64,000 bases of DNA from positions 186,001-250,000 of the forward strand of contig NZ_KB903454.1 of the NCBI RefSeq assembly GCF_000379765.1, in the 5' to 3' direction. How positions within the stretch are numbered: the stretch's first letter is position 1; each line of letters begins with the position of its first letter. The notes under the pieces are model-generated. The model made no database searches. It was not told the DNA's origin and was given only the letters and a program-made list of their open reading frames with translations. The DNA is from Flexithrix dorotheae DSM 6795 (GTDB lineage: Bacteria > Bacteroidota > Bacteroidia > Cytophagales > Flammeovirgaceae). This document shows, one piece after another, positions 1 through 64,000 of this stretch. The position numbers and the translations under genes are program-made.

Positions 1-1
1 C

Positions 2-643
2 AGCTATTCTGAAAACACAATCGTTGAGAAGGAAGTAATCTCGTATGAATTTGATGATAATTTCGAGAAAACAGAAGTTACTAAAATCGAAAAGACTTCA
101 CAACCCAACTTTGTAATTGGTATTTCAACGGGGCCTAAAATGTCTCATATCCTTGCCCGTCTTGAAAAAGACGGCTTGTTATTAAAAGATAGAGATGTGT
201 ACAACTTAAAAGAAATCCTGGGATACAATACTTATATCACCCATAAAGGCAGTAAATTACTCATTACAACTGATACTGTGGTGGTAAAGAATTTTAATGA
301 TGATAACCTCACGCCTAAGCTCAATAACTTTCAAAAGCTGGCCTCCAAATTTCCTATTTCTGCCTATTTAGATTTTGATAAATTTAATGAAGAGTTTCCT
401 GATATTAGCTATTCAAAATTGAGAAGGAAGGATATTACCTCTTTGTCGGAGGTTTTAAAAAGCACTTCATTTTATACTTATCCAATTTCCGGAACTGAAA
501 TTAATTCCGGAATTCAAATTGATTTTGACAATGAAAATGAAAATGGTTTTATCGGTCTGGTTAAATTTATTAATATCATTTTAAAAAGAGAGGAGAAAAA
601 CCGACAAAAACTCACCTCAGCCAACACTAAAACCTATTACTAG
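2..643 (+). CDS. Unidentified protein, C-terminal part only
   Basis: The reading frame is open from the left edge of the window, so the true start lies outside; the first ATG inside, at 140, is probably internal. About 213 residues are visible: an acidic stretch, then alternating hydrophobic beta-like segments (for example around FVIGISTGP and TYITHKGSKLLITTD), and a polar C-terminus ending in TKTYY. I do not recognise a family with confidence; the general look recalls the large Bacteroidota proteins of the DUF4836 type, but this is a weak resemblance. No membrane segment is visible in this part. It converges on the phosphatase gene on the other strand and the two 3' ends overlap by 27 bases. 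Confidence 0.7.
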   Translation, partial: SYSENTIVEKEVISYEFDDNFEKTEVTKIEKTSQPNFVIGISTGPKMSHILARLEKDGLLLKDRDVYNLKEILGYNTYITHKGSKLLITTDTVVVKNFNDDNLTPKLNNFQKLASKFPISAYLDFDKFNEEFPDISYSKLRRKDITSLSEVLKSTSFYTYPISGTEINSGIQIDFDNENENGFIGLVKFINIILKREEKNRQKLTSANTKTYY

Positions 644-2326
644 TACATCATCAATCTGAACTTGTTGTTCCTCTTTTGCTTCAGCCATCCAATCAGCCAA
701 AGTCTTTTCCAGTAAATCTTTTTGTTGGGTTATTGGCATATATTTGTTCTCCAATAATAAGTTCATCATACGTTTTTTTGTAAACTTTTTACCCCTTGGT
801 CCCGGCCCTCCAAACTGATCCTGATAACCATCAGAAAATATGTAAAACCTTGCCGGGGTATCTAATTCAATTACGTGTTTAGTAAACTTTTCTGTACCAG
901 ACCGTAAATTCCCCCCAATCGAAAGCTTCTCCCCTTTTATTTCGTGTATTTCACCATCCTTAATATAAATAAGAGGGTTCCTTGCACCGGCAAATTCCAC
1001 TTTGGGTAAACCTCCAAATAACTCAAGACGCTGAGGGTGATTATCGATTACACACAGAGCAATGTCCAAAGTATCGTCATTATGAGTAATATCTTTTTTA
1101 AGCGTGATTTTGAATTTCTCATGTAATTCATTTAAAATAATATCTGCCTCAGTTATACCCCTGATGTAAACCGTCTCATAAAGTAATCGCTCTCCAATCA
1201 ACGACATAAATGCTCCTGGCACACCATGTCCCATACAATCAACCGCAGCTATAATGGTTTTATAATCTTTCTGAAAAAACCAGTAAAAATCTCCACTTAC
1301 CACATCTTTTGGTTTAAAAAGAATAAAAGAATCCGGAAAAGCCTTCTCCACAAATCCTAATTGAGGTAAAAGAGCGCTCTGAATTCGCTGAGCATAGTTA
1401 ATACTCGCATTTATTTGTTTGTTTTTATATTGGATTTCGTCATAGGCTGAAGTAAGTTCAGAATTTGCAAACTCAAACTCGGACTTACTGGCCTGCTCAC
1501 TTTTTAAAGAACTTTCCAACTGTTCCTTAAGGGAAACTAATTCCTTGTTTTTATCCAAAAGAAGTTGACTAGCTTCCACGGTTTGTTCCTCTGTAACAAT
1601 TAACTCAGAAGTTAATTTTTCAAATTCTTCATTTTGTTTATCAATCAGATTTACATGTTTTGAAATATCTGATACTACCGGCTTGAAAATAAAAAGTCCC
1701 AAAACCAATAGGACCAGAATATTTGCACTAAAAATACCAATCTGGAATTTTTTCACTGTTTCTTTATGCAATTCCGAACCAGTCTTTAGAAGTCCTGAGA
1801 TTTCTTCCATATATCCCTGGAAGTCATTTTTGTGCGCTGCAATTGTGTTTATTTTCAATTCAAATGATTCCTTGTCTATTTCTCTCTGATCAAAGTAAAA
1901 TTTTGAGATTTCATCATTCGAAATTTTTATGGAATTATAATGTGGAGCCATTTTTTGAAATGTTCCTCTTATTTCTGCTATATGAGCATCCGGAAAAATT
2001 GGTGAATATTCCAGATCTTTTAAATTTTCCTGGATTTGCGACCAGGTGGAAGAAAGCACCTTAAAATTATCCATTTCTCTGGAGAACTCTTTTTCCTCTT
2101 CTATCCCAATTAACCTGTTGGCTTCATTATTAATCCGCTCTGTCAAAAAGATTTGTTCCCTTGTGATGTCAATTATACTTTCGTCAATAGAATGCATATT
2201 AATCACATAGTGAAAGATTAACTGGGTAAGGATAGTTAAAACCCCAATTACAACAAGCGCTGCAACATAGGATATGGTTAATTTCCTTTTTGGATTGGTA
2301 ATATTATTTTCCATTTCGGAATGCAA
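617..2326 (-). CDS. Membrane-bound PP2C-type (SpoIIE) serine phosphatase
   Basis: Predicted sensor-phosphatase of 569 residues. A membrane helix at about 15-37 and a second at about 196-216 enclose an extracytoplasmic helical sensor of about 155 residues whose start (ITREQIFLTERINNEANRL) resembles the PilJ-type sensor found in some chemoreceptors. A coiled coil (about 225-300) follows, then a SpoIIE/PP2C domain (about 310-569). The metal-binding acidic motifs are all visible: GDFYW, DCMGHGVPGAFMS, SDGYQDQFGG and DDVLVIG, so the enzyme should be active. By family knowledge such proteins dephosphorylate Ser/Thr-phosphorylated partners, often anti-sigma antagonists, in a partner-switching pathway; no anti-sigma or antagonist gene of that type sits nearby. 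The gene is monocistronic and divergent from the ECF sigma gene across 233 bases. Confidence 0.9.
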   Translation of the reverse strand: MHSEMENNITNPKRKLTISYVAALVVIGVLTILTQLIFHYVINMHSIDESIIDITREQIFLTERINNEANRLIGIEEEKEFSREMDNFKVLSSTWSQIQENLKDLEYSPIFPDAHIAEIRGTFQKMAPHYNSIKISNDEISKFYFDQREIDKESFELKINTIAAHKNDFQGYMEEISGLLKTGSELHKETVKKFQIGIFSANILVLLVLGLFIFKPVVSDISKHVNLIDKQNEEFEKLTSELIVTEEQTVEASQLLLDKNKELVSLKEQLESSLKSEQASKSEFEFANSELTSAYDEIQYKNKQINASINYAQRIQSALLPQLGFVEKAFPDSFILFKPKDVVSGDFYWFFQKDYKTIIAAVDCMGHGVPGAFMSLIGERLLYETVYIRGITEADIILNELHEKFKITLKKDITHNDDTLDIALCVIDNHPQRLELFGGLPKVEFAGARNPLIYIKDGEIHEIKGEKLSIGGNLRSGTEKFTKHVIELDTPARFYIFSDGYQDQFGGPGPRGKKFTKKRMMNLLLENKYMPITQQKDLLEKTLADWMAEAKEEQQVQIDDVLVIGFSVG

Positions 2327-2559
2327 TTAAAAAATGGCTTTGTATTTTAATGGCTTAATAACGCAAACAACGATGGTTTATTAGGATTTTAAAGTGAATT
2401 TAGAAGTGTTATTTTTCAGAATTTCTCAAACACATTTTTTGTTTTTGAAAAAATTAGAAAGTTTTAATTTTAACTCTATTTTTACCTCAAAGTTAAACCC
2501 TAATAATTACCAAAATACTCAAGGCTACTAGCTAGATTTTATTATTGAAAAATAATTAA

Positions 2560-3171
2560 ATGGAAAACCAACCGGAACAACTAAATGAATCCAGTTTAAT
2601 TGAAAAACTTCTTCAAAAAGAGAAAAGTACTTTTGATTATGTATTTAAAAAATATTATACAGAACTGTGTAGATATGGACTAAAAATAACTGGTAATGAA
2701 GAAGTTACAGAAGAAATAGTTCAGGATATTTTTGTTTATGTATGGGAAAAGGGAGATCAGTTAAATATCCAAACGAACCTTAAGGGTTATTTGCTTAAGG
2801 CAGTCAAAAACCGCAGCATCAATTACCTTAAAAGCCAGTTGGCCAATCAGCATTTTGAGGAAATTCAGCCACATACTATGTCAGATGAAGTTTCAGGCCA
2901 CTCAGAAATTGAAAACAGCGAATTGGAACTAATTATAAAAAGGGGGATAAATCAACTTCCCAACAAATGTCAATTAATATTTAAATTGAGCCGGCATACA
3001 GGACTTACCTATGAAGAGATTTCAAAAGAACTTAATATTTCTAAAAAAACCGTGGAGGCACAAATGGGCATAGCCTTAAAAAAACTACGGTCATTTCTCG
3101 AAATTCACTGGGATAAAATTCTGTTTATCCTATTTGTTTTTGAAATTATGAAAAAAAATAACCCAATTTAG
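2560..3171 (+). CDS. ECF-type RNA polymerase sigma-70 factor (FecI-like)
   Basis: 203-residue sigma factor. Region 2 covers about residues 15-90, with the typical TEEIVQDIFVYVWEK helix, and region 4 about 125-185 with a helix-turn-helix (LTYEEISKELNISKKTVEAQ). There is no region 3 and no C-terminal regulatory domain, as in other ECF factors of the Bacteroidota. It is followed by a FecR-type anti-sigma gene and an STN-domain TonB-dependent receptor, the standard order of a cell-surface signalling cassette: the occupied receptor signals through FecR to release this sigma factor, which then transcribes the uptake genes. The C-terminus after region 4 is hydrophobic (ILFILFVFEI), which is unusual for a soluble factor and could hold it at the membrane. 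Confidence 0.93.
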   Translation: MENQPEQLNESSLIEKLLQKEKSTFDYVFKKYYTELCRYGLKITGNEEVTEEIVQDIFVYVWEKGDQLNIQTNLKGYLLKAVKNRSINYLKSQLANQHFEEIQPHTMSDEVSGHSEIENSELELIIKRGINQLPNKCQLIFKLSRHTGLTYEEISKELNISKKTVEAQMGIALKKLRSFLEIHWDKILFILFVFEIMKKNNPI

Positions 3172-3298
3172 GGGTATCAAGCTTAAATTTTGACTTCTAT
3201 GTGTATATGGTGTAAATGAATAAAACAGACATTTTCCCCAAACATGAAAAAATTTAGATACCAGAAGAAAATTAGATCCAACCCAACAAGGAGTTATT

Positions 3299-4318
3299 AT
3301 GGAAAAATGGGACTTAATCGCAAAATATATAGCCGGAGAGGCCTCTGAAGATGAAATTACCCAAATAGAAAACTGGGAAAAGGAAAGTTCAGCGAATAGC
3401 CAGGTTTTGAAAAAAATCAAAAAGGTGTGGGAAAATTCAGAAAATGATCCCCGATCTTTCAATCCTGATGTAAATCAGGCCCTGGAACAGGTAAATCAAA
3501 AAATTAATTTTAAAGAACCCAAAGTTGTACCTTTTGTTCCTGAAAAAAGGATTTCCTTTTATTCTAATGTAAGAAATATTGCAGCAGTAATTCTATTATT
3601 AATCGGTGCTACTTTTGCCTATTACTCCTATATTGAAGATTCAAATATTTTTCCCCAGGAATTATCCATTCAACAAACTAACCATAAAGAAAGGAAAACC
3701 ATTACCCTGGCGGATGGTTCAAAAGTTTGGCTGAATAATCAATCTACCTTAAAATTTCCACAAAAGTTTAGTGGGAATTCCCGGGAGATTCATCTATTAG
3801 GAGAAGGTTATTTTGAGATCACCAAAAATCCTGAAAAACCATTTATTATTCATCTGGAAAATCAAACCAAAATTGAAGTATTAGGAACTTCCTTTAATGT
3901 AAATGCCAACAGTCCTTCAGAAAAGATTGTGGTGAGTGTTACCTCCGGAAAAGTTAAGTTTGGAAAAAAACTGGACAAGGAAAAGTTTGTGATTCTTGAA
4001 AAAGAAACCCAGGGAATTTACAAAGCTAAAAATCAAACCTTTTCTTTAGAAAATGAACTTGACACTAACGTGTTTGCCTGGAGAACTGGTAAATTATCTT
4101 TTCAAAACACGCCTTTAAATCAGGTTTTCTTAACTTTATCCAAACATTATAACAAAAAGTTTATTCTTGAAAATGCTGCACTCAAAGACTGCCAGTATAA
4201 TTCCTCATTTGACAATCTCAAACTAAAGGAAGTGGCAAATATTATCAAAAAGAGTTATGGTTTTGATTTGGCAATTGAGGAGAATAAAATAATATTTAAA
4301 GGTGGAAAATGTCTGTAG
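3299..4318 (+). CDS. FecR-family anti-sigma factor
   Basis: 339-residue anti-sigma factor. The cytoplasmic N-terminus (about 1-90) contains the sigma-binding helices including the IAKYIAGEASEDEI stretch; a single membrane helix lies at about 94-113 (AAVILLLIGATFAYYSY); the periplasmic FecR domain follows at about 130-230 and a DUF4974-like C-terminal domain at about 260-336. It should transmit the state of the outer-membrane receptor encoded next to the sigma factor encoded upstream. The last 10 bases overlap the receptor gene, so the two are probably translationally coupled. The gap of 127 bases to the sigma gene leaves room for a separate promoter, although I see none with the consensus. 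Confidence 0.93.
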   Translation: MEKWDLIAKYIAGEASEDEITQIENWEKESSANSQVLKKIKKVWENSENDPRSFNPDVNQALEQVNQKINFKEPKVVPFVPEKRISFYSNVRNIAAVILLLIGATFAYYSYIEDSNIFPQELSIQQTNHKERKTITLADGSKVWLNNQSTLKFPQKFSGNSREIHLLGEGYFEITKNPEKPFIIHLENQTKIEVLGTSFNVNANSPSEKIVVSVTSGKVKFGKKLDKEKFVILEKETQGIYKAKNQTFSLENELDTNVFAWRTGKLSFQNTPLNQVFLTLSKHYNKKFILENAALKDCQYNSSFDNLKLKEVANIIKKSYGFDLAIEENKIIFKGGKCL

Positions 4319-7002
4319 ATTTAAAGCGAATAACTCTTGTATTTGCCCTATTAATCTTAATCATAAAGTTTGGATATTCTCAAAATGAAATACTACAAAA
4401 ACCTGTAAATAACTTCAAAGGCTCCCTTTCTATTGGAGAAGTCATGAATAAACTGGAAAGGGATTGTGGGGTTCAATTTTCCTATAGTTCGCAAATTCTT
4501 GATACTTCCAAAAAGGTTACCTTGAACAAAACATATTATCGCCTTCAGGAAATTTTAGATATTCTTTTCCCTCCAAACGCGATTAAGTATACGGTCCAGG
4601 GAAATTATATCATTCTAACCCCTGCCAGACCCAAGCAAGAACAACCGAAAACTTTTGTTGTAAATGGAATTATTTCAGATGCCCATTCCGGAGAAACCCT
4701 GATTGGAGCCAGTGTTTATCTGCTTGAAAAAAATGAGGGTAAAGTGAAATTTGGCATTACCACAAATCCCTATGGTTTTTACTCTATTTCCCTTCCTGAA
4801 GGCAGAAATCAAATTGTTTTTTCTTATATCGGCTATCTTAACGACACCATAGAAGTTAATCTGACAAATGATATTCAAATTGACAAAGAATTAAAAATTC
4901 ATGTTGCTGAATTACAGGAAATAGTGGTTTCAAGTAAAGAAGAGAGTAAAAATGTAAGTTCTCCTGAAACTTCAGTTTATCAGATTGACAAGAAAACATT
5001 AGGACAGATTCCATTTATTTATGGAGAAGAAGACGTGTTAAAAGCATTAAAAACGCTTCCTGGTATAAATTCCATGGGGGAAGGCACGCCTGGGATAAAT
5101 GTACGGGGAGGAAATATAGACCAAAGTATTTTGCTGCTTGATGAAGCTCCTATTTTTAATTCTGCCCACCTTTATGGCCTGGTTTCAATTTTTAATCCGG
5201 ATGTAGTCAAAGATGTAAAAATAAACAAAGGGAGTTTACCTGCCTCCAAGGGAGGTTTTTTATCTTCCGTTTCAGAAGTTCGACAAAAGGAAGGAAACAA
5301 TAAAGAATTATTAATTAGTGGAGGAATTGGGGCAATTTCCGGGAGGCTTACCATTGAAGCTCCAATAATTAAGGATAAGAGTTCCTTCCTAATTTCAGGC
5401 AGACAATCATTTCCACGACTTTCTTCATTCACCTTAAAAAACACTGCCTTTTCCTCTGGCTACAATACTTTTTCGGAAATCAACACCAAATTTAATTACC
5501 AGTTAAATGATAACAATCAGTTTTTTCTTTCCGGATATTTCGGTGAAGATAACGTTGAGGCATTTAATGAACAAGTTTACTGGGGCAATAACCTTGGTTC
5601 TTTTCGGTGGAATCATCTTTTCAAAGACAAAAGACTATTTTCAAATTTTTCAGCCATTTTTAGCAATTATGAATATAGCCTTGACCGCTTTCAAAGCAAC
5701 GAGCTTTCATTAATCCAGGCCTCCATCCAGAATTACAATATAAAATCAAACTTTTCCTTCTTTAAATCTTCAGTTACTAAAATGGATTTTGGAATAGATT
5801 TAATTTTTAGAAGAATAAACCCGGGACAGGTAATTTCAGTTGAGGGTGCAAGCAGCGGTTATAATGTAAAACTGGATAGAGAAAAAGGCCTGGAAGGGGC
5901 CCTTTATTTTGAAAAAGAAGATATTCTGAGTCCAAAATTTACCATTCAGTATGGTATGAGATATTCCTTTTTTGCCTTGACCGGACCAGGAAAAGTTTAC
6001 CAATACATGGAAGATCTTCCTAAAACCCAACAAACCACCACCGGGGTAAAAAGCTTTAATAAATTCGAACTCAAAGATTTCTATAATGCCTTGGAGCCCA
6101 GGTTGGCCATAAAATACAGCCTTAGTGAGGAAAGTTCATTAAAATTCAATTACAACAAAACCAACCAGTATATCCATCTCCTTTCAAATACCAATACCCC
6201 ATTACTTACCGATTTGTGGAAACTTAGCGGCCCTTACCTTAAACCACAAGTAAGTAATCAGATAAGCCTGGGATATTACAAGAACATCAATATGTTCAAT
6301 TTTGAATCTTCAGTTGAAGTATTTTACAAAAAGATGAATAACCTTTTGGATTTTAAAGATGGAGCTAGTTTGCTTTTAAACCCTCAAGTTGAGACGGAAA
6401 TTCTTCAGGGCGAAGGCAGGGCATATGGAATTGAGTTTTTTGCTAAAAAAAATCTGGGAAAAATAAGCGGTTGGTTAAGTTATACACTAAGTAGATCTGA
6501 AAAAAAATATGATAGTAAATTCGAAGAGGAAACTATTAATGAAGGAAATTATTTCCCAACCAATTTTGATGCACTCCATAGTTTGAGGATTGTAGGCTTT
6601 TACCAGATTTCCAAAAGACTGGATGTATCTGCTAGTTTCAATTTTGATTCAGGCCGCCCCTACTCCGTTCCATATACTAAGTTCGACTACAACGGGATAG
6701 TAATTCCAAATTATAAATACAGGAATCAGGAAAGGTTGCCAGCCAATCACAGAGTTGATTTATCAGGAACTTATTTAGGCGGTACTATAAAAAAGAAAGG
6801 AAAGAACAAAGGTAAACCCAAACGATTACACAGCAGTTTTACAGTTTCTATATACAATCTGTATTCCCGTCAAAATGTATTCTCAGTATTTTACGAAGTG
6901 GATAATCAAAATCCCAATAAGCTGACTCCCCAAAAAATATCATTTTTTGATGCTGCCATATTTTCCTTTACCTGGAATTTTAAATACAGGAAAAGGAAGT
7001 AA
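4309..7002 (+). CDS. TonB-dependent receptor with STN signalling domain
   Basis: 897-residue outer-membrane receptor. In order: signal peptide (about 1-25, ending GYSQ); STN/secretin-TonB N-terminal domain (about 38-105) that would contact FecR; carboxypeptidase-regulatory-like beta-sandwich (about 115-210, with GETLIGASVYLLE and GFYSISLPEG); plug (about 225-330, with GINVRGGNIDQSILLLDEAPI); and a beta-barrel to the C-terminus. It is shorter than SusC-type receptors and has no SusD gene beside it, so uptake of a polysaccharide through a SusCD pair is unlikely. The substrate cannot be read from sequence; a siderophore or other small metal chelate is a family-based guess. The gene starts inside the end of the FecR gene. 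Confidence 0.94.
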   Translation: MSVDLKRITLVFALLILIIKFGYSQNEILQKPVNNFKGSLSIGEVMNKLERDCGVQFSYSSQILDTSKKVTLNKTYYRLQEILDILFPPNAIKYTVQGNYIILTPARPKQEQPKTFVVNGIISDAHSGETLIGASVYLLEKNEGKVKFGITTNPYGFYSISLPEGRNQIVFSYIGYLNDTIEVNLTNDIQIDKELKIHVAELQEIVVSSKEESKNVSSPETSVYQIDKKTLGQIPFIYGEEDVLKALKTLPGINSMGEGTPGINVRGGNIDQSILLLDEAPIFNSAHLYGLVSIFNPDVVKDVKINKGSLPASKGGFLSSVSEVRQKEGNNKELLISGGIGAISGRLTIEAPIIKDKSSFLISGRQSFPRLSSFTLKNTAFSSGYNTFSEINTKFNYQLNDNNQFFLSGYFGEDNVEAFNEQVYWGNNLGSFRWNHLFKDKRLFSNFSAIFSNYEYSLDRFQSNELSLIQASIQNYNIKSNFSFFKSSVTKMDFGIDLIFRRINPGQVISVEGASSGYNVKLDREKGLEGALYFEKEDILSPKFTIQYGMRYSFFALTGPGKVYQYMEDLPKTQQTTTGVKSFNKFELKDFYNALEPRLAIKYSLSEESSLKFNYNKTNQYIHLLSNTNTPLLTDLWKLSGPYLKPQVSNQISLGYYKNINMFNFESSVEVFYKKMNNLLDFKDGASLLLNPQVETEILQGEGRAYGIEFFAKKNLGKISGWLSYTLSRSEKKYDSKFEEETINEGNYFPTNFDALHSLRIVGFYQISKRLDVSASFNFDSGRPYSVPYTKFDYNGIVIPNYKYRNQERLPANHRVDLSGTYLGGTIKKKGKNKGKPKRLHSSFTVSIYNLYSRQNVFSVFYEVDNQNPNKLTPQKISFFDAAIFSFTWNFKYRKRK

Positions 7003-7092
7003 AATACTTATAACAATTCTTAACAGGTACAATACCTTAATTTGAAATTAGCAAATTAAATAGTAGTTTGCAGGATAAATTGAAGGTATAAT

Positions 7093-7716
7093 ATGAATAA
7101 TTCAAGTTCTATTTTTTATGTAATCGTCAGGTTCTTGATCTATATTATTCTTGTTCTGGGACTTACACAACTACTTTTTGTGGATACCTCTATCACCTAC
7201 GACCCGGAGGAAGTACAGGAAGCAACCCTGACGGAATGGATGCAGCTTACTTTCCTGGCATTTATTTTAATTTTTTTCTTTTTGGCCGGAAACGCATCCA
7301 AGGTAAGAAAACCCTTTGTAAATATCCTAATTGGAGTTACCCTAATTGTATTTATCAGAGAAGTGGATTGGTTCTTTGAATCCTATATCTTTTATGGTTC
7401 CTGGCAAATTCTTGCCTTAATTATTTTTACTTTCTTTGCGATTAACAGCTATCGGGAAAGAGATTTATTATCATTTTCAATCAAGGATTTTATCAAACAA
7501 CCAAGTTTTGGAATTATTCTTTGCGGATTTCTAACCACCTTTGTATTTGCACCAGTTTTAGGCAGGTTAGACTTCTGGGTTTCAGTAATGGATGGTTATT
7601 TAAGAGCTATTGCCAATGGTGCAGAAGAGGGCGTTGAATTATTAGGGTATTTTTTCATTCTGGTAGGTGCTTTTGAGTATTTCCTAAATGTTAAAACTCC
7701 TAAAATAAGTACGTAA
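7093..7716 (+). CDS. Six-helix membrane protein of unknown function
   Basis: I do not recognise a family. The 207-residue protein has about six hydrophobic segments (roughly 5-28, 49-68, 75-95, 103-119, 132-152 and 181-200). Charged residues sit at or inside membrane segments: FIREVDWFFE at the end of helix 3 and GAEEGVELLGY at the start of helix 6, and an acidic loop (DPEEVQEATLTEW) follows helix 1. Such buried acidic residues suggest proton or metal handling, or an enzymatic role, but this is inference. The gene lies 90 bases downstream of the receptor and 93 upstream of the TonB gene, in the same direction, and the TonB gene has its own promoter, so this gene more likely belongs to the receptor transcript. 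Confidence 0.85.
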   Translation: MNNSSSIFYVIVRFLIYIILVLGLTQLLFVDTSITYDPEEVQEATLTEWMQLTFLAFILIFFFLAGNASKVRKPFVNILIGVTLIVFIREVDWFFESYIFYGSWQILALIIFTFFAINSYRERDLLSFSIKDFIKQPSFGIILCGFLTTFVFAPVLGRLDFWVSVMDGYLRAIANGAEEGVELLGYFFILVGAFEYFLNVKTPKIST

Positions 7717-7735
7717 TTACCCAAAATAGATGAAA

Positions 7736-7763
7736 TTGCTTTCATTTAATTTGTATAACTTTG
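7736..7763 (+). promoter_or_regulatory. Bacteroidota-type promoter of the TonB gene
   Basis: TTG at 7736-7738, a 17-base spacer, then TAACTTTG at 7756-7763. This matches the TTG-N17-23-TAnnTTTG consensus of the primary sigma factor of this phylum. The element ends 46 bases before the ATG of the TonB gene. Confidence 0.75.
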
Positions 7764-7809
7764 ACACAAGATAATTAAAATTTATAACCTGAATCTATCT
7801 ATTTGAATA

Positions 7810-9588
7810 ATGACATTGCATGAAGCTTTGGAATTGTACGAAGGAAAAGAGAATACCTCTCTCCAACAATTGGAAAGAAGGTATAAGGGTTATATTGAAG
7901 ATTATCAACAATTAGCTGCAAATGCCTCATCAGATCATTTTAAGGAGCTTTATTTAGTTGCCTTGGCCAATTACAAACAAGCCTACAAACAAATAAAGAA
8001 AAAGGAATCAAAGGAACTTGACCATAAAACCCTTGAAAAAGAAATTTCCCAAATTTTAACTTCCAATGAAAGGCTTTACAAAAAGATAGAAAAGGAAGAG
8101 ATTGATTTCACGGAGTTAGTGAAAGTAGCTGACAATGCATTTAAAAAAGGGAAATACCACACTGCCACTATACTTTATAAAAAAGCGAAAAAGATTAATC
8201 CTGAAAACCCTTATGTTACCTACAGGCTAGATGAATGTGAAGTGATCACAAAGGATTTAGAATTAATAAGAGAGGAAAAAGAAAAGGAGGAGCAGTTTCA
8301 TGATATCATCATAAATGCCGAAAGGCAACACGAATTAAAGGAAAAAGAGGATGATTTATGGGTAGAGGAAAATCTGCTGAATGGTCATTTTCAGGAGAAT
8401 AAAAATACAAGTAAACTCCCTGGAAAAGATTACTTTTTGAATTTTAATCTCAGTATTAAAAATTATAAAAAACCTAAAAAGGCAAAGAAATTTAAGCTTT
8501 CAAAAAAAATGGAAGTTGCTTTATTTGTAGGCTTTCTGGTTTTAGCTTCAATTGCCCTGCTTACTTTTAGTTTTCAGAGTGAAATTGAAAGGCAGTACAA
8601 TGCCATGTTCAAGGAGAAAATCAAACCAAAAACCTTTAGGGACTTTAAAAATGCTGCTGATGAGTTGTACGATGATGGGAATTACATCAAAGCCCTTATC
8701 GAATACAATAAAGCTATTGCCTTTCGGCCTGATAATGAAGAAATTGCAAATAAAATAAAAGTCTGTAATTTACTCATTAAACAAAGCCTAGCTACGGAAA
8801 ATGAGGCCAATATACTCAAAGGTTCAACTGAAAAAATCACGGAAAATATTGATATCCCGATGGAGGAAGAGCAAGCGAACGAGGCCATCATTGTCAACAA
8901 TCCAATTTCCATTCCAGCAGATACCAGTGCAAATTTTGAGGATAACAATACTTTAATACAGGAAGAACCCATAGAAGAAACTCAAAAAGAAATTACTAAA
9001 GAACCTGCCGTGGAAGAAGAATCCACAGAAATAATAATTGCAAAAAACATCCTTCACTCACAACCTGACAGTCTCAATGATGATCCTGTGCAAAAACTTG
9101 AGGAACAAAATCTACTGGACTCCTTAAAAAGAAGTATGGATTCGGTTCCGGAAGACATTCCCTCTATTGCTGAAATTGATCCCAAGAACCTGGACCTAAA
9201 ACTAGCAGATTTACCTGTGGAAGAGGAAGTAAAAGAGGAGCTGTCTAAAAAACTAAATGAGGAACTAGAATATTCTACCAAAACATTCCTGGCGGTGGAC
9301 AAAAGACCTCAGCCTGAGGGTGGTTATCGGGCGTTCGGGAAATTTGTAAAGGAAAATCTGAACTATCCGGAAAAAGCCAAATCAAACAATATTTCCGGAG
9401 TGGTTTATGTGCAATTTGTAGTGGATAAAAATGGAAATGTCAATAATGTAACCACCACCACAAACCTGGGTTTTGGGCTTGAGGAAGAGGCTGTCAGATT
9501 AATAAATATCTATCCTGGATGGACACCAGGTGAACTTAAAGGAAGGCAGGTCAATACGCAGACTTCCATTCCAATTTGGTTTAATTAA
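7810..9588 (+). CDS. TonB-family energy transducer with TPR units on both sides of the membrane
   Basis: 592-residue protein with a non-standard layout. Residues 1-230 lack a signal sequence, are helical and charged and contain a TPR-like unit (FKKGKYHTATILYKKAKKINP). A single membrane helix at about 234-255 (VALFVGFLVLASIALLTFSF) follows, then a second TPR-like unit (LYDDGNYIKALIEYNKAIAF), an acidic, low-complexity spacer rich in Glu (about 330-490) and a TonB C-terminal domain (about 500-592) with KSNNISGVVYVQFVVDKNG and a final IPIWFN strand. Classical TonB has a short cytoplasmic tail and a Pro-rich spacer; here the long N-terminal part should lie in the cytoplasm and the spacer is Glu-rich. 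No ExbB or ExbD gene is adjacent. Its place next to a FecI/FecR/receptor cassette suggests it serves that receptor. Confidence 0.88.
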   Translation: MTLHEALELYEGKENTSLQQLERRYKGYIEDYQQLAANASSDHFKELYLVALANYKQAYKQIKKKESKELDHKTLEKEISQILTSNERLYKKIEKEEIDFTELVKVADNAFKKGKYHTATILYKKAKKINPENPYVTYRLDECEVITKDLELIREEKEKEEQFHDIIINAERQHELKEKEDDLWVEENLLNGHFQENKNTSKLPGKDYFLNFNLSIKNYKKPKKAKKFKLSKKMEVALFVGFLVLASIALLTFSFQSEIERQYNAMFKEKIKPKTFRDFKNAADELYDDGNYIKALIEYNKAIAFRPDNEEIANKIKVCNLLIKQSLATENEANILKGSTEKITENIDIPMEEEQANEAIIVNNPISIPADTSANFEDNNTLIQEEPIEETQKEITKEPAVEEESTEIIIAKNILHSQPDSLNDDPVQKLEEQNLLDSLKRSMDSVPEDIPSIAEIDPKNLDLKLADLPVEEEVKEELSKKLNEELEYSTKTFLAVDKRPQPEGGYRAFGKFVKENLNYPEKAKSNNISGVVYVQFVVDKNGNVNNVTTTTNLGFGLEEEAVRLINIYPGWTPGELKGRQVNTQTSIPIWFN

Positions 9589-9639
9589 TAAATAATTCGT
9601 TTTATTTTTTACATTAAATCCTCAGTTTTCTATTCACAC

Positions 9640-9981
9640 TTAGGCAGGTTTTTCTTCACCTTCATCATTTACTTCTTTTAGGAGTGCAAAAACTTTTTGT
9701 AAAACTCCAATATTCCTTTCCATAATATCGTGAGCCTGTTGTTCCCGCAAAGCATGATATTCTCTTAATTTCTCGAAAGGTTCTTCCAAAAATTTGGCTG
9801 TCATCCCAGTCCGGATATCTCCTGTAAGCAAATCTATTTCACTATAAATGGCATCTGGTTTTTTGTAATTTTTCTGAAAAGCTACCTTACCGGCATTGAT
9901 ATCAAATTCTCCTACGATAGTTTGAATTTCCAGCGTTTTCAGTTTACTTGCTTCTTTTATAAAATCGTCTTTTAGGCTCAT
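9640..9981 (-). CDS. Small protein of unknown function, last gene of a three-gene cluster
   Basis: 113 residues, soluble, no signal peptide. I do not recognise a family. An N-terminal helix (about 4-17) leads into beta-like strands (LEIQTIVGEFDI, then a central region with SEIDLLTGDIRTGM), and the last 40 residues are a charged helix. The N-terminal 25 residues align without gaps to residues 15-39 of the 131-residue protein encoded at the other end of the cluster, with seven identities (K, D, L, L, T, G, I), and both proteins end in a long helix, so the two may be distant paralogues. The gene lies 37 bases downstream of the 551-residue gene and converges on the TonB gene. Confidence 0.78.
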   Translation of the reverse strand: MSLKDDFIKEASKLKTLEIQTIVGEFDINAGKVAFQKNYKKPDAIYSEIDLLTGDIRTGMTAKFLEEPFEKLREYHALREQQAHDIMERNIGVLQKVFALLKEVNDEGEEKPA

Positions 9982-10018
9982 ATAAGATGGTATTTATTGA
10001 TAATTTAAAAAATTAGGC

Positions 10019-11674
10019 TTAAACAAATTGGTATTTTTTTGTATGGCTTATTTTATTGAAAATTTCCTTTACTAAATCTTTAAATAACCAGGCTATTTTT
10101 ACCGATAATATTGACCAGCTTAGGGGATTAGATAAATTTAATGCCCAATTCATCACTTTCCCAACCAATTTCAAACTAAAATTCAAACTTTTAGCATAAT
10201 AAAGACATTTCTCAGTGTGCTCTCCAATTACCTGTGCTGAAATCCCATTGGAAAGAATAAAAACACTATCGCAGTCAATATCGAAATCAGCTATAGCCAG
10301 TTTTTTATTATTATAATCCGGTGTAATTATTCTTCTCCTTCCAAAAAGAAATTCCATTCCGTGTCGAAACATTTTAATACCTTCCCGAATTTCCTTATAT
10401 AAAGTTTTTACAAGATTTTTAATCAAATTGAAAGCCGCTTCCACCTTACTTTTTATCCAAGAAAACAGTTTATGGATTTTCTTTCCAATAGTTTTCATGA
10501 TACTTTTAGCTCCCATGTAAATTCTGAGGCCTAAATTATTGGATATCAACAACCTGTTTTTTACCTCCAAATTTATTTCATCCCAGGCCATATCCATTTT
10601 CTGTTCCAGTTCAGCCCTGTTTTTATCATCCTGTCTGGCCAGTTCATTTTCCAGCAGATAAAAGCTTTGTTCTTCCGTAGGTTCTTCTGATTCAATTTCA
10701 AGCATTTCCTGAAAAAAATACAAAATATTAAATGCCCAGTAACCTTTTCCCAAATGTGCCACAAACTCCCAAAACCGAAGATGAACTTTACCTGATTCCA
10801 CCTCAATTTTGAAAAAGTCCAGGATGCTGGCAAATGTCAGCTCCCGAATTTCACTATCCAAAGCACCGAGGTAATACCCTTTTATCCATTGATTTACCTG
10901 TAACAGACGCAATAAAAAACTATTAAATTCATCGGCTATTTGCAGATCAATCCAGGCATAATCCCGTTTCTTTTCCCTTTTGTTATAAATATCTTTTTTA
11001 AATTTTTTGAAAGCTTCAGTTTTCCGGGGAAGTACATCATCAAGTTTCTTCAAAAAGTCCTGTTTCAATTCAAAAATTTCCGCATGTCCTTTATGTTGGT
11101 ATTCAAAAAAAACTATCTTTTCTTCAAAATTTGGATTGAAATAAACCGCTTTTGATAGCCTTGAAATATCCCCAGCCATATTAATTAAATCCAGGACATT
11201 GGAAGCATTCACCCAGGAATTCAATTTCTCCAGTCCTTTTTGGGTATGGTAGGAAAATGGCTCCTCTACAGGAAAGGGAAACAAGCCCAGAATGTTAAGT
11301 CTGTAATGGATTACTCTGGTGAATATGTTTAAATCTCCAATGCCATTTTGAAGCCGAATATTAAATTCCCCATCCAGGTTAGTCAGCTGATGAATTAACT
11401 TAAGTTCAAAACCCGAAAGTGAATTAGAAAGATCAATTTCATCATCATGCCCCTCATAATAATAGTTCAAGAAGCTTCTTTGGAGACCAGCAAGGGTATA
11501 TTCCAGCCGGAATTGTTTTATTGCACTTGCAATGTTTAAATCCGCAACAGCATTTGCCTGCAAATAGCCTAATTCTATCAAAGGCTGGATCACTTCCTCT
11601 TCCCTTCCCTGTTCCAACTTCGAAAGTTTTTCCAAAGGAATTACCTTAGCAAATCCGGGAATTTCTTCAACCAT
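10019..11674 (-). CDS. 551-residue protein with peptidoglycan-binding-like repeats, function unknown
   Basis: No signal peptide is visible. Two stretches, about 27-62 (PLIELGYLQANAVADLNIAS and following) and about 115-155 (YRLNILGLFPF then TQKGLEKLNSW), have the shape of the PG_binding_1 fold, in which a repeat helix, a GY/GL turn and a second helix with conserved hydrophobic positions recur. The middle (about 160-370) is helical. Residues about 395-470 form a strongly basic, amphipathic helical region with many Lys, Ile and Phe, and residues about 505-551 are hydrophobic and could insert in a membrane. The start codon is 2 bases past the stop of the upstream 131-residue gene, so the two are co-translated. 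Peptidoglycan binding is a pattern-based guess at best; a membrane-active or envelope-associated role is possible. Confidence 0.8.
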   Translation of the reverse strand: MVEEIPGFAKVIPLEKLSKLEQGREEEVIQPLIELGYLQANAVADLNIASAIKQFRLEYTLAGLQRSFLNYYYEGHDDEIDLSNSLSGFELKLIHQLTNLDGEFNIRLQNGIGDLNIFTRVIHYRLNILGLFPFPVEEPFSYHTQKGLEKLNSWVNASNVLDLINMAGDISRLSKAVYFNPNFEEKIVFFEYQHKGHAEIFELKQDFLKKLDDVLPRKTEAFKKFKKDIYNKREKKRDYAWIDLQIADEFNSFLLRLLQVNQWIKGYYLGALDSEIRELTFASILDFFKIEVESGKVHLRFWEFVAHLGKGYWAFNILYFFQEMLEIESEEPTEEQSFYLLENELARQDDKNRAELEQKMDMAWDEINLEVKNRLLISNNLGLRIYMGAKSIMKTIGKKIHKLFSWIKSKVEAAFNLIKNLVKTLYKEIREGIKMFRHGMEFLFGRRRIITPDYNNKKLAIADFDIDCDSVFILSNGISAQVIGEHTEKCLYYAKSLNFSLKLVGKVMNWALNLSNPLSWSILSVKIAWLFKDLVKEIFNKISHTKKYQFV

Positions 11675-11676
11675 CT

Positions 11677-12072
11677 CTAAAATTTACCCTTAATCAATTC
11701 TTTTACAAGGTTTAGGAAGGCCATTCTGGATTCCTGAGAAGCCTGAACCATCGTTTTGTGCGCTTCTACTAAAACCTTATCATCCTCTGTCAAATCTTCC
11801 TTCACAAAGTTTACAGTATCGCTATCTACATCAATATATGTATAGCCCACCAGTTTAAATTTAATGTTCCCTTGTTTTTGAACATGATCCAAAATACTCT
11901 TGGTATTGAATTTTACAGGCTTTCCATCTCCGGTGGTTATCAGATCTTTCCCTTCAATTACCAAATCCCCTGTATAAGTGGATACCTGGAGGGAAGAAAG
12001 ATCTTCGATTGCTGCTGCAATCTTGTCTTTAAATTTACCAAACCCGGTATTTACCTTGTCATTGTCAGCCAT
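11677..12072 (-). CDS. Small protein of unknown function, first gene of a three-gene cluster
   Basis: 131 residues, soluble, no signal peptide. Visible layout: short helix (about 10-25), several beta-like strands (LQVSTYTGDLVIEG; IKFKLVGYTYIDVDSDTVNF) and a C-terminal helix of about 40 residues (from DDKVLVEAHKTMVQ onward). The N-terminal helix-strand unit aligns to that of the 113-residue protein of the same cluster (positions 15-39 against 4-28). It heads a likely operon, with only 2 bases before the 551-residue gene, and a bulged inverted repeat lies 27 bases upstream of its start. I cannot assign a family. Confidence 0.78.
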   Translation of the reverse strand: MADNDKVNTGFGKFKDKIAAAIEDLSSLQVSTYTGDLVIEGKDLITTGDGKPVKFNTKSILDHVQKQGNIKFKLVGYTYIDVDSDTVNFVKEDLTEDDKVLVEAHKTMVQASQESRMAFLNLVKELIKGKF

Positions 12073-12098
12073 TCTTTTAAGTTTAAAAAATTTGGAAG

Positions 12099-12158
12099 TT
12101 TAGGATAAGTGACCATAAAAAATATTACAGAAGGTCCCAATCACTTATTTATCCTAAA
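12099..12158 (-). promoter_or_regulatory. Imperfect inverted repeat upstream of the three-gene cluster
   Basis: The arm TTTAGGATAAGTGA (12099-12112) faces its complement at 12141-12158, which carries four extra bases, and an inner GACC/GGTC pair (12111-12114 and 12133-12136) adds to the fold. It lies 27 bases before the first ATG of the minus-strand cluster, where an operator or leader hairpin would be expected. No consensus promoter is seen next to it. Confidence 0.4.
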
Positions 12159-12255
12159 TATAAAAATAAAACTCAGATTATGAAGTACCCATTCTATATT
12201 TTTTAAGCCACTAATTCCTAGCATTCAGGCCATTGCAGCTTCCCAGTAGCTTTCT

Positions 12256-12477
12256 TTATTTCCTGGTGGCTATTAAAATTATAGAAGTGATCAGTAAAAC
12301 CCAGGGGGCTCCATGAAATAAAAAATCAAGCCAGTCTAAAGTAGACATTCCTACTGCACCACCTGCAATCCACCTGATTTTACCCCAAACATGGGGTTCT
12401 GGTAAAAATGGTGCAAGCCCTAAAGAAAGGCTTGCCAACAACCAGATTTTCCAGATTTTCCTGATAAACAATTCCAT
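12256..12477 (-). CDS. Small two-helix membrane protein linked to 5-oxoprolinase
   Basis: 73 residues with two hydrophobic segments (about 9-25 and 54-70) joined by a loop containing LPEPHVWGKIRWI and STLDWLDFLFHG. The start lies 11 bases after the stop of the fused 5-oxoprolinase gene on the same strand, so the two almost certainly share a transcript. I do not know the family. A role in membrane association or transport linked to oxoproline use is inference from position only. The compact spacing and ordinary composition argue that it is a real gene despite its size. Confidence 0.7.
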   Translation of the reverse strand: MELFIRKIWKIWLLASLSLGLAPFLPEPHVWGKIRWIAGGAVGMSTLDWLDFLFHGAPWVLLITSIILIATRK

Positions 12478-12488
12478 GCTGAAAATAA

Positions 12489-15400
12489 TTACGTTTTTCC
12501 ATAAGGATCCCCGTATCCTCCTCCACCAGGCGTATGGATAATCAGTTTATCCCCAGGGTTTAACTTGTGAGAATCAATTCCACCCAGTTTAATAATTTTT
12601 TTATCTATTTCCCTTTTGATAAATTGTGCTCCGGTTTCTCCAGGTTTTCCTCCTTCCAAACCATAAGGATTTTCTTCCCTATGCTGGGTTAAAACAGTAA
12701 GGTCCATAGCTGTTAAAAAGGTAATTTCCCGGGTGATGCCATTTCCACCATGCCATTTCCCAATTCCTCCGGATCCTTTTCTTATCTCAAATTTTTCCAA
12801 CCTCACAGGATACCTGAATTCTAAAATTTCCGGATCAGTAATCCTGGTGTTAGTCATATGCTGGTGCACCGCATCGACTCCATGAAATCCATTTCCGGCT
12901 CCAGTTCCTCCACAAATAGTCTCGTAATAGCCAAATTTTTCATTTCCAAAAAGGATATTATTCATAGTTCCCTGGCTACATGCAGCCATTTCCAGAGCTT
13001 TCAACAACAAATCAACCACTCTTTGGCTGGTTTCAGTATTTCCTCCTACCACAGGAGGACATTCGGCAGGATTATCAGGAAAAACAGGATTTAAAATACC
13101 TTTAGGAATATTAATTTCCACATTTTGCATAATCCCTTCATTCAATGGAATATCCTGATCTAAAAATAAGCGAAGGACATAAATCACCGCACTTCTAATA
13201 ATAGTAGGATTGGCATTCAGATTCCGCACATAATGTTCAGAAGAGCCTGAAAAATCCACCAGTAATTTATTATTTTCTCGCTTAATTTTAACTTCCAGTG
13301 GTGTTCCATCATCCAGTTTTTCCCTGGCAACATAATTTCGGTTTTCCAGGGATAAGAGTTTTTGTTCCATCAACTTTTCTGCATAATCCTTCAATTTTTG
13401 CATATAAAGCTGCACCTGACTTACCCCAAAAGACTGGCATAAAAAAAGCAATGCTTTATTCCCAGCTTCTAAGGAAGCAAGCGCAGCATTTAAATCAGCC
13501 AGGTTTTCTGATAGCAATCTGGTAGGATAAGGCCCGGAAGTTAGGATTTCCTCAATTTTCTTCCAGTCCGGCACTCCATTTTTCACCAAATAAATCGGTT
13601 TTATCACCACCCCTTCTTCTGCCAAAGACTTCGCATCGGCAGGAAAAGACCCCGGACTTTTCCCACCCAACTCAGCATGATGTGCACGGTTGGCCAGATA
13701 GCCCACCAATTGATTATCCGCTGTAAAAACTGGACAAACCAAAGTGATATCAGGAAGATGAGAACCTCCAAACCCAGGATGATTGGTAATCACTACATCT
13801 CCCCTTTCCATGGAAATATGTGCTTTCAGCATACGAACACAAATCCCAAGACTTCCTAAATGAACAGGAATATGGGGTGCATTAACCACTAAATCACCAT
13901 TTTTATCTAATAGCGCACAGGAAAAGTCAAGTCGCTCTTTAATATTAACTGAAAAGGATGTTCTCTGAAGTAATGCACCCATTTCTTCTGCAATGGCACT
14001 AAACCTATTGGTGAATAACTCCAATTGAATAGCTTCAGGTTTTTCATCCAATTTTGTCAGACTGTTCTTTTTATCCTGCTGATATTTTAGAATCGCAGTA
14101 TTATATTCATCAATATTCAGTTTCCAGCCTTCCTCAATTACAGTGGTACTATTTATACTTACCAATAATGAAGGCCCGTGAATTAAAGCACCCGGTTTTA
14201 AATCTTCCCATCTAAATACTGGTATCTCCTTCCATTTTTCGTTTATAAATGCTTTAAGGTTTCGGGAACTCTCTGGTACGTAATTTTCAACTTTAGATAG
14301 ATTTCGAGCATTCTGGACTGGCTTGGAAGATACAATTACCTTCACAGATTCAACTTCAATTACCTTTCCTTCAAGCCAGTGTCCGTAGATTTGTTGATAC
14401 TTTTTTTCAAAAAGCTTCTCCAGCGATTCCCCTTCACTGAATTCAACCTCTACCGGGCTGTCCTGTCCTTTAAATCTTAGATAAAACTGGATTAGTTTCA
14501 ATTGGGTATCCTCTTTTCGAAATCCTTCCTGAAGCAATTCATGGATAGCTTTTTCCTTTAGATTTGAAATAATGTCAGGAAGAATTGTGGTTATTTCAGG
14601 TAAAGATTTTAAAATCTGTTGAGTGGCAAATCTTTCAACCAAAGCCTGTCCCATCCCGAAAGCACTTAGCAGACCGGCATCATAAGGAATAATAATCTCA
14701 TTTATTTCTAATAATCTGGCCACTGCACAGGCATGTTGTCCACCGGCACCACCAAAAGCCAGTAAAGCATATTCTTTGGGATCATAACCTTTGGCAACCG
14801 ATATTTTTCGGATAGCTTCAGCCATTTTCTCATTGGCAATTTCAAGAAATCCGGAAAGTAATTTTTGACTGGAAACATCCTGTTCATGAAGCTCATTTAA
14901 AATATCCTGAAATGCATTTTCGGCAAATTTCCTGATTACCGGAATTCCAAAATTTTCAGGGTCCAGCCTTCCCAATAATAAATTGACATCTGTAATGGTT
15001 AAGCCTCCTCCGGCACCATAGCAGGCAGGTCCGGGACTTGCCCCTGCACTTTCAGGACCAACCGTTATTTTAAACCCATCGAAGGAACACAGGGACCCTC
15101 CACCTGCAGCCACCGTGTGAATGGCAATAGAAGGGCTTAAAAGCGTTGCATCTCCCACTTTGGATTCATATTGGTAATCGTATTCATCCGCATATCGGGC
15201 AACATCCGTACTCGTGCCTCCCATATCCAGGGTAAGGATTTTATGATACCCCGACTTTTTGGCAATTTCAGCTGCACCGACTACTCCTCCTGCAGGCCCA
15301 CTCAACAGACTATCCTTCGGACGAAAAAAATCTGCTCCAATTAACCCCCCGGCACTTGTCATTATTTTCAGACTTCCATTTCCCAATACTTTTTTTATTT

Positions 15401-16274
15401 TATTCAAATAATTATGAATTATTGGAGCCAGGTATGCATCAACCACTGCCGTTTCGGCTCTTGGCAGGATTTTAATATTAGGTGATAAATCTGCAGAAAG
15501 AGAAATAAATTCCATACCCGCATTTTCACAGGTTCTTTTTATGAGAATTTCGTGAGCCGGATTAAGGTAACTGTGCATTAAAGCAACAGCCACAGCTTCA
15601 AACCCTTTACTTTTAATTATTGAAATCGAATTTTCAAGCGCTTCTTCATCAATCTTTTTCAATACCGAGCCATTGGCATCTATCCTTTCTTCTACGGTAA
15701 AAACTTCATCATACAAAACCGGTGATTTTTGGATATTGAGTGCAAAAATATTTGGTCTGGCCTGTGTACCAATTTTCAATAAATCTTTAAAACCACTGGT
15801 AACCAGAAAGGCTACTTTAGCGCCCTTTCTTTCCAATAATGCATTTGTGCCTTTGGTAGAACCCAGTCTCATTTCCATAGAGGGGAAAGGCTTATAAAGA
15901 GGAGTTGAAGTAACTAACCTTGCCGCTAAAACAGGAGCTTCTTCATTAGCAAAAATCTCAAATTCCTTATAGTCAAAATCTTCTGTTATGGTTGAGTTTA
16001 CCTCAATTGTATTGGCCTCAAGATCTATTGATGCCACCTTGAAATGAAAATCCGTCTCACCTAATATTTTCAAATCATATCCCTCAAAAATATCTTTTTC
16101 TACGGACCAGTTAAATTGGCAACTTAGTGTAGTCGGTCCTGTTTTTTGAATAACTTTCCCCCGGAGAGCACTGCTGCTCAACACCTTAACTCTTTTTAAT
16201 TCGCCCTTTGGGGAATAAGCCAGACAATCTGTAAAAGTTCCTCCCGTATCCACCCAAATTTTCCAGTTCGACAT
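12489..16274 (-). CDS. 5-oxoprolinase / hydantoinase, HyuA-HyuB fusion
   Basis: 1261-residue ATP-dependent enzyme, the length of the single-chain eukaryotic 5-oxoprolinase. The HyuA half (about 1-700) starts with the actin-like ATPase motif DTGGTFTD (residues 9-16) and has the second phosphate motif LDMGGTSTDVA and the AAGGGS stretch. The HyuB half (about 755-1258) starts at PEAIQLELFTNRFSAIAEEM and contains GDVVITNHPGFGGSHLPD and the C-terminal GGGGYGDP motif. The expected reaction is ATP-driven opening of 5-oxo-L-proline to L-glutamate, but hydantoin or related cyclic amides are possible since the family is broad. The bacterial PxpABC oxoprolinase is unrelated to this type. A small membrane protein gene follows after 11 bases. 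Confidence 0.93.
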   Translation of the reverse strand: MSNWKIWVDTGGTFTDCLAYSPKGELKRVKVLSSSALRGKVIQKTGPTTLSCQFNWSVEKDIFEGYDLKILGETDFHFKVASIDLEANTIEVNSTITEDFDYKEFEIFANEEAPVLAARLVTSTPLYKPFPSMEMRLGSTKGTNALLERKGAKVAFLVTSGFKDLLKIGTQARPNIFALNIQKSPVLYDEVFTVEERIDANGSVLKKIDEEALENSISIIKSKGFEAVAVALMHSYLNPAHEILIKRTCENAGMEFISLSADLSPNIKILPRAETAVVDAYLAPIIHNYLNKIKKVLGNGSLKIMTSAGGLIGADFFRPKDSLLSGPAGGVVGAAEIAKKSGYHKILTLDMGGTSTDVARYADEYDYQYESKVGDATLLSPSIAIHTVAAGGGSLCSFDGFKITVGPESAGASPGPACYGAGGGLTITDVNLLLGRLDPENFGIPVIRKFAENAFQDILNELHEQDVSSQKLLSGFLEIANEKMAEAIRKISVAKGYDPKEYALLAFGGAGGQHACAVARLLEINEIIIPYDAGLLSAFGMGQALVERFATQQILKSLPEITTILPDIISNLKEKAIHELLQEGFRKEDTQLKLIQFYLRFKGQDSPVEVEFSEGESLEKLFEKKYQQIYGHWLEGKVIEVESVKVIVSSKPVQNARNLSKVENYVPESSRNLKAFINEKWKEIPVFRWEDLKPGALIHGPSLLVSINSTTVIEEGWKLNIDEYNTAILKYQQDKKNSLTKLDEKPEAIQLELFTNRFSAIAEEMGALLQRTSFSVNIKERLDFSCALLDKNGDLVVNAPHIPVHLGSLGICVRMLKAHISMERGDVVITNHPGFGGSHLPDITLVCPVFTADNQLVGYLANRAHHAELGGKSPGSFPADAKSLAEEGVVIKPIYLVKNGVPDWKKIEEILTSGPYPTRLLSENLADLNAALASLEAGNKALLFLCQSFGVSQVQLYMQKLKDYAEKLMEQKLLSLENRNYVAREKLDDGTPLEVKIKRENNKLLVDFSGSSEHYVRNLNANPTIIRSAVIYVLRLFLDQDIPLNEGIMQNVEINIPKGILNPVFPDNPAECPPVVGGNTETSQRVVDLLLKALEMAACSQGTMNNILFGNEKFGYYETICGGTGAGNGFHGVDAVHQHMTNTRITDPEILEFRYPVRLEKFEIRKGSGGIGKWHGGNGITREITFLTAMDLTVLTQHREENPYGLEGGKPGETGAQFIKREIDKKIIKLGGIDSHKLNPGDKLIIHTPGGGGYGDPYGKT

Positions 16275-16565
16275 ATTGTTTTCCTCTTGTAATCCTCAAT
16301 AATTTTTTAAAAATGGAAAATTAGTAATTATTCTCCTTTTATTAATTTCTCAACCCGGGAAGTATTCGATGGATAAAAAAATTGAGGCTTTGTGTAAAAA
16401 TGGTATTGATTAATTTTTGAACAAAACCCTTGATTCCCTGAACAAATAGTTATTTTTAGGCCAAATAATAAATCTAACAAATTGAAAATGAAACGTACTA
16501 ACAAATTGATCAGAGAAAGAGATTCACTGGGAAATTGGAAAGGAAGTTTCGAAAATTCTGAACTT

Positions 16566-17171
16566 ATGAAAAACGTAAAGTTAACTACCTTTTTAATTGC
16601 TATTTTACTTATGGCTGGAAATAGCTGGGCTCAAAATGACAATGTCAAATTAAAGAAAATTTTTAATGGGAAAAACTTAAAAGGCTGGGATGTCCCGGAA
16701 AATAACATTTGGTGGTCAGTGGAGAAAGGTATTTTAAAAGTGAAAAGTGGACCAAATCAAACCGGAACCATTCTATGGACTTCAAAGGTTTATAAAGACT
16801 TTATCATCCAGGCAGATTTTCTATTAGGTGATGGCAGGGTTGATTCAGGAATTTTTATTAGAGATGAAAAACAACAAATTCAGATAGGAGAATCCGGGTC
16901 CTTAAAAAGAGACATGACCTGCTCTCCATATATCCCGGGAAAAGGCTATCCTGCAGAAGCAGAAGGCATAGCCGATTTGCTTAAAAAGGATGATTGGAAT
17001 ACCATTAAAATAAAAGCGGTAGGGAAAGATTATACCATTTGGCTAAATGGCAAACAAGTTCTGGAGTTTCACTCTGAAGATGCCTTGGAAGAAGGAAAAA
17101 TTGGTATTCAACTCCATCCAAACAGAGACATGACCATTGACTATAAAAACATTAAAGCAACTGAAATTTAA
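16566..17171 (+). CDS. Secreted DUF1080 (3-keto-disaccharide hydrolase) domain protein
   Basis: The start at 16566 is chosen because it gives a clean signal peptide (MKNVKLTTFLIAILLMAG, ending SWAQ); in-frame ATGs at 16482 and 16488 would place 26-28 polar residues before it. The mature protein of about 180 residues is one concanavalin-like jelly-roll domain: FNGKNLKGWDV at the start, WWSVEKGILKV, FIIQADFLLGDGRVDSGIFI in the middle and GKIGIQLHPNRDMTIDYKNI at the end, all hallmarks of DUF1080. Members act as 3-keto-glucoside hydrolases or lyases, or as carbohydrate-binding modules. It lies near a secreted fucosidase, so a role in glycan breakdown is plausible. It ends at a shared bidirectional terminator. 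Confidence 0.88.
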   Translation: MKNVKLTTFLIAILLMAGNSWAQNDNVKLKKIFNGKNLKGWDVPENNIWWSVEKGILKVKSGPNQTGTILWTSKVYKDFIIQADFLLGDGRVDSGIFIRDEKQQIQIGESGSLKRDMTCSPYIPGKGYPAEAEGIADLLKKDDWNTIKIKAVGKDYTIWLNGKQVLEFHSEDALEEGKIGIQLHPNRDMTIDYKNIKATEI

Positions 17172-17185
17172 TTTTTGAGATAACA

Positions 17186-17224
17186 GAAAAAGCAGACTTG
17201 AATGTTTTCAATATCTGCTTTTTC
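17186..17224. terminator. Bidirectional terminator between the DUF1080 and WG-repeat genes
   Basis: An 11-base-pair stem, GAAAAAGCAGA (17186-17196) with its complement at 17214-17224, is flanked by A-run and T-run so that it serves both convergent transcripts. Confidence 0.8.
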
Positions 17225-17232
17225 CCTTTAGT

Positions 17233-20200
17233 TTATTGGACTTCCCAAATCCACTTTCCATTGTAATCCAGATAACCAACTTTTCCCCCCGATTCAAGTT
17301 TAATTATTCCTCCACCCAGGGTGGTAATTTTTTCATATTTCAGCTCAGTCAGGAATTTTCCATTCAAATCGGCCAACCCTCTGATCTTCTCCATCTTAGC
17401 CATAAAGTTTTTACTTGGTAAAACTTTCACCCAATCGTAAATTATATCCCCAATTAAATTGCCTTCTTTATCAATCATTCTCCATTTTCCATCATAAATT
17501 TTAGTCCATTTCAAATCCTGAATTACGGTACCATCCATTAGTTTTTCTTTCCGCTTATTGGTATATTTTTCTATATAGCGGTTTTTGTTGGCCAGATTAA
17601 ATCTAATGGTTATTTCCTGTTCTCCCGCTTTTCGGGTTAACTCCCAGACTTCCCCTTTTTTTACAAAAGCAATTGCTCCATAAAATTCGGTTACTTCATC
17701 GTATTTATTAAAATAAGCAGGAGAACCATCCGGTTTGATATGGAATGAGCCTGTGGTAGAAGAGACTATTGCTCTTTCATTGGAAAAACCTTTTTCAACT
17801 TTCCCATTGAGGGTAAATGAGCCAACTACTTTTCCTGTTTTATCAATAATCTGATTTTCATTTACAATGGCATACCCACCAGAAAATGCACCTGCACTTT
17901 TATACTGTTGGGGAATAATCATTTTACCAGATTTATCGATATATCCCCAGGTGCTCCTCTGTAAAACTGCAGCTTTTCCATCACCAAAATCTTTTGCCAG
18001 TTTAAATTTAGGCGCAATTACTTCTTCTCCCTTCTTATTAATATATCCATATAGCTGTTTACTTCTGTCCTTATCATCTAGCCGAACCAGAGCGAGACCG
18101 TCACTAAATGGCTTAATTTCTTTGAATTTGTATTTGGTAATTAAATTGCCCTTCCCGTCAGCCATGGCCAATTTCCCGCCTTTCTCCACAATGGCAAATC
18201 CTTCCGTATCAAATTCCGATTTGTATACCAGTTTTGAAGATTTTGTAAAATTTCCAGCCACTTGATTTTTTTCTGCATTAAACTCAGTATGCGTGGCCTG
18301 GATTTCACCATCAGCGCTTATTTCATGAATAATAGAATCCTTTTTATAAATTTCAAGAATTTGATTTTTAGATTGAGGCAAATAACGAATGCCATCATAT
18401 TCAAAATCCATTACCTTTTCCTTATCCAGATTTAGCACTCCCCACTTTTCCCCTTTTCTGGCAATTACTACCTCTTTCGAAATTTCGCTGAGTTCATCAT
18501 ATTGAAAGGGAATTACAATTTCTCCTTTATAATCAATGTAACCGGCTTTTCCCTCCTTTTTCGCCAAAGCATAGCCAGTACTGTCTTTCCAGGCCTGCAC
18601 AAAAGCTGTATCTATGAAATCATATACTACCGGCACAATTTCATCTCCATGATGATCAATAAAACCAAATTGATTGGAAATTTTTGCTCGGGAAATACCA
18701 TAATTATTTCTCCAAATGGTATCAAAGCGGGCCACCTCATCATATTTGGCAGGAAGGGCAATTTCCCCTTTATAATTTACGTAACCTATTTTTCCTCCTT
18801 TTATCAAAGTGGCAATTCCCTGCTTATTTGTCCAAGCCTCCTCAAAGCCCAAAATTTTGTCGTACTCCGGTTCAATTAATACCTGACCATCCCTTTTGAT
18901 ATACCCAATTCTTCTATATCGTGTTACTGGCCCTACCCCGGTTTGCTCCACCCAGCGATCATATTTAATGGCCGCAATTCCATCATTAAAATCCTCTAGG
19001 AAATCTGCATCTATGGATGGAGAAAGTACTAGCTTCCCGGTTTTACTGATTAACCCCCATTTCCCATTCTTTCTTACTCTGGCTTCTCCATTTTTAAAAG
19101 GATAAATCAATGCATATTCAAAAGGAACAATTTCCTTATTCTGAAGATTAACCACTCCCCATTTACCTTCTCGTCCTCTACCTTTTTTCACCCTGCAAAT
19201 TCCATCTGAAGGCACATCAATACCATCATAAATGAATGGCAGAACTTCCTTGCCGGATTGATCAATACAACCAAACTTTCCCGATTTTCGGGCAATGGCA
19301 TAACCAGCTTTAAAATCACTTCCAACCTCATATTGAAAGGGAATTACCAGATTGGCTTTTGTATCGATATACCCAAAGGAATTTCCCGATCTTACCAAAG
19401 CCCTTTCTGAATTGAAATTACCAATATTTGTAATGGTTTTTCCTTCAATAGCACTAGTTATTTCCCCTGCCTTATTTACCAATGCATCCCAAAGTGTATC
19501 CTGAGTGGCCCGGGCAAATTCACTTTCATTAAAATCGCTGATGATGATATCCTTCAGATCGGATTGGAAGATTATGCTGGCTTTTTCCTGATCAATCAGA
19601 TAGGTTTTTATAATCTCCTTCTCCCCTTTTTGTTTGGGTAATATCACTTCCTTGGCCAGGGTAAGATTTAGTTTTTCATCAATACCAATTTCATAAAATT
19701 CCTTTCCACCAAGTAAATTTTTTCCAACGCCATTTTCAAGAGTATATCTAAACTTGGTTTGGACCCATCTTGGCTTTTTAGCCTCTGGGTTTTCCTGTAA
19801 TTCTTTCATTTGGAGCTTCCTGAATTCAGCTTTTTGGGCTGTTTCCAAAGCTGTTTTGTTGGGATACTCTTTTTTATCGATCAATTCTCCCTTGCCATCG
19901 AATTTTACAACTGTCAGGGCATATCCGATTTTCCCAATGGCCTGAAGACCATTTACCTCTATTTCATCAAATTTGGGATCAAGCAATATATCTCCACCAT
20001 TTCCCAATAATCCCTGTTTGCCATTTTTAATAATTTTGGTGGCAAGAGAATTTTTAGAAAACAGCTCTATTTTATCCAATTCAGGAGCCAAAACCACCTG
20101 ACCATCCATTCTGGCAATTCCGTATTTTTCTGATTTTATAATAGCTAAAACTTTGTCGTTGAGTTGAATCAGGTTATCGTAATCTACCGGAATCATCACC

Positions 20201-20529
20201 TTATTTTCAGAGTCGATCAGGCCGGCCTTAAAACCCTTCCACACCACAAAGTGTTTTTCTCCAACAGGTTTTATTTTATCATAAGTTGGCGGGAATAAAA
20301 CTTTGCCAGAGGCATCCAGCATACCTGATTTTCCGTCTTTTTTCAATATGGCATAACCATTCTTAAAATCACTGATAAAATCAAATTCAGGTGAAATTAT
20401 TAGCTTTCCCTCCTTATTGATAGCTCCCCATTTATTGTCCTTTTTTACCGGATAAAGATCTTGGGATTGAGCATAAAAACAATAAACAAAGAAGAAGCAA
20501 AAAGATAAATAGAATTTTAATTGGTTCAT
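17233..20529 (-). CDS. Giant secreted WG-repeat protein
   Basis: 1098 residues from the chosen start at 20529, which gives a signal peptide (MNQLKFYLSFCFFFVYCFYA, then QSQ); an in-frame ATG at 20565 would add 12 residues. Nearly the whole mature chain is built of WG (KWG) repeats of about 22-45 residues with the pattern G-[YLF]-I-[DN]-x-x-G-x-x-[VI]-[IL]-P-x-x-[YF]-[DE] (for example KAGYIDYKGEIVIPFQYDEL and KWGAINKEGKLIISPEFDF). A Lys/Glu-rich interruption (about 225-330) and another non-repeat stretch near 750-800 break the array. The repeats form beta-type modules and are usually seen in surface or protein-binding proteins; the ligand is unknown. It is monocistronic. Confidence 0.9.
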   Translation of the reverse strand: MNQLKFYLSFCFFFVYCFYAQSQDLYPVKKDNKWGAINKEGKLIISPEFDFISDFKNGYAILKKDGKSGMLDASGKVLFPPTYDKIKPVGEKHFVVWKGFKAGLIDSENKVMIPVDYDNLIQLNDKVLAIIKSEKYGIARMDGQVVLAPELDKIELFSKNSLATKIIKNGKQGLLGNGGDILLDPKFDEIEVNGLQAIGKIGYALTVVKFDGKGELIDKKEYPNKTALETAQKAEFRKLQMKELQENPEAKKPRWVQTKFRYTLENGVGKNLLGGKEFYEIGIDEKLNLTLAKEVILPKQKGEKEIIKTYLIDQEKASIIFQSDLKDIIISDFNESEFARATQDTLWDALVNKAGEITSAIEGKTITNIGNFNSERALVRSGNSFGYIDTKANLVIPFQYEVGSDFKAGYAIARKSGKFGCIDQSGKEVLPFIYDGIDVPSDGICRVKKGRGREGKWGVVNLQNKEIVPFEYALIYPFKNGEARVRKNGKWGLISKTGKLVLSPSIDADFLEDFNDGIAAIKYDRWVEQTGVGPVTRYRRIGYIKRDGQVLIEPEYDKILGFEEAWTNKQGIATLIKGGKIGYVNYKGEIALPAKYDEVARFDTIWRNNYGISRAKISNQFGFIDHHGDEIVPVVYDFIDTAFVQAWKDSTGYALAKKEGKAGYIDYKGEIVIPFQYDELSEISKEVVIARKGEKWGVLNLDKEKVMDFEYDGIRYLPQSKNQILEIYKKDSIIHEISADGEIQATHTEFNAEKNQVAGNFTKSSKLVYKSEFDTEGFAIVEKGGKLAMADGKGNLITKYKFKEIKPFSDGLALVRLDDKDRSKQLYGYINKKGEEVIAPKFKLAKDFGDGKAAVLQRSTWGYIDKSGKMIIPQQYKSAGAFSGGYAIVNENQIIDKTGKVVGSFTLNGKVEKGFSNERAIVSSTTGSFHIKPDGSPAYFNKYDEVTEFYGAIAFVKKGEVWELTRKAGEQEITIRFNLANKNRYIEKYTNKRKEKLMDGTVIQDLKWTKIYDGKWRMIDKEGNLIGDIIYDWVKVLPSKNFMAKMEKIRGLADLNGKFLTELKYEKITTLGGGIIKLESGGKVGYLDYNGKWIWEVQ

Positions 20530-20918
20530 TGCGGGCATTAAGTATTTGGACAAAATTAAATACATTCAATTGTACTATAAGTGTATGATAATGAGATGAT
20601 ATTTCTGAATAAAAAATAGTACTGTAAACTAAACTCAAAAAATTATTTCCATTGAAATATTGAAAAAATGGCAAAACGAAGATTTTTGCCGACTAAAAGT
20701 ATATCGCTATAACGCTAATTTTTTGAGATAATACTAATAAATTAATAGAATTTACAAACGAATTTAATGTATGATTTCAAAAAAGTAGTTAAGACTCAAT
20801 TTCTTTGCCATGGAATGTCTGTACACCATAAAAACTAAAGGAAAAAAATTCGGGGACATCGTTTAACTTGTATAAGCGGGTTTTTCAAGGGAAATTAGAA
20901 GAAAAATCTATTTTGAAA
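20530..20918. other. 389-base divergent intergenic region
   Basis: AT-rich spacer between the WG-repeat gene and the fucosidase gene. The only recognisable element is a possible minus-strand -7 box, read as TAATTTTG at 20551-20558, placed 22 bases before the WG-repeat start but without a matching TTG upstream. The coding frame upstream of the fucosidase ATG can be extended only with a TTG codon (20868). I see nothing else. Confidence 0.5.
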
Positions 20919-22559
20919 ATGAAAACAAAGTTTATCACACTCATAATTGCCCTTTTTTATTTTAACCCTCTATTTTCCCAGGATCAATCCGGAACGGGAA
21001 TCCTAAACTTAAACAAACCAGAACGACTGGAATGGTTTCAGGATGCCGGATTTGGAATGTTCATCCATTTTAGTTTTGACAGCCAATTGGGCATAGTCAT
21101 TAGTCATTCTATGGTTGGAGCCTCAGAAGATTATCTCGACAGGTTTATCAATGAATTACCACAAACATTTAATCCTAAAAATTTTTCAGCTGAAGATATT
21201 GCTGTGCTGGCCAAAATTGCAGGCATGAAATATATCGTCCTTACCACAAAGCACCACTCGGGTTTTTGCCTTTGGGATACCAAAACTACCGACTTCAACA
21301 TCATGAATACCCCTTACGGAAAGGATTTAGTCAATGAATATGTAGAAGCAGTTAGGGCACAGGGGTTGGGAGTTGGTTTTTACTTTTCCCCGGAAGATTT
21401 CAATTTTTTACACGAACAAAAACAAACAGTTAGAAGAAGATTTCCAGAACCCCTATCAGAAAGTATAATGGAAAAATATCTGGACCTAACAGAAAAGCAA
21501 CTAACCGAACTCATGAGTAATTATGGAAAAATTGATGTACTGTTTTTTGATGGTGGTGAAGGTCCCTTACAGGAAAAGTCAAAAGAAGTTTGTTGGGATA
21601 TTCAGCCGGATGTTTTGGTCACAAGAGGAGCCATGCTCACCCCGGAGCAATTTGTACCTGGTTTAGCCATAGACGAACCTTGGGAAGGAAATTTAACCAT
21701 GGGAACCCAATGGCAATATAAACCAACCAATGATAATTATAAATCGGGTACCCGACTCATTGAAGTCTTAATTGAAACCAGAGCTAAGGGTGGTACTCAA
21801 TTGTTAAATGTTGGCCCAAAACCCAACGGGGAGCTTCCTGATGAACAGGAAGAAAGAATTAGAGAAGTAGCTGCCTGGACATTTATTAACAGGGAATCTA
21901 TAGAGAGTGTAAGGCCATGGATTATTACCAATGAAGAAAACATCTGGTTTACCCGAAAAAAAGATGCTAGTACTGTATATGCCTATATCACAAAGTTGCC
22001 TGATTGGCCCAGGGGTGAAAGAAAAGAATTTGTCTTAAAATCGGTGAAAGCGACCAAGAATACAAAAGTATCTATATTAGGACAAACTGGAGAAGTCGTA
22101 GAGTATAACCCTGATGCTGATGGAAAAACCTATTTCGAACAAAAGGAAAATGGATTACATATTTCTTGTGTAAGGGCCCATAGGATTTATAACAACCATA
22201 AATGGCATAATCCAATTGTTATTAAGCTTGAAAATGTGGAACAGGCTCTAGATCCTCCGTTTGTAAAAACGCTCAAAGAGACAAAAAATAATGGAATGGT
22301 TGTCTTAAATGGGGAAGTACTTAAAACCGGTGATGCTGAGGAAATAAGTGTGGGATTTGAATACAGACCATACTTAGGATTTGCAGAAGCCTTATATGCA
22401 GGAGAATGGAAAAAAACCGAATTATTAAATCCTAAGAATAAAAAAACCTTCCAGGTAGAATTAAGTGAATTGGAAAAGGGGAAAGAATATGAGTTTAGGG
22501 CTATCATAATACATCCCCAGATAGTAGTACCAGGGGATGTGTTAAGATTTAAGTTCTAA
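20919..22559 (+). CDS. Secreted alpha-L-fucosidase, GH29
   Basis: 546 residues from the ATG at 20919, which opens a signal peptide (MKTKFITLIIALFYFNPLFS, then Q). The GH29 barrel starts at LEWFQDAGFGMFIHFSF (about 37-53); other family marks are MKYIVLTTKHHSGFCLWDT (about 103-121), GVGFYFSPEDF (about 151-161) and KIDVLFFDGGEG, whose Asp (about 211) is the expected catalytic nucleophile. The region after about residue 360 forms the usual C-terminal beta-sandwich. The enzyme hydrolyses terminal alpha-L-fucose from glycans. Its signal peptide ends in SQ with no lipobox, so it is probably periplasmic or secreted. No SusCD pair or sulfatase lies next to it, so it is not in a classical polysaccharide-utilisation locus. 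Confidence 0.93.
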   Translation: MKTKFITLIIALFYFNPLFSQDQSGTGILNLNKPERLEWFQDAGFGMFIHFSFDSQLGIVISHSMVGASEDYLDRFINELPQTFNPKNFSAEDIAVLAKIAGMKYIVLTTKHHSGFCLWDTKTTDFNIMNTPYGKDLVNEYVEAVRAQGLGVGFYFSPEDFNFLHEQKQTVRRRFPEPLSESIMEKYLDLTEKQLTELMSNYGKIDVLFFDGGEGPLQEKSKEVCWDIQPDVLVTRGAMLTPEQFVPGLAIDEPWEGNLTMGTQWQYKPTNDNYKSGTRLIEVLIETRAKGGTQLLNVGPKPNGELPDEQEERIREVAAWTFINRESIESVRPWIITNEENIWFTRKKDASTVYAYITKLPDWPRGERKEFVLKSVKATKNTKVSILGQTGEVVEYNPDADGKTYFEQKENGLHISCVRAHRIYNNHKWHNPIVIKLENVEQALDPPFVKTLKETKNNGMVVLNGEVLKTGDAEEISVGFEYRPYLGFAEALYAGEWKKTELLNPKNKKTFQVELSELEKGKEYEFRAIIIHPQIVVPGDVLRFKF

Positions 22560-22574
22560 AATTTTAAATTACAA

Positions 22575-23468
22575 TTACCTTGAAGAGAGTAACGTAGCAT
22601 CCAGTTCTTCAAGACCAAACTGAATTTTTGGAGAAGTTAAATCGTGGTTAAAATAGTTTATTCTGGTTTCCAAAAGTTTAACTTCTTCATCATTCAGGTT
22701 AATTTTCTTTTTGATATCTTTTAATTCCCCAATTACCGAAGGAATTTTCTTATAATAAAATCTGGCAAACAAAATATCACTCATTACCAGACTTTTTACT
22801 TTGTGGATTTCTTTATTGAATACCTCGCCATGTTCCAGGGCTTTATCCATTTGGCTAAGAATTTCGAAATGTTTACCAGTTCCCAATAAACTGCAAAACT
22901 GCTTCCCATTTATTTTCCTAAGCCAGGTAGGGAAATAATTTTTTTCATCGTAGCAAATTGAAAGCAATTTCAAATATTCATTATCAGCATTTCCCATGGT
23001 TTCACCTGCTTTTTGATTCAGGGTTTTATAATCAAAAAACAAATTATAATTATCTCCTTCTCCCACTACTTTCACTTCCATACCCGGAGTAATTTCATTA
23101 AACCATTTTACTTCATAAATGGGCTTTTGCTCCAATTTCAATTTTTCGGCATTTTTCTGGAAGATGCCTGCAATTGAAGTTTTTAAAGTATTGGCATTTC
23201 TAAGAAATTCCTGGAAATCCTGATCTGTTTTTAATTTTTTATAACTTTTCCTATAGTTTTTAATCAAGCTAATTTCAAGCGGGCCAAAATAAGCTTCGAG
23301 GCTATCCTGATAAACCGTGAATATTTCATCATCGGCTTCTTCTTCTTCCGCCATGGCAATTAATGCCTCATGAACCAACTGTCTTTTTTTGGCTGTGTTT
23401 CTTTGATTTGTAGCAAATGCTACCACTATAAATGCTATAAAAATGTAAAAGGCAACCCGGATATGCAT
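22575..23468 (-). CDS. Membrane-anchored protein of unknown function
   Basis: 297 residues. One hydrophobic segment at the N-terminus (about 5-20, FYIFIAFIVVAFA) acts as membrane anchor or uncleaved signal; the rest is soluble, mostly helical and charged, with an acidic run at about 40-48 (EEEEADDE). I recognise no domain. It contains two isolated Cys (within LSICYDE and KQFCSLLG). The gene ends 15 bases from the convergent fucosidase gene without an obvious terminator between them. Codon use looks like that of its neighbours. Confidence 0.75.
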   Translation of the reverse strand: MHIRVAFYIFIAFIVVAFATNQRNTAKKRQLVHEALIAMAEEEEADDEIFTVYQDSLEAYFGPLEISLIKNYRKSYKKLKTDQDFQEFLRNANTLKTSIAGIFQKNAEKLKLEQKPIYEVKWFNEITPGMEVKVVGEGDNYNLFFDYKTLNQKAGETMGNADNEYLKLLSICYDEKNYFPTWLRKINGKQFCSLLGTGKHFEILSQMDKALEHGEVFNKEIHKVKSLVMSDILFARFYYKKIPSVIGELKDIKKKINLNDEEVKLLETRINYFNHDLTSPKIQFGLEELDATLLSSR

Positions 23469-23800
23469 ATGAACTTGTTTTTTCGCTAATTAATTACCTG
23501 ATATTTACCGATTTCAAAAATCAAAAAAATGAAAACAAACCTGTGAATACTATAGGAATGTCGGTTCATGAACGATTCCCGGGGGGTAATCTTGTCTCCT
23601 TACTGGATAATTCTGAGTTAAAGAATTTAAATAATTATTCTATTGATAAAAAGGGTCAGGTTTATTTATAGATTTTAATGAAAAAATGTACCTTCGCACT
23701 TTCAAAAAGAATCACCTTTTTAAAGCTTCCGTTCACTCACTTTCAATTACCATAACCTTGAGGTTTAATAAAGTGAAAATGGTACAAACAAATAATTAAG
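23469..23800. other. 332-base divergent intergenic region upstream of purH
   Basis: Spacer between the unknown membrane-anchored gene and purH. It holds a possible -7 box, TACCTTCG at 23689-23696, of the Bacteroidota type (one mismatch to TAnnTTTG) about 105 bases before the purH ATG, which would leave a long leader. A GC-rich patch, CCCGGGGGG at about 23578-23586, stands out in the AT-rich spacer. I do not recognise a riboswitch. Confidence 0.45.
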
Positions 23801-25339
23801 ATGAAGAAAATTCAGTCCGCCCTTATTTCAGTTTTTTACAAGGATAATCTTGAGCCAATTGTAAAATTACTTCACGAAAATGGAGTAAAATTGTATTCCA
23901 CTGGAGGAACACAAAAGTTTATTGAAGACCTGAGCATTCCTGTAGAAGCAGTGGAGAATGTAACCGGATACCCTTCTATTCTTGGAGGAAGAGTGAAAAC
24001 CCTTCATCCAAAAGTATTCGGAGGAATTCTATACAGAAGGGATGAGGAAAACGATCAAAAACATGTGGAAGAATATGTAATTCCTGCCTTTGATCTTGTA
24101 ATTGTAGATTTATATCCATTTGAAGAAACAGTAGCTTCAGATGCCGCCCATCAAGATATCATCGAGAAAATTGATATTGGAGGAATATCACTTATCAGAG
24201 CAGCGGCCAAAAACTACAAGGATGTATTAATTGTTTCTTCAAGAGAACAATACGGGGAGGTTGAGACCTTGTTAAATGAAAAAAATTGTGCAACTGAACT
24301 GGAGGATAGAAAACTATTTGCTGCCAAAGCTTTCGATATCAGCAGTCATTACGATTCGGCAATATTCAACTATTTCAACAGTGAATTGCCTGAGGAACAA
24401 AACATCTTAAATTATAAGGAAAGTATCAGAAATGGCAAGGTTCTGAGGTATGGAGAAAATCCTCATCAAAAAGGTGTATTCTATGGCAACCTCGATGATC
24501 TTTTTGAACAATTAAATGGAAAGGCATTATCCTATAATAACCTTGTAGATATTGATGCTGCGGTTTTATTGATGGATGAATTTCCAGCCGGCAAGGAAGT
24601 TACTTATGCAATTCTAAAACACAATAATGCTTGTGGTCTGGCTACCGCAGAAACGTCTGTTGATGCTTACAAAAATGCTTTAAAAGCTGATCCTGTTTCT
24701 GCTTTTGGCGGTGTAATTATTACCAACACTAAAGTTGATCTGGCTACTGCAGAAGAATTACACAAACTTTTCTTTGAAGTATTAATTGCGCCTTCATATG
24801 ATGAAGAAGCTTTAACACTTTTGAAAGGCAAAAAGAACAGAATCTTGTTGATTCAGAAGGAAACTGAAATGCCCAAAGTACTCTACAAAACTTTACTTAA
24901 TGGGGTAATTGCACAGGATAAAGATTTGAAAACTGAAACTGAGGAAGATTTAAAAACAGTAACCAAAAGGCAGCCATCTGCTGAAGAAATTAAATCCCTT
25001 TTGTTTGCAAACAAGCTGGTGAAACATGCCAAATCCAATACAATCGTATTGGCAAAAGACGGACAATTATTCGCTAGTGGTGTAGGACAAACGTCCAGGG
25101 TTGATTCCTTAAGACAAGCTATACACAAAGCAAAAAGTTTTGGATTTGACCTGAAGGAAGCGGTAATGGCATCTGATGCATTTTTTCCTTTCCCGGATTG
25201 TGTAGAAATTGCCAACGAGGAAGGAATCAAAGCTGTAATTCAGCCAGGTGGTTCTATCAGAGACAAGGACTCTATTGAATTTTGTGATAATAACGGGGTA
25301 GCTATGGTAATGACTGGTGTAAGACACTTTAAGCATTAA
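23801..25339 (+). CDS. purH: Bifunctional AICAR transformylase / IMP cyclohydrolase
   Basis: 512 residues, the usual length. It catalyses the last two steps of purine synthesis: formylation of AICAR with 10-formyl-THF and ring closure to IMP, in the cytoplasm. The N-terminal cyclohydrolase domain (about 1-195) carries KLYSTGGT, TGYPSILGGRVKTLHPK and GGISLIRAAAKN. The transformylase domain (about 200-512) carries LRYGENPHQ (about 215-223) and the catalytic KHNN motif (K273, H274), plus the C-terminal DAFFPFPD and IQPGGSIRD motifs. All key residues seen are intact. It is a single gene with a strong terminator just behind it. Confidence 0.98.
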   Translation: MKKIQSALISVFYKDNLEPIVKLLHENGVKLYSTGGTQKFIEDLSIPVEAVENVTGYPSILGGRVKTLHPKVFGGILYRRDEENDQKHVEEYVIPAFDLVIVDLYPFEETVASDAAHQDIIEKIDIGGISLIRAAAKNYKDVLIVSSREQYGEVETLLNEKNCATELEDRKLFAAKAFDISSHYDSAIFNYFNSELPEEQNILNYKESIRNGKVLRYGENPHQKGVFYGNLDDLFEQLNGKALSYNNLVDIDAAVLLMDEFPAGKEVTYAILKHNNACGLATAETSVDAYKNALKADPVSAFGGVIITNTKVDLATAEELHKLFFEVLIAPSYDEEALTLLKGKKNRILLIQKETEMPKVLYKTLLNGVIAQDKDLKTETEEDLKTVTKRQPSAEEIKSLLFANKLVKHAKSNTIVLAKDGQLFASGVGQTSRVDSLRQAIHKAKSFGFDLKEAVMASDAFFPFPDCVEIANEEGIKAVIQPGGSIRDKDSIEFCDNNGVAMVMTGVRHFKH

Positions 25340-25363
25340 TATTTACCTGAAACGAATAAAAAG

Positions 25364-25397
25364 AAAATCCCCGGGTTTAAAGCCTGGGGATTTTTTT
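25364..25397 (+). terminator. Rho-independent terminator of purH
   Basis: The stem AAAATCCCC (25364-25372) pairs with GGGGATTTT (25386-25394), extended inward by GGG against CCT with one G-T pair, loop TTTAAAG, followed by a T-run to 25397. It lies 25 bases after the purH stop. Confidence 0.88.
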
Positions 25398-25523
25398 ATG
25401 CCCTGAAAATAACAGCGTTCGCCTAAAAGGTTTTTTCTAAAAATCAATCGCATAATGCTGGTTTTGTATAGTTTTTGTCTTGACGCTCATTAACAATTGT
25501 TTACATAATCAAAAATAAACCAG

Positions 25524-25904
25524 ATGAAAAACTTAATCTTGCCATTTTCCTTCATATTACTATTCTTTTTAGGATTTAACTTATCCGCAAATGCCCAGAT
25601 TACCAATGTGAAAATACAAAATGGAACTGCCTTTGTCTACAACCAGAACTCATCACACAATGTGAAATTTAAAGTGGCTGGGGATGTAAAACTTACGGGA
25701 TTTAATGAAAGGTATGTGGTGATTGACAATAAAAAAGAGCTGTCTATTTATGACAATAGTGGAAAGTTCCGCAAAAAGATGGCTGTGCCTTCCGGTACGA
25801 AAGGAATTAAAATCACTGATAAAAATATTCTAATAAAGGATAGCAGAAATTACGTAAATTATTATGATTTTAATGGCAATTATTTGAAAAAAGTAATGCA
25901 ATAA
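25524..25904 (+). CDS. Small secreted protein of unknown function
   Basis: 126 residues. A signal peptide (about 1-25, ending ANAQ) precedes a 100-residue mature protein made of short beta-like strands with recurring hydrophobic pairs (VKIQNGTAFVYN, YVVIDNKKELSIYDNSGKF, ILIKDSRNYVNYYDFNGNY). Two units with the form strand, YD-[NF]-[SN]-G-x-[FY]-x-K-K occur near 75-87 and 113-123, which looks like two propeller-like or WD-like blades. I do not recognise a family. The base composition is normal for the window. A perfect palindrome follows directly after the stop codon. Confidence 0.78.
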   Translation: MKNLILPFSFILLFFLGFNLSANAQITNVKIQNGTAFVYNQNSSHNVKFKVAGDVKLTGFNERYVVIDNKKELSIYDNSGKFRKKMAVPSGTKGIKITDKNILIKDSRNYVNYYDFNGNYLKKVMQ

Positions 25905-25906
25905 AA

Positions 25907-25934
25907 AATGCCCAACTTTTAAAAGTTGGGCATT
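25907..25934. terminator. Perfect 28-base palindromic hairpin
   Basis: AATGCCCAACTTTT at 25907-25920 is followed directly by its exact complement to 25934. Read on the minus strand, a T-rich run follows the hairpin (complement of the A-run at 25903-25908), which fits a terminator for the CocE-type gene with a 3' untranslated part of about 270 bases. Placed 3 bases after the stop of the small secreted protein, it may also end the plus transcript, although no T-run follows on that side. Confidence 0.6.
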
Positions 25935-26202
25935 CGAAGTTTCTTCATTCTTCTTTAAAGATTCGCCTAAGCAAAACCAAATCCGAATGTTTCAGTTAAA
26001 AGTTGCGTACTGTTAACCGAAGTCAGTTTGTATAGTTTAATAGAGTAAGTGATAGTTGTTTGTCTGTCTATGAAGCGAACGTCTGTTAACGTTTATTAAA
26101 GTACTGCAATTTATAAACGGAATATAAAAAATCAAATATTTTATTAAATTTTTTTTATATTTTCCTTTCATTCATTACCAAAACAATAATCTGTAAGTCT
26201 GG

Positions 26203-28140
26203 TTATTTTTTTGGAATCTCCAGATTTTGCATGCCATTACTTCCTCCAATATTTACATAAGAATCCCCATACACAGTAATGGTTGCCTTTATAAAATCTT
26301 CTTCGTCCGCTTCGAATATATTATCTACATATTTCTGAGGATTTCTATCTATCAGTGGAAATGAAGTACTTTGAATCTGGATCATTATTTTATGCCCTTT
26401 TTTAAAAGTATGGAAAATGTCCTGTAGGGGAATATTTAAATCCGTGATTTTTCCAGGTTCAAAAGGTTCCGGTTTCTCATAACTATTTCTAAACCTCCCT
26501 CTAAACATCTCACTTCTTACCATTTGCTGATAACCTCCCATTTTAATATTTGATTCATTGTGGGCATATTCCGGATGATCAGAGGGATAGACATCAATTA
26601 ATTTTACAATCCAGTCTCCCGCAGTTCCTGAAGTAGCAACTTTCAAAGCAGCTAAAATTTCCCCGGCCAGCAATTTATCTTCTTTCAATGGTTCGGACTC
26701 AAAAGTTAATACATCAGGTCTTCTGGATGCAAATCGCTGATCATCTGTCATGTACTTCCTTGGTGTAAAGACCACTTTAATATCTTCTGAATAAGGAACA
26801 GGCTTTGCCGGATCAGATAAATAAGTGAAGTTGTAATCCTCACTGTTTTGTGGTTTAGTAAACTCGATTTTTCCATCTTTAGTAAAAAACAGATTGACCT
26901 GTGGAATTTCTTTTGAAGGCCACTCCTGTAATTTTTTCCATTCTTTCAATCCTGTATCAAAAAGGTAAGCTTCTGGCAGGCCTGTTTTTCCATCACCCTC
27001 TCCTTTCAGGAAATGACGAAAAAAATTAAATTCGATTTCCTTTCTATAAAAATCATTAATTCCAGCACCAAAATCAACATTTCCAACAACCTGCGGATCT
27101 TTATCTCTGGCCCAATCTCCGTGACTCCAAGGCCCCATCACAATGGTATTATAAGCGGAAGGATTTTCTCTTTCCACCGTTTTATAAATATTTAATGGCC
27201 CGTATAAATCTTCAGCATCAAACCAACCACCCACGGTCATCACGGCATGATCAATATCTTTCAAATGCGGTAGAATACTTCTTTTTTGCCAAAATTCATC
27301 GTAGTTGGGATGAGATTTTAATTGTTGCCAGAAGAAATTATCTTCCCCAAAATATTTGTCAGCATTTTTTAATGGTCCTAAATTCATATGAAATTCGTAA
27401 CCATCGTTGGTTTTCGGATCTACCATTTCAAACCAGTTGTCGGCAGTTGGTGCATCCTTCTGATAGCCAAAAACTGGAGTAGCAAACCAATAACTTTGCA
27501 AATACGCTCCGTGGTGGTGGAAATCATCGAAAAAGAAATCGGAAATAGGGGCCTGAGGAGAAGATGCCTTTAAGGCTGGATGTGCCTCAACTGCTCCGGC
27601 TATGGTATAAAATCCAGGGTAGGAAATCCCCCACTGTCCTACTTTACCATTATTTCCCTTTACATTTTTCAGCAACCACTCTATGGTATCATAAGTATCC
27701 GAACTTTCATCAATTTGCTTTTTATTCTTTTTGTTGGGAATATGAGGCCTCATATTATCATACAGACCTTCTGACATATACCGTCCTCTTACATCCTGGT
27801 AAACAAAAATATATTTATCACGCATCAGGTAACTGGACGGCCCTAACCTTTTTGGCATTTCATTTTCCCCATAAGGCCTAACCGAATAAGGAGTACGCTT
27901 TAAAAGAAAAGGATATTTTTCATTCTTGTCCTTTGGAGTATAAACCGTTGTTTGCAACTTAATCCCATCCCTCATGGGAATCTGATACTCTGTTTTATCA
28001 TAATTTTTAGCAATAAAAACCGAATCCTCATTGATCAGTAAATGCTGATTGCCTGAACTTTGGAGGTTCAGGCTGGCAGTAGCTATAAAAAGTACTCCAA
28101 GTAGCCCCAGAAAATAGGGCAATAAAGTTTTTCTCTTCAT
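26203..28140 (-). CDS. CocE/NonD-family serine hydrolase (acyl ester hydrolase / peptidase S15 type)
   Basis: 645 residues with an N-terminal signal or membrane anchor (about 7-28). The alpha/beta hydrolase core begins at YQIPMRDGIKLQTTVYTP (about 52-69) and carries YQDVRGRYMSEG (about 114-125). The catalytic triad is visible: S173 in GISYPG, D308 in GGWFDAED and H340 in GPWSHGDW. A C-terminal jelly-roll domain (about 400-640) contains IPLQDIFHTFKKGHKIMIQI, typical of X-Pro dipeptidyl-peptidase C-terminal regions. Relatives include alpha-amino-acid ester hydrolases, glutaryl-7-ACA acylases and cocaine esterase; the substrate here is not evident. The protein is likely periplasmic. It is divergently placed to the TPR/propeller gene and monocistronic. 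Confidence 0.92.
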   Translation of the reverse strand: MKRKTLLPYFLGLLGVLFIATASLNLQSSGNQHLLINEDSVFIAKNYDKTEYQIPMRDGIKLQTTVYTPKDKNEKYPFLLKRTPYSVRPYGENEMPKRLGPSSYLMRDKYIFVYQDVRGRYMSEGLYDNMRPHIPNKKNKKQIDESSDTYDTIEWLLKNVKGNNGKVGQWGISYPGFYTIAGAVEAHPALKASSPQAPISDFFFDDFHHHGAYLQSYWFATPVFGYQKDAPTADNWFEMVDPKTNDGYEFHMNLGPLKNADKYFGEDNFFWQQLKSHPNYDEFWQKRSILPHLKDIDHAVMTVGGWFDAEDLYGPLNIYKTVERENPSAYNTIVMGPWSHGDWARDKDPQVVGNVDFGAGINDFYRKEIEFNFFRHFLKGEGDGKTGLPEAYLFDTGLKEWKKLQEWPSKEIPQVNLFFTKDGKIEFTKPQNSEDYNFTYLSDPAKPVPYSEDIKVVFTPRKYMTDDQRFASRRPDVLTFESEPLKEDKLLAGEILAALKVATSGTAGDWIVKLIDVYPSDHPEYAHNESNIKMGGYQQMVRSEMFRGRFRNSYEKPEPFEPGKITDLNIPLQDIFHTFKKGHKIMIQIQSTSFPLIDRNPQKYVDNIFEADEEDFIKATITVYGDSYVNIGGSNGMQNLEIPKK

Positions 28141-28322
28141 GATGTTTTTAATTGATGTTGTAGTTGTGTTTTCCCAAGTTTAATTAATTATTGGTGGAGT
28201 TAAATTGTTTTTTACACAAAAGGCTGTTTTTTTCTTCCTCCTTTGCTAGAATGTGATAAGAATAAACTGTAATTTCAAATCCTGAATTTATCCGATCACC
28301 GGAGTTTCTGCTACCATAAAAA

Positions 28323-29609
28323 ATGAAGAAAATAAAACTCAACTTAACAGCTTTCTTACTGTTTAATTTTAATTTCCTGTTTGCTCAGCAATCCGATCTA
28401 GTTCAATTTTACCAGGATGGGATGAGAGCTTACGAAGAAAAAGATTTCAGCAGATTTCTGAAAAGTTTTAAAAAGGCACATGAGATCAGGCCTAATCATC
28501 CAACCATTTTATACAACCTTGCTGCAGCATTTGCCTTAAATGATTCTTCAATAAAAGCACTGGAAACTTTAGATCAGCTTATTGTGATCAATGCGAACCC
28601 GGAAATTGCCAGGGATAAGGATTTTAATACTCTAAAAGAATTACCTGAATTCCACACCATTCTTCAGAAGATTGATTCACTCAACAAACCTGAGAATAAG
28701 GGAAATACACTGTTTACATTACCAGATAAATTCCTTCATCCGGAATCTGTAGCCTATGATTCGAAAACGGGTCGGTACTTTATCAGTAGTATAAGAAAAC
28801 GAAAAATTGTGGTTCGATCGAAAGATGGAAACACAAAAGATTTTTCCCATCCTGAGGATAGCCTCTTGTCAGTTTCCGGAATGAAAATAGACAAAAAAAA
28901 CCGTTTGCTTTGGGCCTGTTCCGCAGCATTTCCCGAAATGGAAAATTATATGGAGGAAGATAAAGGCAAGGCAAAACTATTGAAATATGATTTGGATAAG
29001 GGAAAATTACTTGCCACCTATCATTTAAAAAATGATGGAAAAACACATTATTTCGGTGACCTGGTTTTACATCCAAACGGAGATGTTTATGTATCTGATA
29101 GTGGTACTCCTGCCATTTATAAATTAGAATCAAAAGGAAATCAACTGCAACTATACCATCACTTTAAAAACCTGGTTTCTCTTCAGGGCTTAACTTTTTC
29201 GAAGGATGGAAAACAAATATTCCTGGCCGATTACCTTCATGGAATTTTCTGTTTTCCCATTTCAAACCCCGAGGCGCTAAAACGTATCAATTGCCCGAAA
29301 GAACTGTCTCTTAAGGGAATTGACGGGCTTTACTTCTATAAAAACGCACTGATCATCACTCAAAATGGCATTAAACCCAAAAGAGTAAGCCAGTTCTTTT
29401 TGGATGATAAATTTGAAAAGGTAAAAAAGGCTGTTCCGCTGGTTCGGGCAGTTGAGCATTATGAAGAACCTACTTTAGGGGTAATTGTGAAAAATGATTT
29501 TATTTTTGTGGCAAATAGTCCATGGGCAGCTTATGATAAAGATAAAAACCTTAAGGAAGATTTGGTGGCTGAGCCCATTATCGTAAAAGTTAAGTTATCA
29601 AAAAAATAA
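28323..29609 (+). CDS. Secreted TPR plus SMP-30-like beta-propeller protein
   Basis: 428 residues. A signal peptide (about 1-22, ending FAQ) is followed by TPR-like helices (about 25-110: YQDGMRAYEEKDFSRFLKSF, then HPTILYNLAAAFALND) and a propeller of SMP-30/gluconolactonase or NHL type (about 125-425: HPESVAYDSKTGRYFISS, FGDLVLHPNGDVYVSDSG, LTFSKDGKQIFLADYLHG). Propellers of this shape bind a metal and hydrolyse lactones or phosphotriesters, but I cannot confirm active-site residues, so the enzyme function is open. hemB starts 9 bases after its stop, so the two are one transcript; the link between them is not explained by known pathways. Confidence 0.85.
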   Translation: MKKIKLNLTAFLLFNFNFLFAQQSDLVQFYQDGMRAYEEKDFSRFLKSFKKAHEIRPNHPTILYNLAAAFALNDSSIKALETLDQLIVINANPEIARDKDFNTLKELPEFHTILQKIDSLNKPENKGNTLFTLPDKFLHPESVAYDSKTGRYFISSIRKRKIVVRSKDGNTKDFSHPEDSLLSVSGMKIDKKNRLLWACSAAFPEMENYMEEDKGKAKLLKYDLDKGKLLATYHLKNDGKTHYFGDLVLHPNGDVYVSDSGTPAIYKLESKGNQLQLYHHFKNLVSLQGLTFSKDGKQIFLADYLHGIFCFPISNPEALKRINCPKELSLKGIDGLYFYKNALIITQNGIKPKRVSQFFLDDKFEKVKKAVPLVRAVEHYEEPTLGVIVKNDFIFVANSPWAAYDKDKNLKEDLVAEPIIVKVKLSKK

Positions 29610-29618
29610 AATAAAAAG

Positions 29619-30587
29619 ATGTTAAGAAGGCCAAGAAGAAACAGAAAATCACCAGTGATCCGATCTTTAGTAGAAGAAACTCAGGTAACTGTAAACGATT
29701 TAATTTATCCACTTTTTCTGATAGAAGGGGAAAAACAAAAAGAAGAAGTCACTTCAATGCCTGGGATCTTCCGATATTCCTTGGACAATTTAATGGATGA
29801 AGTAAAAGCTTCTATTGACCTGGGTATCAATTCCTTCTGTATATTCCCAAGCCTTCCGGATGCAAAAAAAGACAAATATGCTACAGAAGGCTACAACCCT
29901 GATAGTTTATATAATGTGGCCTTAAAAGAGCTAAAAAACAAGTTTCCAGAATCCTGTATTATGACTGATATCGCTATGGATCCTTACAGTTCTGATGGGC
30001 ATGATGGGATTTACGAAAATGGGGAAATTCTCAATGATGCCACACTGGATATTTTGGGAAAAATGGCATTGGAACAAGCCAAATCCGGAGCGGATATCCT
30101 GGGTCCATCCGATATGATGGATGGCAGAGTTGGATTTTTAAGAGAAATCCTGGATGCGGCAGGTTTTTCTCATGTATCCATTATGTCGTATACGGCTAAA
30201 TATGCCAGTGCTTTTTACGGCCCATTCAGGGATGCTTTAGATTCTGCCCCTAAAGCCGGGGATAAAAAAACTTATCAGATGAACCCTGCCAATTCCAGAG
30301 AGGCTTTAATTGAAGGAGAACTTGATTTTGAGGAAGGAGCTGATTTTTTAATGGTGAAACCGGCATTGTCTTATCTTGATATCATAAAGTTGCTTAATGA
30401 TAATTTTGACTTGCCCGTTTCTGCCTACAATGTGAGCGGAGAATATGCCATGATTAAAGCGGCCGATAAAATGGGTTGGCTCGATGGAGAAAAAACCATG
30501 GTGGAAATGCTAACCAGTATAAAAAGAGCCGGGGCAAAAATTATCCTTACCTATTTCGCTAAAGAATTTGCCATGTTGCAACAGTAA
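29619..30587 (+). CDS. hemB: Porphobilinogen synthase (delta-aminolevulinate dehydratase)
   Basis: 322 residues, standard length. It joins two 5-aminolevulinate molecules to porphobilinogen in heme synthesis (cytoplasm). The two catalytic lysines are visible: K194 in SYTAKYASAFYGPFRDA and K247 in FLMVKPALSYLD. The metal site that holds three Cys in zinc enzymes reads DIAMDPYSSDGHDG here (about 117-130), the Asp-rich form seen in magnesium-dependent enzymes, so zinc dependence is unlikely. The gene is coupled to the TPR/propeller gene 9 bases upstream and ends with a strong hairpin. No other heme genes are in the window. Confidence 0.97.
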   Translation: MLRRPRRNRKSPVIRSLVEETQVTVNDLIYPLFLIEGEKQKEEVTSMPGIFRYSLDNLMDEVKASIDLGINSFCIFPSLPDAKKDKYATEGYNPDSLYNVALKELKNKFPESCIMTDIAMDPYSSDGHDGIYENGEILNDATLDILGKMALEQAKSGADILGPSDMMDGRVGFLREILDAAGFSHVSIMSYTAKYASAFYGPFRDALDSAPKAGDKKTYQMNPANSREALIEGELDFEEGADFLMVKPALSYLDIIKLLNDNFDLPVSAYNVSGEYAMIKAADKMGWLDGEKTMVEMLTSIKRAGAKIILTYFAKEFAMLQQ

Positions 30588-30904
30588 ATATTTTGGTTGA
30601 AACCCAATCCCGATCAACAAGTATTTATACTTACTTCCGGGATTGGATTTTCATCCGATTTATACTAATTTGAAAAGAAATACTATTAACCAGGGGCTCT
30701 TTCCAACAGATGGAATCAGCATAAATATCTACAATACTCACCTCTTTATCCTTCCTTTCACAACAACTGATATGGTGAATTAATAAAACAGCTTTTGATT
30801 TAAAACAAGATTTACTGAAAATGGAAGTTGTAGAAATTAGCTTGCTTTTTAAACTGAATGAATTTAAACTTTTTAAACTGCTTCAATTCTGAAGATTTAC
30901 TTTC
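30588..30904. other. 317-base intergenic region between hemB and the receptor gene
   Basis: It holds the hemB terminator at its left end. The remainder is AT-rich and contains no coding frame or consensus promoter that I can recognise. Confidence 0.5.
30603..30650 (+). terminator. Terminator of the propeller-hemB transcript
   Basis: CCAATCCCG (30604-30612) pairs with CGGGATTGG (30638-30646) and an inner palindrome AAGTATTTATACTT (30619-30632) extends the fold; ATTTT follows. It starts 16 bases after the hemB stop. Confidence 0.8.
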
Positions 30905-33331
30905 ATGAAAAAATTATTACTTACATTAATTCCATGGTGTCTTTTCCAGGCCGCTTTGGCACAAGGCCTTACACAAACCGTAAGAGGAACTCTGTTGGAT
31001 AGAGACACCAAATTCCCACTTATTGGGGCTTCTATTGTGGTACTTACAGATTCTACTACAGGAAAATTAAAAGGAGCCACTGCCGATATCAATGGAGATT
31101 TCCGAATCAGTAATGTACCCATAGGACGGCATACTTTTAAAATCACTTCCATAGGGTATAAAGATGCTGTTCTCAATAATATAGTAGTTAGCTCAGCCAA
31201 AGAAGTAGTACTTAATGTGGAATTGGAAGAGTCTGCCTTATCCATTGCGGAAGTAGAAATTACCGCCACCAGAGATGGGGAAATAAGCAATGAAATGGTA
31301 ACCGTAAGTGCCAGAGAATTTTCAATAGAAGAAACGGAAAGATATGCCGGAAGCCGGGGAGATCCGGCCAGAATGGCCTCTAATTTTGCAGGAGTTCAGG
31401 GGGCAGACGATTCCCGAAATGATATTGTAATCAGGGGAAATTCCCCACTAGGCGTATTGTGGCAATTGGATGGTATCAATATCCCCAACCCCAACCATTT
31501 CAATATACCTGGCACCACTGGTGGGCCGGTCACAATTCTAAATAACAAAGTGCTTGCAAACTCTGATTTTTATACCGGAGCTTTTCCGGCCGAGTTTGGA
31601 AATAGTATTGCCGGAGTTTTTGGTTTAAAAATGAGGAATGGCAATAACGAAAAATGGGAATACAGCTTCCAGTTGGGATTCCTGGGAACAGAAGTCTTTG
31701 CAGAAGGGCCGTTATCTAAAAAATCGAAATCATCCATGATGTTTTCTTACCGATATTCTACCCTGGCACTTTTTGGAAATGTAGGATTTAATATAGGAAC
31801 CTCAGCCATTCCCAAATACCAGGACATTAATTTTAAAATGAATTTCCCGCTAAAAAACGGAGCTTCGCTATCTTTCTTTGGAATGGGCGGGTTGAGTGAT
31901 GTAGACATCCTGATTAGCGATCAGAAAGAACCAGAAGTGAACATTTATGGAGATAATGACCGGGACCAGTATTTCACTTCCAATATGGGAATTACAGGAC
32001 TTACCTATAAACATCCTATAAATAAAAATACTTACCTCCAGGCATCTTTAGCCGCTTCACATCAAAAAGTAGTGGCCCACCATGAGTTGGTCTATAGACA
32101 TGTGGAAAACGGGATGTACATATTGGATTCATTGACAGATATGCTAGATTATAAATTCAGGGAAAACAAACTATCTGCACCAATTTATCTCTATAAAAAA
32201 TTTGACAATAAAAACGCGCTGGATATTGGGGTAAATACCGATATCTATGGACTTTTTTATATTGATAGTCTCAGAAATCTCGATGAAGATTCTCCTGATT
32301 ACTATAGCTGGAGAATGCGGTGGAATTCGGAATCCACAGAATATTTAGTCCAACCCTATATTCAATGGAAACACAAGTTTACAGATAATTTTTATGTGGT
32401 GGCCGGAATTCATGCCCAGTATTTTTCACTTGGTAATGCCCTTTCTGCGTTTGAGCCAAGACTGGGCTTAAAATGGGAATTGACAGGAGGTCACAGATTC
32501 GGAATTGGGGTTGGAAAACACAGTCAGCACCAGCCACTTTACACTTATTTTTATGGACAGGAAAATGATGCAAACGGCAATCCTCTTCCCCATAATTTGG
32601 ACATCGGTTTCAGCAAAAGTAACCACTATGTACTTTCCTATGATAAATTGTTGGGCAGTAATTTCAGATTGAAAGTGGAAACCTATTTCCAGGATTTATA
32701 TGAAATACCGGTTGAGAAAAAATCGTCCTCTCTTTCATATCTGAACACAGGCTCGGGCTTTTCAAGATTATTTCCAGATACCCTTCAAAATACAGGTACG
32801 GGTAAAAATTATGGTCTGGAGATCACTCTGGAAAAATTCTTCAGCAATCACTATTTATTCATGGTCACCGGATCATTATATGATGCCAAGTATAAAGGAA
32901 GCGATGGCATAGAAAGAGATACTGAATTTAATGGCAATTACATTTTAAATGGATTATTTACTAAAGAGTTTGTCTTAAGGACGAATAAAAGATTATCCCT
33001 TGGCGGTAAGGCTACACTATCTGGTGGAAGAAGATATGGTCCTGTAGATGAGGAAGCCTCTGAAAAGCAAAGGGAAATTGTGTATGTGGATGAAACCAGA
33101 AACAGCCTTCAATTTGATGATTATTTCCGGGCAGATTTAAAAATCAATTACAAAATTGATCGCCCAAAAGTTTCCCATGAAATAGCTATAGATTTTGTCA
33201 ATATTTTCGATACTCAGAATATCCTGAAACTTACTTATGCTCCAGATGAAAGTGATCCCACCGCCAGTCCGATTCGGGAGGAATATCAATTGGGCTTTTT
33301 ACCAATTTTTTATTACCGAATTGATTTTTAA
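30905..33331 (+). CDS. TonB-dependent receptor with carboxypeptidase-regulatory-like N-terminus
   Basis: 808 residues. Signal peptide (about 1-20, ending ALAQ), carboxypeptidase-regulatory-like domain (about 24-110: VRGTLLDRDTKFPLIGASIV, then GDFRISNVPIGRHTFKI), plug (about 125-240, with DIVIRGNSPLGVLWQLDGI), then a beta-barrel to the C-terminal FYYRIDF strand. It has no STN domain and no adjacent sigma/anti-sigma or SusD gene, so it should be controlled in another way. The substrate cannot be read. The gene stands alone between terminators. Compared with the first receptor it shares only the common architecture. Confidence 0.93.
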   Translation: MKKLLLTLIPWCLFQAALAQGLTQTVRGTLLDRDTKFPLIGASIVVLTDSTTGKLKGATADINGDFRISNVPIGRHTFKITSIGYKDAVLNNIVVSSAKEVVLNVELEESALSIAEVEITATRDGEISNEMVTVSAREFSIEETERYAGSRGDPARMASNFAGVQGADDSRNDIVIRGNSPLGVLWQLDGINIPNPNHFNIPGTTGGPVTILNNKVLANSDFYTGAFPAEFGNSIAGVFGLKMRNGNNEKWEYSFQLGFLGTEVFAEGPLSKKSKSSMMFSYRYSTLALFGNVGFNIGTSAIPKYQDINFKMNFPLKNGASLSFFGMGGLSDVDILISDQKEPEVNIYGDNDRDQYFTSNMGITGLTYKHPINKNTYLQASLAASHQKVVAHHELVYRHVENGMYILDSLTDMLDYKFRENKLSAPIYLYKKFDNKNALDIGVNTDIYGLFYIDSLRNLDEDSPDYYSWRMRWNSESTEYLVQPYIQWKHKFTDNFYVVAGIHAQYFSLGNALSAFEPRLGLKWELTGGHRFGIGVGKHSQHQPLYTYFYGQENDANGNPLPHNLDIGFSKSNHYVLSYDKLLGSNFRLKVETYFQDLYEIPVEKKSSSLSYLNTGSGFSRLFPDTLQNTGTGKNYGLEITLEKFFSNHYLFMVTGSLYDAKYKGSDGIERDTEFNGNYILNGLFTKEFVLRTNKRLSLGGKATLSGGRRYGPVDEEASEKQREIVYVDETRNSLQFDDYFRADLKINYKIDRPKVSHEIAIDFVNIFDTQNILKLTYAPDESDPTASPIREEYQLGFLPIFYYRIDF

Positions 33332-33345
33332 TCCTTAAGTTTTAG

Positions 33346-33386
33346 AGTCATCACAGGGTTCATGGGGAACCCCTGTAATGACTTTT
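33346..33386. terminator. Bidirectional terminator between receptor and antiporter genes
   Basis: The arm AGTCATCACAGGG (from 33346) pairs with CCCCTGTAATGACT (to 33383) with one mismatch and one bulge, and GGTTC/GGAACC inside. It lies between two convergent genes and is followed on the plus strand by TTTT. Confidence 0.7.
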
Positions 33387-33409
33387 GAAGCATTTTCTCT
33401 AGCCAACTC

Positions 33410-34696
33410 TCAAGTAGTTTCTTCCATATTTTTAGCAGAAACTACTTTTATTTCCTTATCCAGTTCTTCCCAATCAGTAAAGTTTAATTCTTCCACATAT
33501 TCTGATTCACGCCCCTTAAATATCAATCCCATGGTCATGATTAAACTGGTGAGTAAAATGGTAAATAACAAGATCCCGGAACTGAAGCTTTCCTGCTGAA
33601 ATTCTATTGGAATGGCAAAAAATAAAAGAATAGTAATTAATCCCCTAGGGGCCACAAACAGCTCTGGTAAAATACTTTTATTGCCAAAAATTTTCAGCAT
33701 TAAAAACCGGATAACAAATAAAGTAGCTACAATAGACAAACTAATTAAAGCTGTTTGAACATCCAGAAGAGAAAGCAGATCCAGGGTAATTCCAAATATT
33801 ACAAAAAAGAAAGTACGTACAATAAAGGCTGTTTCAAAGGTCACAATATGCAATTCATGAATTACCAATTTTAAAGCAGATTCCTTTAAAAGTGATTTGA
33901 GTTTTCCCTTAAAAAAGACCTTGTAATTATTGAGCAACAACCCAAAAACAAGAATAATTACCAGGGAAGATAAATGGAACATTTTCCCCACAGCATAAAG
34001 CAACACCAGAACTGCAATCAGCAAAAATAATTTCACCTGAGACTCCATCCGCTGGAAAAGTAAAACAATGGCATAACTCGCTACCACTGACAAAACAACT
34101 GTGGCTAAAATATTCACTACAATTCCCACTACAATCGAACCTGTACCACTTGCTTCTGTGCTTCCCAGAAGAAAATAAAATACCATAATGCCCAGAATAT
34201 CCGAAAAAGTGCTTTCGTAAATCAGAAATTCCTTCTTGCTGTCCACCAGTGAGCCCACACTGGGAATAATAATCGCACTACTCATAATGGAAAGCGGAAC
34301 AGCATATAAAAGAGAAATAAAAATATCATAAAGTAAAACCCTGTGAATGATATAGGCAATGCATCCTGAGGACACAATTAAGGCAAAAAAAGCAACCAAA
34401 AAAGACTTAATAATTAATGGTGCTTTTTCTTTTTTCAATTCCAGGTCGAGAGCTGCTTCCAATACTATCATTATCAACCCTACAATCCCTATGATTTCCA
34501 AAATATCGAAAACATGATTACCCAAAGAAATATTGAAATATTTTAAGGCTTCCTTTATCCCCACCCCCAGGGCAATCAGCATAAGCACACTGGGCACATT
34601 GGTTTTTTTGGCCACCTGGTTGAAAATGTATGACAGAATAATGATCACGCAAACTGAAATAACCAACAAATATGAATTATCTACAACCATTTCCAC
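33410..34696 (-). CDS. Monovalent cation:proton antiporter, CPA superfamily
   Basis: 428 residues with about 11-13 membrane helices up to residue 400 and a short charged tail. The family hallmarks are a negatively charged residue in the ion-binding helix (D166, in ESTFSDILGIMVFYF) facing an unwound helix (PLSIMSSAIIIPSVGS, about 134-149). The fold matches NhaP/Kef-type exchangers that swap Na+ or K+ for H+ across the inner membrane. It lacks the TrkA-type regulatory domains of many Kef proteins. It is divergent from the SLC12-like giant gene across 290 bases, so the two may share regulation as an ion-homeostasis unit. Confidence 0.9.
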   Translation of the reverse strand: MEMVVDNSYLLVISVCVIIILSYIFNQVAKKTNVPSVLMLIALGVGIKEALKYFNISLGNHVFDILEIIGIVGLIMIVLEAALDLELKKEKAPLIIKSFLVAFFALIVSSGCIAYIIHRVLLYDIFISLLYAVPLSIMSSAIIIPSVGSLVDSKKEFLIYESTFSDILGIMVFYFLLGSTEASGTGSIVVGIVVNILATVVLSVVASYAIVLLFQRMESQVKLFLLIAVLVLLYAVGKMFHLSSLVIILVFGLLLNNYKVFFKGKLKSLLKESALKLVIHELHIVTFETAFIVRTFFFVIFGITLDLLSLLDVQTALISLSIVATLFVIRFLMLKIFGNKSILPELFVAPRGLITILLFFAIPIEFQQESFSSGILLFTILLTSLIMTMGLIFKGRESEYVEELNFTDWEELDKEIKVVSAKNMEETT

Positions 34697-34986
34697 AAAA
34701 TTTTAAAAAAGTATAATAAAGGCTAATCTGATTTTAAAGAAGTATTTTAAGGTAAAAAATCAAACTAATTATATAGACGAAAATTAATGTAATTGTCACT
34801 TTTTAAAGAATATTTTCAGAAAAAAGTAACTTTTTTATTATTAGCACTCACAAATTATGTTGTAATTTGAGCACTTAAAATTAGATGAAGATTTTTTAAT
34901 CCTCTGGCTCAAAAGTATTTTAAATTAAACAAACCTTAAAACATGAGGTTTAGAGGATAAATTAGTATAGAAGCTGGATTTCATTA

Positions 34987-37900
34987 ATGAGCAAACTAAA
35001 AAAATTCGGAACATTTGGTGGCGTTTTTACCCCCTCTATTCTTACCATTCTGGGGGTAATCATGTATTTAAGGCTGCCCATGATTATTGGGGAATCAGGC
35101 TTAATGGCTACTATTGGTATTATTGTAATTGCACATATTATTTCTGCCACCACCGGGCTAAGTGTTTCCTCTATTGCCACCGATAAAAAGGTTGAAGCAG
35201 GAGGTACTTACTACATGATTTCCAGGAGTTTAGGATTGCCCATTGGAGGCACTTTAGGACTTGCACTTTTTGTTGGGCTTTCCTTCAGTGTCAGTTTATA
35301 CCTGATAGGATTTTCGGAGAGTTTTTTAAATTATTTCGATTTTGAAGTAACTAAGGATGCCATTCGGATAACAGGAACTTTAATACTGATTGCAGTAACT
35401 ACCATTACTTTTATAAGTACTTCATTGGCCATAAAAACACAGTACTTCATTATGGCTGCCATTATTTTATCCTTAATATCCATCATCTTTGGGCAGCACG
35501 AATATCAGCCTACCGAACCATTAATTTCTTCTAATTCATCCACAGTGCCCCTAATGGTTTTATTTGGAATCTTTTTCCCGGCAGTAACGGGGTTTGAAGC
35601 AGGAGTTTCCATGTCGGGGGATTTACAGGATCCTAAAAAATCTATTCCAACTGGTTCGATCAGTGCCATAATAGTAGGATTTGTGGTTTACATTGCCCTG
35701 GCTTTTTTCTTTTCATACACGGTGGATGCCAATTTACTGGCCAATGATTCTCAGGTTTTATTGAAAATTTCCTGGATTCCCCAGTTAGTGGTAGCCGGAA
35801 TTTGGGGCGCCACTTTATCATCTGCATTAGGGAGTATTTTGGGAGCGCCAAGAATCCTGCAGGCCACTGCAGTGGATAAAATTAGCTGGAAAATATTTGC
35901 AAAAGGTGTTGGTGCTTCCAATGAGCCCAGAAATGCACTTTTGCTCACTTTTGCTATTGCCGAGTTCGGAATTTTGATAGGAGAACTGGATGTAATCGCC
36001 AGAATCGTTTCAATATTTTTCATTACTACTTACGGATTCTTAAACCTCAGTTGCGCTTTTGAGGCCTGGACCAGTGCCGATTTTCGTCCGGAGTTTAAAA
36101 CCCCTATCTGGGTTAGCTTACTTGGTGCAGTTGCCTGTATCATTGTAATGATTCAACTGGACTTTTTGGCTATGCTGGGAGCAACTTTAATTCTGGGGGC
36201 TTTATTCCTTTTCTTAAAAAGAAGGGAACTGAACCTGGAATCGGGAGATGCTTGGAGTGGAGTTTGGGCCTCTCTGGTAAAAACCGGTCTGGAACGCCTT
36301 GATCAGACTAATCTGCATGCCAGAAACTGGAGGCCAAATATCATCATGTTTAAGGGAAAGGATGAAGCCAGGCCTCATCTGGTAGAAATGGGACAGGCTG
36401 TAGCAGGGAAACTGGGCATTTTAACAGGATTCGAACTCATTCAGTCTGATGGAGAAATGTTGGCTAAGGCTAAGCCAATTCTTACCGAAGGAGCCACCAA
36501 AGGAAGATACTTTAATCACAAGCATTTTTGCAAAGACATTTATTCGGGGATTGATGAAGTATCCCGGCTCTACGGATTTTCCGGAGTACAACCTAACACC
36601 GTATTAATGGGTTGGAGCAAACAGGAAAAAAATAAGGAAAAGTTCGTGAGTGCAGTTAAAAGTTTCGAGCTCAATAATTACAATGCCATTTTCCTACATT
36701 ACCAGCCTGAAAAGAAATTTGGGGCACACAAAACCATAGATATCTGGTGGAGTGGTATGGGAAGGAACCTGGCTTTAAGCATCAACCTCATCAGGCATAT
36801 CACTTCCGGAGACCAATGGAAATCCGTAAAAATTCGACTTTTGGTAATAGCCAATGTCTCTTTTCAAAAAGATACTGTATTTAAATCTATTGAAAAAATC
36901 CTGGATAATTACCGGGTAGATATGGAAATAAAAATCATTAATAATGCGGTAGATAAATTACCGAAACCTGAAATCATTTTAAATGAATCGGGAAACACAG
37001 ACCTTACGGTAATTGGGATACAGGATAAACATTACCAAAAAATAAATGAAACCATTGCCGAAATCAATCACCTGATCAATCATCTGGGAACTACCCTAAT
37101 ACTACACGCATCCAGCTCTTTTGAGGAATATTCCCTTGGTTTTGAAAAAGAATCTAACTTATTAAATCTGGCAGATAGTTTTGGCCAGGAAATACTGGTT
37201 TTGCCCGAACTCCAGCAATCCAAATATCCAGTGATCAATAACGAAGTCAAAAAAATTGACACCAATGGTCAAAAAGTTTTGGAACTCTTATTTCAGAAAA
37301 CATTTGTTCCCTATTTTCAGGAAAATGCCAGGTTAAATAAAGAGCTGGAAACCGTAACTTCTGCCTTATTTGGTTTGTTGAAAAAAGCAATCGCCTACAA
37401 AGATTCCTACAGAAGAACCCGGGCATTTTACAAAGCCAAAAATGATTTCTATTTCAGGTCAAGGAAATTGCTAGAAAGTTTGCAGAATCAGGCCTTAGAA
37501 CAGCAGAGGGAAGCCTTAACAAACGGAATTAACTGGTATATTTCCAGGTTGAAAAGTGATATTTTAAGATTTCCGAAAGGATTCAATGTGCCTTTTAATA
37601 AAGAGGATTTTATGCTGAAAAAAGACGATCCATTTGGATTAAAAACCCTTAAAATACGAAAAAGAGCAGGTAATCCTTTTGCCAAGCACAGCATAAATTT
37701 ACTGATTAGTTACAGGCAAATAGCCAGATATTATTTGCAGGACAATAGATTTTTGTTTTTTAATGCCTTCCTTGAAGAATTCGACAGACTTTCGATGGAA
37801 TATTTATCGGGAATTAAAAAGTTCAATAATCTGATAAATGATCTTTTTGATGAACTGGAAAAGAAACTTTCTACAGAAAGTGGCACCTCCATTTTGGAGG

Positions 37901-40098
37901 AGAAAAAAGCAGCCATTGAAAGCCTTACTCAAAACCTGATTGAAAATCAGGGAAAAGATATGAAATTGTTTCAGAACCGCTTACAGGTAGAGTTTAGGAA
38001 AAACCTCCAACTTATGGTAAGCAGTATGGAACAACTGAATATCAATACATTAATCCAAGAAAAACGTAAGGGAAAAACCTTTTATAAAAAACTGGAAACC
38101 GACATCACTGATTTTCCCGAGGTATGGTATGAGGAGGTGAACAATTTCACCAATAAAATCTTCCTGGAAACTGTGATGGCAGGCACAAAAAGCAGGATAA
38201 AGGAAGAAATGGACGATTACCTCAGGGAAATGAATATGCTTCTTGATAATAAGGTAATTAAGGAAATTGAGGCGGTAAAGAAAACGGTAAAAAAGAGCTC
38301 GAATGAATCTTTGCCGGAACTAAAACTGGATTTTGAAAGTGAATCCATTAACCTGCTACATGGCTTTGCTGAAAAACAGGAAGAAATTGGAAAATTAATC
38401 CAGTCACTTCCGGAATCTATTACCATCGCGTCTCCTTCAATTTCTGAGCACACTTCCCTTACAGGACAAAAATCCGAGAACCAAATGGATGAAGTGGCCA
38501 ATATTCCAGCGGCCAGAATCACCAATCATTTTATGGAATCCAGGTTTTTTGGGCCAACTCAGGATTATTTTGAAGATGTAAATGAAAGCATTAAAAATAA
38601 AATGCTGGGCATTAAAGACCATTTAAGTCTGATGAGGTTTAATATGGAAAACATTGATGCTGAAAATGATGATGTCGGAAAAACCAATGGCGATATTAAA
38701 GAAAGAACACTCCAAAAAATTCAATCAGAAGAAAATGAATTGAAGGAAATCAAAAGTGTACTACATCAAAAAATACAGGAAAATATTGAAAGTGCTTTTC
38801 AGCCTTTAACATCTTATACGATTGTAGAAAGTGCAGGGGAATTTGTGCAGTTCTTAAGAGACTATCAAAGCAAAAGAGTGCTTTCGAAATTTGGAGCTTT
38901 CAGGGAGGAGATTAAGGAAACTATCAGAAATTTTTCTGCAAAATTATTATATTCCAGAAGCGGGGGAATTTTGCTGGCCAAAAAACTAATTGAAGATGAA
39001 CAACTTCGACCACTTAATGGCAAAATTCTGGATTTAGTAGAGGTGGTCAGTCCGGATGCAGAAGTGTTGGCTAACCTTCCTCATTATTACAAAAATCTAT
39101 TCAGTGGCAGGTCCAGTATCAGTGACGATTTTTGGATCTCCCGAAAAAAGGAAGAAGAGTTGTTGAAAAAATCCTTCAATCGCCTGCAAAGAGGTGTTCC
39201 CGGAGGAGTATTATTATTGGGAGAGCGCAATTCTGGTAAGACGGCCTTTTGTCGACATATCAGCACAAAGTTGTTTAAAAAAGAAAAAACATTTCACATT
39301 TTTCCTCCAAAATCAGGATCAGTACATTCAAAGGATTTTGTGAATACCATTCAGGAAGTCACCCAGATTGACGGACCTTTGGAGCTAATCCTCAACCGGG
39401 TTCCTGCAGGCTCGGCATTCATTATCCACGATATGGAAATGTGGTGGGAAAGACAACAGGAAGGATTGGAAGTAGTCCTTTTGGTAAAGCAATTGATTTA
39501 TGATTATGGCCACAAGTTTTTCTTTTTGGTGAATATGAATCCTTTCACTTTTGAGCTATTAAATCAACTTTGCACCTTTCAGGAGAGTTTTACGGAAGTT
39601 ATGCGTTTTACGCCATTTGATGCGGAAAGCCTGAAAAACCTGGTCATTTCCCGTCATCAATCCAGTGGGATTAAATTTAGCCTGAATGAAAAATCAGAAG
39701 AGGATATTTCTGAAATAAAAATGGCGAATTTATTCAATAAGTTTTTCAATTATTCTCAGGGAAATCCGGGAGTTGCCCTCAATACCTGGATTTCTGCCAT
39801 AGAAAAGGTTTATCTCAATACCATAGAAATTGTACCTCCTGAAAGCCCAGAAATAGATGTACTGGATAAAATGAAACCTGAATGGCTTATCATACTGGAA
39901 AACTTTATCCTGCACAAAAGACTCACCTATCCGAAATTAAGGAGAATTTTGGGCATACCACAGGAAGAAATTAAAGATTTAATTGAAAACATTAAAAGGA
40001 CAGGCCTGGTGGAGGAGAATAAATCTGAAATTCTCATTATTAATCCCTATGTGGAGTTCTTAATCATCAAAATTTTAAAACAAAAAGGAATTATTTAA
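34987..40098 (+). CDS. SLC12-like permease fused to a helical region, P-loop ATPase and winged-helix-like end
   Basis: 1703 residues. Residues about 1-430 form a permease of the cation-chloride cotransporter (SLC12) branch of the APC superfamily, with GVFTPSILTILGVIMYLRLP at the start and GGTYYMISRSLGLPIGGTLG in helix 3. From NWRPNIIMF (about 447) an SLC12-type C-terminal domain runs to about 730. A long charged helical region (about 760-1370) with several coiled coils follows. The P-loop is GERNSGKT (1412-1419), with a Walker B-like IIHDMEMWW (D1482), and the end (about 1630-1700) looks like a winged helix (LTYPKLRRILGIPQEEIKDL). Ordinary bacterial members end after the second domain. An MscS-like gene follows after 3 bases. 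Ion specificity is unknown; K+/Cl- is a family-based guess. Confidence 0.88.
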   Translation: MSKLKKFGTFGGVFTPSILTILGVIMYLRLPMIIGESGLMATIGIIVIAHIISATTGLSVSSIATDKKVEAGGTYYMISRSLGLPIGGTLGLALFVGLSFSVSLYLIGFSESFLNYFDFEVTKDAIRITGTLILIAVTTITFISTSLAIKTQYFIMAAIILSLISIIFGQHEYQPTEPLISSNSSTVPLMVLFGIFFPAVTGFEAGVSMSGDLQDPKKSIPTGSISAIIVGFVVYIALAFFFSYTVDANLLANDSQVLLKISWIPQLVVAGIWGATLSSALGSILGAPRILQATAVDKISWKIFAKGVGASNEPRNALLLTFAIAEFGILIGELDVIARIVSIFFITTYGFLNLSCAFEAWTSADFRPEFKTPIWVSLLGAVACIIVMIQLDFLAMLGATLILGALFLFLKRRELNLESGDAWSGVWASLVKTGLERLDQTNLHARNWRPNIIMFKGKDEARPHLVEMGQAVAGKLGILTGFELIQSDGEMLAKAKPILTEGATKGRYFNHKHFCKDIYSGIDEVSRLYGFSGVQPNTVLMGWSKQEKNKEKFVSAVKSFELNNYNAIFLHYQPEKKFGAHKTIDIWWSGMGRNLALSINLIRHITSGDQWKSVKIRLLVIANVSFQKDTVFKSIEKILDNYRVDMEIKIINNAVDKLPKPEIILNESGNTDLTVIGIQDKHYQKINETIAEINHLINHLGTTLILHASSSFEEYSLGFEKESNLLNLADSFGQEILVLPELQQSKYPVINNEVKKIDTNGQKVLELLFQKTFVPYFQENARLNKELETVTSALFGLLKKAIAYKDSYRRTRAFYKAKNDFYFRSRKLLESLQNQALEQQREALTNGINWYISRLKSDILRFPKGFNVPFNKEDFMLKKDDPFGLKTLKIRKRAGNPFAKHSINLLISYRQIARYYLQDNRFLFFNAFLEEFDRLSMEYLSGIKKFNNLINDLFDELEKKLSTESGTSILEEKKAAIESLTQNLIENQGKDMKLFQNRLQVEFRKNLQLMVSSMEQLNINTLIQEKRKGKTFYKKLETDITDFPEVWYEEVNNFTNKIFLETVMAGTKSRIKEEMDDYLREMNMLLDNKVIKEIEAVKKTVKKSSNESLPELKLDFESESINLLHGFAEKQEEIGKLIQSLPESITIASPSISEHTSLTGQKSENQMDEVANIPAARITNHFMESRFFGPTQDYFEDVNESIKNKMLGIKDHLSLMRFNMENIDAENDDVGKTNGDIKERTLQKIQSEENELKEIKSVLHQKIQENIESAFQPLTSYTIVESAGEFVQFLRDYQSKRVLSKFGAFREEIKETIRNFSAKLLYSRSGGILLAKKLIEDEQLRPLNGKILDLVEVVSPDAEVLANLPHYYKNLFSGRSSISDDFWISRKKEEELLKKSFNRLQRGVPGGVLLLGERNSGKTAFCRHISTKLFKKEKTFHIFPPKSGSVHSKDFVNTIQEVTQIDGPLELILNRVPAGSAFIIHDMEMWWERQQEGLEVVLLVKQLIYDYGHKFFFLVNMNPFTFELLNQLCTFQESFTEVMRFTPFDAESLKNLVISRHQSSGIKFSLNEKSEEDISEIKMANLFNKFFNYSQGNPGVALNTWISAIEKVYLNTIEIVPPESPEIDVLDKMKPEWLIILENFILHKRLTYPKLRRILGIPQEEIKDLIENIKRTGLVEENKSEILIINPYVEFLIIKILKQKGII

Positions 40099-40101
40099 GG
40101 C

Positions 40102-40800
40102 ATGAATCTAATTGTTTTGATATTAGTGGGAATTGGACTTTTCCTCATCGGAAAATTACTGGAAATTTTACTGAGAAAGTTTACCTATCTCAGCCGAAAA
40201 TGGAAAAAAGCAAAACAGTTTGTTTTTATCGTACAGTTTGTATTATTGGTTGGCTACCTTTTTTGGGCTTGTCAATTCACCATGGGCCAAAAACCTTTTT
40301 ATCCTTATCTCAATTTTACCCTGATTTTAATCCTTGCCATTTTTATTTCCCTTTATTTAATTAAGGATTTTATTGCCGGGGTCATTTTCCGTCTTCAAAA
40401 TGATTTAAAACTTAACCAGATTATCCAAACTAGTGAGGTATCAGGAAAAATAATCCGATTTGGCCACACTTTTTTAAAGGTAGAAACCCTAGGTGGTGAT
40501 ATTGCAAGTATTCCCTATTCAAGGATTGCCAACAGCATTGTGACAGAAGTTTCCAAAGCTGAAAGTTCAGAACATTCAAAAATACACTTAAAAGCCAGGA
40601 AGAAATACTCAAAGGAAGAAACAAGCAGGAATATTAAAGTTTTTATTTTAAACTCTCCTTGGAGTTCGTTTAAAAAACCACCTGTAATTTCTTTTAAAGA
40701 GGAAACAGAAAAAGAGTTCGTATTTGAAATAACAGTACACTCCATTTTAAAGAAACACTCCAATTATCTTGAAGCCGGACTCAGAGAGAAGTTTGAATAA
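40102..40800 (+). CDS. Small MscS-like channel protein
   Basis: 232 residues with three membrane helices (about 2-24, 41-60 and 72-96) and then an MscS-type beta domain (about 97-165): DFIAGVIFRLQNDLKLNQII, SGKIIRFGHTFLKVETLGGD and IASIPYSRIANSIVTEVSKA correspond to the pore-helix exit, the GxIxxI strand and the IPNS-like motif. The C-terminal part (about 170-232) is a short charged alpha/beta tail. It resembles the smaller MscS-like proteins rather than MscK. The ATG lies 3 bases after the stop of the SLC12-ATPase giant gene, which indicates co-translation, and a strong terminator ends the pair. Gating by tension is family knowledge; a role together with the transporter is inference. Confidence 0.82.
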   Translation: MNLIVLILVGIGLFLIGKLLEILLRKFTYLSRKWKKAKQFVFIVQFVLLVGYLFWACQFTMGQKPFYPYLNFTLILILAIFISLYLIKDFIAGVIFRLQNDLKLNQIIQTSEVSGKIIRFGHTFLKVETLGGDIASIPYSRIANSIVTEVSKAESSEHSKIHLKARKKYSKEETSRNIKVFILNSPWSSFKKPPVISFKEETEKEFVFEITVHSILKKHSNYLEAGLREKFE

Positions 40801-40816
40801 TTTTCTTTTCATCCGA

Positions 40817-40856
40817 AAACAAAAAAGCCACTATTTCATGTGGCTTTTTTGTTTTT
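40817..40856. terminator. Strong bidirectional terminator
   Basis: A perfect 13-base-pair stem, ACAAAAAAGCCAC (40819-40831) with its complement at 40840-40852 and an 8-base loop, lies between the convergent MscS-like and DUF3108 genes. T-runs lie on both sides in the proper orientation. Confidence 0.92.
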
Positions 40857-40875
40857 ATTATTGAAGAATAAAACT

Positions 40876-41694
40876 TTAGTCCTCCGCAAAATTAAAATCG
40901 TGCTTAAGTCCAGCGTGTTCTACCAATTCAATTTTCACATTGGCAATAAACATCTTGGCTTTAATTAATAAAGGCACACGGTTTTTATCATCCGATACCC
41001 AGAATTTAATCGCATCCCCACCATCAAACAATTCATTTTCTGGCATAATTGGGGAAAGTGCAAAAGAATTGATTTTTCCAAAGTTGGTTTTCAAAACTTC
41101 CTTACCCAGATAGCGAACTTTCATATCGTAAACAGAATCCTCATAAACCCCATACATCTGAATGGTATCACCTTCGTATTTCTTATCAAAATCGATAGTT
41201 CTCAGGTAATAATACCCACTTACCATATCCTGAGGATAATCGGGAAATTCAAATTGTTTTTTTTCTTCCTTATCAGGCATGGTTTGCACTAATTTCCCAA
41301 TCTTGTTTTTATGATCGAAGATGATGGTTTCATCCAGTTTATAGTTTTTGCCTTCTTCAATATTTCGGTAAAATTTATGTGAAGTAACTGCACCGGTATC
41401 AATATAAGAGCCCCATCGGTCATTTACATTGTAAAGCCATGAAGCTACTCCGGTTGTTTTTCCATCCACATTTACCCTGTAGCATTTTCTTCCATTAACA
41501 TCATATAAGTTTTTATCCAGCTCTACTACCGCTTCCCCACCATTAATTCCAAGATAATGCGCTACATATTTAAATCTTTCCCCTCTTGCAAAATCATTAT
41601 TTTTTAAGCTACGAAATTTCCCTCCATTATCCTGTTTAAGCACAAAGGCTGTGGCGGTAAATAGAACCGCTAATAATATTGAGATTCTTTTCAT
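40876..41694 (-). CDS. Secreted DUF3108 protein
   Basis: 272 residues with a signal peptide or anchor (about 1-17). The mature protein is beta-rich and matches the DUF3108 pattern: GERFKYVAHYLGINGGEAVVEL at its start, GRKCYRVNVDGKTTGVASWLY, the WGSYIDTGAVTSHKFYRNIE stretch, GDTIQMYGVYED and DKNRVPLLIKAKMFI near the end. DUF3108 proteins are periplasmic or outer-membrane-associated with unknown role. The gene is single, converges on the MscS-like gene with a shared terminator, and has a possible -7 box, read as TAAATTTG at 41763-41770 on the minus strand, about 70 bases upstream. Confidence 0.88.
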   Translation of the reverse strand: MKRISILLAVLFTATAFVLKQDNGGKFRSLKNNDFARGERFKYVAHYLGINGGEAVVELDKNLYDVNGRKCYRVNVDGKTTGVASWLYNVNDRWGSYIDTGAVTSHKFYRNIEEGKNYKLDETIIFDHKNKIGKLVQTMPDKEEKKQFEFPDYPQDMVSGYYYLRTIDFDKKYEGDTIQMYGVYEDSVYDMKVRYLGKEVLKTNFGKINSFALSPIMPENELFDGGDAIKFWVSDDKNRVPLLIKAKMFIANVKIELVEHAGLKHDFNFAED

Positions 41695-41879
41695 AAGTTT
41701 AGTTGTTGTGTCTGGCTGACGGATAAATGATTATAAAAAAATTCATTTTGGATTCTCAAACCCAAATTTATTTAAAAAATTGAATAAATCTAAAAAGTAA
41801 ATTACCAGTCTTTAAACGAGTATTTACCTGCAAAAGTTTATCAAACACCTTTTCAATTCGTATAGTCCCCTTCTTGTAT

Positions 41880-41887
41880 TACTTTTG
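41880..41887 (+). promoter_or_regulatory. Possible -7 box of tatD
   Basis: TACTTTTG fits TAnnTTTG and lies 42 bases before the tatD ATG. No TTG element is found at the expected distance upstream, so only the -7 half is supported. Confidence 0.4.
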
Positions 41888-41929
41888 CCAAAATTTAAAA
41901 TTAATCCATAATCAGAAAAAAAATTAACC

Positions 41930-42691
41930 ATGATAGATAGTCATGCTCATATATATTCAGACAAATTCAAAGCAGATATTGACGATGTTTTAGCCAGAAC
42001 TTTTGATCAGAATGTACATAAAATCTTCATGCCCAATATTGATCATAAGTCTATTGATAAAATGATGGAACTGGAGTTGAAGTACCCGCAGCAATGCCAT
42101 TCCATGATGGGCCTTCACCCCTGCTCTGTGGATAAACATTTTGAAAAGGAATTGTATCTGGTAGAAGAATGGCTTGACAAAAGAAAGTTTACGGCTGTAG
42201 GCGAAATGGGACTTGACCTGTATTGGGACAAGCAATTTTTCGAGCAACAAAAGGAGGCGTTCACGATTCAGGTAGATTTGGCTAAAAAGCATCAGCTGCC
42301 CATTGTAGTGCATACCAGGGATTCCATGCAGGAAACCATCGAGTTATTGGAAAAGCTTAAGGATGATCAGTTAACAGGTGTGGTACACTGTTTCACGGGG
42401 ACAGTGGAAGATGCCAACAGGATTACTGAAATGGGATTTTATCTTGGTATTGGCGGTGTAGCTACTTTTAAAAATGGGGGAATGGACAAAGTACTTCCCG
42501 AAATTGATTTGAAACACCTTTTGCTGGAAACGGATAGTCCATACCTGTCTCCAGTGCCACACAGAGGTAAAAGAAATGAACCATCTTACATTCCAATAAT
42601 CGCAGAAAGGATTGCCACTTTAAAAAATATTAGTGTTGAGGAAGTAAGCCAGGTAACTGATGAAAATTGTTTGAAGCTTTTTAAATTATAA
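41930..42691 (+). CDS. tatD: TatD-family metal-dependent hydrolase
   Basis: 253 residues, the usual length for TatD/YcfH-type DNases. The metal-binding motifs are all visible: DSHAHIYS at residues 3-10, GEMGLDLYWD (about 92-101) with its conserved Glu, HTRDS (about 126-130), VVHCFTG (about 148-154) and LETDSPYL (about 199-206). TatD proteins are TIM-barrel metallo-dependent exonucleases involved in DNA repair or turnover; for bacterial paralogues the natural substrate is often unsettled. Motif spacing is standard and nothing appears to be missing. The gene is followed by a hairpin pair and is monocistronic. Confidence 0.94.
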   Translation: MIDSHAHIYSDKFKADIDDVLARTFDQNVHKIFMPNIDHKSIDKMMELELKYPQQCHSMMGLHPCSVDKHFEKELYLVEEWLDKRKFTAVGEMGLDLYWDKQFFEQQKEAFTIQVDLAKKHQLPIVVHTRDSMQETIELLEKLKDDQLTGVVHCFTGTVEDANRITEMGFYLGIGGVATFKNGGMDKVLPEIDLKHLLLETDSPYLSPVPHRGKRNEPSYIPIIAERIATLKNISVEEVSQVTDENCLKLFKL

Positions 42692-42717
42692 TAGTTTCAT
42701 TTTCCGTGAACAAAGCT

Positions 42718-42758
42718 GGGCGAAGTTTGCCGCTTCGCCCAAATAATTTTTATTTGGG
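42718..42758 (+). terminator. Terminator of tatD with two overlapping hairpins
   Basis: Stem GGGCGAAG (42718-42725) with CTTCGCCC (42733-42740) overlaps a second stem in which CCCAAATAA (42738-42746) pairs with TTATTTGGG (ending at 42758). The shared CCC can join only one of them at a time. Confidence 0.65.
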
Positions 42759-42980
42759 AAAGCTCTTTTCTACAAATTATTTAGTTTCATAGGCTATAAA
42801 GCTTATTCCAAATCCCATTCTATTTTGTTTTTCAAAGAACATTCTCCCCCAGGGAAGCCTCATTTTTCAGTAAAAACAAAGCATCAACCTACAAATTATC
42901 CCCTTTTTTGGGGGTGACTCCTTGCTTTCTATTAGCCAAATTTGCTACATTACGAAAAACTAACTGCTAATCAATTTTTT

Positions 42981-43949
42981 ATGAAAAAACTAATCAAAAT
43001 TACTTTATCGGTAGTTGCAGGGTTGCTGTTACTGATTTTAGCTTTTATTGGCTACCTCTTAATATTTCTTCCCTCCATTGATCCCCCAGAGCTTAAAGTA
43101 GAACTTACCCCGGAAAGAATTGAACGGGGAGATTATCTGGCAAATAAATTAATGGGCTGCATGGACTGCCATGCCCAGCGGGATTGGAGTAAATTCACCG
43201 GACCAACTTTTGTGAACACCAGAGGTGGTGGTGGTGAAAAATGGTCACATTCCATGGGATTTCCCGGAGAATTATATGCTCCAAATATTACCAAATTACA
43301 AGACTGGTCTGATGGGGAAATTTACAGGGCAATTACAAATGGAGTAAGCAAAGATGGCTCACCACTTTTTCCCATAATGCCTTATCTCACCTATGGTCAG
43401 TTGGAAAAAGAAGATATTTATTCAGTAATTGCCTATTTGAGAACACTAGAACCACAAGAAAATGAAGTTCCTGAAAGAGAGCTGGATTTCCCGCTAAATA
43501 TCATCGTGAATACCATGCCTACTGAAGGCCAACACCAACTAAAGCTCGATCCGGGAAATGAGGTGGAATATGGAAAATACCTTTTAACTGCAGCAGCTTG
43601 TTACGATTGCCATACCAAACAAGAACAAGGGCAATACATTGAGGAAATGGCCTATGCCGGGGGAATGGAATTTCCCTTGGAAACCGGTGGAGTTGTCAGG
43701 TCTTCTAATATAACTCCTGATCTGGAAACAGGCATAGGAAAGTGGACTAAAGCACAGTTTATTCAAAAATTTAAAAGTTATGCAGATTCTGGATTCGTTG
43801 CCTATGAAGTCCCTGAAAATGAATACAATACATTCATGCCCTGGACTTACTATGCCAGTTTGCCAGAAAAAGATCTCGGAGCAATTTTCACCTATTTGCA
43901 AACTATCAACCCGGTGCAAAATAAAGTAGAAAAGTTCACTGCTAACTAA
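42981..43949 (+). CDS. Membrane-anchored diheme c-type cytochrome
   Basis: 322 residues from the ATG at 42981; the frame extends further upstream only with a TTG codon (42942). One N-terminal membrane helix (about 9-31) anchors the protein on the periplasmic side. Two heme c sites are present: CMDCH (C60, C63, H64) and CYDCH (C207, C210, H211), each heading a class I cytochrome c domain of about 130 residues. Met ligands are likely in FPIMPYLTYGQL (first domain) and in FMPWTYY (second). Similar two- or three-heme subunits pass electrons from periplasmic dehydrogenases; no dehydrogenase gene is adjacent, so the electron donor is unknown. A strong terminator follows. Confidence 0.93.
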   Translation: MKKLIKITLSVVAGLLLLILAFIGYLLIFLPSIDPPELKVELTPERIERGDYLANKLMGCMDCHAQRDWSKFTGPTFVNTRGGGGEKWSHSMGFPGELYAPNITKLQDWSDGEIYRAITNGVSKDGSPLFPIMPYLTYGQLEKEDIYSVIAYLRTLEPQENEVPERELDFPLNIIVNTMPTEGQHQLKLDPGNEVEYGKYLLTAAACYDCHTKQEQGQYIEEMAYAGGMEFPLETGGVVRSSNITPDLETGIGKWTKAQFIQKFKSYADSGFVAYEVPENEYNTFMPWTYYASLPEKDLGAIFTYLQTINPVQNKVEKFTAN

Positions 43950-43970
43950 ATATACAGGCTAAGAAAATAT

Positions 43971-44013
43971 AAAAGCCAACAGTTCTTCATATTAAAAAGC
44001 TGTTGGCTTTTTT
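43971..44013 (+). terminator. Terminator of the cytochrome c gene
   Basis: AAAAGCCAACAG (43971-43982) pairs with CTGTTGGCTTTT (44000-44011), with T-run to 44013. It lies 21 bases after the stop codon. Confidence 0.88.
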
Positions 44014-44026
44014 GGCATTATAAGCA

Positions 44027-44058
44027 CCCGTGCTCCACACCGGGTGTGGAGCACCGGG
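44027..44058. repeat. GC-rich palindrome in an AT-rich spacer
   Basis: GTGCTCCACAC (44030-44040), loop CGG, then the exact complement (44044-44054), extended outward by CCC (44027-44029) against GGG (44056-44058) with one bulged C. It follows the cytochrome terminator by 13 bases and lacks a T-run, so it is not itself an ordinary terminator; it resembles extragenic palindromes. Confidence 0.7.
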
Positions 44059-44142
44059 AACTATTATTACCGAGAAACAATAATCTCTCTATCAGTCTTT
44101 TATAGCAAAAAAAACACGATTAATTTTGAATCATTACTTAAA

Positions 44143-47100
44143 TTAAAATAAAAACCCAAACCTTAGGAAGGGTAACCAGCTTTCTTCTTCTGAAAATGAA
44201 AAGTCGAAGGCAATTACTGTTTTATCGAAGGGAGCCATCCAAAGCCCTACACCTTTGCCATTATGCCATTTTATGGAACTTCCATTTTCGGTAGAAGGAT
44301 CATTATCTACCCATACTCTTCCTAGATCGTAAAATCCATTTATTCCCACCTGAGCGTTGATAATCAAACTTCTGAGATTGAATAACTTAAACCTGATGTC
44401 ATTATTCCAATAGAAACTTTTATCACCCGAAAACCTCATTCTTCTGTGCCCCCTAAGGTTTCTTAATCCACCTAGTTTATTGGATTGGTAAATATCCTGA
44501 TAAGAACCAAAATTCCAGGCCGTTCCTACTCTGGTGGCATAAACAGTCCTAAATCGGTGACCAACTCCTAAGTACAGTGCAAGATTCGCCCTTAAATGTT
44601 CATAATTAATTTCGTTAGGTGTGCCTTCCTCATTTTCAGTTTCCCGAATACTTCCTCCAACCAGGTTAAAATAAAATCCTCTAAAGGGTAGATGTTCATT
44701 ATCCCTAAAGTCCATTTCCAAATTCGTGTAAGCACCAAGATAGGATTTTTGCTTTCCCAGAATATTATTTGCAGCTTCTTCCCCAACTGTTTCTATGTAT
44801 TCATTGTAGAGGTAACGATTTGGAAATTCATCCCTTTCATCCCTTAATTCGATACTCCTGTAGTAGCCTCCAATTGAAAGTTCAATTTTATCTTCCAGCC
44901 ATCTTTTTCTTAAAGAAGGGAAAAACTCGATTTGGTTATATCTCACTGCATAATATCGTTTCCCTTTTTCCTCAATTTCATTTTTTGTTTCATTGCCCAG
45001 TCCATAGAAAAAATCCACAAAACTTGGTGATTTAAAATCAGCCAATAATACCAAATCCAAAGACCCCAGCAACTCAATGAATTCTCCATCATACTGCAGA
45101 TTAAATGAATTGGTTTTTGGAGCCCAATTACCCCGAACTTGGTGCTTTTGTTTAAATGGATCTTTTCTAAAACCGTAGGATTTGCTTAAAAATCCGGCAC
45201 CAATAAAAAGCCCATCATCCGGGTTGAAATTAAAGTAGGCTAAAGGACCAAAAAAATTATATTGAAACTCCTCTCTGTTATATTCATTAACTTCGCTTTT
45301 ATTGCTTAATTCATTTCGGCTATCCTTCCCAAACTCAATTTCATTTTTATCTTTTTTGTCATAAATATAGGTATGATCCCAAATACCTTTCACGTTCGAT
45401 TTATTGGTAATCCGGTCAAAATCCTTTCCCCCAATTATTCTTACTATTATGCCTTTGTTCACCTCTCCTTCCAGCTCAAACCTGTCTTCTCCATCAAAAC
45501 CATACAACCGGATTTCTTTCGTTTCATTTTTAAGAAATACCCTGTCATACATTTTGTGTTTGCGCTCTCCATCTTTCTTAATTTTCCAAACCCTTACCCT
45601 GGTCTTTTCATCATCAAGTCGTTCTACTTTAAACAATTCGTGCTTATCACTGCCTAATACATTCACTTCCTTTGCCAGAGAAAGATACAGTAATTTGGAA
45701 GATTCCTTCAACCCATCTCTTCTGGATTTCAATTTGGAAATGATCTCCTCCCCACTGTGTTGGTAAATTTCCGGAGGAAATCCTTTAATTGCAGCTTCAA
45801 TAATGGAGTCAGTCATAATTTCCTGAATTTTCTCCACTTCCTCCATCCAGTCCTGCAAATCAGGTTCTGTCAGGAAAGACCTGTCGAAATACCTGGCATT
45901 GAAGCCCATGCCTGCAGGGTCCCTAATTTCATGTTTAAACCCCTGAAACTTCCTCATTCCCCATTTTCTTGTTCCAACAGCCATGACCAGCCCATCAGCA
46001 TTAAAAAAAGCCTGATCCCTGTCTCTGGGAATGGGTTGGTACATTTTAATACCTTTCTCTTTATCTTCAAATGTAGCCCATCTCCATTGGTCCTCATGCC
46101 TGTCCCAGTCTCCAATCCACAGGTCAAAAATCCGGGATTTTAGCACATGTTTTTGATCTATAATATCGTCATTATCCTCCCTAGTCTTTTTTATGGTTTT
46201 GGCTGTACTTTCAATCTTTTTGGAATTCCCGAAAAAGTCAGCATCCCGCCAGTCATCATCCGGTCTTTCTTCATACAAATACAAACCATCCTTATAATCT
46301 TCTCTGTAAATCCTGAACCTGGGATCATCCGGTAAATAGACCAGTTGGGGATTGGTATGATAAACACCCAAAGGGTTGGCCAAAGCAGGAATGACCAGGG
46401 CGCCATAGGGATGGGAGCCGGAAATTTGGTCCTCTACTACATCTGCAGCCAGGGTTCCTCTTAGTTCAATGGGAACGGCAGCCTCCGGGTATTTTTGAAT
46501 GGACCTTAAAACATATTGTTTTTCATTTTCTGCTTCCATTCTCAGGGAAATGGTCTGCATTCCCCCTCCTCTTTTTAAGATTTCCAATCCTCCATGTTCT
46601 TTTCCAATATCAAAAACAGGCACATTATTAATTTCCTGAGCCCATTCGGTTCGATAGTTTTCTCCAAAAAAGAATTTCTTTACTTTCCCAGCAGTTAACA
46701 TTTTTGTGGCTGCTTTTTCTAACTTTTTACCCGAAAAATCGATATTTGAATACTCCTCATTTGGTTTTTGAAGTGGTTTGGGCTGAACCATTAGCTTGGT
46801 TCTGAAAATCAGATCTCCAGCAGAACCATCTTCATTAGGATTATAAAAAGACAACCAAACATCACCACTTTCATGGAAATCAATTCGGGAAAAACCTTTT
46901 TTGGCATAAGCAAACTGAGCTTTGGGTTTGTGCTTCACAAAGGTTTCTTTACTTCCTGCCCCGCTTACAATATAATGTGTATTTCCCTGAGGAAGATATT
47001 GCAGACTATGATCATGACCAGCCACGTAAATTAAATTTGGATGGGCATTAAAAATACTTTCAAGATTATCTTTCAGAGACTGGTAATTTGGATGGGGGAT

Positions 47101-47937
47101 ATCCTGAATATCTCCAAATTTGGTTCTGTATAAAACAGCTGCTGTTCCAATAAAAGGAAGCGGGAAATATAGGTTCTTCTTATATTCTGTTAAGGGGAAA
47201 AGGTGATTTTTAAGTGGTGCATGTCCTCCGTGCAATCCATTACTGTAAAAAGGATGATGACCAGCTACAATGATTTTTTTATCCTCATGTTGCTTCACAA
47301 GGTCATTCAGCTGAACTAAAAACTGATCCTTGTCTGAAGCCTCACAACCAGAGTCTTCGCCCGGTTTTTCATTATAATGAAGCCACCATTGGGTATCAAT
47401 TAGAATTAAAATAATATCCTCACTGATTTCGATTAATTCCGGTCCGGGACAGCCATCATTTGGCAGGAAGGTTTCCCCATCACTATCCTCCAGATAATTC
47501 TCTACAAACTCTTCCTGGTATTTCACTCTTTGCCAGCCTGTTTTCCCTCCCTTTGCCCAATCGTGGTTACCGGGCACAAAAAACTTTTTTCCTTTAAAAT
47601 TTTTGACTAATTCTAATTGCGTTTTAATTCTTTGCTCCGCTTCTGACCTGTCAGGATGTGTCTCTTCCGGTAATCCTTTTGGATAAATATTATCTCCCAG
47701 AAAAAGGATTGATCCCTTTTCTTCCACATCATCCATTTGGGATTTCAGTAATTGAAATGTAGGCTCAAGAGGATTTTCTCTGGCATACCCGGCATCACCA
47801 ATAAGAAAAACGGTATGATATATATCGTTTTCTTTGGGGGCTGAAGATTTCCAGTTTTTCGCCTGATTATTGTAATAAGGGCCTTTTGGTGAACAAGAAT
47901 AAAATAGTAAAAATACAAAAAGGACAAAAGGTTTCAT
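44143..47937 (-). CDS. Lipoprotein joining a metallophosphoesterase and an outer-membrane beta-barrel
   Basis: 1264 residues from the chosen start at 47937, which gives a lipoprotein signal with the Cys at residue 15 (LLFYSCSP); the longer in-frame start at 48021 would place 28 residues ahead of it. The calcineurin-like phosphoesterase (about 40-340) has FLIGDAG (D48), LGDNIYP (D82), VPGNHDW (N124, H125), AGHHPFYSNG and AGHDHSLQ, so the dinuclear metal site is complete. A middle region (about 400-870) contains an RDRDQAFF motif. The C-terminal part (about 880-1264) consists of amphipathic strands ending in a Phe (FGFLF), resembling a BamA/TamA-type surface-antigen barrel. Placement at the outer membrane is expected; the substrate is unknown. 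Confidence 0.85.
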   Translation of the reverse strand: MKPFVLFVFLLFYSCSPKGPYYNNQAKNWKSSAPKENDIYHTVFLIGDAGYARENPLEPTFQLLKSQMDDVEEKGSILFLGDNIYPKGLPEETHPDRSEAEQRIKTQLELVKNFKGKKFFVPGNHDWAKGGKTGWQRVKYQEEFVENYLEDSDGETFLPNDGCPGPELIEISEDIILILIDTQWWLHYNEKPGEDSGCEASDKDQFLVQLNDLVKQHEDKKIIVAGHHPFYSNGLHGGHAPLKNHLFPLTEYKKNLYFPLPFIGTAAVLYRTKFGDIQDIPHPNYQSLKDNLESIFNAHPNLIYVAGHDHSLQYLPQGNTHYIVSGAGSKETFVKHKPKAQFAYAKKGFSRIDFHESGDVWLSFYNPNEDGSAGDLIFRTKLMVQPKPLQKPNEEYSNIDFSGKKLEKAATKMLTAGKVKKFFFGENYRTEWAQEINNVPVFDIGKEHGGLEILKRGGGMQTISLRMEAENEKQYVLRSIQKYPEAAVPIELRGTLAADVVEDQISGSHPYGALVIPALANPLGVYHTNPQLVYLPDDPRFRIYREDYKDGLYLYEERPDDDWRDADFFGNSKKIESTAKTIKKTREDNDDIIDQKHVLKSRIFDLWIGDWDRHEDQWRWATFEDKEKGIKMYQPIPRDRDQAFFNADGLVMAVGTRKWGMRKFQGFKHEIRDPAGMGFNARYFDRSFLTEPDLQDWMEEVEKIQEIMTDSIIEAAIKGFPPEIYQHSGEEIISKLKSRRDGLKESSKLLYLSLAKEVNVLGSDKHELFKVERLDDEKTRVRVWKIKKDGERKHKMYDRVFLKNETKEIRLYGFDGEDRFELEGEVNKGIIVRIIGGKDFDRITNKSNVKGIWDHTYIYDKKDKNEIEFGKDSRNELSNKSEVNEYNREEFQYNFFGPLAYFNFNPDDGLFIGAGFLSKSYGFRKDPFKQKHQVRGNWAPKTNSFNLQYDGEFIELLGSLDLVLLADFKSPSFVDFFYGLGNETKNEIEEKGKRYYAVRYNQIEFFPSLRKRWLEDKIELSIGGYYRSIELRDERDEFPNRYLYNEYIETVGEEAANNILGKQKSYLGAYTNLEMDFRDNEHLPFRGFYFNLVGGSIRETENEEGTPNEINYEHLRANLALYLGVGHRFRTVYATRVGTAWNFGSYQDIYQSNKLGGLRNLRGHRRMRFSGDKSFYWNNDIRFKLFNLRSLIINAQVGINGFYDLGRVWVDNDPSTENGSSIKWHNGKGVGLWMAPFDKTVIAFDFSFSEEESWLPFLRFGFLF

Positions 47938-48147
47938 CCTGTAGGGAAAATGGGACAAAAAAGAATAATGTGAACCAGAATATTTAAATGAAAAAGTCTC
48001 AAAAAGTGCTCTTCTATTCATCCGCTTAAATAATTGTAATATCCGAAATGGGGAAAAAACGCATCTTCAGGTCCCCTTTAGCCCTATTAGATTTAAATCT
48101 TCCTAAACACAATTTCAATCAAAAAAAATTCATTTTCGCAAATTACA

Positions 48148-49044
48148 TCACTTTTTATTTTCCTGATAATTAAACTTTAATATATTCCCTTTTCCGTCTC
48201 TGCCTTCATTGGAAATGTACAATGTACCATCCTCCTCAAAACAAATCCCCTCTGGTTGTTTAAAAATATCATTATCCAATTTCTTAGCTTTCAAAAACTT
48301 TCCTTTTGGAGATAATCTTAGCAATAATTTCCCTACTGTTCCCAAAACATAAATTTCCTTAGAAATGGGATGAATAGCGACCCCTGAAGGTGCAAAATCA
48401 ATCTTTTTTCCAGCCCTTTTTGATAGTTCCCTCTTGTCTATTACAAACTTAGGTTCCGGATTCAGTTCAAATCTATCCAAATCAAATTCAAAAATACTTT
48501 TGGTATAATAAAAAATTTCATTGATACCGGCTTGTCCTTTGCAGGCTAGTAAAAGTACATTTCTATCCTTGTCATAACACAATCCTTCTACATCATTTCT
48601 GTCATTCAGTTGAGTTTGCTCGTATTTAACTTCCCTGTTTTCCGACCTAAAGTTTTTCACAACAAATAATCTTCCATCGCTTCTAATGATAAAAGCATCT
48701 TCCCCTATAATCTCTATATCTTCATAATCTCCATCACCTGCAAACTTAATTTTTTCTACAATCTCTTCCTTCTTTACATCATAAATAAAGATATCACCCT
48801 TTTCATCCTGCACACAGGCAAACTCATGATTTCCCAGATAATGAATCCCTGATATTTCTTTTAATTTTTTATCTATTTTATACTTCTTATCCGGATCCTT
48901 GAAATCATACTTAAAATCATCCATTACTTTTCTGGTTTTCATCACTGGTATTTCTTTTTTCCCCTCTTGAAGTTCTGATTCTTTCTGGCATCCAATTAAG
49001 AAAATGAAAAAAAATAACAGTATCGTTTTATAAAAAAAATCCAT
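48148..49044 (-). CDS. SdiA-regulated-type lipoprotein (phytase-like propeller)
   Basis: 298 residues with a lipoprotein signal peptide (FFFIFLIGCQKE, Cys at about 19). The domain (about 55-295) matches the SdiA-regulated family: ISGIHYLGNHEFACVQDEKG, FAGDGDYEDIEIIGEDAFII, EGLCYDKDRNVLLLACKG and PEGICFEEDGTLYISNEG. It has the repeated strands of a beta-propeller and is distantly related to phytase-type propellers. The biochemical role is not established for the family. It lies 126 bases upstream of the metallophosphoesterase-barrel gene's longest frame (210 bases from the chosen start), same strand, so joint expression is possible; the two lipoproteins may both act on phosphorylated compounds, which is inference. 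Confidence 0.86.
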   Translation of the reverse strand: MDFFYKTILLFFFIFLIGCQKESELQEGKKEIPVMKTRKVMDDFKYDFKDPDKKYKIDKKLKEISGIHYLGNHEFACVQDEKGDIFIYDVKKEEIVEKIKFAGDGDYEDIEIIGEDAFIIRSDGRLFVVKNFRSENREVKYEQTQLNDRNDVEGLCYDKDRNVLLLACKGQAGINEIFYYTKSIFEFDLDRFELNPEPKFVIDKRELSKRAGKKIDFAPSGVAIHPISKEIYVLGTVGKLLLRLSPKGKFLKAKKLDNDIFKQPEGICFEEDGTLYISNEGRDGKGNILKFNYQENKK

Positions 49045-49342
49045 CAGTTTAATTTTTTATGAAAATCACATAGTCGGGTCCTTTTTAAATTCCCTGAAAC
49101 AACCCACCTATTCCGAGTAGCTGATTGTTAAAAAATACTTTCTCTATCCTTTCAAAATCTCCCGACCTATTGCAATATTTGAGGACAAAAATTAAATGAA
49201 TCTTATTTTTTCTTTTTAAATTAACTGATCTTTAATTTTAAAAGAAATAAACATCCGGTATCATTTTGATCATTTTCCCGGTTTGATTCATAAAATTTAA
49301 AATTACTATTCATTCATTAGTTGCAAAACAAAAATTAGAAAA

Positions 49343-50029
49343 ATGTGCGGTAGATACACGATAACCAAAAAGGCAGAAGAAATAGAAAAAAGATTTGAAG
49401 CCAGAATTTCCGCAGAATCATTTGAGAAAAAATGGAATGCGGCCCCTTCAAATTTACTTCCCATAATTACAAACCACGAACCCCAAATCATTCAACAATA
49501 TAAATGGGGATTGATTCCCGGATGGGCAAAAGATGAGGCCATTGGTTTTAATACCATAAATGCACGAGTCGAAAGTGTGACAGAAAAACCTGCTTTTAAA
49601 TTTGCCTTTACTAAGCAACGATGCCTGGTGCTTGCCGATGGTTATTATGAATGGAAAAAAATTGGCAAAGAAAAAATTCCTTATAGAATTACATTAGATG
49701 ACGGAGCCCTTTTTGCCATGGCAGGGCTTTGGGAAAAATGGACCAACCCTCAGGGACAAATCACTCATTCATTTTCTGTAATAACACTTCCTGCTCCTCA
49801 TAAAATCGCGCATATCCATGACAGAATGCCGGCTATCCTTTCCAGAATAAATGAACAACACTGGTTGGAAAATGATCTTTCGGACGATGAAAGAATTGAA
49901 CTATTACAGCCACCGGCAGAAAAATATTTAGGTTTTTATTCTGTTTCCAAGCAGGTAAATTCTGCAACAAATGAAGGACCTGATTTAATCAAACCTCATA
50001 ACTATTCTGTGCAGGGAAGTTTATTCTAA
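49343..50029 (+). CDS. SRAP-domain abasic-site DNA-protein crosslink protein (HMCES/YedK type)
   Basis: 228 residues. The catalytic Cys2 sits directly after the initiator Met (MCGRYT), so the start at 49343 is fixed. Other active-site positions match the family: N73 in TINARVES, E103 in YYEWKK and H159 in AHIHDRMPAIL. SRAP proteins form a thiazolidine link between Cys2 and abasic sites in single-stranded DNA, protecting replication forks; the older name is SOS-response-associated peptidase. No LexA box could be identified upstream by eye. It stands alone with a long hairpin downstream. Confidence 0.95.
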   Translation: MCGRYTITKKAEEIEKRFEARISAESFEKKWNAAPSNLLPIITNHEPQIIQQYKWGLIPGWAKDEAIGFNTINARVESVTEKPAFKFAFTKQRCLVLADGYYEWKKIGKEKIPYRITLDDGALFAMAGLWEKWTNPQGQITHSFSVITLPAPHKIAHIHDRMPAILSRINEQHWLENDLSDDERIELLQPPAEKYLGFYSVSKQVNSATNEGPDLIKPHNYSVQGSLF

Positions 50030-50114
50030 CAAATTTATCTTTATTTTTTTTTAAAAACATGCAAAAAATAGTGGAGATTTTGAAGTTTACCTTTATGCAG
50101 GGTCCCAACTTTTA

Positions 50115-50177
50115 GAGCAAGAAAATAATTAGGCTTCCCTTTAGGTAAGGTTAAAGGGAAGCCTAATTATTTTGCTC
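50115..50177. repeat. Long hairpin in the spacer after the SRAP gene
   Basis: A perfect 22-base-pair stem (50122-50143 with 50152-50173, loop of 8), carrying AGGCTTCCC as its core, is extended by GAGCA outside the stem with three extra bases in the left arm. It lies about 90 bases past the SRAP stop and 150 from the next gene. It may end both convergent transcripts, or be the remnant of a small palindromic element. Confidence 0.75.
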
Positions 50178-50327
50178 CCCCTTTCATTTTCTCTTTGTCC
50201 TTTTATCGTAAAGTTCTTTGCTTTTTCTTTACCTAAGGCTGTTATTCACCTCAATACGCGTCTTACTTGGCAAAAATAAAGGGGTATAATAACGGATTTT
50301 ATTTATTCGACTGTACTCAAAATAAAT

Positions 50328-51806
50328 TTATAGTTTTTTTAATATTACAAACTCTTCATTTTTTTCTAACAACCCATATCCGAAGTAGTTTTTATTTTCT
50401 ACTATATCTTTTTTCTGCATCATTCCCATAAGTTCATCATTGAAACTTTCAGGGTACAGAACAATATATTGATTATTATGCTTTTCAGCAAAATTAAAGA
50501 AGTCTTCGGGAGTAGGTTCCTTCCTCACTTTAAACTTGTAATACCACATAAATCCATGCAATCCATTAATATGATGGTTTTTTATTTGGTTAAAGACAAA
50601 AATATCATCAGCCAAAACCCTTTGTTCTTCTTTTGGTAAATATGAGGAAATGTGCTCATTAATTGCAGTTATATCTCTTTTATTAAAAGTATGACCCAGA
50701 TCGTTATACAAATGGCTAAAAATGGCTCCCCAAAAAGCAATAATTAATACAACTTGCTGCCATTTTTCTAATGCTAAAATTCTATATAAGGATACTGCAA
50801 TAATAAAGGAGGCAAATGGTAAATGAAGCAGCGCATATTTTGAGGTAGTTCCGTGAGATAGTCCAGCAAGACCAATAACCAGCGCTAAATAATAAACCAA
50901 CAGATTTGAATGATTTTCCTTTAAATATTTGAAATTAAAAATAAGGCAAAGAATTAGTAAGGATGAATAAAAAGCTTCTTCATAATCATGAAAAAACCGT
51001 TTGTGCTCCCTAAAAATTTTAATAAAGGGTGTAAAAATACTAAAGTCTTCTTTTTCTAATACATAATCATTTCTAAACTGGTCCAAAAACGCTAAGAAAT
51101 CAGCCGGGTGCCAAATATCAAATAAATAAAAAGCAGCAGTTAAGCCGGAAATAGGCATAAAATATAAAATTTCCTTGTATTTTTTTTTGTTTAATAAAAG
51201 AATAAAACCTGCAAAAATAAAAATAAGTCCGTTGAGGTGGGTAAATGCACTCAGGCCGGCAAAAATTGCTGAAAAAATTAAATATTTTAAATCCTGACTT
51301 GAAACCCATTTTTCTAAAAAATAAAAACTAGAAAAACCAATAGTCATAAGAATAATTTCTGGCCGATAATAAAAGGAAAACATGAAAACCTCGTGCTGGA
51401 ATAGCAGGATTACCATCCATATCAGCCAAATAATGTTAAGGTTTGTTGTCGTTTCTTTCCCAAATTTCTTTAAATAGGCTTTTGCAAGGAAGGTAAAGCC
51501 GATTAAAAATAATAGAGGAATAGCTTTAAAAGTATAGATTGAATAACCAAATATTTGTACAAACAAAACTCCCAGCAGGATGAAAAATTTGTGATAATGG
51601 TATTGTCTGGTTTCAAAATCAAGACCCATTCCATTGAAAAGGTATGTTTTTAACCAAACACCATCCTTACCAAACATGAAAACCTGCTCAGCAAATAAGG
51701 ATTCATCCATTCCGGTTTCTCTGTTTGGTATACTAATTAGGAAAAGGATAACAATTGAAATTGATAAAAACACAAAAGTAGAAAACAATGCCTTTTTTGA
51801 AATCAT
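50328..51806 (-). CDS. Membrane glycosyltransferase, GT39/ArnT-like
   Basis: 492 residues with about 11 membrane helices. The N-terminal periplasmic loop carries the acidic motif MDESLFAEQVFMF (about 33-45), the position where PMT/ArnT-type transferases hold their catalytic Asp-Glu pair, followed by an extended loop ending in FETRQYHYHKFF. The C-terminal soluble part (about 380-492) is small. Enzymes of this fold use polyprenyl-phosphate sugars and transfer them at the periplasmic face to lipid, protein or glycan acceptors. The acceptor cannot be told, and no cell-wall or LPS genes are near. The gene is monocistronic. Confidence 0.78.
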   Translation of the reverse strand: MISKKALFSTFVFLSISIVILFLISIPNRETGMDESLFAEQVFMFGKDGVWLKTYLFNGMGLDFETRQYHYHKFFILLGVLFVQIFGYSIYTFKAIPLLFLIGFTFLAKAYLKKFGKETTTNLNIIWLIWMVILLFQHEVFMFSFYYRPEIILMTIGFSSFYFLEKWVSSQDLKYLIFSAIFAGLSAFTHLNGLIFIFAGFILLLNKKKYKEILYFMPISGLTAAFYLFDIWHPADFLAFLDQFRNDYVLEKEDFSIFTPFIKIFREHKRFFHDYEEAFYSSLLILCLIFNFKYLKENHSNLLVYYLALVIGLAGLSHGTTSKYALLHLPFASFIIAVSLYRILALEKWQQVVLIIAFWGAIFSHLYNDLGHTFNKRDITAINEHISSYLPKEEQRVLADDIFVFNQIKNHHINGLHGFMWYYKFKVRKEPTPEDFFNFAEKHNNQYIVLYPESFNDELMGMMQKKDIVENKNYFGYGLLEKNEEFVILKKL

Positions 51807-51820
51807 ATTTTTTTTGGGTG

Positions 51821-51828
51821 CAAAGCTA
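51821..51828 (-). promoter_or_regulatory. Possible -7 box of the membrane glycosyltransferase gene
   Basis: On the minus strand the bases read TAGCTTTG, a full match to TAnnTTTG, 14 bases before the ATG at 51806. No TTG is present at the proper distance, so the upstream half is missing. Confidence 0.4.
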
Positions 51829-52016
51829 AATTTTTAAACTTAAAATAGAAAAGTCCTTTAATCCTTACGATTAATAAATTTCATTATAGCATATGTTATC
51901 CTTGCAGCCATCTTAAATTAATAACACAAAGTTATTGTTTAGGACATAAAGAAGGCCTATTTCAGAGTGTTATCATATGCAAAGCCACTTCTTCCATTTG
52001 CTGTTCAATTTTTTAC

Positions 52017-52382
52017 ATGCTCTATTTTAAGTATTTTTTCGGGTTGGCAAACTTGGCGATGATGAAAACTTTACTGGATGTTTTGTTTGATATCATCAAA
52101 CCTGAGGAATTGGCAAAATATAAGCAAATCACGGTTTTAAGCACTAACCTGGAAAGCTTAGAGGATTACTTTTATTATCTTTCAAAGAAAGTTCAATGTT
52201 TCGGTGGTAAAAAACGATACCAAACAGGTCTCGTACTATTTATTTTATCCGTATTGTCCATTGTACCAATAACAGGTGATTTCATTCCTTACTTTGCCTT
52301 TGAAGTACTCGAACATTTTAGAATAACCTTCGGAACCCTTATTTTGATCCCTATTCTTCTATTATATTCTCCTAAATATTAA
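52017..52382 (+). CDS. Small membrane protein of unknown function
   Basis: 121 residues; ATG codons at 52059 and 52062 are possible alternative starts. A short hydrophobic N-terminus is followed by a helical charged part (about 17-65) and two hydrophobic segments (about 72-90 and 100-117). I recognise no family. The gene stands alone between two minus-strand genes and is followed 10 bases later by a good terminator, which argues that it is a real transcription unit. A small inner-membrane protein is the most that can be said. Confidence 0.6.
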   Translation: MLYFKYFFGLANLAMMKTLLDVLFDIIKPEELAKYKQITVLSTNLESLEDYFYYLSKKVQCFGGKKRYQTGLVLFILSVLSIVPITGDFIPYFAFEVLEHFRITFGTLILIPILLLYSPKY

Positions 52383-52390
52383 AGAAAAGT

Positions 52391-52430
52391 TGAGGGTTAA
52401 CTGCCATTGACAATTAACCCTCTGTTTTAT
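52391..52430 (+). terminator. Terminator after the small membrane protein gene
   Basis: GAGGGTTAA (52392-52400) pairs with TTAACCCTC (52414-52422), loop of 13, followed by TGTTTTAT. It also stands between convergent genes, so it may act in both directions. Confidence 0.75.
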
Positions 52431-52464
52431 TATTAATTAAAAATTCAGATAAGAATGTTTCTAA

Positions 52465-55338
52465 TTACTTATTTTCTTTTTCAATTACAGTGTCATCCTT
52501 TACTACTTCACCTTTCTCATTCAATTCGATAATATCGTAATTTAATTCTGCAAGTTTTTCTTTTAAGGAGGCTTTATCCCCCACTACCAAAATATTCATT
52601 TTTTCAAAAGGCAGATGTTTTTTAGCCAATTCATCAATCTCTTCTTTGGTGATATTATCAATAATTTTGTTTTGCTCCTTCACATAATCCTTATCCAGAT
52701 CGTAGTGCACAATTCTCCTTAAAAAACTAGCTTTTTGGTAGGGTGCTTCATAACTTCTGGCATCCCTTTGTCCAATGGACTTTTTCATGAAATTTAGTTC
52801 ATCTTCAGTAATGCCATTTTTCCCGTAATCGGTAATTTCCTTCATAAACTCATAAACAGCACTGTCTGTGGCTACAGCTTTTATACCTGCCAAAGCTGTA
52901 AATGGACCGGGCTCATCCTCAGCCTGGAAATAAGATCGTGCACCATATGTCCAGCCTTTGTCTTCCCTCAAATTCAGGTTAATCCGGCTATTAAAAGCTC
53001 CACCTAGTGGGTAGTTCATCAAATAGGTTTTAAAATATTCCCCTGTAGCATCATAAGGCATATCTGTCATATATCCAATCCTAATTTCGGATTGAGGTGC
53101 TTTGACTTTATCCACTAAAAATATTTTAGTTTTATCAACAGAAGATGCTTCAGTTGTTTCAGGGATTTCCACTTCCTTTTTCTCCCAATCTTTTAAAAAT
53201 GACATTGCAGGCATGATTTCATCCTTTGTCACATCCCCCACAATGACCAACTCTGAAATATTTGGTGCATAATATTTAGCATAAAATGCTTTTACATCAT
53301 CCAACGTAATATTCTCTACCGATTCTTCAATACCACTTGCCGGTACCGAATAAATATGTTCATCTCCATAAATGAGTCTTCTGTATACATTATTGGCAAT
53401 CGAAGAGGGCTGTTTCTGGGATGCTTTTATACCTTCCAATTGCTGCTTTTTCACCTTATCAAAATCCTCTTCCACAAAGCCGGGAGACATTAGCGCTTCT
53501 TCCATTAATGCCACTGTTTCCTTCAAATTCTTTTTCAAAGTTCTTACTGAAACTGTAGTGTTGCTATTGCCAGCATAAAAATTAATACTGCTACCAAGTT
53601 TTTCAAGTGTAACAGACATTTCCTCAGCACTCCTTTTAGAAGTTGACTCTCCCAATAATGAAGCAGTTAAAGCGGCCAATCCGGATTTGGAGGGATCGTG
53701 GGCATCCAGCTTATGCCCGCCATTTATGGTCAGCTGTATGGCTACTGTGGGAATTTCATCACTTTTGGTTCCAATCACTTTTATGCCATTGGCAGTGGTT
53801 TCTTCCCAAAACTCGGGAACGCTTACCAATGGTGACTTTCCAGGTACAGGCCTGACACTTCTGTCAAATGCACTTTTTGTTTTATTATAAGTTAATCCCG
53901 AATAATCTGTAGTTGGGAAAGGATTTTCTCCTTCCTTTTGTGGAGTGAAATTATCTGGTTTTGCAGGCTCCTGTTCTTCGTTGGCAATCACACTACAATA
54001 AACAGCATGCTTTCCTTTGATATACTTATTAAATACCCGCATGACATCTTCCTTTGTCACATTTTGATATCTTTCAAGGTCTTCTTTAATGTAATTAGGA
54101 TTTCCCCTAAACGTTTCAAAAGATGCCAATTGAGAAACCTTTCCGCTAACTGTGGCTAATCCGTTAATCGTACTGGATTCATATCCTGCTTTAAATTTTT
54201 CCAGATCTTCATCCTTTACTCCTTCTTTTTCAAATTCATCCAATATGGCTCTGATTTCTGTTTCAAACTCACTTAATGACTTTCCCGGATAAGGCAATAC
54301 AAACATGGAGAATTCTCCTGCCAGTTCAGAAGCTGGGGAAAATGAACTTGCCTGAATAGCCTGCTGTGTTTTCACAAACTTTTTATAGAAATAAGAACCC
54401 TGACCAGCTCCTAAAATTCCTGATAGACAATCCAAAGGAGCTTCATCAGGATGAAACCTGGGTACTGTTGGATAGGTGATAATAAGGGCCGGGAAACGAA
54501 TATTATTATCTACATATGAAACGTATCTGTCTTCTTCCAATACAGCAGGCTCCAGTTTCATATTCTCTACCTCAGGGCCTCTTGGAATCTCTCCAAAATA
54601 TTTTTCAACGAGTTTCACTACCTCCTTGGGATTCACATCTCCTCCAATGGTTAAAGTGGCATTATTAGGACCATACCACCTCATGAAAAACTTTTTAAGG
54701 TCATTAACATCCACCCGGTCAAGATCTTCTAAAATTCCAATTGTTAACCACGAATACGGATGGCCAAATGGATACAATGCGCTTGCAGAAATTTCCGAAT
54801 ATCTTCCATAAGGTCGATTGTCATAATTTTGTTGTTTTTCGTTTTTTACCGTGGCTCTTTGCACCTCAAACTTTTTTTGTGTAACTGCATCAAGGAAAAA
54901 GCCCATTCGGTCCGATTCCAGCCAAAGCATAGTTTCCAGCTGGTTACTTGGTGCAGTTTCAAAATAATTCGTTCTGTCCCGATTGGTGGTCCCGTTAAGG
55001 GTTCCACCTGATTCTGATATAATTTTAAAGTGTTCCTCATCGGCCACATTATCAGAACCCTGAAACATCATGTGCTCAAAAAAGTGGGCAAATCCGGATT
55101 TGTTTAGTTCTTCTCTTGCGGATCCTACATGGTAGGTTACATCCACATGTACCAATGGATCGGAATGGTCTTCATGAATGACTAGGGTCAGTCCATTTTC
55201 AAGTTCATATTTTTCGTAGGGAATGACTACCTCATCTCCTTTTTTAGTTACTTTCTCAATTAATTTGGTTTGTGCGTTAGAAATTGTTGTAGCTAAAAAA
55301 AGCAGGATGGGAAGAGTTTGAAACAGTTTATTTTTCAT
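52465..55338 (-). CDS. Two-domain M16 (insulinase-type) zinc peptidase
   Basis: 957 residues with a signal peptide (about 1-22, ending SNAQ). The first M16 unit (about 35-480) contains the inverted zinc motif HFFEH (H85, E88, H89) and the third ligand E167 in ATVKNEKQQ, 78 residues after H89, so it should be active. The second M16 unit (about 510-940) lacks an HxxEH motif and has the usual partner-domain R/Y loop (REDKGWTYGARSYFQ). Together they form the clam-shell of periplasmic pitrilysin-like peptidases that cut short unstructured peptides. A Glu/Lys-rich tail (about 930-957) ends the protein. It is transcribed alone or together with the ClC gene upstream (166-base gap). Confidence 0.94.
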   Translation of the reverse strand: MKNKLFQTLPILLFLATTISNAQTKLIEKVTKKGDEVVIPYEKYELENGLTLVIHEDHSDPLVHVDVTYHVGSAREELNKSGFAHFFEHMMFQGSDNVADEEHFKIISESGGTLNGTTNRDRTNYFETAPSNQLETMLWLESDRMGFFLDAVTQKKFEVQRATVKNEKQQNYDNRPYGRYSEISASALYPFGHPYSWLTIGILEDLDRVDVNDLKKFFMRWYGPNNATLTIGGDVNPKEVVKLVEKYFGEIPRGPEVENMKLEPAVLEEDRYVSYVDNNIRFPALIITYPTVPRFHPDEAPLDCLSGILGAGQGSYFYKKFVKTQQAIQASSFSPASELAGEFSMFVLPYPGKSLSEFETEIRAILDEFEKEGVKDEDLEKFKAGYESSTINGLATVSGKVSQLASFETFRGNPNYIKEDLERYQNVTKEDVMRVFNKYIKGKHAVYCSVIANEEQEPAKPDNFTPQKEGENPFPTTDYSGLTYNKTKSAFDRSVRPVPGKSPLVSVPEFWEETTANGIKVIGTKSDEIPTVAIQLTINGGHKLDAHDPSKSGLAALTASLLGESTSKRSAEEMSVTLEKLGSSINFYAGNSNTTVSVRTLKKNLKETVALMEEALMSPGFVEEDFDKVKKQQLEGIKASQKQPSSIANNVYRRLIYGDEHIYSVPASGIEESVENITLDDVKAFYAKYYAPNISELVIVGDVTKDEIMPAMSFLKDWEKKEVEIPETTEASSVDKTKIFLVDKVKAPQSEIRIGYMTDMPYDATGEYFKTYLMNYPLGGAFNSRINLNLREDKGWTYGARSYFQAEDEPGPFTALAGIKAVATDSAVYEFMKEITDYGKNGITEDELNFMKKSIGQRDARSYEAPYQKASFLRRIVHYDLDKDYVKEQNKIIDNITKEEIDELAKKHLPFEKMNILVVGDKASLKEKLAELNYDIIELNEKGEVVKDDTVIEKENK

Positions 55339-55504
55339 AATGTTCAGGTTAAAAATTTATCTATCTTCTTTATCCAAAAAAATTACACATAATTAAGCAA
55401 ATTAAAGCCTTTTATCAAATTAAATTTTATAAGTGGTTACACCAATCCCCAACTGGTTTTATTTAAAAATTAAAAATGGGGCTGAAGTCAGAAAGTGGGA
55501 AAAT

Positions 55505-57307
55505 TTAACCTAATTCCCTGGTCTGCTTTCGCAACTGACTTCTGTAAATTGAAAAAATCTTTGACTTGGATAAAAAGCCTTCGTATCTCCCATTTTTGGC
55601 TACCGGCAAATTCCAGGCATTAGTTTTATCAAATTTGTCCATTACAACCTCCATGGAGTCGGAAATATCGATAATCGCAGGAGGTTTAGACATGAGCAGT
55701 TTGATTTGTTTTTCCTGATAGAGTTCCGATTTAAAAATTAATTTCCGGACATCATTTAATAGAATAATCCCCTTTAATTCCCGCTCTTCCCCCACTACAG
55801 GAAATATATTTCTGGTAGATCTGGCCACAGCTTCTACTAAATCGCCCAACATGCCATCTTCCTTTACGGTCACAAAATCCCGTTCGATTACTGCATTCAT
55901 TCTGATATCCTGCAATACTGTTTTATCCTTATCATGAATTATATAATCTCCTTTTAGGGCTAATTGTTTGGTATAAAAAGAATGGGATTCAAAATAAATT
56001 TTGATGGCAAATGAAATTGCTGAAAGAAGCATAAGCGGAACCAGCAAATCATAGCCTCTGGTAATTTCAGCGATAAGGAAAATTTTGGTTAAGGGAGAAT
56101 GAAGAATTCCACTACTTACTCCCGCCATACCTACCAGGGTAAAATTGGTTTCCGATAATAGAAGATCGGGGAAAAGTAAATTAAGTGCCCGGGCAAAAAT
56201 AAACCCGGCCAGTCCTCCCATAAACATGGATGGGGCAAATACCCCTCCTATTCCTCCGGCAGCCCGGGTTAGACCTGTGGCAAATACTTTTAACAACATA
56301 GAAGCCAGAAGAAATCCTAACAAAATCCAGTCATTTCCATAAGAAAAACCGAAAAATGTACCATCAGTTAATCCATAAGCATCCCCCCGAATAATTTTGG
56401 CTAAAGCATAATATCCTTCACCGTACAAAATGGGAAAAAATAAAATCAAAACACCAAGAATTCCCCCTCCAATTAAAAGCCTCTGTTTTTTTTGCTTTAT
56501 TTTCCCAATCTGATTTTCGACCAGATAAATCATTTTCATGAAATAAATAGAAAGAAACCCACAAATCACACCCAAAAGGATAAAGAATAACAATTCCCTG
56601 TTCTTCACAGGATCGATTTCAGTAAAATGAAACAGGACTTCTTCCCCCATTAGCAATTGGGAAACCATGGTGCCAACAACAGCCGAAATCAATAAAGGAA
56701 TAATAAAAACTATATTCAGGTTGGCAATAATGACTTCCAGCACAAAAATTACCCCGGCTACCGGAGCATTGAAAATTGCGGAAATAGCAGCCGCAGAGCC
56801 ACATCCAATAAGAATTGTGGTATGTCGGCTATTTAAATGAAAAAAACTTCCATAATAAGAACCCCAGGCCGAACCAGTTACCACCACCGGGCCCTCCAGC
56901 CCTACTGACCCTCCAAAGCCCACTGTCAACCCTCCTGTAATGGCCTGAATAAACCGGTTTATTTTTTTAATAAAAGAGGAATTCCTGCCGATAGAATAAA
57001 GCACATAAGGGATTCCTTTTTCCAGTTTGCCTTTAGCAAATATTTTAATTACTAAAACACTCAGGCTAATACCAATGATAGGCAGTATCACAATAATGAA
57101 CCTGTCTACACCCTGGAATAAATCTCCCTCAAAAAATTCTTTTATGAAATAAACAAAGGACTTTAAAGCCACAACTATTACCCCAATTTCAATCCCAAGA
57201 AAAACACTTAAAATCAGGATAAACCGCTGGTCACTTACATGGCGAATACGCCATTTTAGGAAGGCAATAAACTTTTCATTAAAAAATTGGGCAATTTTAA
57301 GCCACAT
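55505..57307 (-). CDS. ClC-family chloride channel or transporter with CBS pair
   Basis: 600 residues. The membrane part (about 25-440) carries the family signatures: GFGGSVGLEGPVV with the gating Glu at 138 and GGIGGVFAPSMFMGG. The stretch NAPVAGVIFVLEVIIANLNI has Glu-Val where proton-coupled exchangers usually have Glu-Glu (the second, proton-relay Glu is replaced by Val), as in true chloride channels. The GSGIP motif that lines the central anion site reads EKGIP. Two CBS domains (about 465-520 and 535-590) follow and should bind an adenine nucleotide. It may conduct chloride or another small anion (fluoride is possible in some subgroups); mode cannot be proven by sequence. It is isolated in its orientation block. 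Confidence 0.92.
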   Translation of the reverse strand: MWLKIAQFFNEKFIAFLKWRIRHVSDQRFILILSVFLGIEIGVIVVALKSFVYFIKEFFEGDLFQGVDRFIIVILPIIGISLSVLVIKIFAKGKLEKGIPYVLYSIGRNSSFIKKINRFIQAITGGLTVGFGGSVGLEGPVVVTGSAWGSYYGSFFHLNSRHTTILIGCGSAAAISAIFNAPVAGVIFVLEVIIANLNIVFIIPLLISAVVGTMVSQLLMGEEVLFHFTEIDPVKNRELLFFILLGVICGFLSIYFMKMIYLVENQIGKIKQKKQRLLIGGGILGVLILFFPILYGEGYYALAKIIRGDAYGLTDGTFFGFSYGNDWILLGFLLASMLLKVFATGLTRAAGGIGGVFAPSMFMGGLAGFIFARALNLLFPDLLLSETNFTLVGMAGVSSGILHSPLTKIFLIAEITRGYDLLVPLMLLSAISFAIKIYFESHSFYTKQLALKGDYIIHDKDKTVLQDIRMNAVIERDFVTVKEDGMLGDLVEAVARSTRNIFPVVGEERELKGIILLNDVRKLIFKSELYQEKQIKLLMSKPPAIIDISDSMEVVMDKFDKTNAWNLPVAKNGRYEGFLSKSKIFSIYRSQLRKQTRELG

Positions 57308-57397
57308 GATAAGCCTGGTAGATTTAGATTCGAACTTTAACTGGTGTCAAGGCACAATTTAAGTTCTCAAATTTAATGGCTATCGTGAATTATTTGC

Positions 57398-58300
57398 TTA
57401 TTGCTTCAATATTTTCTTATAGTCACTGGAGTTTTGAGGATCCAGTCTGGTGAGTAATTCCACCGCTTTATCCTTATCATCCTGTTTGGCTGAGGAAAAA
57501 ATATTGATTAATTCGGAGGCTTTTGCATCAAAAAAGGCATTAACCATTAAAGAGGAAGTAGTCGCTTTTCGGACTTTAGCAATTTTTTCGAGACAGTTCA
57601 GTATGGTCTTTCTGGCCTTATCTACATCCTCTTCATAAACATCCATGGCAAGCCTGTGGTATTCATAAATGGCTTGTCTGTAATCTTCAAATAGGGCACT
57701 ATTTAGATTTTCACTTATCCAGTACCGGTTTCTGATATCTCCACTGGAAGTCCAGCCTGGTGCACCATTTTGTTCGGCAATTAAAGCCAGGTTCTGGGCC
57801 CTTTGAAAGAAGGGAGTCCCGCCCATTGGAGCAAAAGAATCGTAATCAGACCCTATAATAATAAAGGCATAAAAAGCCAGAAGAGCAGTCAATTCCGTGG
57901 CATAGGTATTTTCCGTGTAAATCAGCGGTTCGGAAGGCTGATAGGAAAAGGCCCAGCTGTTGTCAAATAGATTTAATAATGGAGATTCGTAATCAGTTCC
58001 ATAAACTGGCCGTGAAGACTGAACCTGCACCGTGGCGGTAAAATTGGTAATAGATGAATTCTTTCCTAAAATCAACATCAGGTTACAATTGATTTTTTCA
58101 TTTTCATCAAAAGTATCCTGAGTCCATTTGGTAGTATTCATAAAATTGGAAATTGCCTGTTCCAATCCCTGAAACATATCTGTTTGCTGAGTTTGAACTC
58201 TTTCGTAATTGAGAATTACATTACAATTTAATTCCTGAGCAGTGGAAATAGCCGGGATAAAAAATAATGAAAAAATAAAAATGAAATAACGCATAAGCAC
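57398..58300 (-). CDS. Secreted DUF4835 protein
   Basis: 300 residues with a signal peptide (about 1-21, ending STAQ). It has the DUF4835 layout: LNCNVILNYERVQTQQTDMF at the mature start, FSYQPSEPLIYTENTYATEL, FYAFIIIGSDYDSFAPMGG and a helical C-terminus. Members are found almost only in Bacteroidota, next to coaBC, and the function is unknown. The gene is 97 bases downstream of coaBC on the same strand. The recN gene that often follows in this phylum is absent here; the ClC gene stands in its place. Confidence 0.9.
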   Translation of the reverse strand: MLMRYFIFIFSLFFIPAISTAQELNCNVILNYERVQTQQTDMFQGLEQAISNFMNTTKWTQDTFDENEKINCNLMLILGKNSSITNFTATVQVQSSRPVYGTDYESPLLNLFDNSWAFSYQPSEPLIYTENTYATELTALLAFYAFIIIGSDYDSFAPMGGTPFFQRAQNLALIAEQNGAPGWTSSGDIRNRYWISENLNSALFEDYRQAIYEYHRLAMDVYEEDVDKARKTILNCLEKIAKVRKATTSSLMVNAFFDAKASELINIFSSAKQDDKDKAVELLTRLDPQNSSDYKKILKQ

Positions 58301-58397
58301 TATTACTACTTTTTAATAAAAAAATCTATTCATAAAGCCGGATGAACCTGAAATTTATGAAACCTTATTAATTTAATGATCTTTTTTGAGGTAAATT

Positions 58398-59618
58398 TTA
58401 GAGCACCCTAATATTCAATGCTTTTAATTTGGAAATAATCTCCTCACAAATGTCCCTTGCAACTTCAGATTTTTGCTTTAATTCAAATTTTTTCATTTCC
58501 CCATTTTGATCGATCATCGTAATCTGATTGGTATCATATCCAAATCCAGCTCCCTTATCATTTAAAGAATTTAGAATAACCAGGTCAAAATTCTTTGATT
58601 TCAGTTTGGATTTTGCGTTTTCAATTTCATCATTCGTTTCCAAAGCAAACCCAACAGATAGTTGATTGGACTTTTTTATTTTACCCAATTCTTTTGCAAT
58701 ATCCTTTGTTTTAGAAAGCTTAATATTCAGTGTGGCTGTGGATTTTTTAATTTTCACCTTAGATTTTTCCGCAGGCGTATAATCCGCCACAGCGGCACTA
58801 AAAATAGCCACATCTGAACTTGTAAAATACAGTAGGGCCTGTTCGTACATTTCCTGTGCAGTCTCCACTTTCACCAACCTGATATTATTATGAGGTAATT
58901 CCTGATGAGTTGGCCCACTTATTATAGTCACTTCGGCTCCAAGATCATTTAGCACACCGGCCAGAGCAAATCCCATTTTACCAGTAGAACCATTGCTGAT
59001 ATAGCGAACCGGGTCAATATATTCATAGGTCGGACCTGCCGTAATCATAATTTGCTTTCCTTGTAAAGGCAGGTCTTTCTGAAAAAACTGATCAATTTTT
59101 TGGAGAATATTTTCAGGTTCAGCCATTCTACCTTTCCCAACCAAACCGCTGGCCAATTCTCCACTTTCTGCATCAATGATATGGTGACCAAAATTGATTA
59201 GTTTTTCTATATTCTGCTGTGTGGCAGGGTGAGCATACATGTCCAAATCCATTGCCGGAGCAAGAAACACTGGACATCTGGCCGACAGGTAAACGGCCAT
59301 CAACAAATTATCACAAATGCCATTGGCCATTTTGGCTATAGTATTGGCACTTGCCGGAGCAATGATCATTAAATCCGCCCAAATTCCCAGGTCAACGTGA
59401 TTGTTCCATTGTCCTGAATCATCTTTCACAAAGTCGATTAAAACCGGATTTTCAGATAAAGTTGCTAAAGTGAGAGGGGTTATAAAAGAAGAAGCTGAAG
59501 TAGTCATTACAACTTTTACTTCAGCTCCCTGCTTTTTTAAAAGTCTTACCAAAAGTGCCGCTTTGTATGCAGCGATACTACCGGTAATTCCTAAAAGTAT
59601 CTTTTTATTTTTAAGCAT
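58398..59618 (-). CDS. coaBC: Bifunctional phosphopantothenoylcysteine decarboxylase / synthetase
   Basis: 406 residues. The two steps form 4'-phosphopantetheine in coenzyme A synthesis: ligation of cysteine to 4'-phosphopantothenate (CoaB) and decarboxylation (CoaC). The flavin-binding CoaC half (about 1-185) has GITGSIAAYKAALL, catalytic H74 in NNHVDL, APASANTIAKMANGICDNLL and PAMDLDMYAHP. The position of the catalytic Cys of the E. coli enzyme (in ACGDIGPGRM) reads ASGLVGKGRM here, so Ser replaces Cys. The CoaB half (about 190-400) has ITAGPTYEYIDPVRYISNGS and the KVKIKKS lysine region. It begins 6 bases after the rpoZ stop. Confidence 0.95.
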   Translation of the reverse strand: MLKNKKILLGITGSIAAYKAALLVRLLKKQGAEVKVVMTTSASSFITPLTLATLSENPVLIDFVKDDSGQWNNHVDLGIWADLMIIAPASANTIAKMANGICDNLLMAVYLSARCPVFLAPAMDLDMYAHPATQQNIEKLINFGHHIIDAESGELASGLVGKGRMAEPENILQKIDQFFQKDLPLQGKQIMITAGPTYEYIDPVRYISNGSTGKMGFALAGVLNDLGAEVTIISGPTHQELPHNNIRLVKVETAQEMYEQALLYFTSSDVAIFSAAVADYTPAEKSKVKIKKSTATLNIKLSKTKDIAKELGKIKKSNQLSVGFALETNDEIENAKSKLKSKNFDLVILNSLNDKGAGFGYDTNQITMIDQNGEMKKFELKQKSEVARDICEEIISKLKALNIRVL

Positions 59619-59624
59619 AAAAAA

Positions 59625-59966
59625 TTAAAACTCGCCTAGATCCAACTGAGGCTCATCCTCTTCTTGCTGGTGATTTCCTCTTTTAAAGTAAACCTTTTGT
59701 TCTATAAACTCTTCAGTGGCAATTGTGGTAGCTTTAGGCATTCTTTCATAAAACTTAGAAATTTCAATTTGCTCCCGATTTTCAAAAACCTCCTCAAGAT
59801 TATCAACAGTAGTAGCGAATTCTGCTAATTTGCTGTTTAATTCTTCTTTTAGCTTTGTGGAAATCTGTCTTGCTCTTTTTCCAATAATTACAACTGACTC
59901 ATAGGTATTACCGGTTTCCTGGGTCATTGCCGGTACATCCCTGGTAATTAATGATGCGTTTGCCAT
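59625..59966 (-). CDS. rpoZ: Bacteroidota-type RNA polymerase omega subunit
   Basis: 113 residues. The conserved core (about 17-60, with NTYESVVIIGKRARQIS and LKEELNSKL) is the omega/Rpb6 helix-turn pattern that clamps the beta-prime C-terminus; the tail from about 80 is acidic and polar. In this phylum omega genes lie between bamD and coaBC, and that is exactly the arrangement seen. The start at 59966 gives the usual extended N-terminus. It is 84 bases downstream of the bamD stop and 6 bases before the coaBC start, so it is cotranscribed with both. Confidence 0.92.
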   Translation of the reverse strand: MANASLITRDVPAMTQETGNTYESVVIIGKRARQISTKLKEELNSKLAEFATTVDNLEEVFENREQIEISKFYERMPKATTIATEEFIEQKVYFKRGNHQQEEDEPQLDLGEF

Positions 59967-60050
59967 TCTTCTTATTTAAATTTTTAAATTGATCTGCTAA
60001 GATAAAGATTTTATCTAAAAGTAACCTCTGATTAATAACAATTATTTCCC

Positions 60051-60851
60051 TTAAGGGTTCAAATCTCGTAATTCTCTCTGGGTATTCTTGAAATAGCTTT
60101 CGGCCATTTTAATATATTCAGAATTGGGATAGCGATCTACCAGATAATAATAATATTCCATAGCTTCTTCATATCGCTCCACTTTCATGGTGTAAATACT
60201 TGCTTTGGCATACTCATACTGGGCTTCCATTTTACGGAAAGAAATCTCTTCCTTAAGCTCAGAATCAGGAAAATCCTTTTGAAAATTATCACAGGCAATT
60301 ACTGCAGCCTGATATCTCCTTAATCGATGGTATTGCTTCGCAATACTATAAGCCTTCTTCTCCAATAAACCTCTGAGTTCATTGATAATACTTGCTGCTT
60401 TATCCGAATAACTACTTTCGGGGAATCTGTTCATAAAATCCTGCATAGTCTCAATGGCTTTAGTAGTATTGGACTGATCCAGGTTATAATCAGGAGTAGC
60501 TTTATAATTGGAATAGGCATGCATATAAAGCGCTTCTTCCGCAAAGTCACTTCGCCTATAGGTATCATAGAATTGCTTAAAATAGTAAGCTGCTAAATCA
60601 AACTGATTTTGGTGAAACTGGCAATAAGAATAATAAAACTGCACATTTTCGGCCTCTGCCTTACCCGCCATATTGGGGAGTAAATCTTCAAATACCAAAC
60701 CGGCCCGGTAATAATCTTCATTCTCGTAGAATTTTAAAGCGGCCTGATATTTTTCATTGATATCAGGATTTTTCAGCACCCTGGTTAAGGGACTACATGA
60801 GGCTAACCCTATTAGCCCAACAACAATTAATCTTAAAACATTTTTTTCCAT
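60051..60851 (-). CDS. bamD: Outer-membrane assembly lipoprotein BamD
   Basis: 266 residues with a lipoprotein signal ending in LIGLASCSP (Cys at about 19). Five TPR-like helical pairs follow (for example ALKFYENEDYYRAGLVFEDL, then PDYNLDQSNTTKAIETMQDF and FRKMEAQYEYAKASIYTMKV), the standard BamD fold. It is the partner of BamA in folding outer-membrane proteins. It heads the likely operon bamD - rpoZ - coaBC (and possibly DUF4835). The promoter -7 box lies only 8 bases before the ATG, so transcription may begin almost at the start codon (near-leaderless). Confidence 0.95.
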   Translation of the reverse strand: MEKNVLRLIVVGLIGLASCSPLTRVLKNPDINEKYQAALKFYENEDYYRAGLVFEDLLPNMAGKAEAENVQFYYSYCQFHQNQFDLAAYYFKQFYDTYRRSDFAEEALYMHAYSNYKATPDYNLDQSNTTKAIETMQDFMNRFPESSYSDKAASIINELRGLLEKKAYSIAKQYHRLRRYQAAVIACDNFQKDFPDSELKEEISFRKMEAQYEYAKASIYTMKVERYEEAMEYYYYLVDRYPNSEYIKMAESYFKNTQRELRDLNP

Positions 60852-61169
60852 GAGACTGCAAAGGTAATTCAGCTATTTAATTTTAACAACTAATTTCAGA
60901 CTCTCCCAAAATCCCTTTGAGAATAATATATGGAGAGGATAATTAGCCTAAAATGAGTTCTATTGGTAGGAATGCAATTTGTATCAAACAGGATGCCTTT
61001 TAAGGAATGGAAACATTCTTGTAATAGGGATCAAAATCAATTTCCCCTTTTCTTACTTGTTCTTTTTACCCAATACTTCTTTATTTTTTCAACTTTACCT
61101 ATAGATTTAAATTTTTCCTAAATTGAGCCCATTGTATTTATTTCAAACGCTCAAAATATAGGAAATGAA
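60852..61169. other. 318-base divergent intergenic region
   Basis: It contains the bamD promoter at its left end. The rest, up to the formimidoylglutamase-like gene, is AT-rich with no second promoter that matches the consensus and no hairpin of note. Confidence 0.5.
60859..60889 (-). promoter_or_regulatory. Promoter of the bamD operon
   Basis: On the minus strand TTG (60887-60889), 20-base spacer, then TACCTTTG (60859-60866), a full match to the Bacteroidota consensus. The box ends 7 bases before the bamD ATG. Confidence 0.8.
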
Positions 61170-62171
61170 ATGTACTTATATGCAAAACAAGTAAACTGGA
61201 TAGGCAGAATTGATCATCCTGAGGATGTCCTCACATACAGATGGCATCAGGTCATTCAATATAAAGACCTTTCCCCTGAAGTCTTACAATCAGACAATTC
61301 GAATAATTCCGAAAAGGATATTCTATTTTTAGGGTTTTGCTGTGACGAAGGAGTTAAAAGGAATAATGGAAGACCAGGAGCAAGAAATGGTCCTGAGGCA
61401 ATCCGCAAGCAATTAATGTCTTTACCCTTCCATTGGCCTGATAAAATTTCCATCCATGAAGGGGGAAATATCATGTGTGACCAGAATGAAATGGAAATTG
61501 CCCAGCAATTACTGGCCAATACACTCAAAAAAGCTTTAACTTCCAATTATTTCCCTATCGTATTGGGGGGAGGACATGAAATGGCCTGGGGAAGCTTTAA
61601 AGGCCTGTATTCTTTTTTAAAGTACCCTCAAAATATAGCACTACCCAAAATAGGAATCATTAATTTCGATGCACATTTCGATTTAAGAGATTTTTCCCAA
61701 ACCACAAGTTCTGGCACCCCCTTTACACAAATTGGGAATTTATGTAAAAAGGAAAGTGTTCCTTTTAATTATTTGTGCCTTGGAATTCAAAAAATGGGAA
61801 ATACCCAAAGACTTTTTGAAACTGCAAAACAACTTGAGGTTGACTATATTTTAGCTGATGATTTCCATATCAATAATTTCCAAACGGTAAAGCAGGTAAT
61901 CGAAAAATTCATTCAAAAATGTGATATTTTATATGTAACAATTGATCTGGATGGTTTTCAGAACAGTATTGCCCCAGGGGTAAGTGCCCCCTCACCTTTA
62001 GGATTTGCTCCGGAAATGGTTCTGAATTGCCTTGAAGTAATTATTCAATCAGGGAAATTAAACCTGTTGGATTTAGCTGAATTAAACCCGGATTTTGATA
62101 TTGATAACAAAACCGCAAAACTGGCTGCTGCTTTAACTTTTAAAATCATAGATCATCTGGCGGGAATTTAA
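61170..62171 (+). CDS. hutG: Arginase-family enzyme, probable formimidoylglutamase
   Basis: 333 residues, ureohydrolase fold. The binuclear manganese ligands are visible: GGGHEMAWGS (His), NFDAHFDLRDF (Asp, His, Asp) and TIDLDGFQNSIAPG (Asp, Asp position filled by DLDG). The N-terminal stretch GFCCDEGVKRNNGRPGARNGP and the C-terminal APSPLGFAPEMVLNCLEVI favour the formimidoylglutamase subgroup, which releases formamide from N-formimino-glutamate in histidine breakdown, over arginase or agmatinase. No other hut gene is close, so the assignment to histidine use rests on sequence alone. Confidence 0.85.
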   Translation: MYLYAKQVNWIGRIDHPEDVLTYRWHQVIQYKDLSPEVLQSDNSNNSEKDILFLGFCCDEGVKRNNGRPGARNGPEAIRKQLMSLPFHWPDKISIHEGGNIMCDQNEMEIAQQLLANTLKKALTSNYFPIVLGGGHEMAWGSFKGLYSFLKYPQNIALPKIGIINFDAHFDLRDFSQTTSSGTPFTQIGNLCKKESVPFNYLCLGIQKMGNTQRLFETAKQLEVDYILADDFHINNFQTVKQVIEKFIQKCDILYVTIDLDGFQNSIAPGVSAPSPLGFAPEMVLNCLEVIIQSGKLNLLDLAELNPDFDIDNKTAKLAAALTFKIIDHLAGI

Positions 62172-62279
62172 GAAGGAAAATTTCACTTTTTACCAGCGAA
62201 AAACTATTTCAATTAGTTTTGGAGGAAAATAAGATAAATTAAACTCTTGCGTATTAAAGTTTGTTAAAAACTTTTAAAG

Positions 62280-62287
62280 TATTTTTG
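62280..62287 (+). promoter_or_regulatory. Second possible -7 box upstream of the LptF/G gene
   Basis: TATTTTTG fits TAnnTTTG; a TTG at 62261-62263 lies 16 bases upstream, one short of the usual spacer. It lies about 150 bases before the ATG and would be a secondary start if used. Confidence 0.35.
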
Positions 62288-62367
62288 CCTCCGTTTATTT
62301 TGAAGTAATGTCCGGGAAATGTTCCTGGCGATTTTTTAAATGAGTGAGCATACTCATTTTCAGTGAA

Positions 62368-62398
62368 TTGCAGCAAATTTGGGTAATATTTACTTTTG
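62368..62398 (+). promoter_or_regulatory. Promoter of the LptF/G gene
   Basis: TTG at 62368-62370, a 20-base spacer, then TACTTTTG at 62391-62398, a full match to the Bacteroidota consensus, 42 bases before the ATG. A short inverted repeat ATGAGT/ACTCAT (62340-62345 and 62352-62357) lies just upstream and could be an operator. Confidence 0.72.
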
Positions 62399-62440
62399 CT
62401 CAGGCAATTACTTTTTAAATTAAGAAGGAATTTGTAGCTA

Positions 62441-64000
62441 ATGCTAAAGAAATTAGATAAACTTATTTTCAAGGTATTTTATGGTCCTTTTTTCCTGACC
62501 TTTGCCGTAGTGCTCTTTATTTTCCTTTCCCAAACAATGATTAAAAACTTTAAGCATTTTGTGGGAAAAGGTCTGGGATTTGAGGTTTATGCCGAACTGT
62601 TTTTCTATTTTGCACTGGTGCTTACACCGGTTGCCCTGCCGTTAGCGGTACTTTTAGCTTCACTAATGACTTTTGGAAGTTTGGGCGAACATTCCGAGCT
62701 AACCGCCATTAAAAGTGCAGGAATTTCTCTTCCAAGGATTTTAAGACCGGTTTCCATTTATATTGTTTTTGTAACTATTGCAGCTTTTTACTTTAATGAT
62801 CAGGTAGCTCCCTATGCCAATTTAAAAGCCTATAGTCTGCTTTATGATGTTAAACAGAAAAAACCAACCCTTGAGTTTAAACCCAAAATTTTCTATTACG
62901 ATCTTCCAGGTTACAGGATAAAAATTGACAGAAAACTACCTCCCAATGACGAATTGCTTGAAGGGATTATGATTTACAATCATACCGATAGAAAAGGGAA
63001 TATTCAGGTAATTATGGCGGAAAGAGGGACCATGAAAATGGTGGGTAATTTTCTGGAACTCGATTTGGAAAATGGCAATATCTATTCAGAGGAATCGGCT
63101 AAGAAAAGGAAAATAAAGACCGATGAATATTTCCGGCAAACCTTTAAAACAGCACGGTTCAGGTTTAGTATGGATTCCTATGGTTTTAAGGAAACAAAAG
63201 AAGATTTCTTTAAAGGCCATAACCTGATGAAAACTACCTCACAGCTACTTTCGGAGCGGGATTCTGTCAATGACATGTATTGGAAGTATATGAATAATTT
63301 CCAAACCGCCATTTTCTCCTATTATTCTTATTGGGAGAAAGACGAAGACGGCAAAAATATTCATAGAATCCAACCCAAAGAAGAAGATCTGGAGAAAGAT
63401 GAAGAGGGAAATGTGATTAAAGACAAGCCCAATGCTACACCGAAGCTAAATAAACCCAAGGATAAGGATGTCAAAAAACCCAACGACAAAAAACTCCTTA
63501 AACCCAAAAAACTTGAAAATAAAAAAATCCCTGCAGTAAAGGCCAATTATATAGCTGTAGCCGATTCTTCGAAGAATAAGCCAAATATCAAAAAGGCAAA
63601 AGAAACACCACCAATTGTCATTTCTCAGGCTGATAAAGAAAAGTATTTAAACAAGAAAACTACAGCACAACTGGTAGTAAGTGCAAAATCAAAAGCACAA
63701 AGTATTTTAAATGTTTTCAATACCAATTCGGAAAAAGATGAAAGGCAAAAGAAAATTATGAATGGATATCAGATTGATATTTACAGAAATTTCACTAAAT
63801 CTTTTGCAGTTTTTGCCATGTTCCTGATTGGTGCTCCATTAGGCGCCATTATTAAAAAGGGAGGCCTGGGCGTTCCCGTTTTGATATCGATTGTCTTTTT
63901 CGTGATCTTTTATATTTCTACCATTATGGGAGAGAAATACGCAAAGGAAATGCTTCTGAGCCCACTAGTTGGTTGCTGGGCGGCTAACACTATTCTCCTT
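62441..64000 (+). CDS. LptF/LptG-family LPS export permease, truncated by the window edge
   Basis: The frame opens at the ATG 62441 and runs past the right edge, giving at least 520 residues. An N-terminal pair of membrane helices (about 12-35, with KVFYGPFFLTFAVVLFIFLS, and about 55-85) is followed by a third at about 100-120 (PVSIYIVFVTIAAFYFND) and by a long periplasmic domain. After a Lys/Pro/Asp-rich insertion (about 300-400) come the C-terminal helices (SFAVFAMFLIGAPLGAII, then VLISIVFFVIFYIST). This is the YjgP/YjgQ layout: LptF and LptG are the inner-membrane pair that work with LptB to extract LPS. I cannot tell F from G. The insertion makes it longer than typical members. Confidence 0.9.
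   Translation, partial: MLKKLDKLIFKVFYGPFFLTFAVVLFIFLSQTMIKNFKHFVGKGLGFEVYAELFFYFALVLTPVALPLAVLLASLMTFGSLGEHSELTAIKSAGISLPRILRPVSIYIVFVTIAAFYFNDQVAPYANLKAYSLLYDVKQKKPTLEFKPKIFYYDLPGYRIKIDRKLPPNDELLEGIMIYNHTDRKGNIQVIMAERGTMKMVGNFLELDLENGNIYSEESAKKRKIKTDEYFRQTFKTARFRFSMDSYGFKETKEDFFKGHNLMKTTSQLLSERDSVNDMYWKYMNNFQTAIFSYYSYWEKDEDGKNIHRIQPKEEDLEKDEEGNVIKDKPNATPKLNKPKDKDVKKPNDKKLLKPKKLENKKIPAVKANYIAVADSSKNKPNIKKAKETPPIVISQADKEKYLNKKTTAQLVVSAKSKAQSILNVFNTNSEKDERQKKIMNGYQIDIYRNFTKSFAVFAMFLIGAPLGAIIKKGGLGVPVLISIVFFVIFYISTIMGEKYAKEMLLSPLVGCWAANTILL

Follow-up and report, generated by a model that had tools for sequence, protein, structure and literature searches.

The locus considered here, from Flexithrix dorotheae DSM 6795, raises the question of what might be done by a single protein that joins an SLC12-type transporter to an ATPase through a long helical arm, and whose gene is followed directly by one for an MscS-like protein. 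SLC12 is a family of human diuretic targets, and bulk salt uptake by bacteria in relation to cell volume is mostly discussed in terms of second messengers and RCK-gated channels. The first-pass annotation of the window (the whole stretch of 64,000 nucleotides that was analysed) proposed a bacterial volume-control module, in which salt uptake by the transporter would be coupled to release through the channel. We arrive at a different arrangement of the same parts, to which we give about an even chance: an ion- or volume-homeostasis complex, in which the AAA+ ATPase would regulate an NKCC-like cotransporter and be informed by an MscS-derived subunit.

The features of the locus are collected in Table 1. 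The fusion was described from the outset as a single gene, and its reading frame, which starts with ATG, is indeed open from end to end, with the Walker A motif and D1482 of the Walker B motif at the residues first given for them. An artefactual fusion by frameshift or assembly error, which had been named as a danger, is rejected, as uninterrupted full-length relatives of about 30-86% identity occur in many genomes. Promoter and terminator scans at the locus performed no better than shuffles.

Table 1. Features of the fusion locus, with positions in the window
Feature	Position	Strand	Basis
Fusion gene (NKCC-like SLC12 transporter, helical arm, AAA+ ATPase, winged helix)	34987..40098	+	ORF, 1703 aa; full-length relatives known
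SLC12 membrane domain, residues 1-412	34987..36222	+	PF00324 6.1e-45; KCC/NKCC in PDB
NKCC-type sodium site A275-T-L-S278-S279	35809..35823	+	Alignment with NKCC1 A610, S613, S614
SLC12-type cytoplasmic C-terminal domain, residues 447-715	36325..37131	+	PF03522 0.00055 (below cut-off); PDB matches to CCC C-terminal domains
Helical arm, about residues 748-1340	37228..39006	+	AF2 model; arm profile homology to other arrangements
AAA+ ATPase domain, about residues 1359-1624	39061..39858	+	Foldseek Cdc6 1fnn 8.2e-8; VIA Z 16.2 to ORC2 1w5t
Walker A GERNSGKT, residues 1412-1419	39220..39243	+	Sequence
Walker B IIHDMEMWW, residues 1479-1487	39421..39447	+	Sequence
Winged-helix end, residues 1624-1703	39856..40095	+	AF2 secondary structure; alignment to ORC2 winged helix
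MscS-like partner, 232 aa (three TM helices, beta domain, alpha/beta domain)	40102..40800	+	MS_channel_2nd 1.4e-7; AF2; Foldseek
Divergent Na+/H+ exchanger gene, facultative member	33410..34696	-	PF00999 3.3e-16

The reading of the N-terminal part as an SLC12-like permease is borne out. In a Pfam profile search the membrane domain matches AA_permease (PF00324), its nearest relatives in the PDB are KCC and NKCC proteins (down to 1.1e-77), and KCCs rank first by phmmer for the domain as a whole. TIGR00930 is matched at 3e-113, but with 379.8 bits against a curated cut-off of 953.4, and the fusion transporter is related to the K-Cl cotransporter of that model and is not a member of the curated subfamily. 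The SLC12 C-terminal domain that had been claimed is also present, but its PF03522 match reaches only 19.5 bits where the Pfam cut-off is 27. The membrane domain is the best-conserved part of the fusion, with a mean identity of 64% across 68 relatives.

The ion sites of NKCC1 allow a closer comparison. Its sodium site consists of A610, S613 and S614 (PMC7889885, PMC10786066), with less than 10% of activity left in S613 or S614 mutants, while Y383, P496 and T499 make up the K+ site and G301-V302-M303 the first Cl- site (PMC7889885). A275, S278 and S279 of the fusion align with the sodium site and are invariant in all 69 fusions, and KCC4 carries S, G and A at these positions. The K+ site is represented by Y105, P198 and T201 and the first Cl- site by G23-V24-I25, again invariant across the 69 fusions save for T201 (67/69). 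Most of these NKCC1-type residues are common to ordinary bacterial SLC12 proteins too and are not peculiar to the fusion. Because the transport sites are intact, Na+-dependent cotransport of K+ and Cl- into the cell is predicted, with direction and ion stoichiometry resting on homology to NKCC1.

The remainder of the protein was modelled with AlphaFold2 (residues 715-1703, single chain, 68 sequences, pLDDT 87.0). The model predicts long helices over the arm, then an AAA+ domain and then a winged helix, in agreement with the helical stretch of ~600 residues, the P-loop NTPase and the winged-helix-like end first read from the sequence. Cdc6 (1fnn) is the best Foldseek match of the AAA+ region, and VIA aligns the model to A. 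pernix ORC2 (1w5t) over 322 residues, winged helix included, with an rmsd of 5.5; the ATPase is accordingly modelled as an AAA+ domain with winged helix of ORC/Cdc6-like fold. The structure matches listed cover essentially the AAA+ part alone, and the arm is not claimed as a new fold. Profile searches are less specific: AAA_16 is matched below its gathering cut-off (22.2 against 32.6 bits), nSTAND profiles match weakly and also below cut-off, no repeat domain is seen in the protein, and Pfam, NCBIfam and PADLOC searches over the arm-ATPase of the window protein returned only general AAA and STAND-type matches.

Of 79 SLC12 fusions, 78 retain the Walker A lysine, compared with 25 of 42 other family members; at the Walker B positions, D is present in 67 of the 79 and E in 74. 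The SLC12 fusions are probably under selection to bind or hydrolyse nucleotide. Other arrangements appear to tolerate loss of Walker A, the Flavobacteria-type members having Ala or Ser in place of the lysine, and ATP hydrolysis is likely dispensable for the family as a whole because several free members lack this residue.

How widely is this combination found? Among 58 relatives, the full or nearly full-length fusion occurs, with identities of 35-86%, in the same genome and four others, and many of the rest are ordinary SLC12 proteins only (~750 aa, about 30% identity). Sampling 395 genomes from the class added six further SLC12 fusions as well as free-standing ATPases; the distribution is patchy, with 28 of the 395 matched at E<=1e-3. 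When 84,980 named species genomes were scanned with the full-length alignment as query, at least 80 loci were recovered, with a bias to SLC12-bearing members, and at least 68 loci besides that of the window, in several phyla, have a gene that reaches the ATPase. Among the matches listed, most fusions are in Bacteroidota (Fulvivirga, Mangrovivirga, Marinigracilibium, Labilibaculum, Paludibacter), with further records titled Neomarinimicrobiota, Calditrichota, Ignavibacteriae, Chlorobiota, Gemmatimonadetes, SAR324 and Myxococcota, the last including the named strains Paraliomyxa miuraensis and Enhygromyxa salina; many of the loci are metagenome bins, and their taxonomy is given as titled. Only two pairs within the 68 relatives listed exceed 80% identity. 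In the ATPase tree the SLC12 fusions cluster strongly (4 state changes against 34.7 in shuffles), which is consistent with few fusion events. Transporter-only close relatives of 47-49% identity, with neither ATPase nor adjacent MscS, occur in Maribacter and other records (L167, L170, L173, L174).

The gene pair is conserved with the fusion. Among the matches listed, an MscS-like gene is next on the same strand in 59 of the 67 fusions with downstream room, compared with a background of 11 MscS-like genes in 533 other ORFs of the same loci. The genes are tightly spaced, with a median gap of -1 nt and at most 35 nt in 51 of 55 measured; in the window the partner ORF starts 3 nt past the fusion stop codon. 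The pairing, whose restriction to close relatives had been seen as a possible objection, extends across several phyla, and such a restriction is rejected. The eight listed fusions without a detected MscS-like neighbour are L111, L118, L121, L123, L126, L128, L134 and L165; L126 has a reduced form of the partner, and L121, L123, L134 and L165 form one clade of the ATPase tree, mostly Chlorobiota by title. L147, L150 and L089 have a second MscS-like gene on the upstream side of the fusion, and in a Calditrichota bin (L107:8134-8880) the MscS-like gene has an in-frame stop after 106 codons, either a sequencing error or a pseudogene.

A Na+/H+ exchanger gene, absent from the first-pass annotation, diverges from the fusion at a distance of 290 nt. 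Among the matches listed, 9 of 68 fusion loci have a divergent exchanger gene directly upstream, and in L095 it stands one ORF further away. As an obligate member of the module it is rejected, since none of the nine exchanger copies sampled from the order's other genomes has the module beside it; it is an associated but facultative member.

The arm is homologous across three more arrangements besides the SLC12 fusion. Its profile from SLC12 fusions matches those of the Na+/H+-exchanger fusions (hhalign E 1.8e-13) and of the free ATPases (1.7e-17), and the three-way comparison is completed by a value of 5.5e-15 between the latter two. A free-standing arm-ATPase may be accompanied by an MscS-like gene and a Na+/H+ exchanger (L070, L071, L081-L087, L241), several of these loci having a small membrane gene too divergent for a significant Pfam match. 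Elsewhere the free ATPase is found with canonical MscS (L072-L078, L235-L243 except L241), and with CorA beside it in L072. The third arrangement has the PF00999 exchanger itself fused to the arm-ATPase (L225, 7e-19; L226, 3.7e-21; L234, 1.1e-18). MscS comes next; in L225 and L226 it is followed by TrkH, and L225 also has TrkA. The L225-type loci are apparently whole K+/Na+ operons around the controller. L227 and L233 have the same layout, the Pfam exchanger match being absent in L227.

Within the phylum sample, an MscS-type gene adjoins the ATPase in 18 of 19 ATPase loci without SLC12, as against one of 20 ordinary SLC12 control loci, and ordinary SLC12 is rejected as the source of the link. 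Matches of ~100 residues in proteins of ~850 residues, probably ClpB-type AAA, were not counted in the phylum-wide profile search. Since arrangements without SLC12 keep MscS, and ordinary bacterial SLC12 proteins lack both, MscS tracks the ATPase and not SLC12. The first-pass annotation had supposed that a separate ATPase gene with a non-osmotic role would undo the idea of a system; the ATPase does occur free-standing, but in most cases its neighbours remain genes for MscS-like proteins and cation transport. The module is naturally read as serving ion homeostasis, and the notion of volume control keeps its footing in so far as the ATPase is found with ion transporters elsewhere too (Na+/H+ exchangers, TrkH/TrkA, CorA), although not in its mechanism of uptake and release.

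Some of these loci deserve separate mention. The one control locus with an MscS-type neighbour is L209:3964-4500, a short gene (MS_channel_3rd 2.8e-17). The genome of the window has a second, free-standing arm-ATPase of 1013 aa (L077, G000:C3, about 104.8-107.8 kb), with a degenerate Walker A (GEKGSGNT) and a canonical MscS gene (332 aa) downstream of it. In the f44 clade of free ATPases (L067-L069, L092-L094), no MscS was found nearby by HMM and no transporter among the scanned neighbours; the arm-ATPase is about 1120 aa where complete, and both SLC12 and MscS have seemingly been lost.

The partner of the window fusion was rightly called MscS-like, with 31.9 bits to PF00924 (cut-off 20.2), a model of pLDDT 93.9 and a Foldseek match to MscS 6pwn at 2.7e-12, although the partners of L062, L083 and L084 score under the same cut-off. 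Global TM-scores to the best structure rows are only 0.42-0.45, with differing domain angles. It could be that transporter and channel work in opposite directions within a single device, SLC12 loading salt and a true MscS-like pore releasing it under control of the ATPase. We consider this unlikely, even though the operon is conserved, the partner retains three TM helices, the beta domain and the MscS fold, and canonical MscS is paired with free ATPases. Gly and Ala make up 11% of TM3 in the SLC12-fusion partners. In the larger partners that accompany other ATPases the share is 30%, and the pore helix of most is of the canonical GIAVGFAAQD type; by appearance, TM3 is bulky in the larger partners of L225, L226, L234 and L229 as well. 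The Gly/Ala-rich pore helix has been lost in the partners of transporter fusions. Moreover, the downstream gene of Fulvivirga and its kin (L096, L097, L102, L126) encodes 111-116 aa with zero TM helices and resembles the C-terminal alpha/beta domain of the MscS-like partners, N-x-PW motif included (HMM E 1.3e-8, 1.2e-7 and 6.4e-6 at three loci; L126 by resemblance to L102). These two features argue against salt uptake coupled to release through the channel, as first proposed. Because the pore helix is lost and Fulvivirga keeps the soluble domain only, a sensor or docking subunit is more likely than a release valve. Once the ATPase had acquired its own transporter, the pore function of the partner may have relaxed, with the cytoplasmic domain kept for docking or sensing. 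The sequence of the alpha/beta domain is not better conserved than the remainder of the partner.

The ATPase, too, can be read otherwise. AAA+ proteins often remodel complexes, and this general knowledge, together with the attachment of the core to diverse transporters, would fit a factor that helps to assemble membrane transporters and MscS-type oligomers, or controls their quality, and does not regulate transport. Its nearest folds, however, are the ORC/Cdc6/TnsC switches, and covalent fusion to a single transporter would suit regulation better than a catalytic chaperone, leaving such a role distinctly improbable. We regard as very unlikely a conflict or anti-phage system, in which a STAND-like ATPase would detect an infection and the membrane proteins would dissipate the ion gradients. 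The AAA_16/nSTAND-type matches, the patchy distribution and a fast-evolving arm (mean identity 19% across 68 relatives) would all be in keeping with it, but the transporter sites are invariant, the associated genes are TrkH/TrkA, Na+/H+ exchangers and CorA, and no defence genes were seen among annotated neighbours. A PADLOC scan gave no significant anti-phage model, its sole match being mad8, a match to the ATPase fold (0.0031, in the ATPase core).

On the preferred reading, of a cotransporter regulated by its own ATPase, the membrane domain would act as an NKCC-like cotransporter for Na+-coupled K+/Cl- uptake, and its C-terminus would carry a long arm, at the end of which the AAA+ domain and winged helix resemble the ORC/Cdc6 nucleotide switches in their build. 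Nucleotide could drive the AAA+ part to change or to oligomerise, and this, relayed through the arm, could switch transport on or off. The co-translated MscS-derived subunit would dock on the ATPase and give the signal, which may be membrane tension or crowding felt by the cytoplasmic alpha/beta domain; the persistence of this domain alone in Fulvivirga is what one would expect if it docks or senses. The transporter is swapped between arrangements, and since the same core is found attached to a Na+/H+ exchanger or next to TrkH/TrkA or CorA at other loci, the arm-AAA+/MscS core may be a general controller with the transporter as its exchangeable output. More tentatively, and somewhat short of an even chance, we suggest a hitherto undescribed family of AAA+ controllers, nearly always with an MscS-derived sensor, that would respond to membrane tension or crowding by switching interchangeable transporters (NKCC-like, Na+/H+ exchanger, Trk, CorA) in an ATP-dependent manner, as a prokaryotic counterpart of the kinase control of SLC12. 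In eukaryotic CCCs, WNK/SPAK kinases act on flexible termini and no fused ATPase is known.

Each part of the system belongs or relates to a known family, but no description of the SLC12/arm-AAA+/MscS combination was found in the open-access literature. The fusion shares with the cation-chloride cotransporters (SLC12; NKCC1, KCCs; TIGR00930) the membrane and C-terminal domains and the K+, Cl- and NKCC-type Na+ sites, but is longer by ~990 residues, which form the arm, AAA+ domain and winged helix. Its partner has the three TM helices and the beta and alpha/beta domains of MscS/YnaI channels, yet differs from them in its bulky TM3 and short C-terminus, and in Fulvivirga in the loss of the whole membrane part. 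An AAA+ core with C-terminal winged helix is likewise found in ORC/Cdc6, TnsC and STAND-type AAA+ proteins, but here it is tethered to the membrane by a 600-residue arm and linked to an ion transporter, with no hint of a DNA role. Comparable too are Trk/Ktr systems with RCK domains (TrkH/TrkA are even present in the L225-type operon) and CLC channels with CBS domains, in which a cytoplasmic nucleotide-binding module is similarly thought to control an ion transporter; the RCK and CBS folds are, however, unrelated to AAA+, and we know of no RCK- or CBS-gated system that includes an AAA+ ATPase and an MscS-derived subunit.

The locus points to an undescribed bacterial means of controlling salt content or volume. 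A conserved AAA+/MscS-derived controller on varied ion transporters would, if true, be a new regulatory principle, and the bacterial branch of SLC12 would gain a testable built-in regulator. Natural variants allow the parts to be separated, namely the alpha/beta-only partner of Fulvivirga, the degenerate Walker A of the Flavobacteria-type members and the Na+/H+-exchanger fusions. Elsewhere in the window are a WG-repeat protein of 1110 residues with no assigned role (17233-20565; PF14903 5e-116) and a CLC-type chloride channel with a CBS domain (55505-57307; PF00654 3.2e-74), which lies ~15 kb downstream of the module and is probably independent of it.

Follow-up and report, generated by a model that had tools for sequence, protein, structure and literature searches.

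A predicted kinase-fold domain between a metallophosphoesterase and an Omp85 barrel in a Flexithrix dorotheae protein and its Bacteroidota relatives

A "Metallo" subfamily of Omp85 proteins, in which a PF00149 domain is combined with an Omp85 barrel, was described under the name of metalloprotease (Heinz and Lithgow, 2014, PMC4104836). The type Vd protein PlpD, also treated there, consists of a patatin domain, one POTRA domain and an Omp85 barrel, and its enzyme is exported (PMC4104836). A bacterial kinase of the fold discussed below that acts in outer cell structures is exemplified by CotH, for which the catalytic variants D228Q and D251A were described (PMC7821199).

The Flexithrix dorotheae protein analyzed here very probably belongs to the same family as the Metallo subfamily; in both, a PF00149 domain, i.e., a calcineurin-like phosphoesterase, lies N-terminal to an Omp85 barrel. 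The fusion of a phosphoesterase with Omp85 has been known since 2014, and what is newly recognized here is the predicted kinase fold of the middle part: in the main text of that paper the word kinase is absent and the middle domain is not described (PMC4104836). The 2014 description as metalloprotease plus barrel should be corrected to phosphoesterase, kinase fold and barrel. We found no report of a kinase domain in Omp85 proteins in the open-licence PMC literature, which is weak evidence of absence. A Riemerella metallophosphoesterase, counted among type IX effectors in a passage of one review, is likely a different protein and was set aside.

Architecture of the Flexithrix protein

Coordinates refer to the window, i.e., the whole stretch of 64,000 nucleotides that was analyzed, and all features given here lie on its minus strand. 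The open reading frame (44143..48021) comprises 1292 codons and a stop counted from the first ATG, and residue numbers follow this count. The true start is probably the downstream Met29 at 47937, the same N-terminus as in the preliminary description of this DNA. Starting there, the protein has a compact signal peptide with a lipobox (47893..47937), whose Cys43 is Cys15 counted from Met29; the lipobox previously reported at residue 15 was thus correctly placed. The domain order from the N- to the C-terminus is lipobox, metallophosphoesterase, kinase-fold domain, all-strand linker, and Omp85 barrel. The preliminary description had recognized the phosphoesterase, the barrel and the lipobox, whereas the kinase fold of the middle region had escaped it.

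The metallophosphoesterase domain (residues 67–421, 46759..47823) is defined by a Pfam Metallophos match (residues 72–271, E = 2.3e-8), by sequence relatives of solved structure, and by its site residues. All eight expected residues are present (D76, D110, Y113, N152, H153, H255, H336, H338), and the closest relatives with solved structures are purple acid phosphatases/TRAP. We take Y113, the tyrosine of GDxxY, to be part of the purple acid/TRAP metal-ligand pattern. Judged from sequence, the enzyme part is a purple acid/TRAP-like metallophosphoesterase and a putative phosphatase. The calcineurin-like metal site proposed earlier is real, its D48, D82, N124, and H125 being D76, D110, N152, and H153 in the numbering of the full frame.

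That the C-terminal part (residues 923–1292, 44146..45255) is an Omp85 barrel is practically certain. In a model of residues 430–1292 based on 80 sequences (pLDDT 92.8), 16 strands are formed at residues 923–1288. Foldseek matches the barrel to Sam50 and BamA at about 3e-11, and VIA-align to BamA (Z 26.6) and TamA (Z 25.9). Structure prediction thereby bears out the BamA/TamA-like barrel that the preliminary description had proposed for residues 880–1264 of its numbering. Profile matches include Pfam ShlB (residues 1139–1260, E = 3.7e-6) and NCBIfam Omp85_fam (residues 1014–1292, E = 2e-25, although its score of 90.2 bits stays below the cut-off of 200). Among the scan matches listed, the LRG motif at residues 1189–1191, the RG[FY]-type motif of Omp85 loop 6, keeps R1190 in 79 of 81 and G1191 in 78 of 81 sequences; R1196 follows shortly after it. 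The barrel is preceded by an all-strand linker domain (about residues 786–888, 45358..45666). No POTRA domain or POTRA pattern was found directly before the barrel, residues 785–887 being all strands in confident models. The N-terminus of Omp85 barrels is periplasmic, so domains located N-terminally to them lie by default on the periplasmic side, and by this analogy the enzyme domains are favoured to face the periplasm.

More than any other part of the protein, the stretch of about 500 residues containing the RDRDQAFF motif, correctly pointed out in the preliminary description, proved informative; the middle domain spans about 450 residues. No Pfam family lies between the Metallophos and barrel matches in the Flexithrix protein. 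Pfam matches to CotH (PF08757) or HipA-like families (PF07804, PF20613) were absent from the protein, as well as from the best 25 of 43 weak families found for 82 relatives. The kinase-fold domain (residues 445–785, 45667..46689) was delimited by structural models, structural matches, and free-standing copies. An AlphaFold2 model of residues 430–890, based on 82 sequences, has a mean pLDDT of 93.5 and a pTM of 0.92. A Foldseek search of the PDB with the middle-domain model gave nine matches at E ≤ 0.001, all nine of kinase fold (CtkA, CotH, YihE), with the best values for CtkA (2.0e-5) and CotH (4.9e-5); Rio2, ADCK3, Golgi casein kinase, and PI4KII followed. In the VIA-align 2 search, all 50 of the matches listed were kinase-fold entries, including PI4KII-beta (Z 14.8, 261 residues aligned, 4.5 Å), CotH (Z 14.7, 255 residues, 4.2 Å), CtkA (Z 13.7, 232 residues, 4.5 Å), PI3K/PIKK (Z 11–12), and HipA (Z 11.5), with alignments spanning model residues 1–355. 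The secondary structure of the model is kinase-like: it opens with three strands, the first and second being joined by GGG, and continues with helices, a strand, further helices, and then the catalytic and metal motifs. The models indicate, with little room for doubt, a two-lobe kinase fold.

Since sequence profiles gave no significant kinase match, this assignment rests on structure prediction. The best solved-structure match of the profile from alignment A2 was CtkA at a weak E of 0.064, DRHNGNW being aligned with DRHEDQW so that DRH falls on DRH; with a wider profile CtkA (E = 0.15) scored no better than an unrelated protein. By hhalign, the middle domain gave non-significant P values of 0.018 for CotH, 0.022 for HipA_2, and 0.34 for HipA_C, eight unrelated controls being at least 0.058. 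A proof of the kinase assignment from sequence was dropped on these grounds. In the weak hhalign alignments, NWD and PWD of CotH fall on DWD and PRD, and the strand-3 YVLK of HipA_2 on YVLR. The putative functional elements of the fold are a Gly-rich loop between strands 1 and 2 (GGG485–487, 46561..46569, from alignment and model); a putative catalytic loop, DWDRHEDQWRW (residues 638–648, 46078..46110), of the family form GDWDRHxDQW, aligned with DRHNGNW of CtkA and NWD of CotH; and a putative metal motif, PRDRD (residues 665–669, 46015..46029), which belongs to the RDRDQAFF motif and is aligned with PWD of CotH, both motifs being marked by conservation as well. The weak sequence alignments place D640 and D667 on motifs of CtkA/CotH; D638 is no less conserved than D640, so that either may be the catalytic Asp. 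The domain departs from textbook kinases in a conserved Arg (R506) in place of the strand-3 Lys and in Gln645 in place of the metal Asn. R506 sits on strand 3 and is aligned with the HipA_2 Lys in the weak alignment, and K510, four residues further, is equally conserved. A candidate defence model, PDC-M03A of PADLOC (residues 619–650, E = 5.3e-4), overlaps the catalytic loop and was read as a shared motif rather than as defence.

Distribution, conservation and genomic context

Of 38 close genomes, 24 have a match to the protein, a number that includes the Flexithrix genome itself and genomes with partial matches. A profile search detected the middle domain in 114 of the 296 genomes sampled from the phylum, representing 63 of 140 genera. 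A scan of genome contigs seeded with the motifs yielded at least 80 loci, nearly all titled Bacteroidota; among the matches listed, single records were titled Chlorobiota, Rhodothermales, and Thalassovita, the last one probably mislabelled. The 80 scan loci listed, together with eight from the phylum profile search, form a set of 88 loci, in which the matches listed comprise 73 three-domain genes (in six of which the phosphatase match is split in two), 16 genes with the kinase fold and barrel, four with the kinase fold alone (fragments counted), and one fragment with the phosphatase alone. A second sample holds one locus from each of 60 of the 63 genera matched by profile search, with Flexithrix's own genus, one genus already in the set, and one on a contig edge omitted. 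Here, 62 genes carry the domain: 35 of the three-domain type, 26 with the kinase fold and barrel, and one with the kinase fold alone. In one genome, three free-standing kinase-fold genes are consecutive. As the domain occurs without the phosphatase and without the barrel, it is a separate, mobile domain. Alignments A2 and A3 included 81 of 82 and 79 of 80 usable relatives, respectively, a duplicate locus (L112) being omitted from each, and alignment A4 included 95 of 98 relatives, with three scan rows omitted; matches shorter than 380 residues or lacking the barrel were set aside where needed.

Since the scan was seeded with the catalytic motifs themselves, its near-invariance at the kinase sites (mostly 80 of 81 rows, the remaining row being a gap, among the matches listed) is biased, and we quote the counts from the one-locus-per-genus sample instead. 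In its three-domain genes, G486, R506, K510, D633, D638, D640, R641, H642, Q645, D667, D669, and G677 are present in 35 of 35; G485, E584, R630, P665, and R668 in 34 of 35; and D644 in 31 of 35. All eight phosphatase residues are intact in 33 of these 35 genes. Of the 27 genes of the sample that lack a phosphatase domain, 20 have D640 and 19 have D667; ten, some of them truncated, miss one or the other. A paralogue in the Flexithrix genome has a broken phosphatase site and, in the kinase-fold domain, G at position 640 and N at 645. The degenerate motifs in genes without the phosphatase and the G640 of the paralogue suggest that some members of the family probably do not catalyse the reaction proposed below. 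The phosphatase loss figure is the only informative one in the scan set, which was selected for the kinase motif: among the matches listed, at least one of the eight phosphatase residues is missing, with the kinase motif intact, from 26 of the 66 three-domain genes, and at least two from 25 of the 66, both counts including one split frame (L066). With the phosphatase site decayed in so many relatives, the pairing of the two activities is not constant.

Directly upstream of the Flexithrix gene, on the same strand, lies a gene for an SdiA-regulated, phytase-like propeller lipoprotein (48148..49044), a recurrent neighbour of the family. Among the matches listed, 66 scan loci contain a three-domain gene; the propeller gene occupies this position, again on the same strand, at 29 of them, and an HD/PycTM gene is at most two genes away at 45; at the 14 scan loci without the phosphatase, HD/PycTM was seen at two and the propeller at one within the fetched stretch. 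In the 60-locus sample, HD/PycTM neighbours accompany 28 of 35 three-domain loci vs. 8 of 25 others, SdiA-regulated neighbours 16 of 35 vs. 8 of 25, nucleotide cyclases 8 of 35 vs. 4 of 25, and the polyphosphate kinase PPK1 5 of 35 vs. 5 of 25. By our own estimate, which assumes that a genome of 5 Mb has one or two PPK1 genes, about 0.1–0.3 of 60 stretches of 10 kb would contain PPK1 by chance, compared with the ten observed; because related genera may have inherited a common gene order, these ten are not all independent. In the lineages where it is a neighbour, PPK1 would be a possible source of polyphosphate for a kinase using a donor other than ATP. Of the recurrent neighbours, only the SdiA-regulated gene is adjacent at the Flexithrix locus; the single PycTM match and both PPK1 matches of this genome are on other contigs and hence not linked here.

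Possible roles of the fusion protein

We lean towards a barrel-anchored, periplasm-facing pair of kinase-fold and phosphatase domains acting on a shared envelope substrate. The Omp85-type barrel would hold both domains at the periplasmic side of the outer membrane; the CotH/CtkA/PI4KII/HipA-type domain would phosphorylate an envelope substrate (protein, lipid or glycan), and the purple-acid/TRAP-like phosphatase of the same polypeptide would dephosphorylate it. The SdiA-regulated propeller lipoprotein encoded upstream would probably act together with the fusion protein. Catalysis, the common substrate, and the periplasmic side are what we infer here. An active phosphotransferase function of some kind is, on balance, probable for the middle domain. 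If it is active, how an outer-membrane kinase obtains phosphate and what gets marked is a testable question; if inactive, the family is a large one of outer-membrane pseudokinases. ATP is regarded as scarce or absent in the periplasm, where none is known to occur. An envelope switch in which a barrel-anchored periplasmic kinase uses a non-ATP donor, e.g., polyphosphate made by PPK1, and is opposed by the phosphatase of the same chain seems decidedly improbable; if true, outer-membrane components would be reversibly phosphorylated by a system that is widespread in Bacteroidota.

The absence of ATP expected outside the inner membrane would suit a middle domain that acts in recognition or as a scaffold beside the phosphatase, either as a pseudokinase or by using the kinase fold for other chemistry such as the AMP transfer performed by SelO. 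The Arg at the strand-3 position, the Gln replacing the metal Asn, the decay of the motifs in 10 of the 27 genes that lack the phosphatase, and the G640 of the paralogue point the same way; we nevertheless consider this reading unlikely, as 33 of the 35 three-domain genes in the one-locus-per-genus sample keep eleven putative active-site residues together, which is hard to explain without chemistry.

Two further explanations give the barrel a more active part. The position of an Omp85 barrel C-terminal to the enzyme domains resembles PlpD, and surface display was raised as an option for the Metallo subfamily (Heinz and Lithgow, 2014, PMC4104836); the barrel would then pass the enzyme domains outside in the type Vd manner, onto extracellular phosphate compounds. 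This is improbable, since the predicted model has no POTRA domain before the barrel, two large domains plus the linker would need to cross, and the N-terminus of Omp85 barrels is generally on the periplasmic side. The preliminary description had likewise suggested surface display or assembly of a secreted domain, which is left unsupported by the missing POTRA-like element and by the rarity of the lipobox, identified by pattern in 5 of the 66 three-domain relatives and in none of the 15 two-domain ones among the scan matches listed. This rarity is also why the lipidation predicted from the Flexithrix sequence is taken as a local addition. Nor do the residues that follow the lipobox Cys, SPKGPYYNN, favour display, since acidic residues would constitute a surface-export signal there and none is present. 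Alternatively, the barrel could be a working insertase or translocase merely regulated by the enzyme domains through phosphate turnover. Its resemblance to BamA, TamA, and Sam50 and the mostly kept LRG motif (R1190 in 79 of 81 scan matches listed) agree with such a role, which we still regard as very improbable, given the lack of POTRA domains to handle a substrate and the existence of free-standing kinase-fold genes.

Comparison with known systems

The proposed kinase–phosphatase pair at the outer membrane shares features with several characterized proteins. The spore-coat kinase CotH (PDB 5jda, 5jd9) has the fold predicted here and, judged from weak alignments, the same order of Asp motifs, and it works outside the vegetative cytoplasm, whereas the Flexithrix protein lacks a Pfam CotH match and adds the phosphatase, the strand linker, and the barrel. 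CtkA of Helicobacter pylori and HipA-like kinases share the fold and the DRHxx[NQ]W loop; in contrast, they have about 300 residues, carry neither barrel nor phosphatase, and possess Asn where the Flexithrix family has Gln. PI4KII lipid kinases give the highest Z, 14.8, tied with CotH, but they are eukaryotic and only 10–12% identical, and the fold does not reveal the substrate. In PlpD, too, an enzyme and an Omp85 barrel are parts of one chain, with the difference that this enzyme is an exported patatin and that one POTRA domain is present. Finally, the isocitrate dehydrogenase kinase/phosphatase AceK combines both activities in one bacterial polypeptide, as proposed for the Flexithrix chain; unlike the latter, AceK is cytoplasmic, uses a single active site, and has no barrel.

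Neighbourhood of the family

Across the 80 motif-seeded loci (L041-L120) and the 60-locus one-per-genus sample (L187-L246), the family lies in a conserved neighbourhood of genes for HD/PycTM proteins, class III nucleotide cyclases and SdiA-regulated propellers, as well as for PPK1, histidine phosphatases and PAP2 proteins. One of these loci, L041, carries a 71%-identical gene of Bacteroidota type under a record titled as a Thalassovita MAG, a title that is probably wrong.

Paralogue and free-standing kinase-fold genes

In the paralogue from the window's genome (G000:C17; L002:1192-4863, also L033), the phosphatase site is degenerate and the catalytic loop is changed, with G at 640 and N at 645. 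At a further locus (L032:4129-9148), in a single genome, three kinase-fold genes of 518, 540 and 570 aa lie side by side, all lacking both the phosphatase and the barrel.

Other matches in the window

A 1703-aa ORF (34987-40098, plus strand) encodes an amino-acid permease in its N-terminal part, followed by weak matches to SLC12 and AAA_16. Residues 619-650 of the metallophosphoesterase-barrel protein (44143-48021, minus strand), the stretch of the putative catalytic loop, match PDC-M03A, a PADLOC candidate defence model (5.3e-4).
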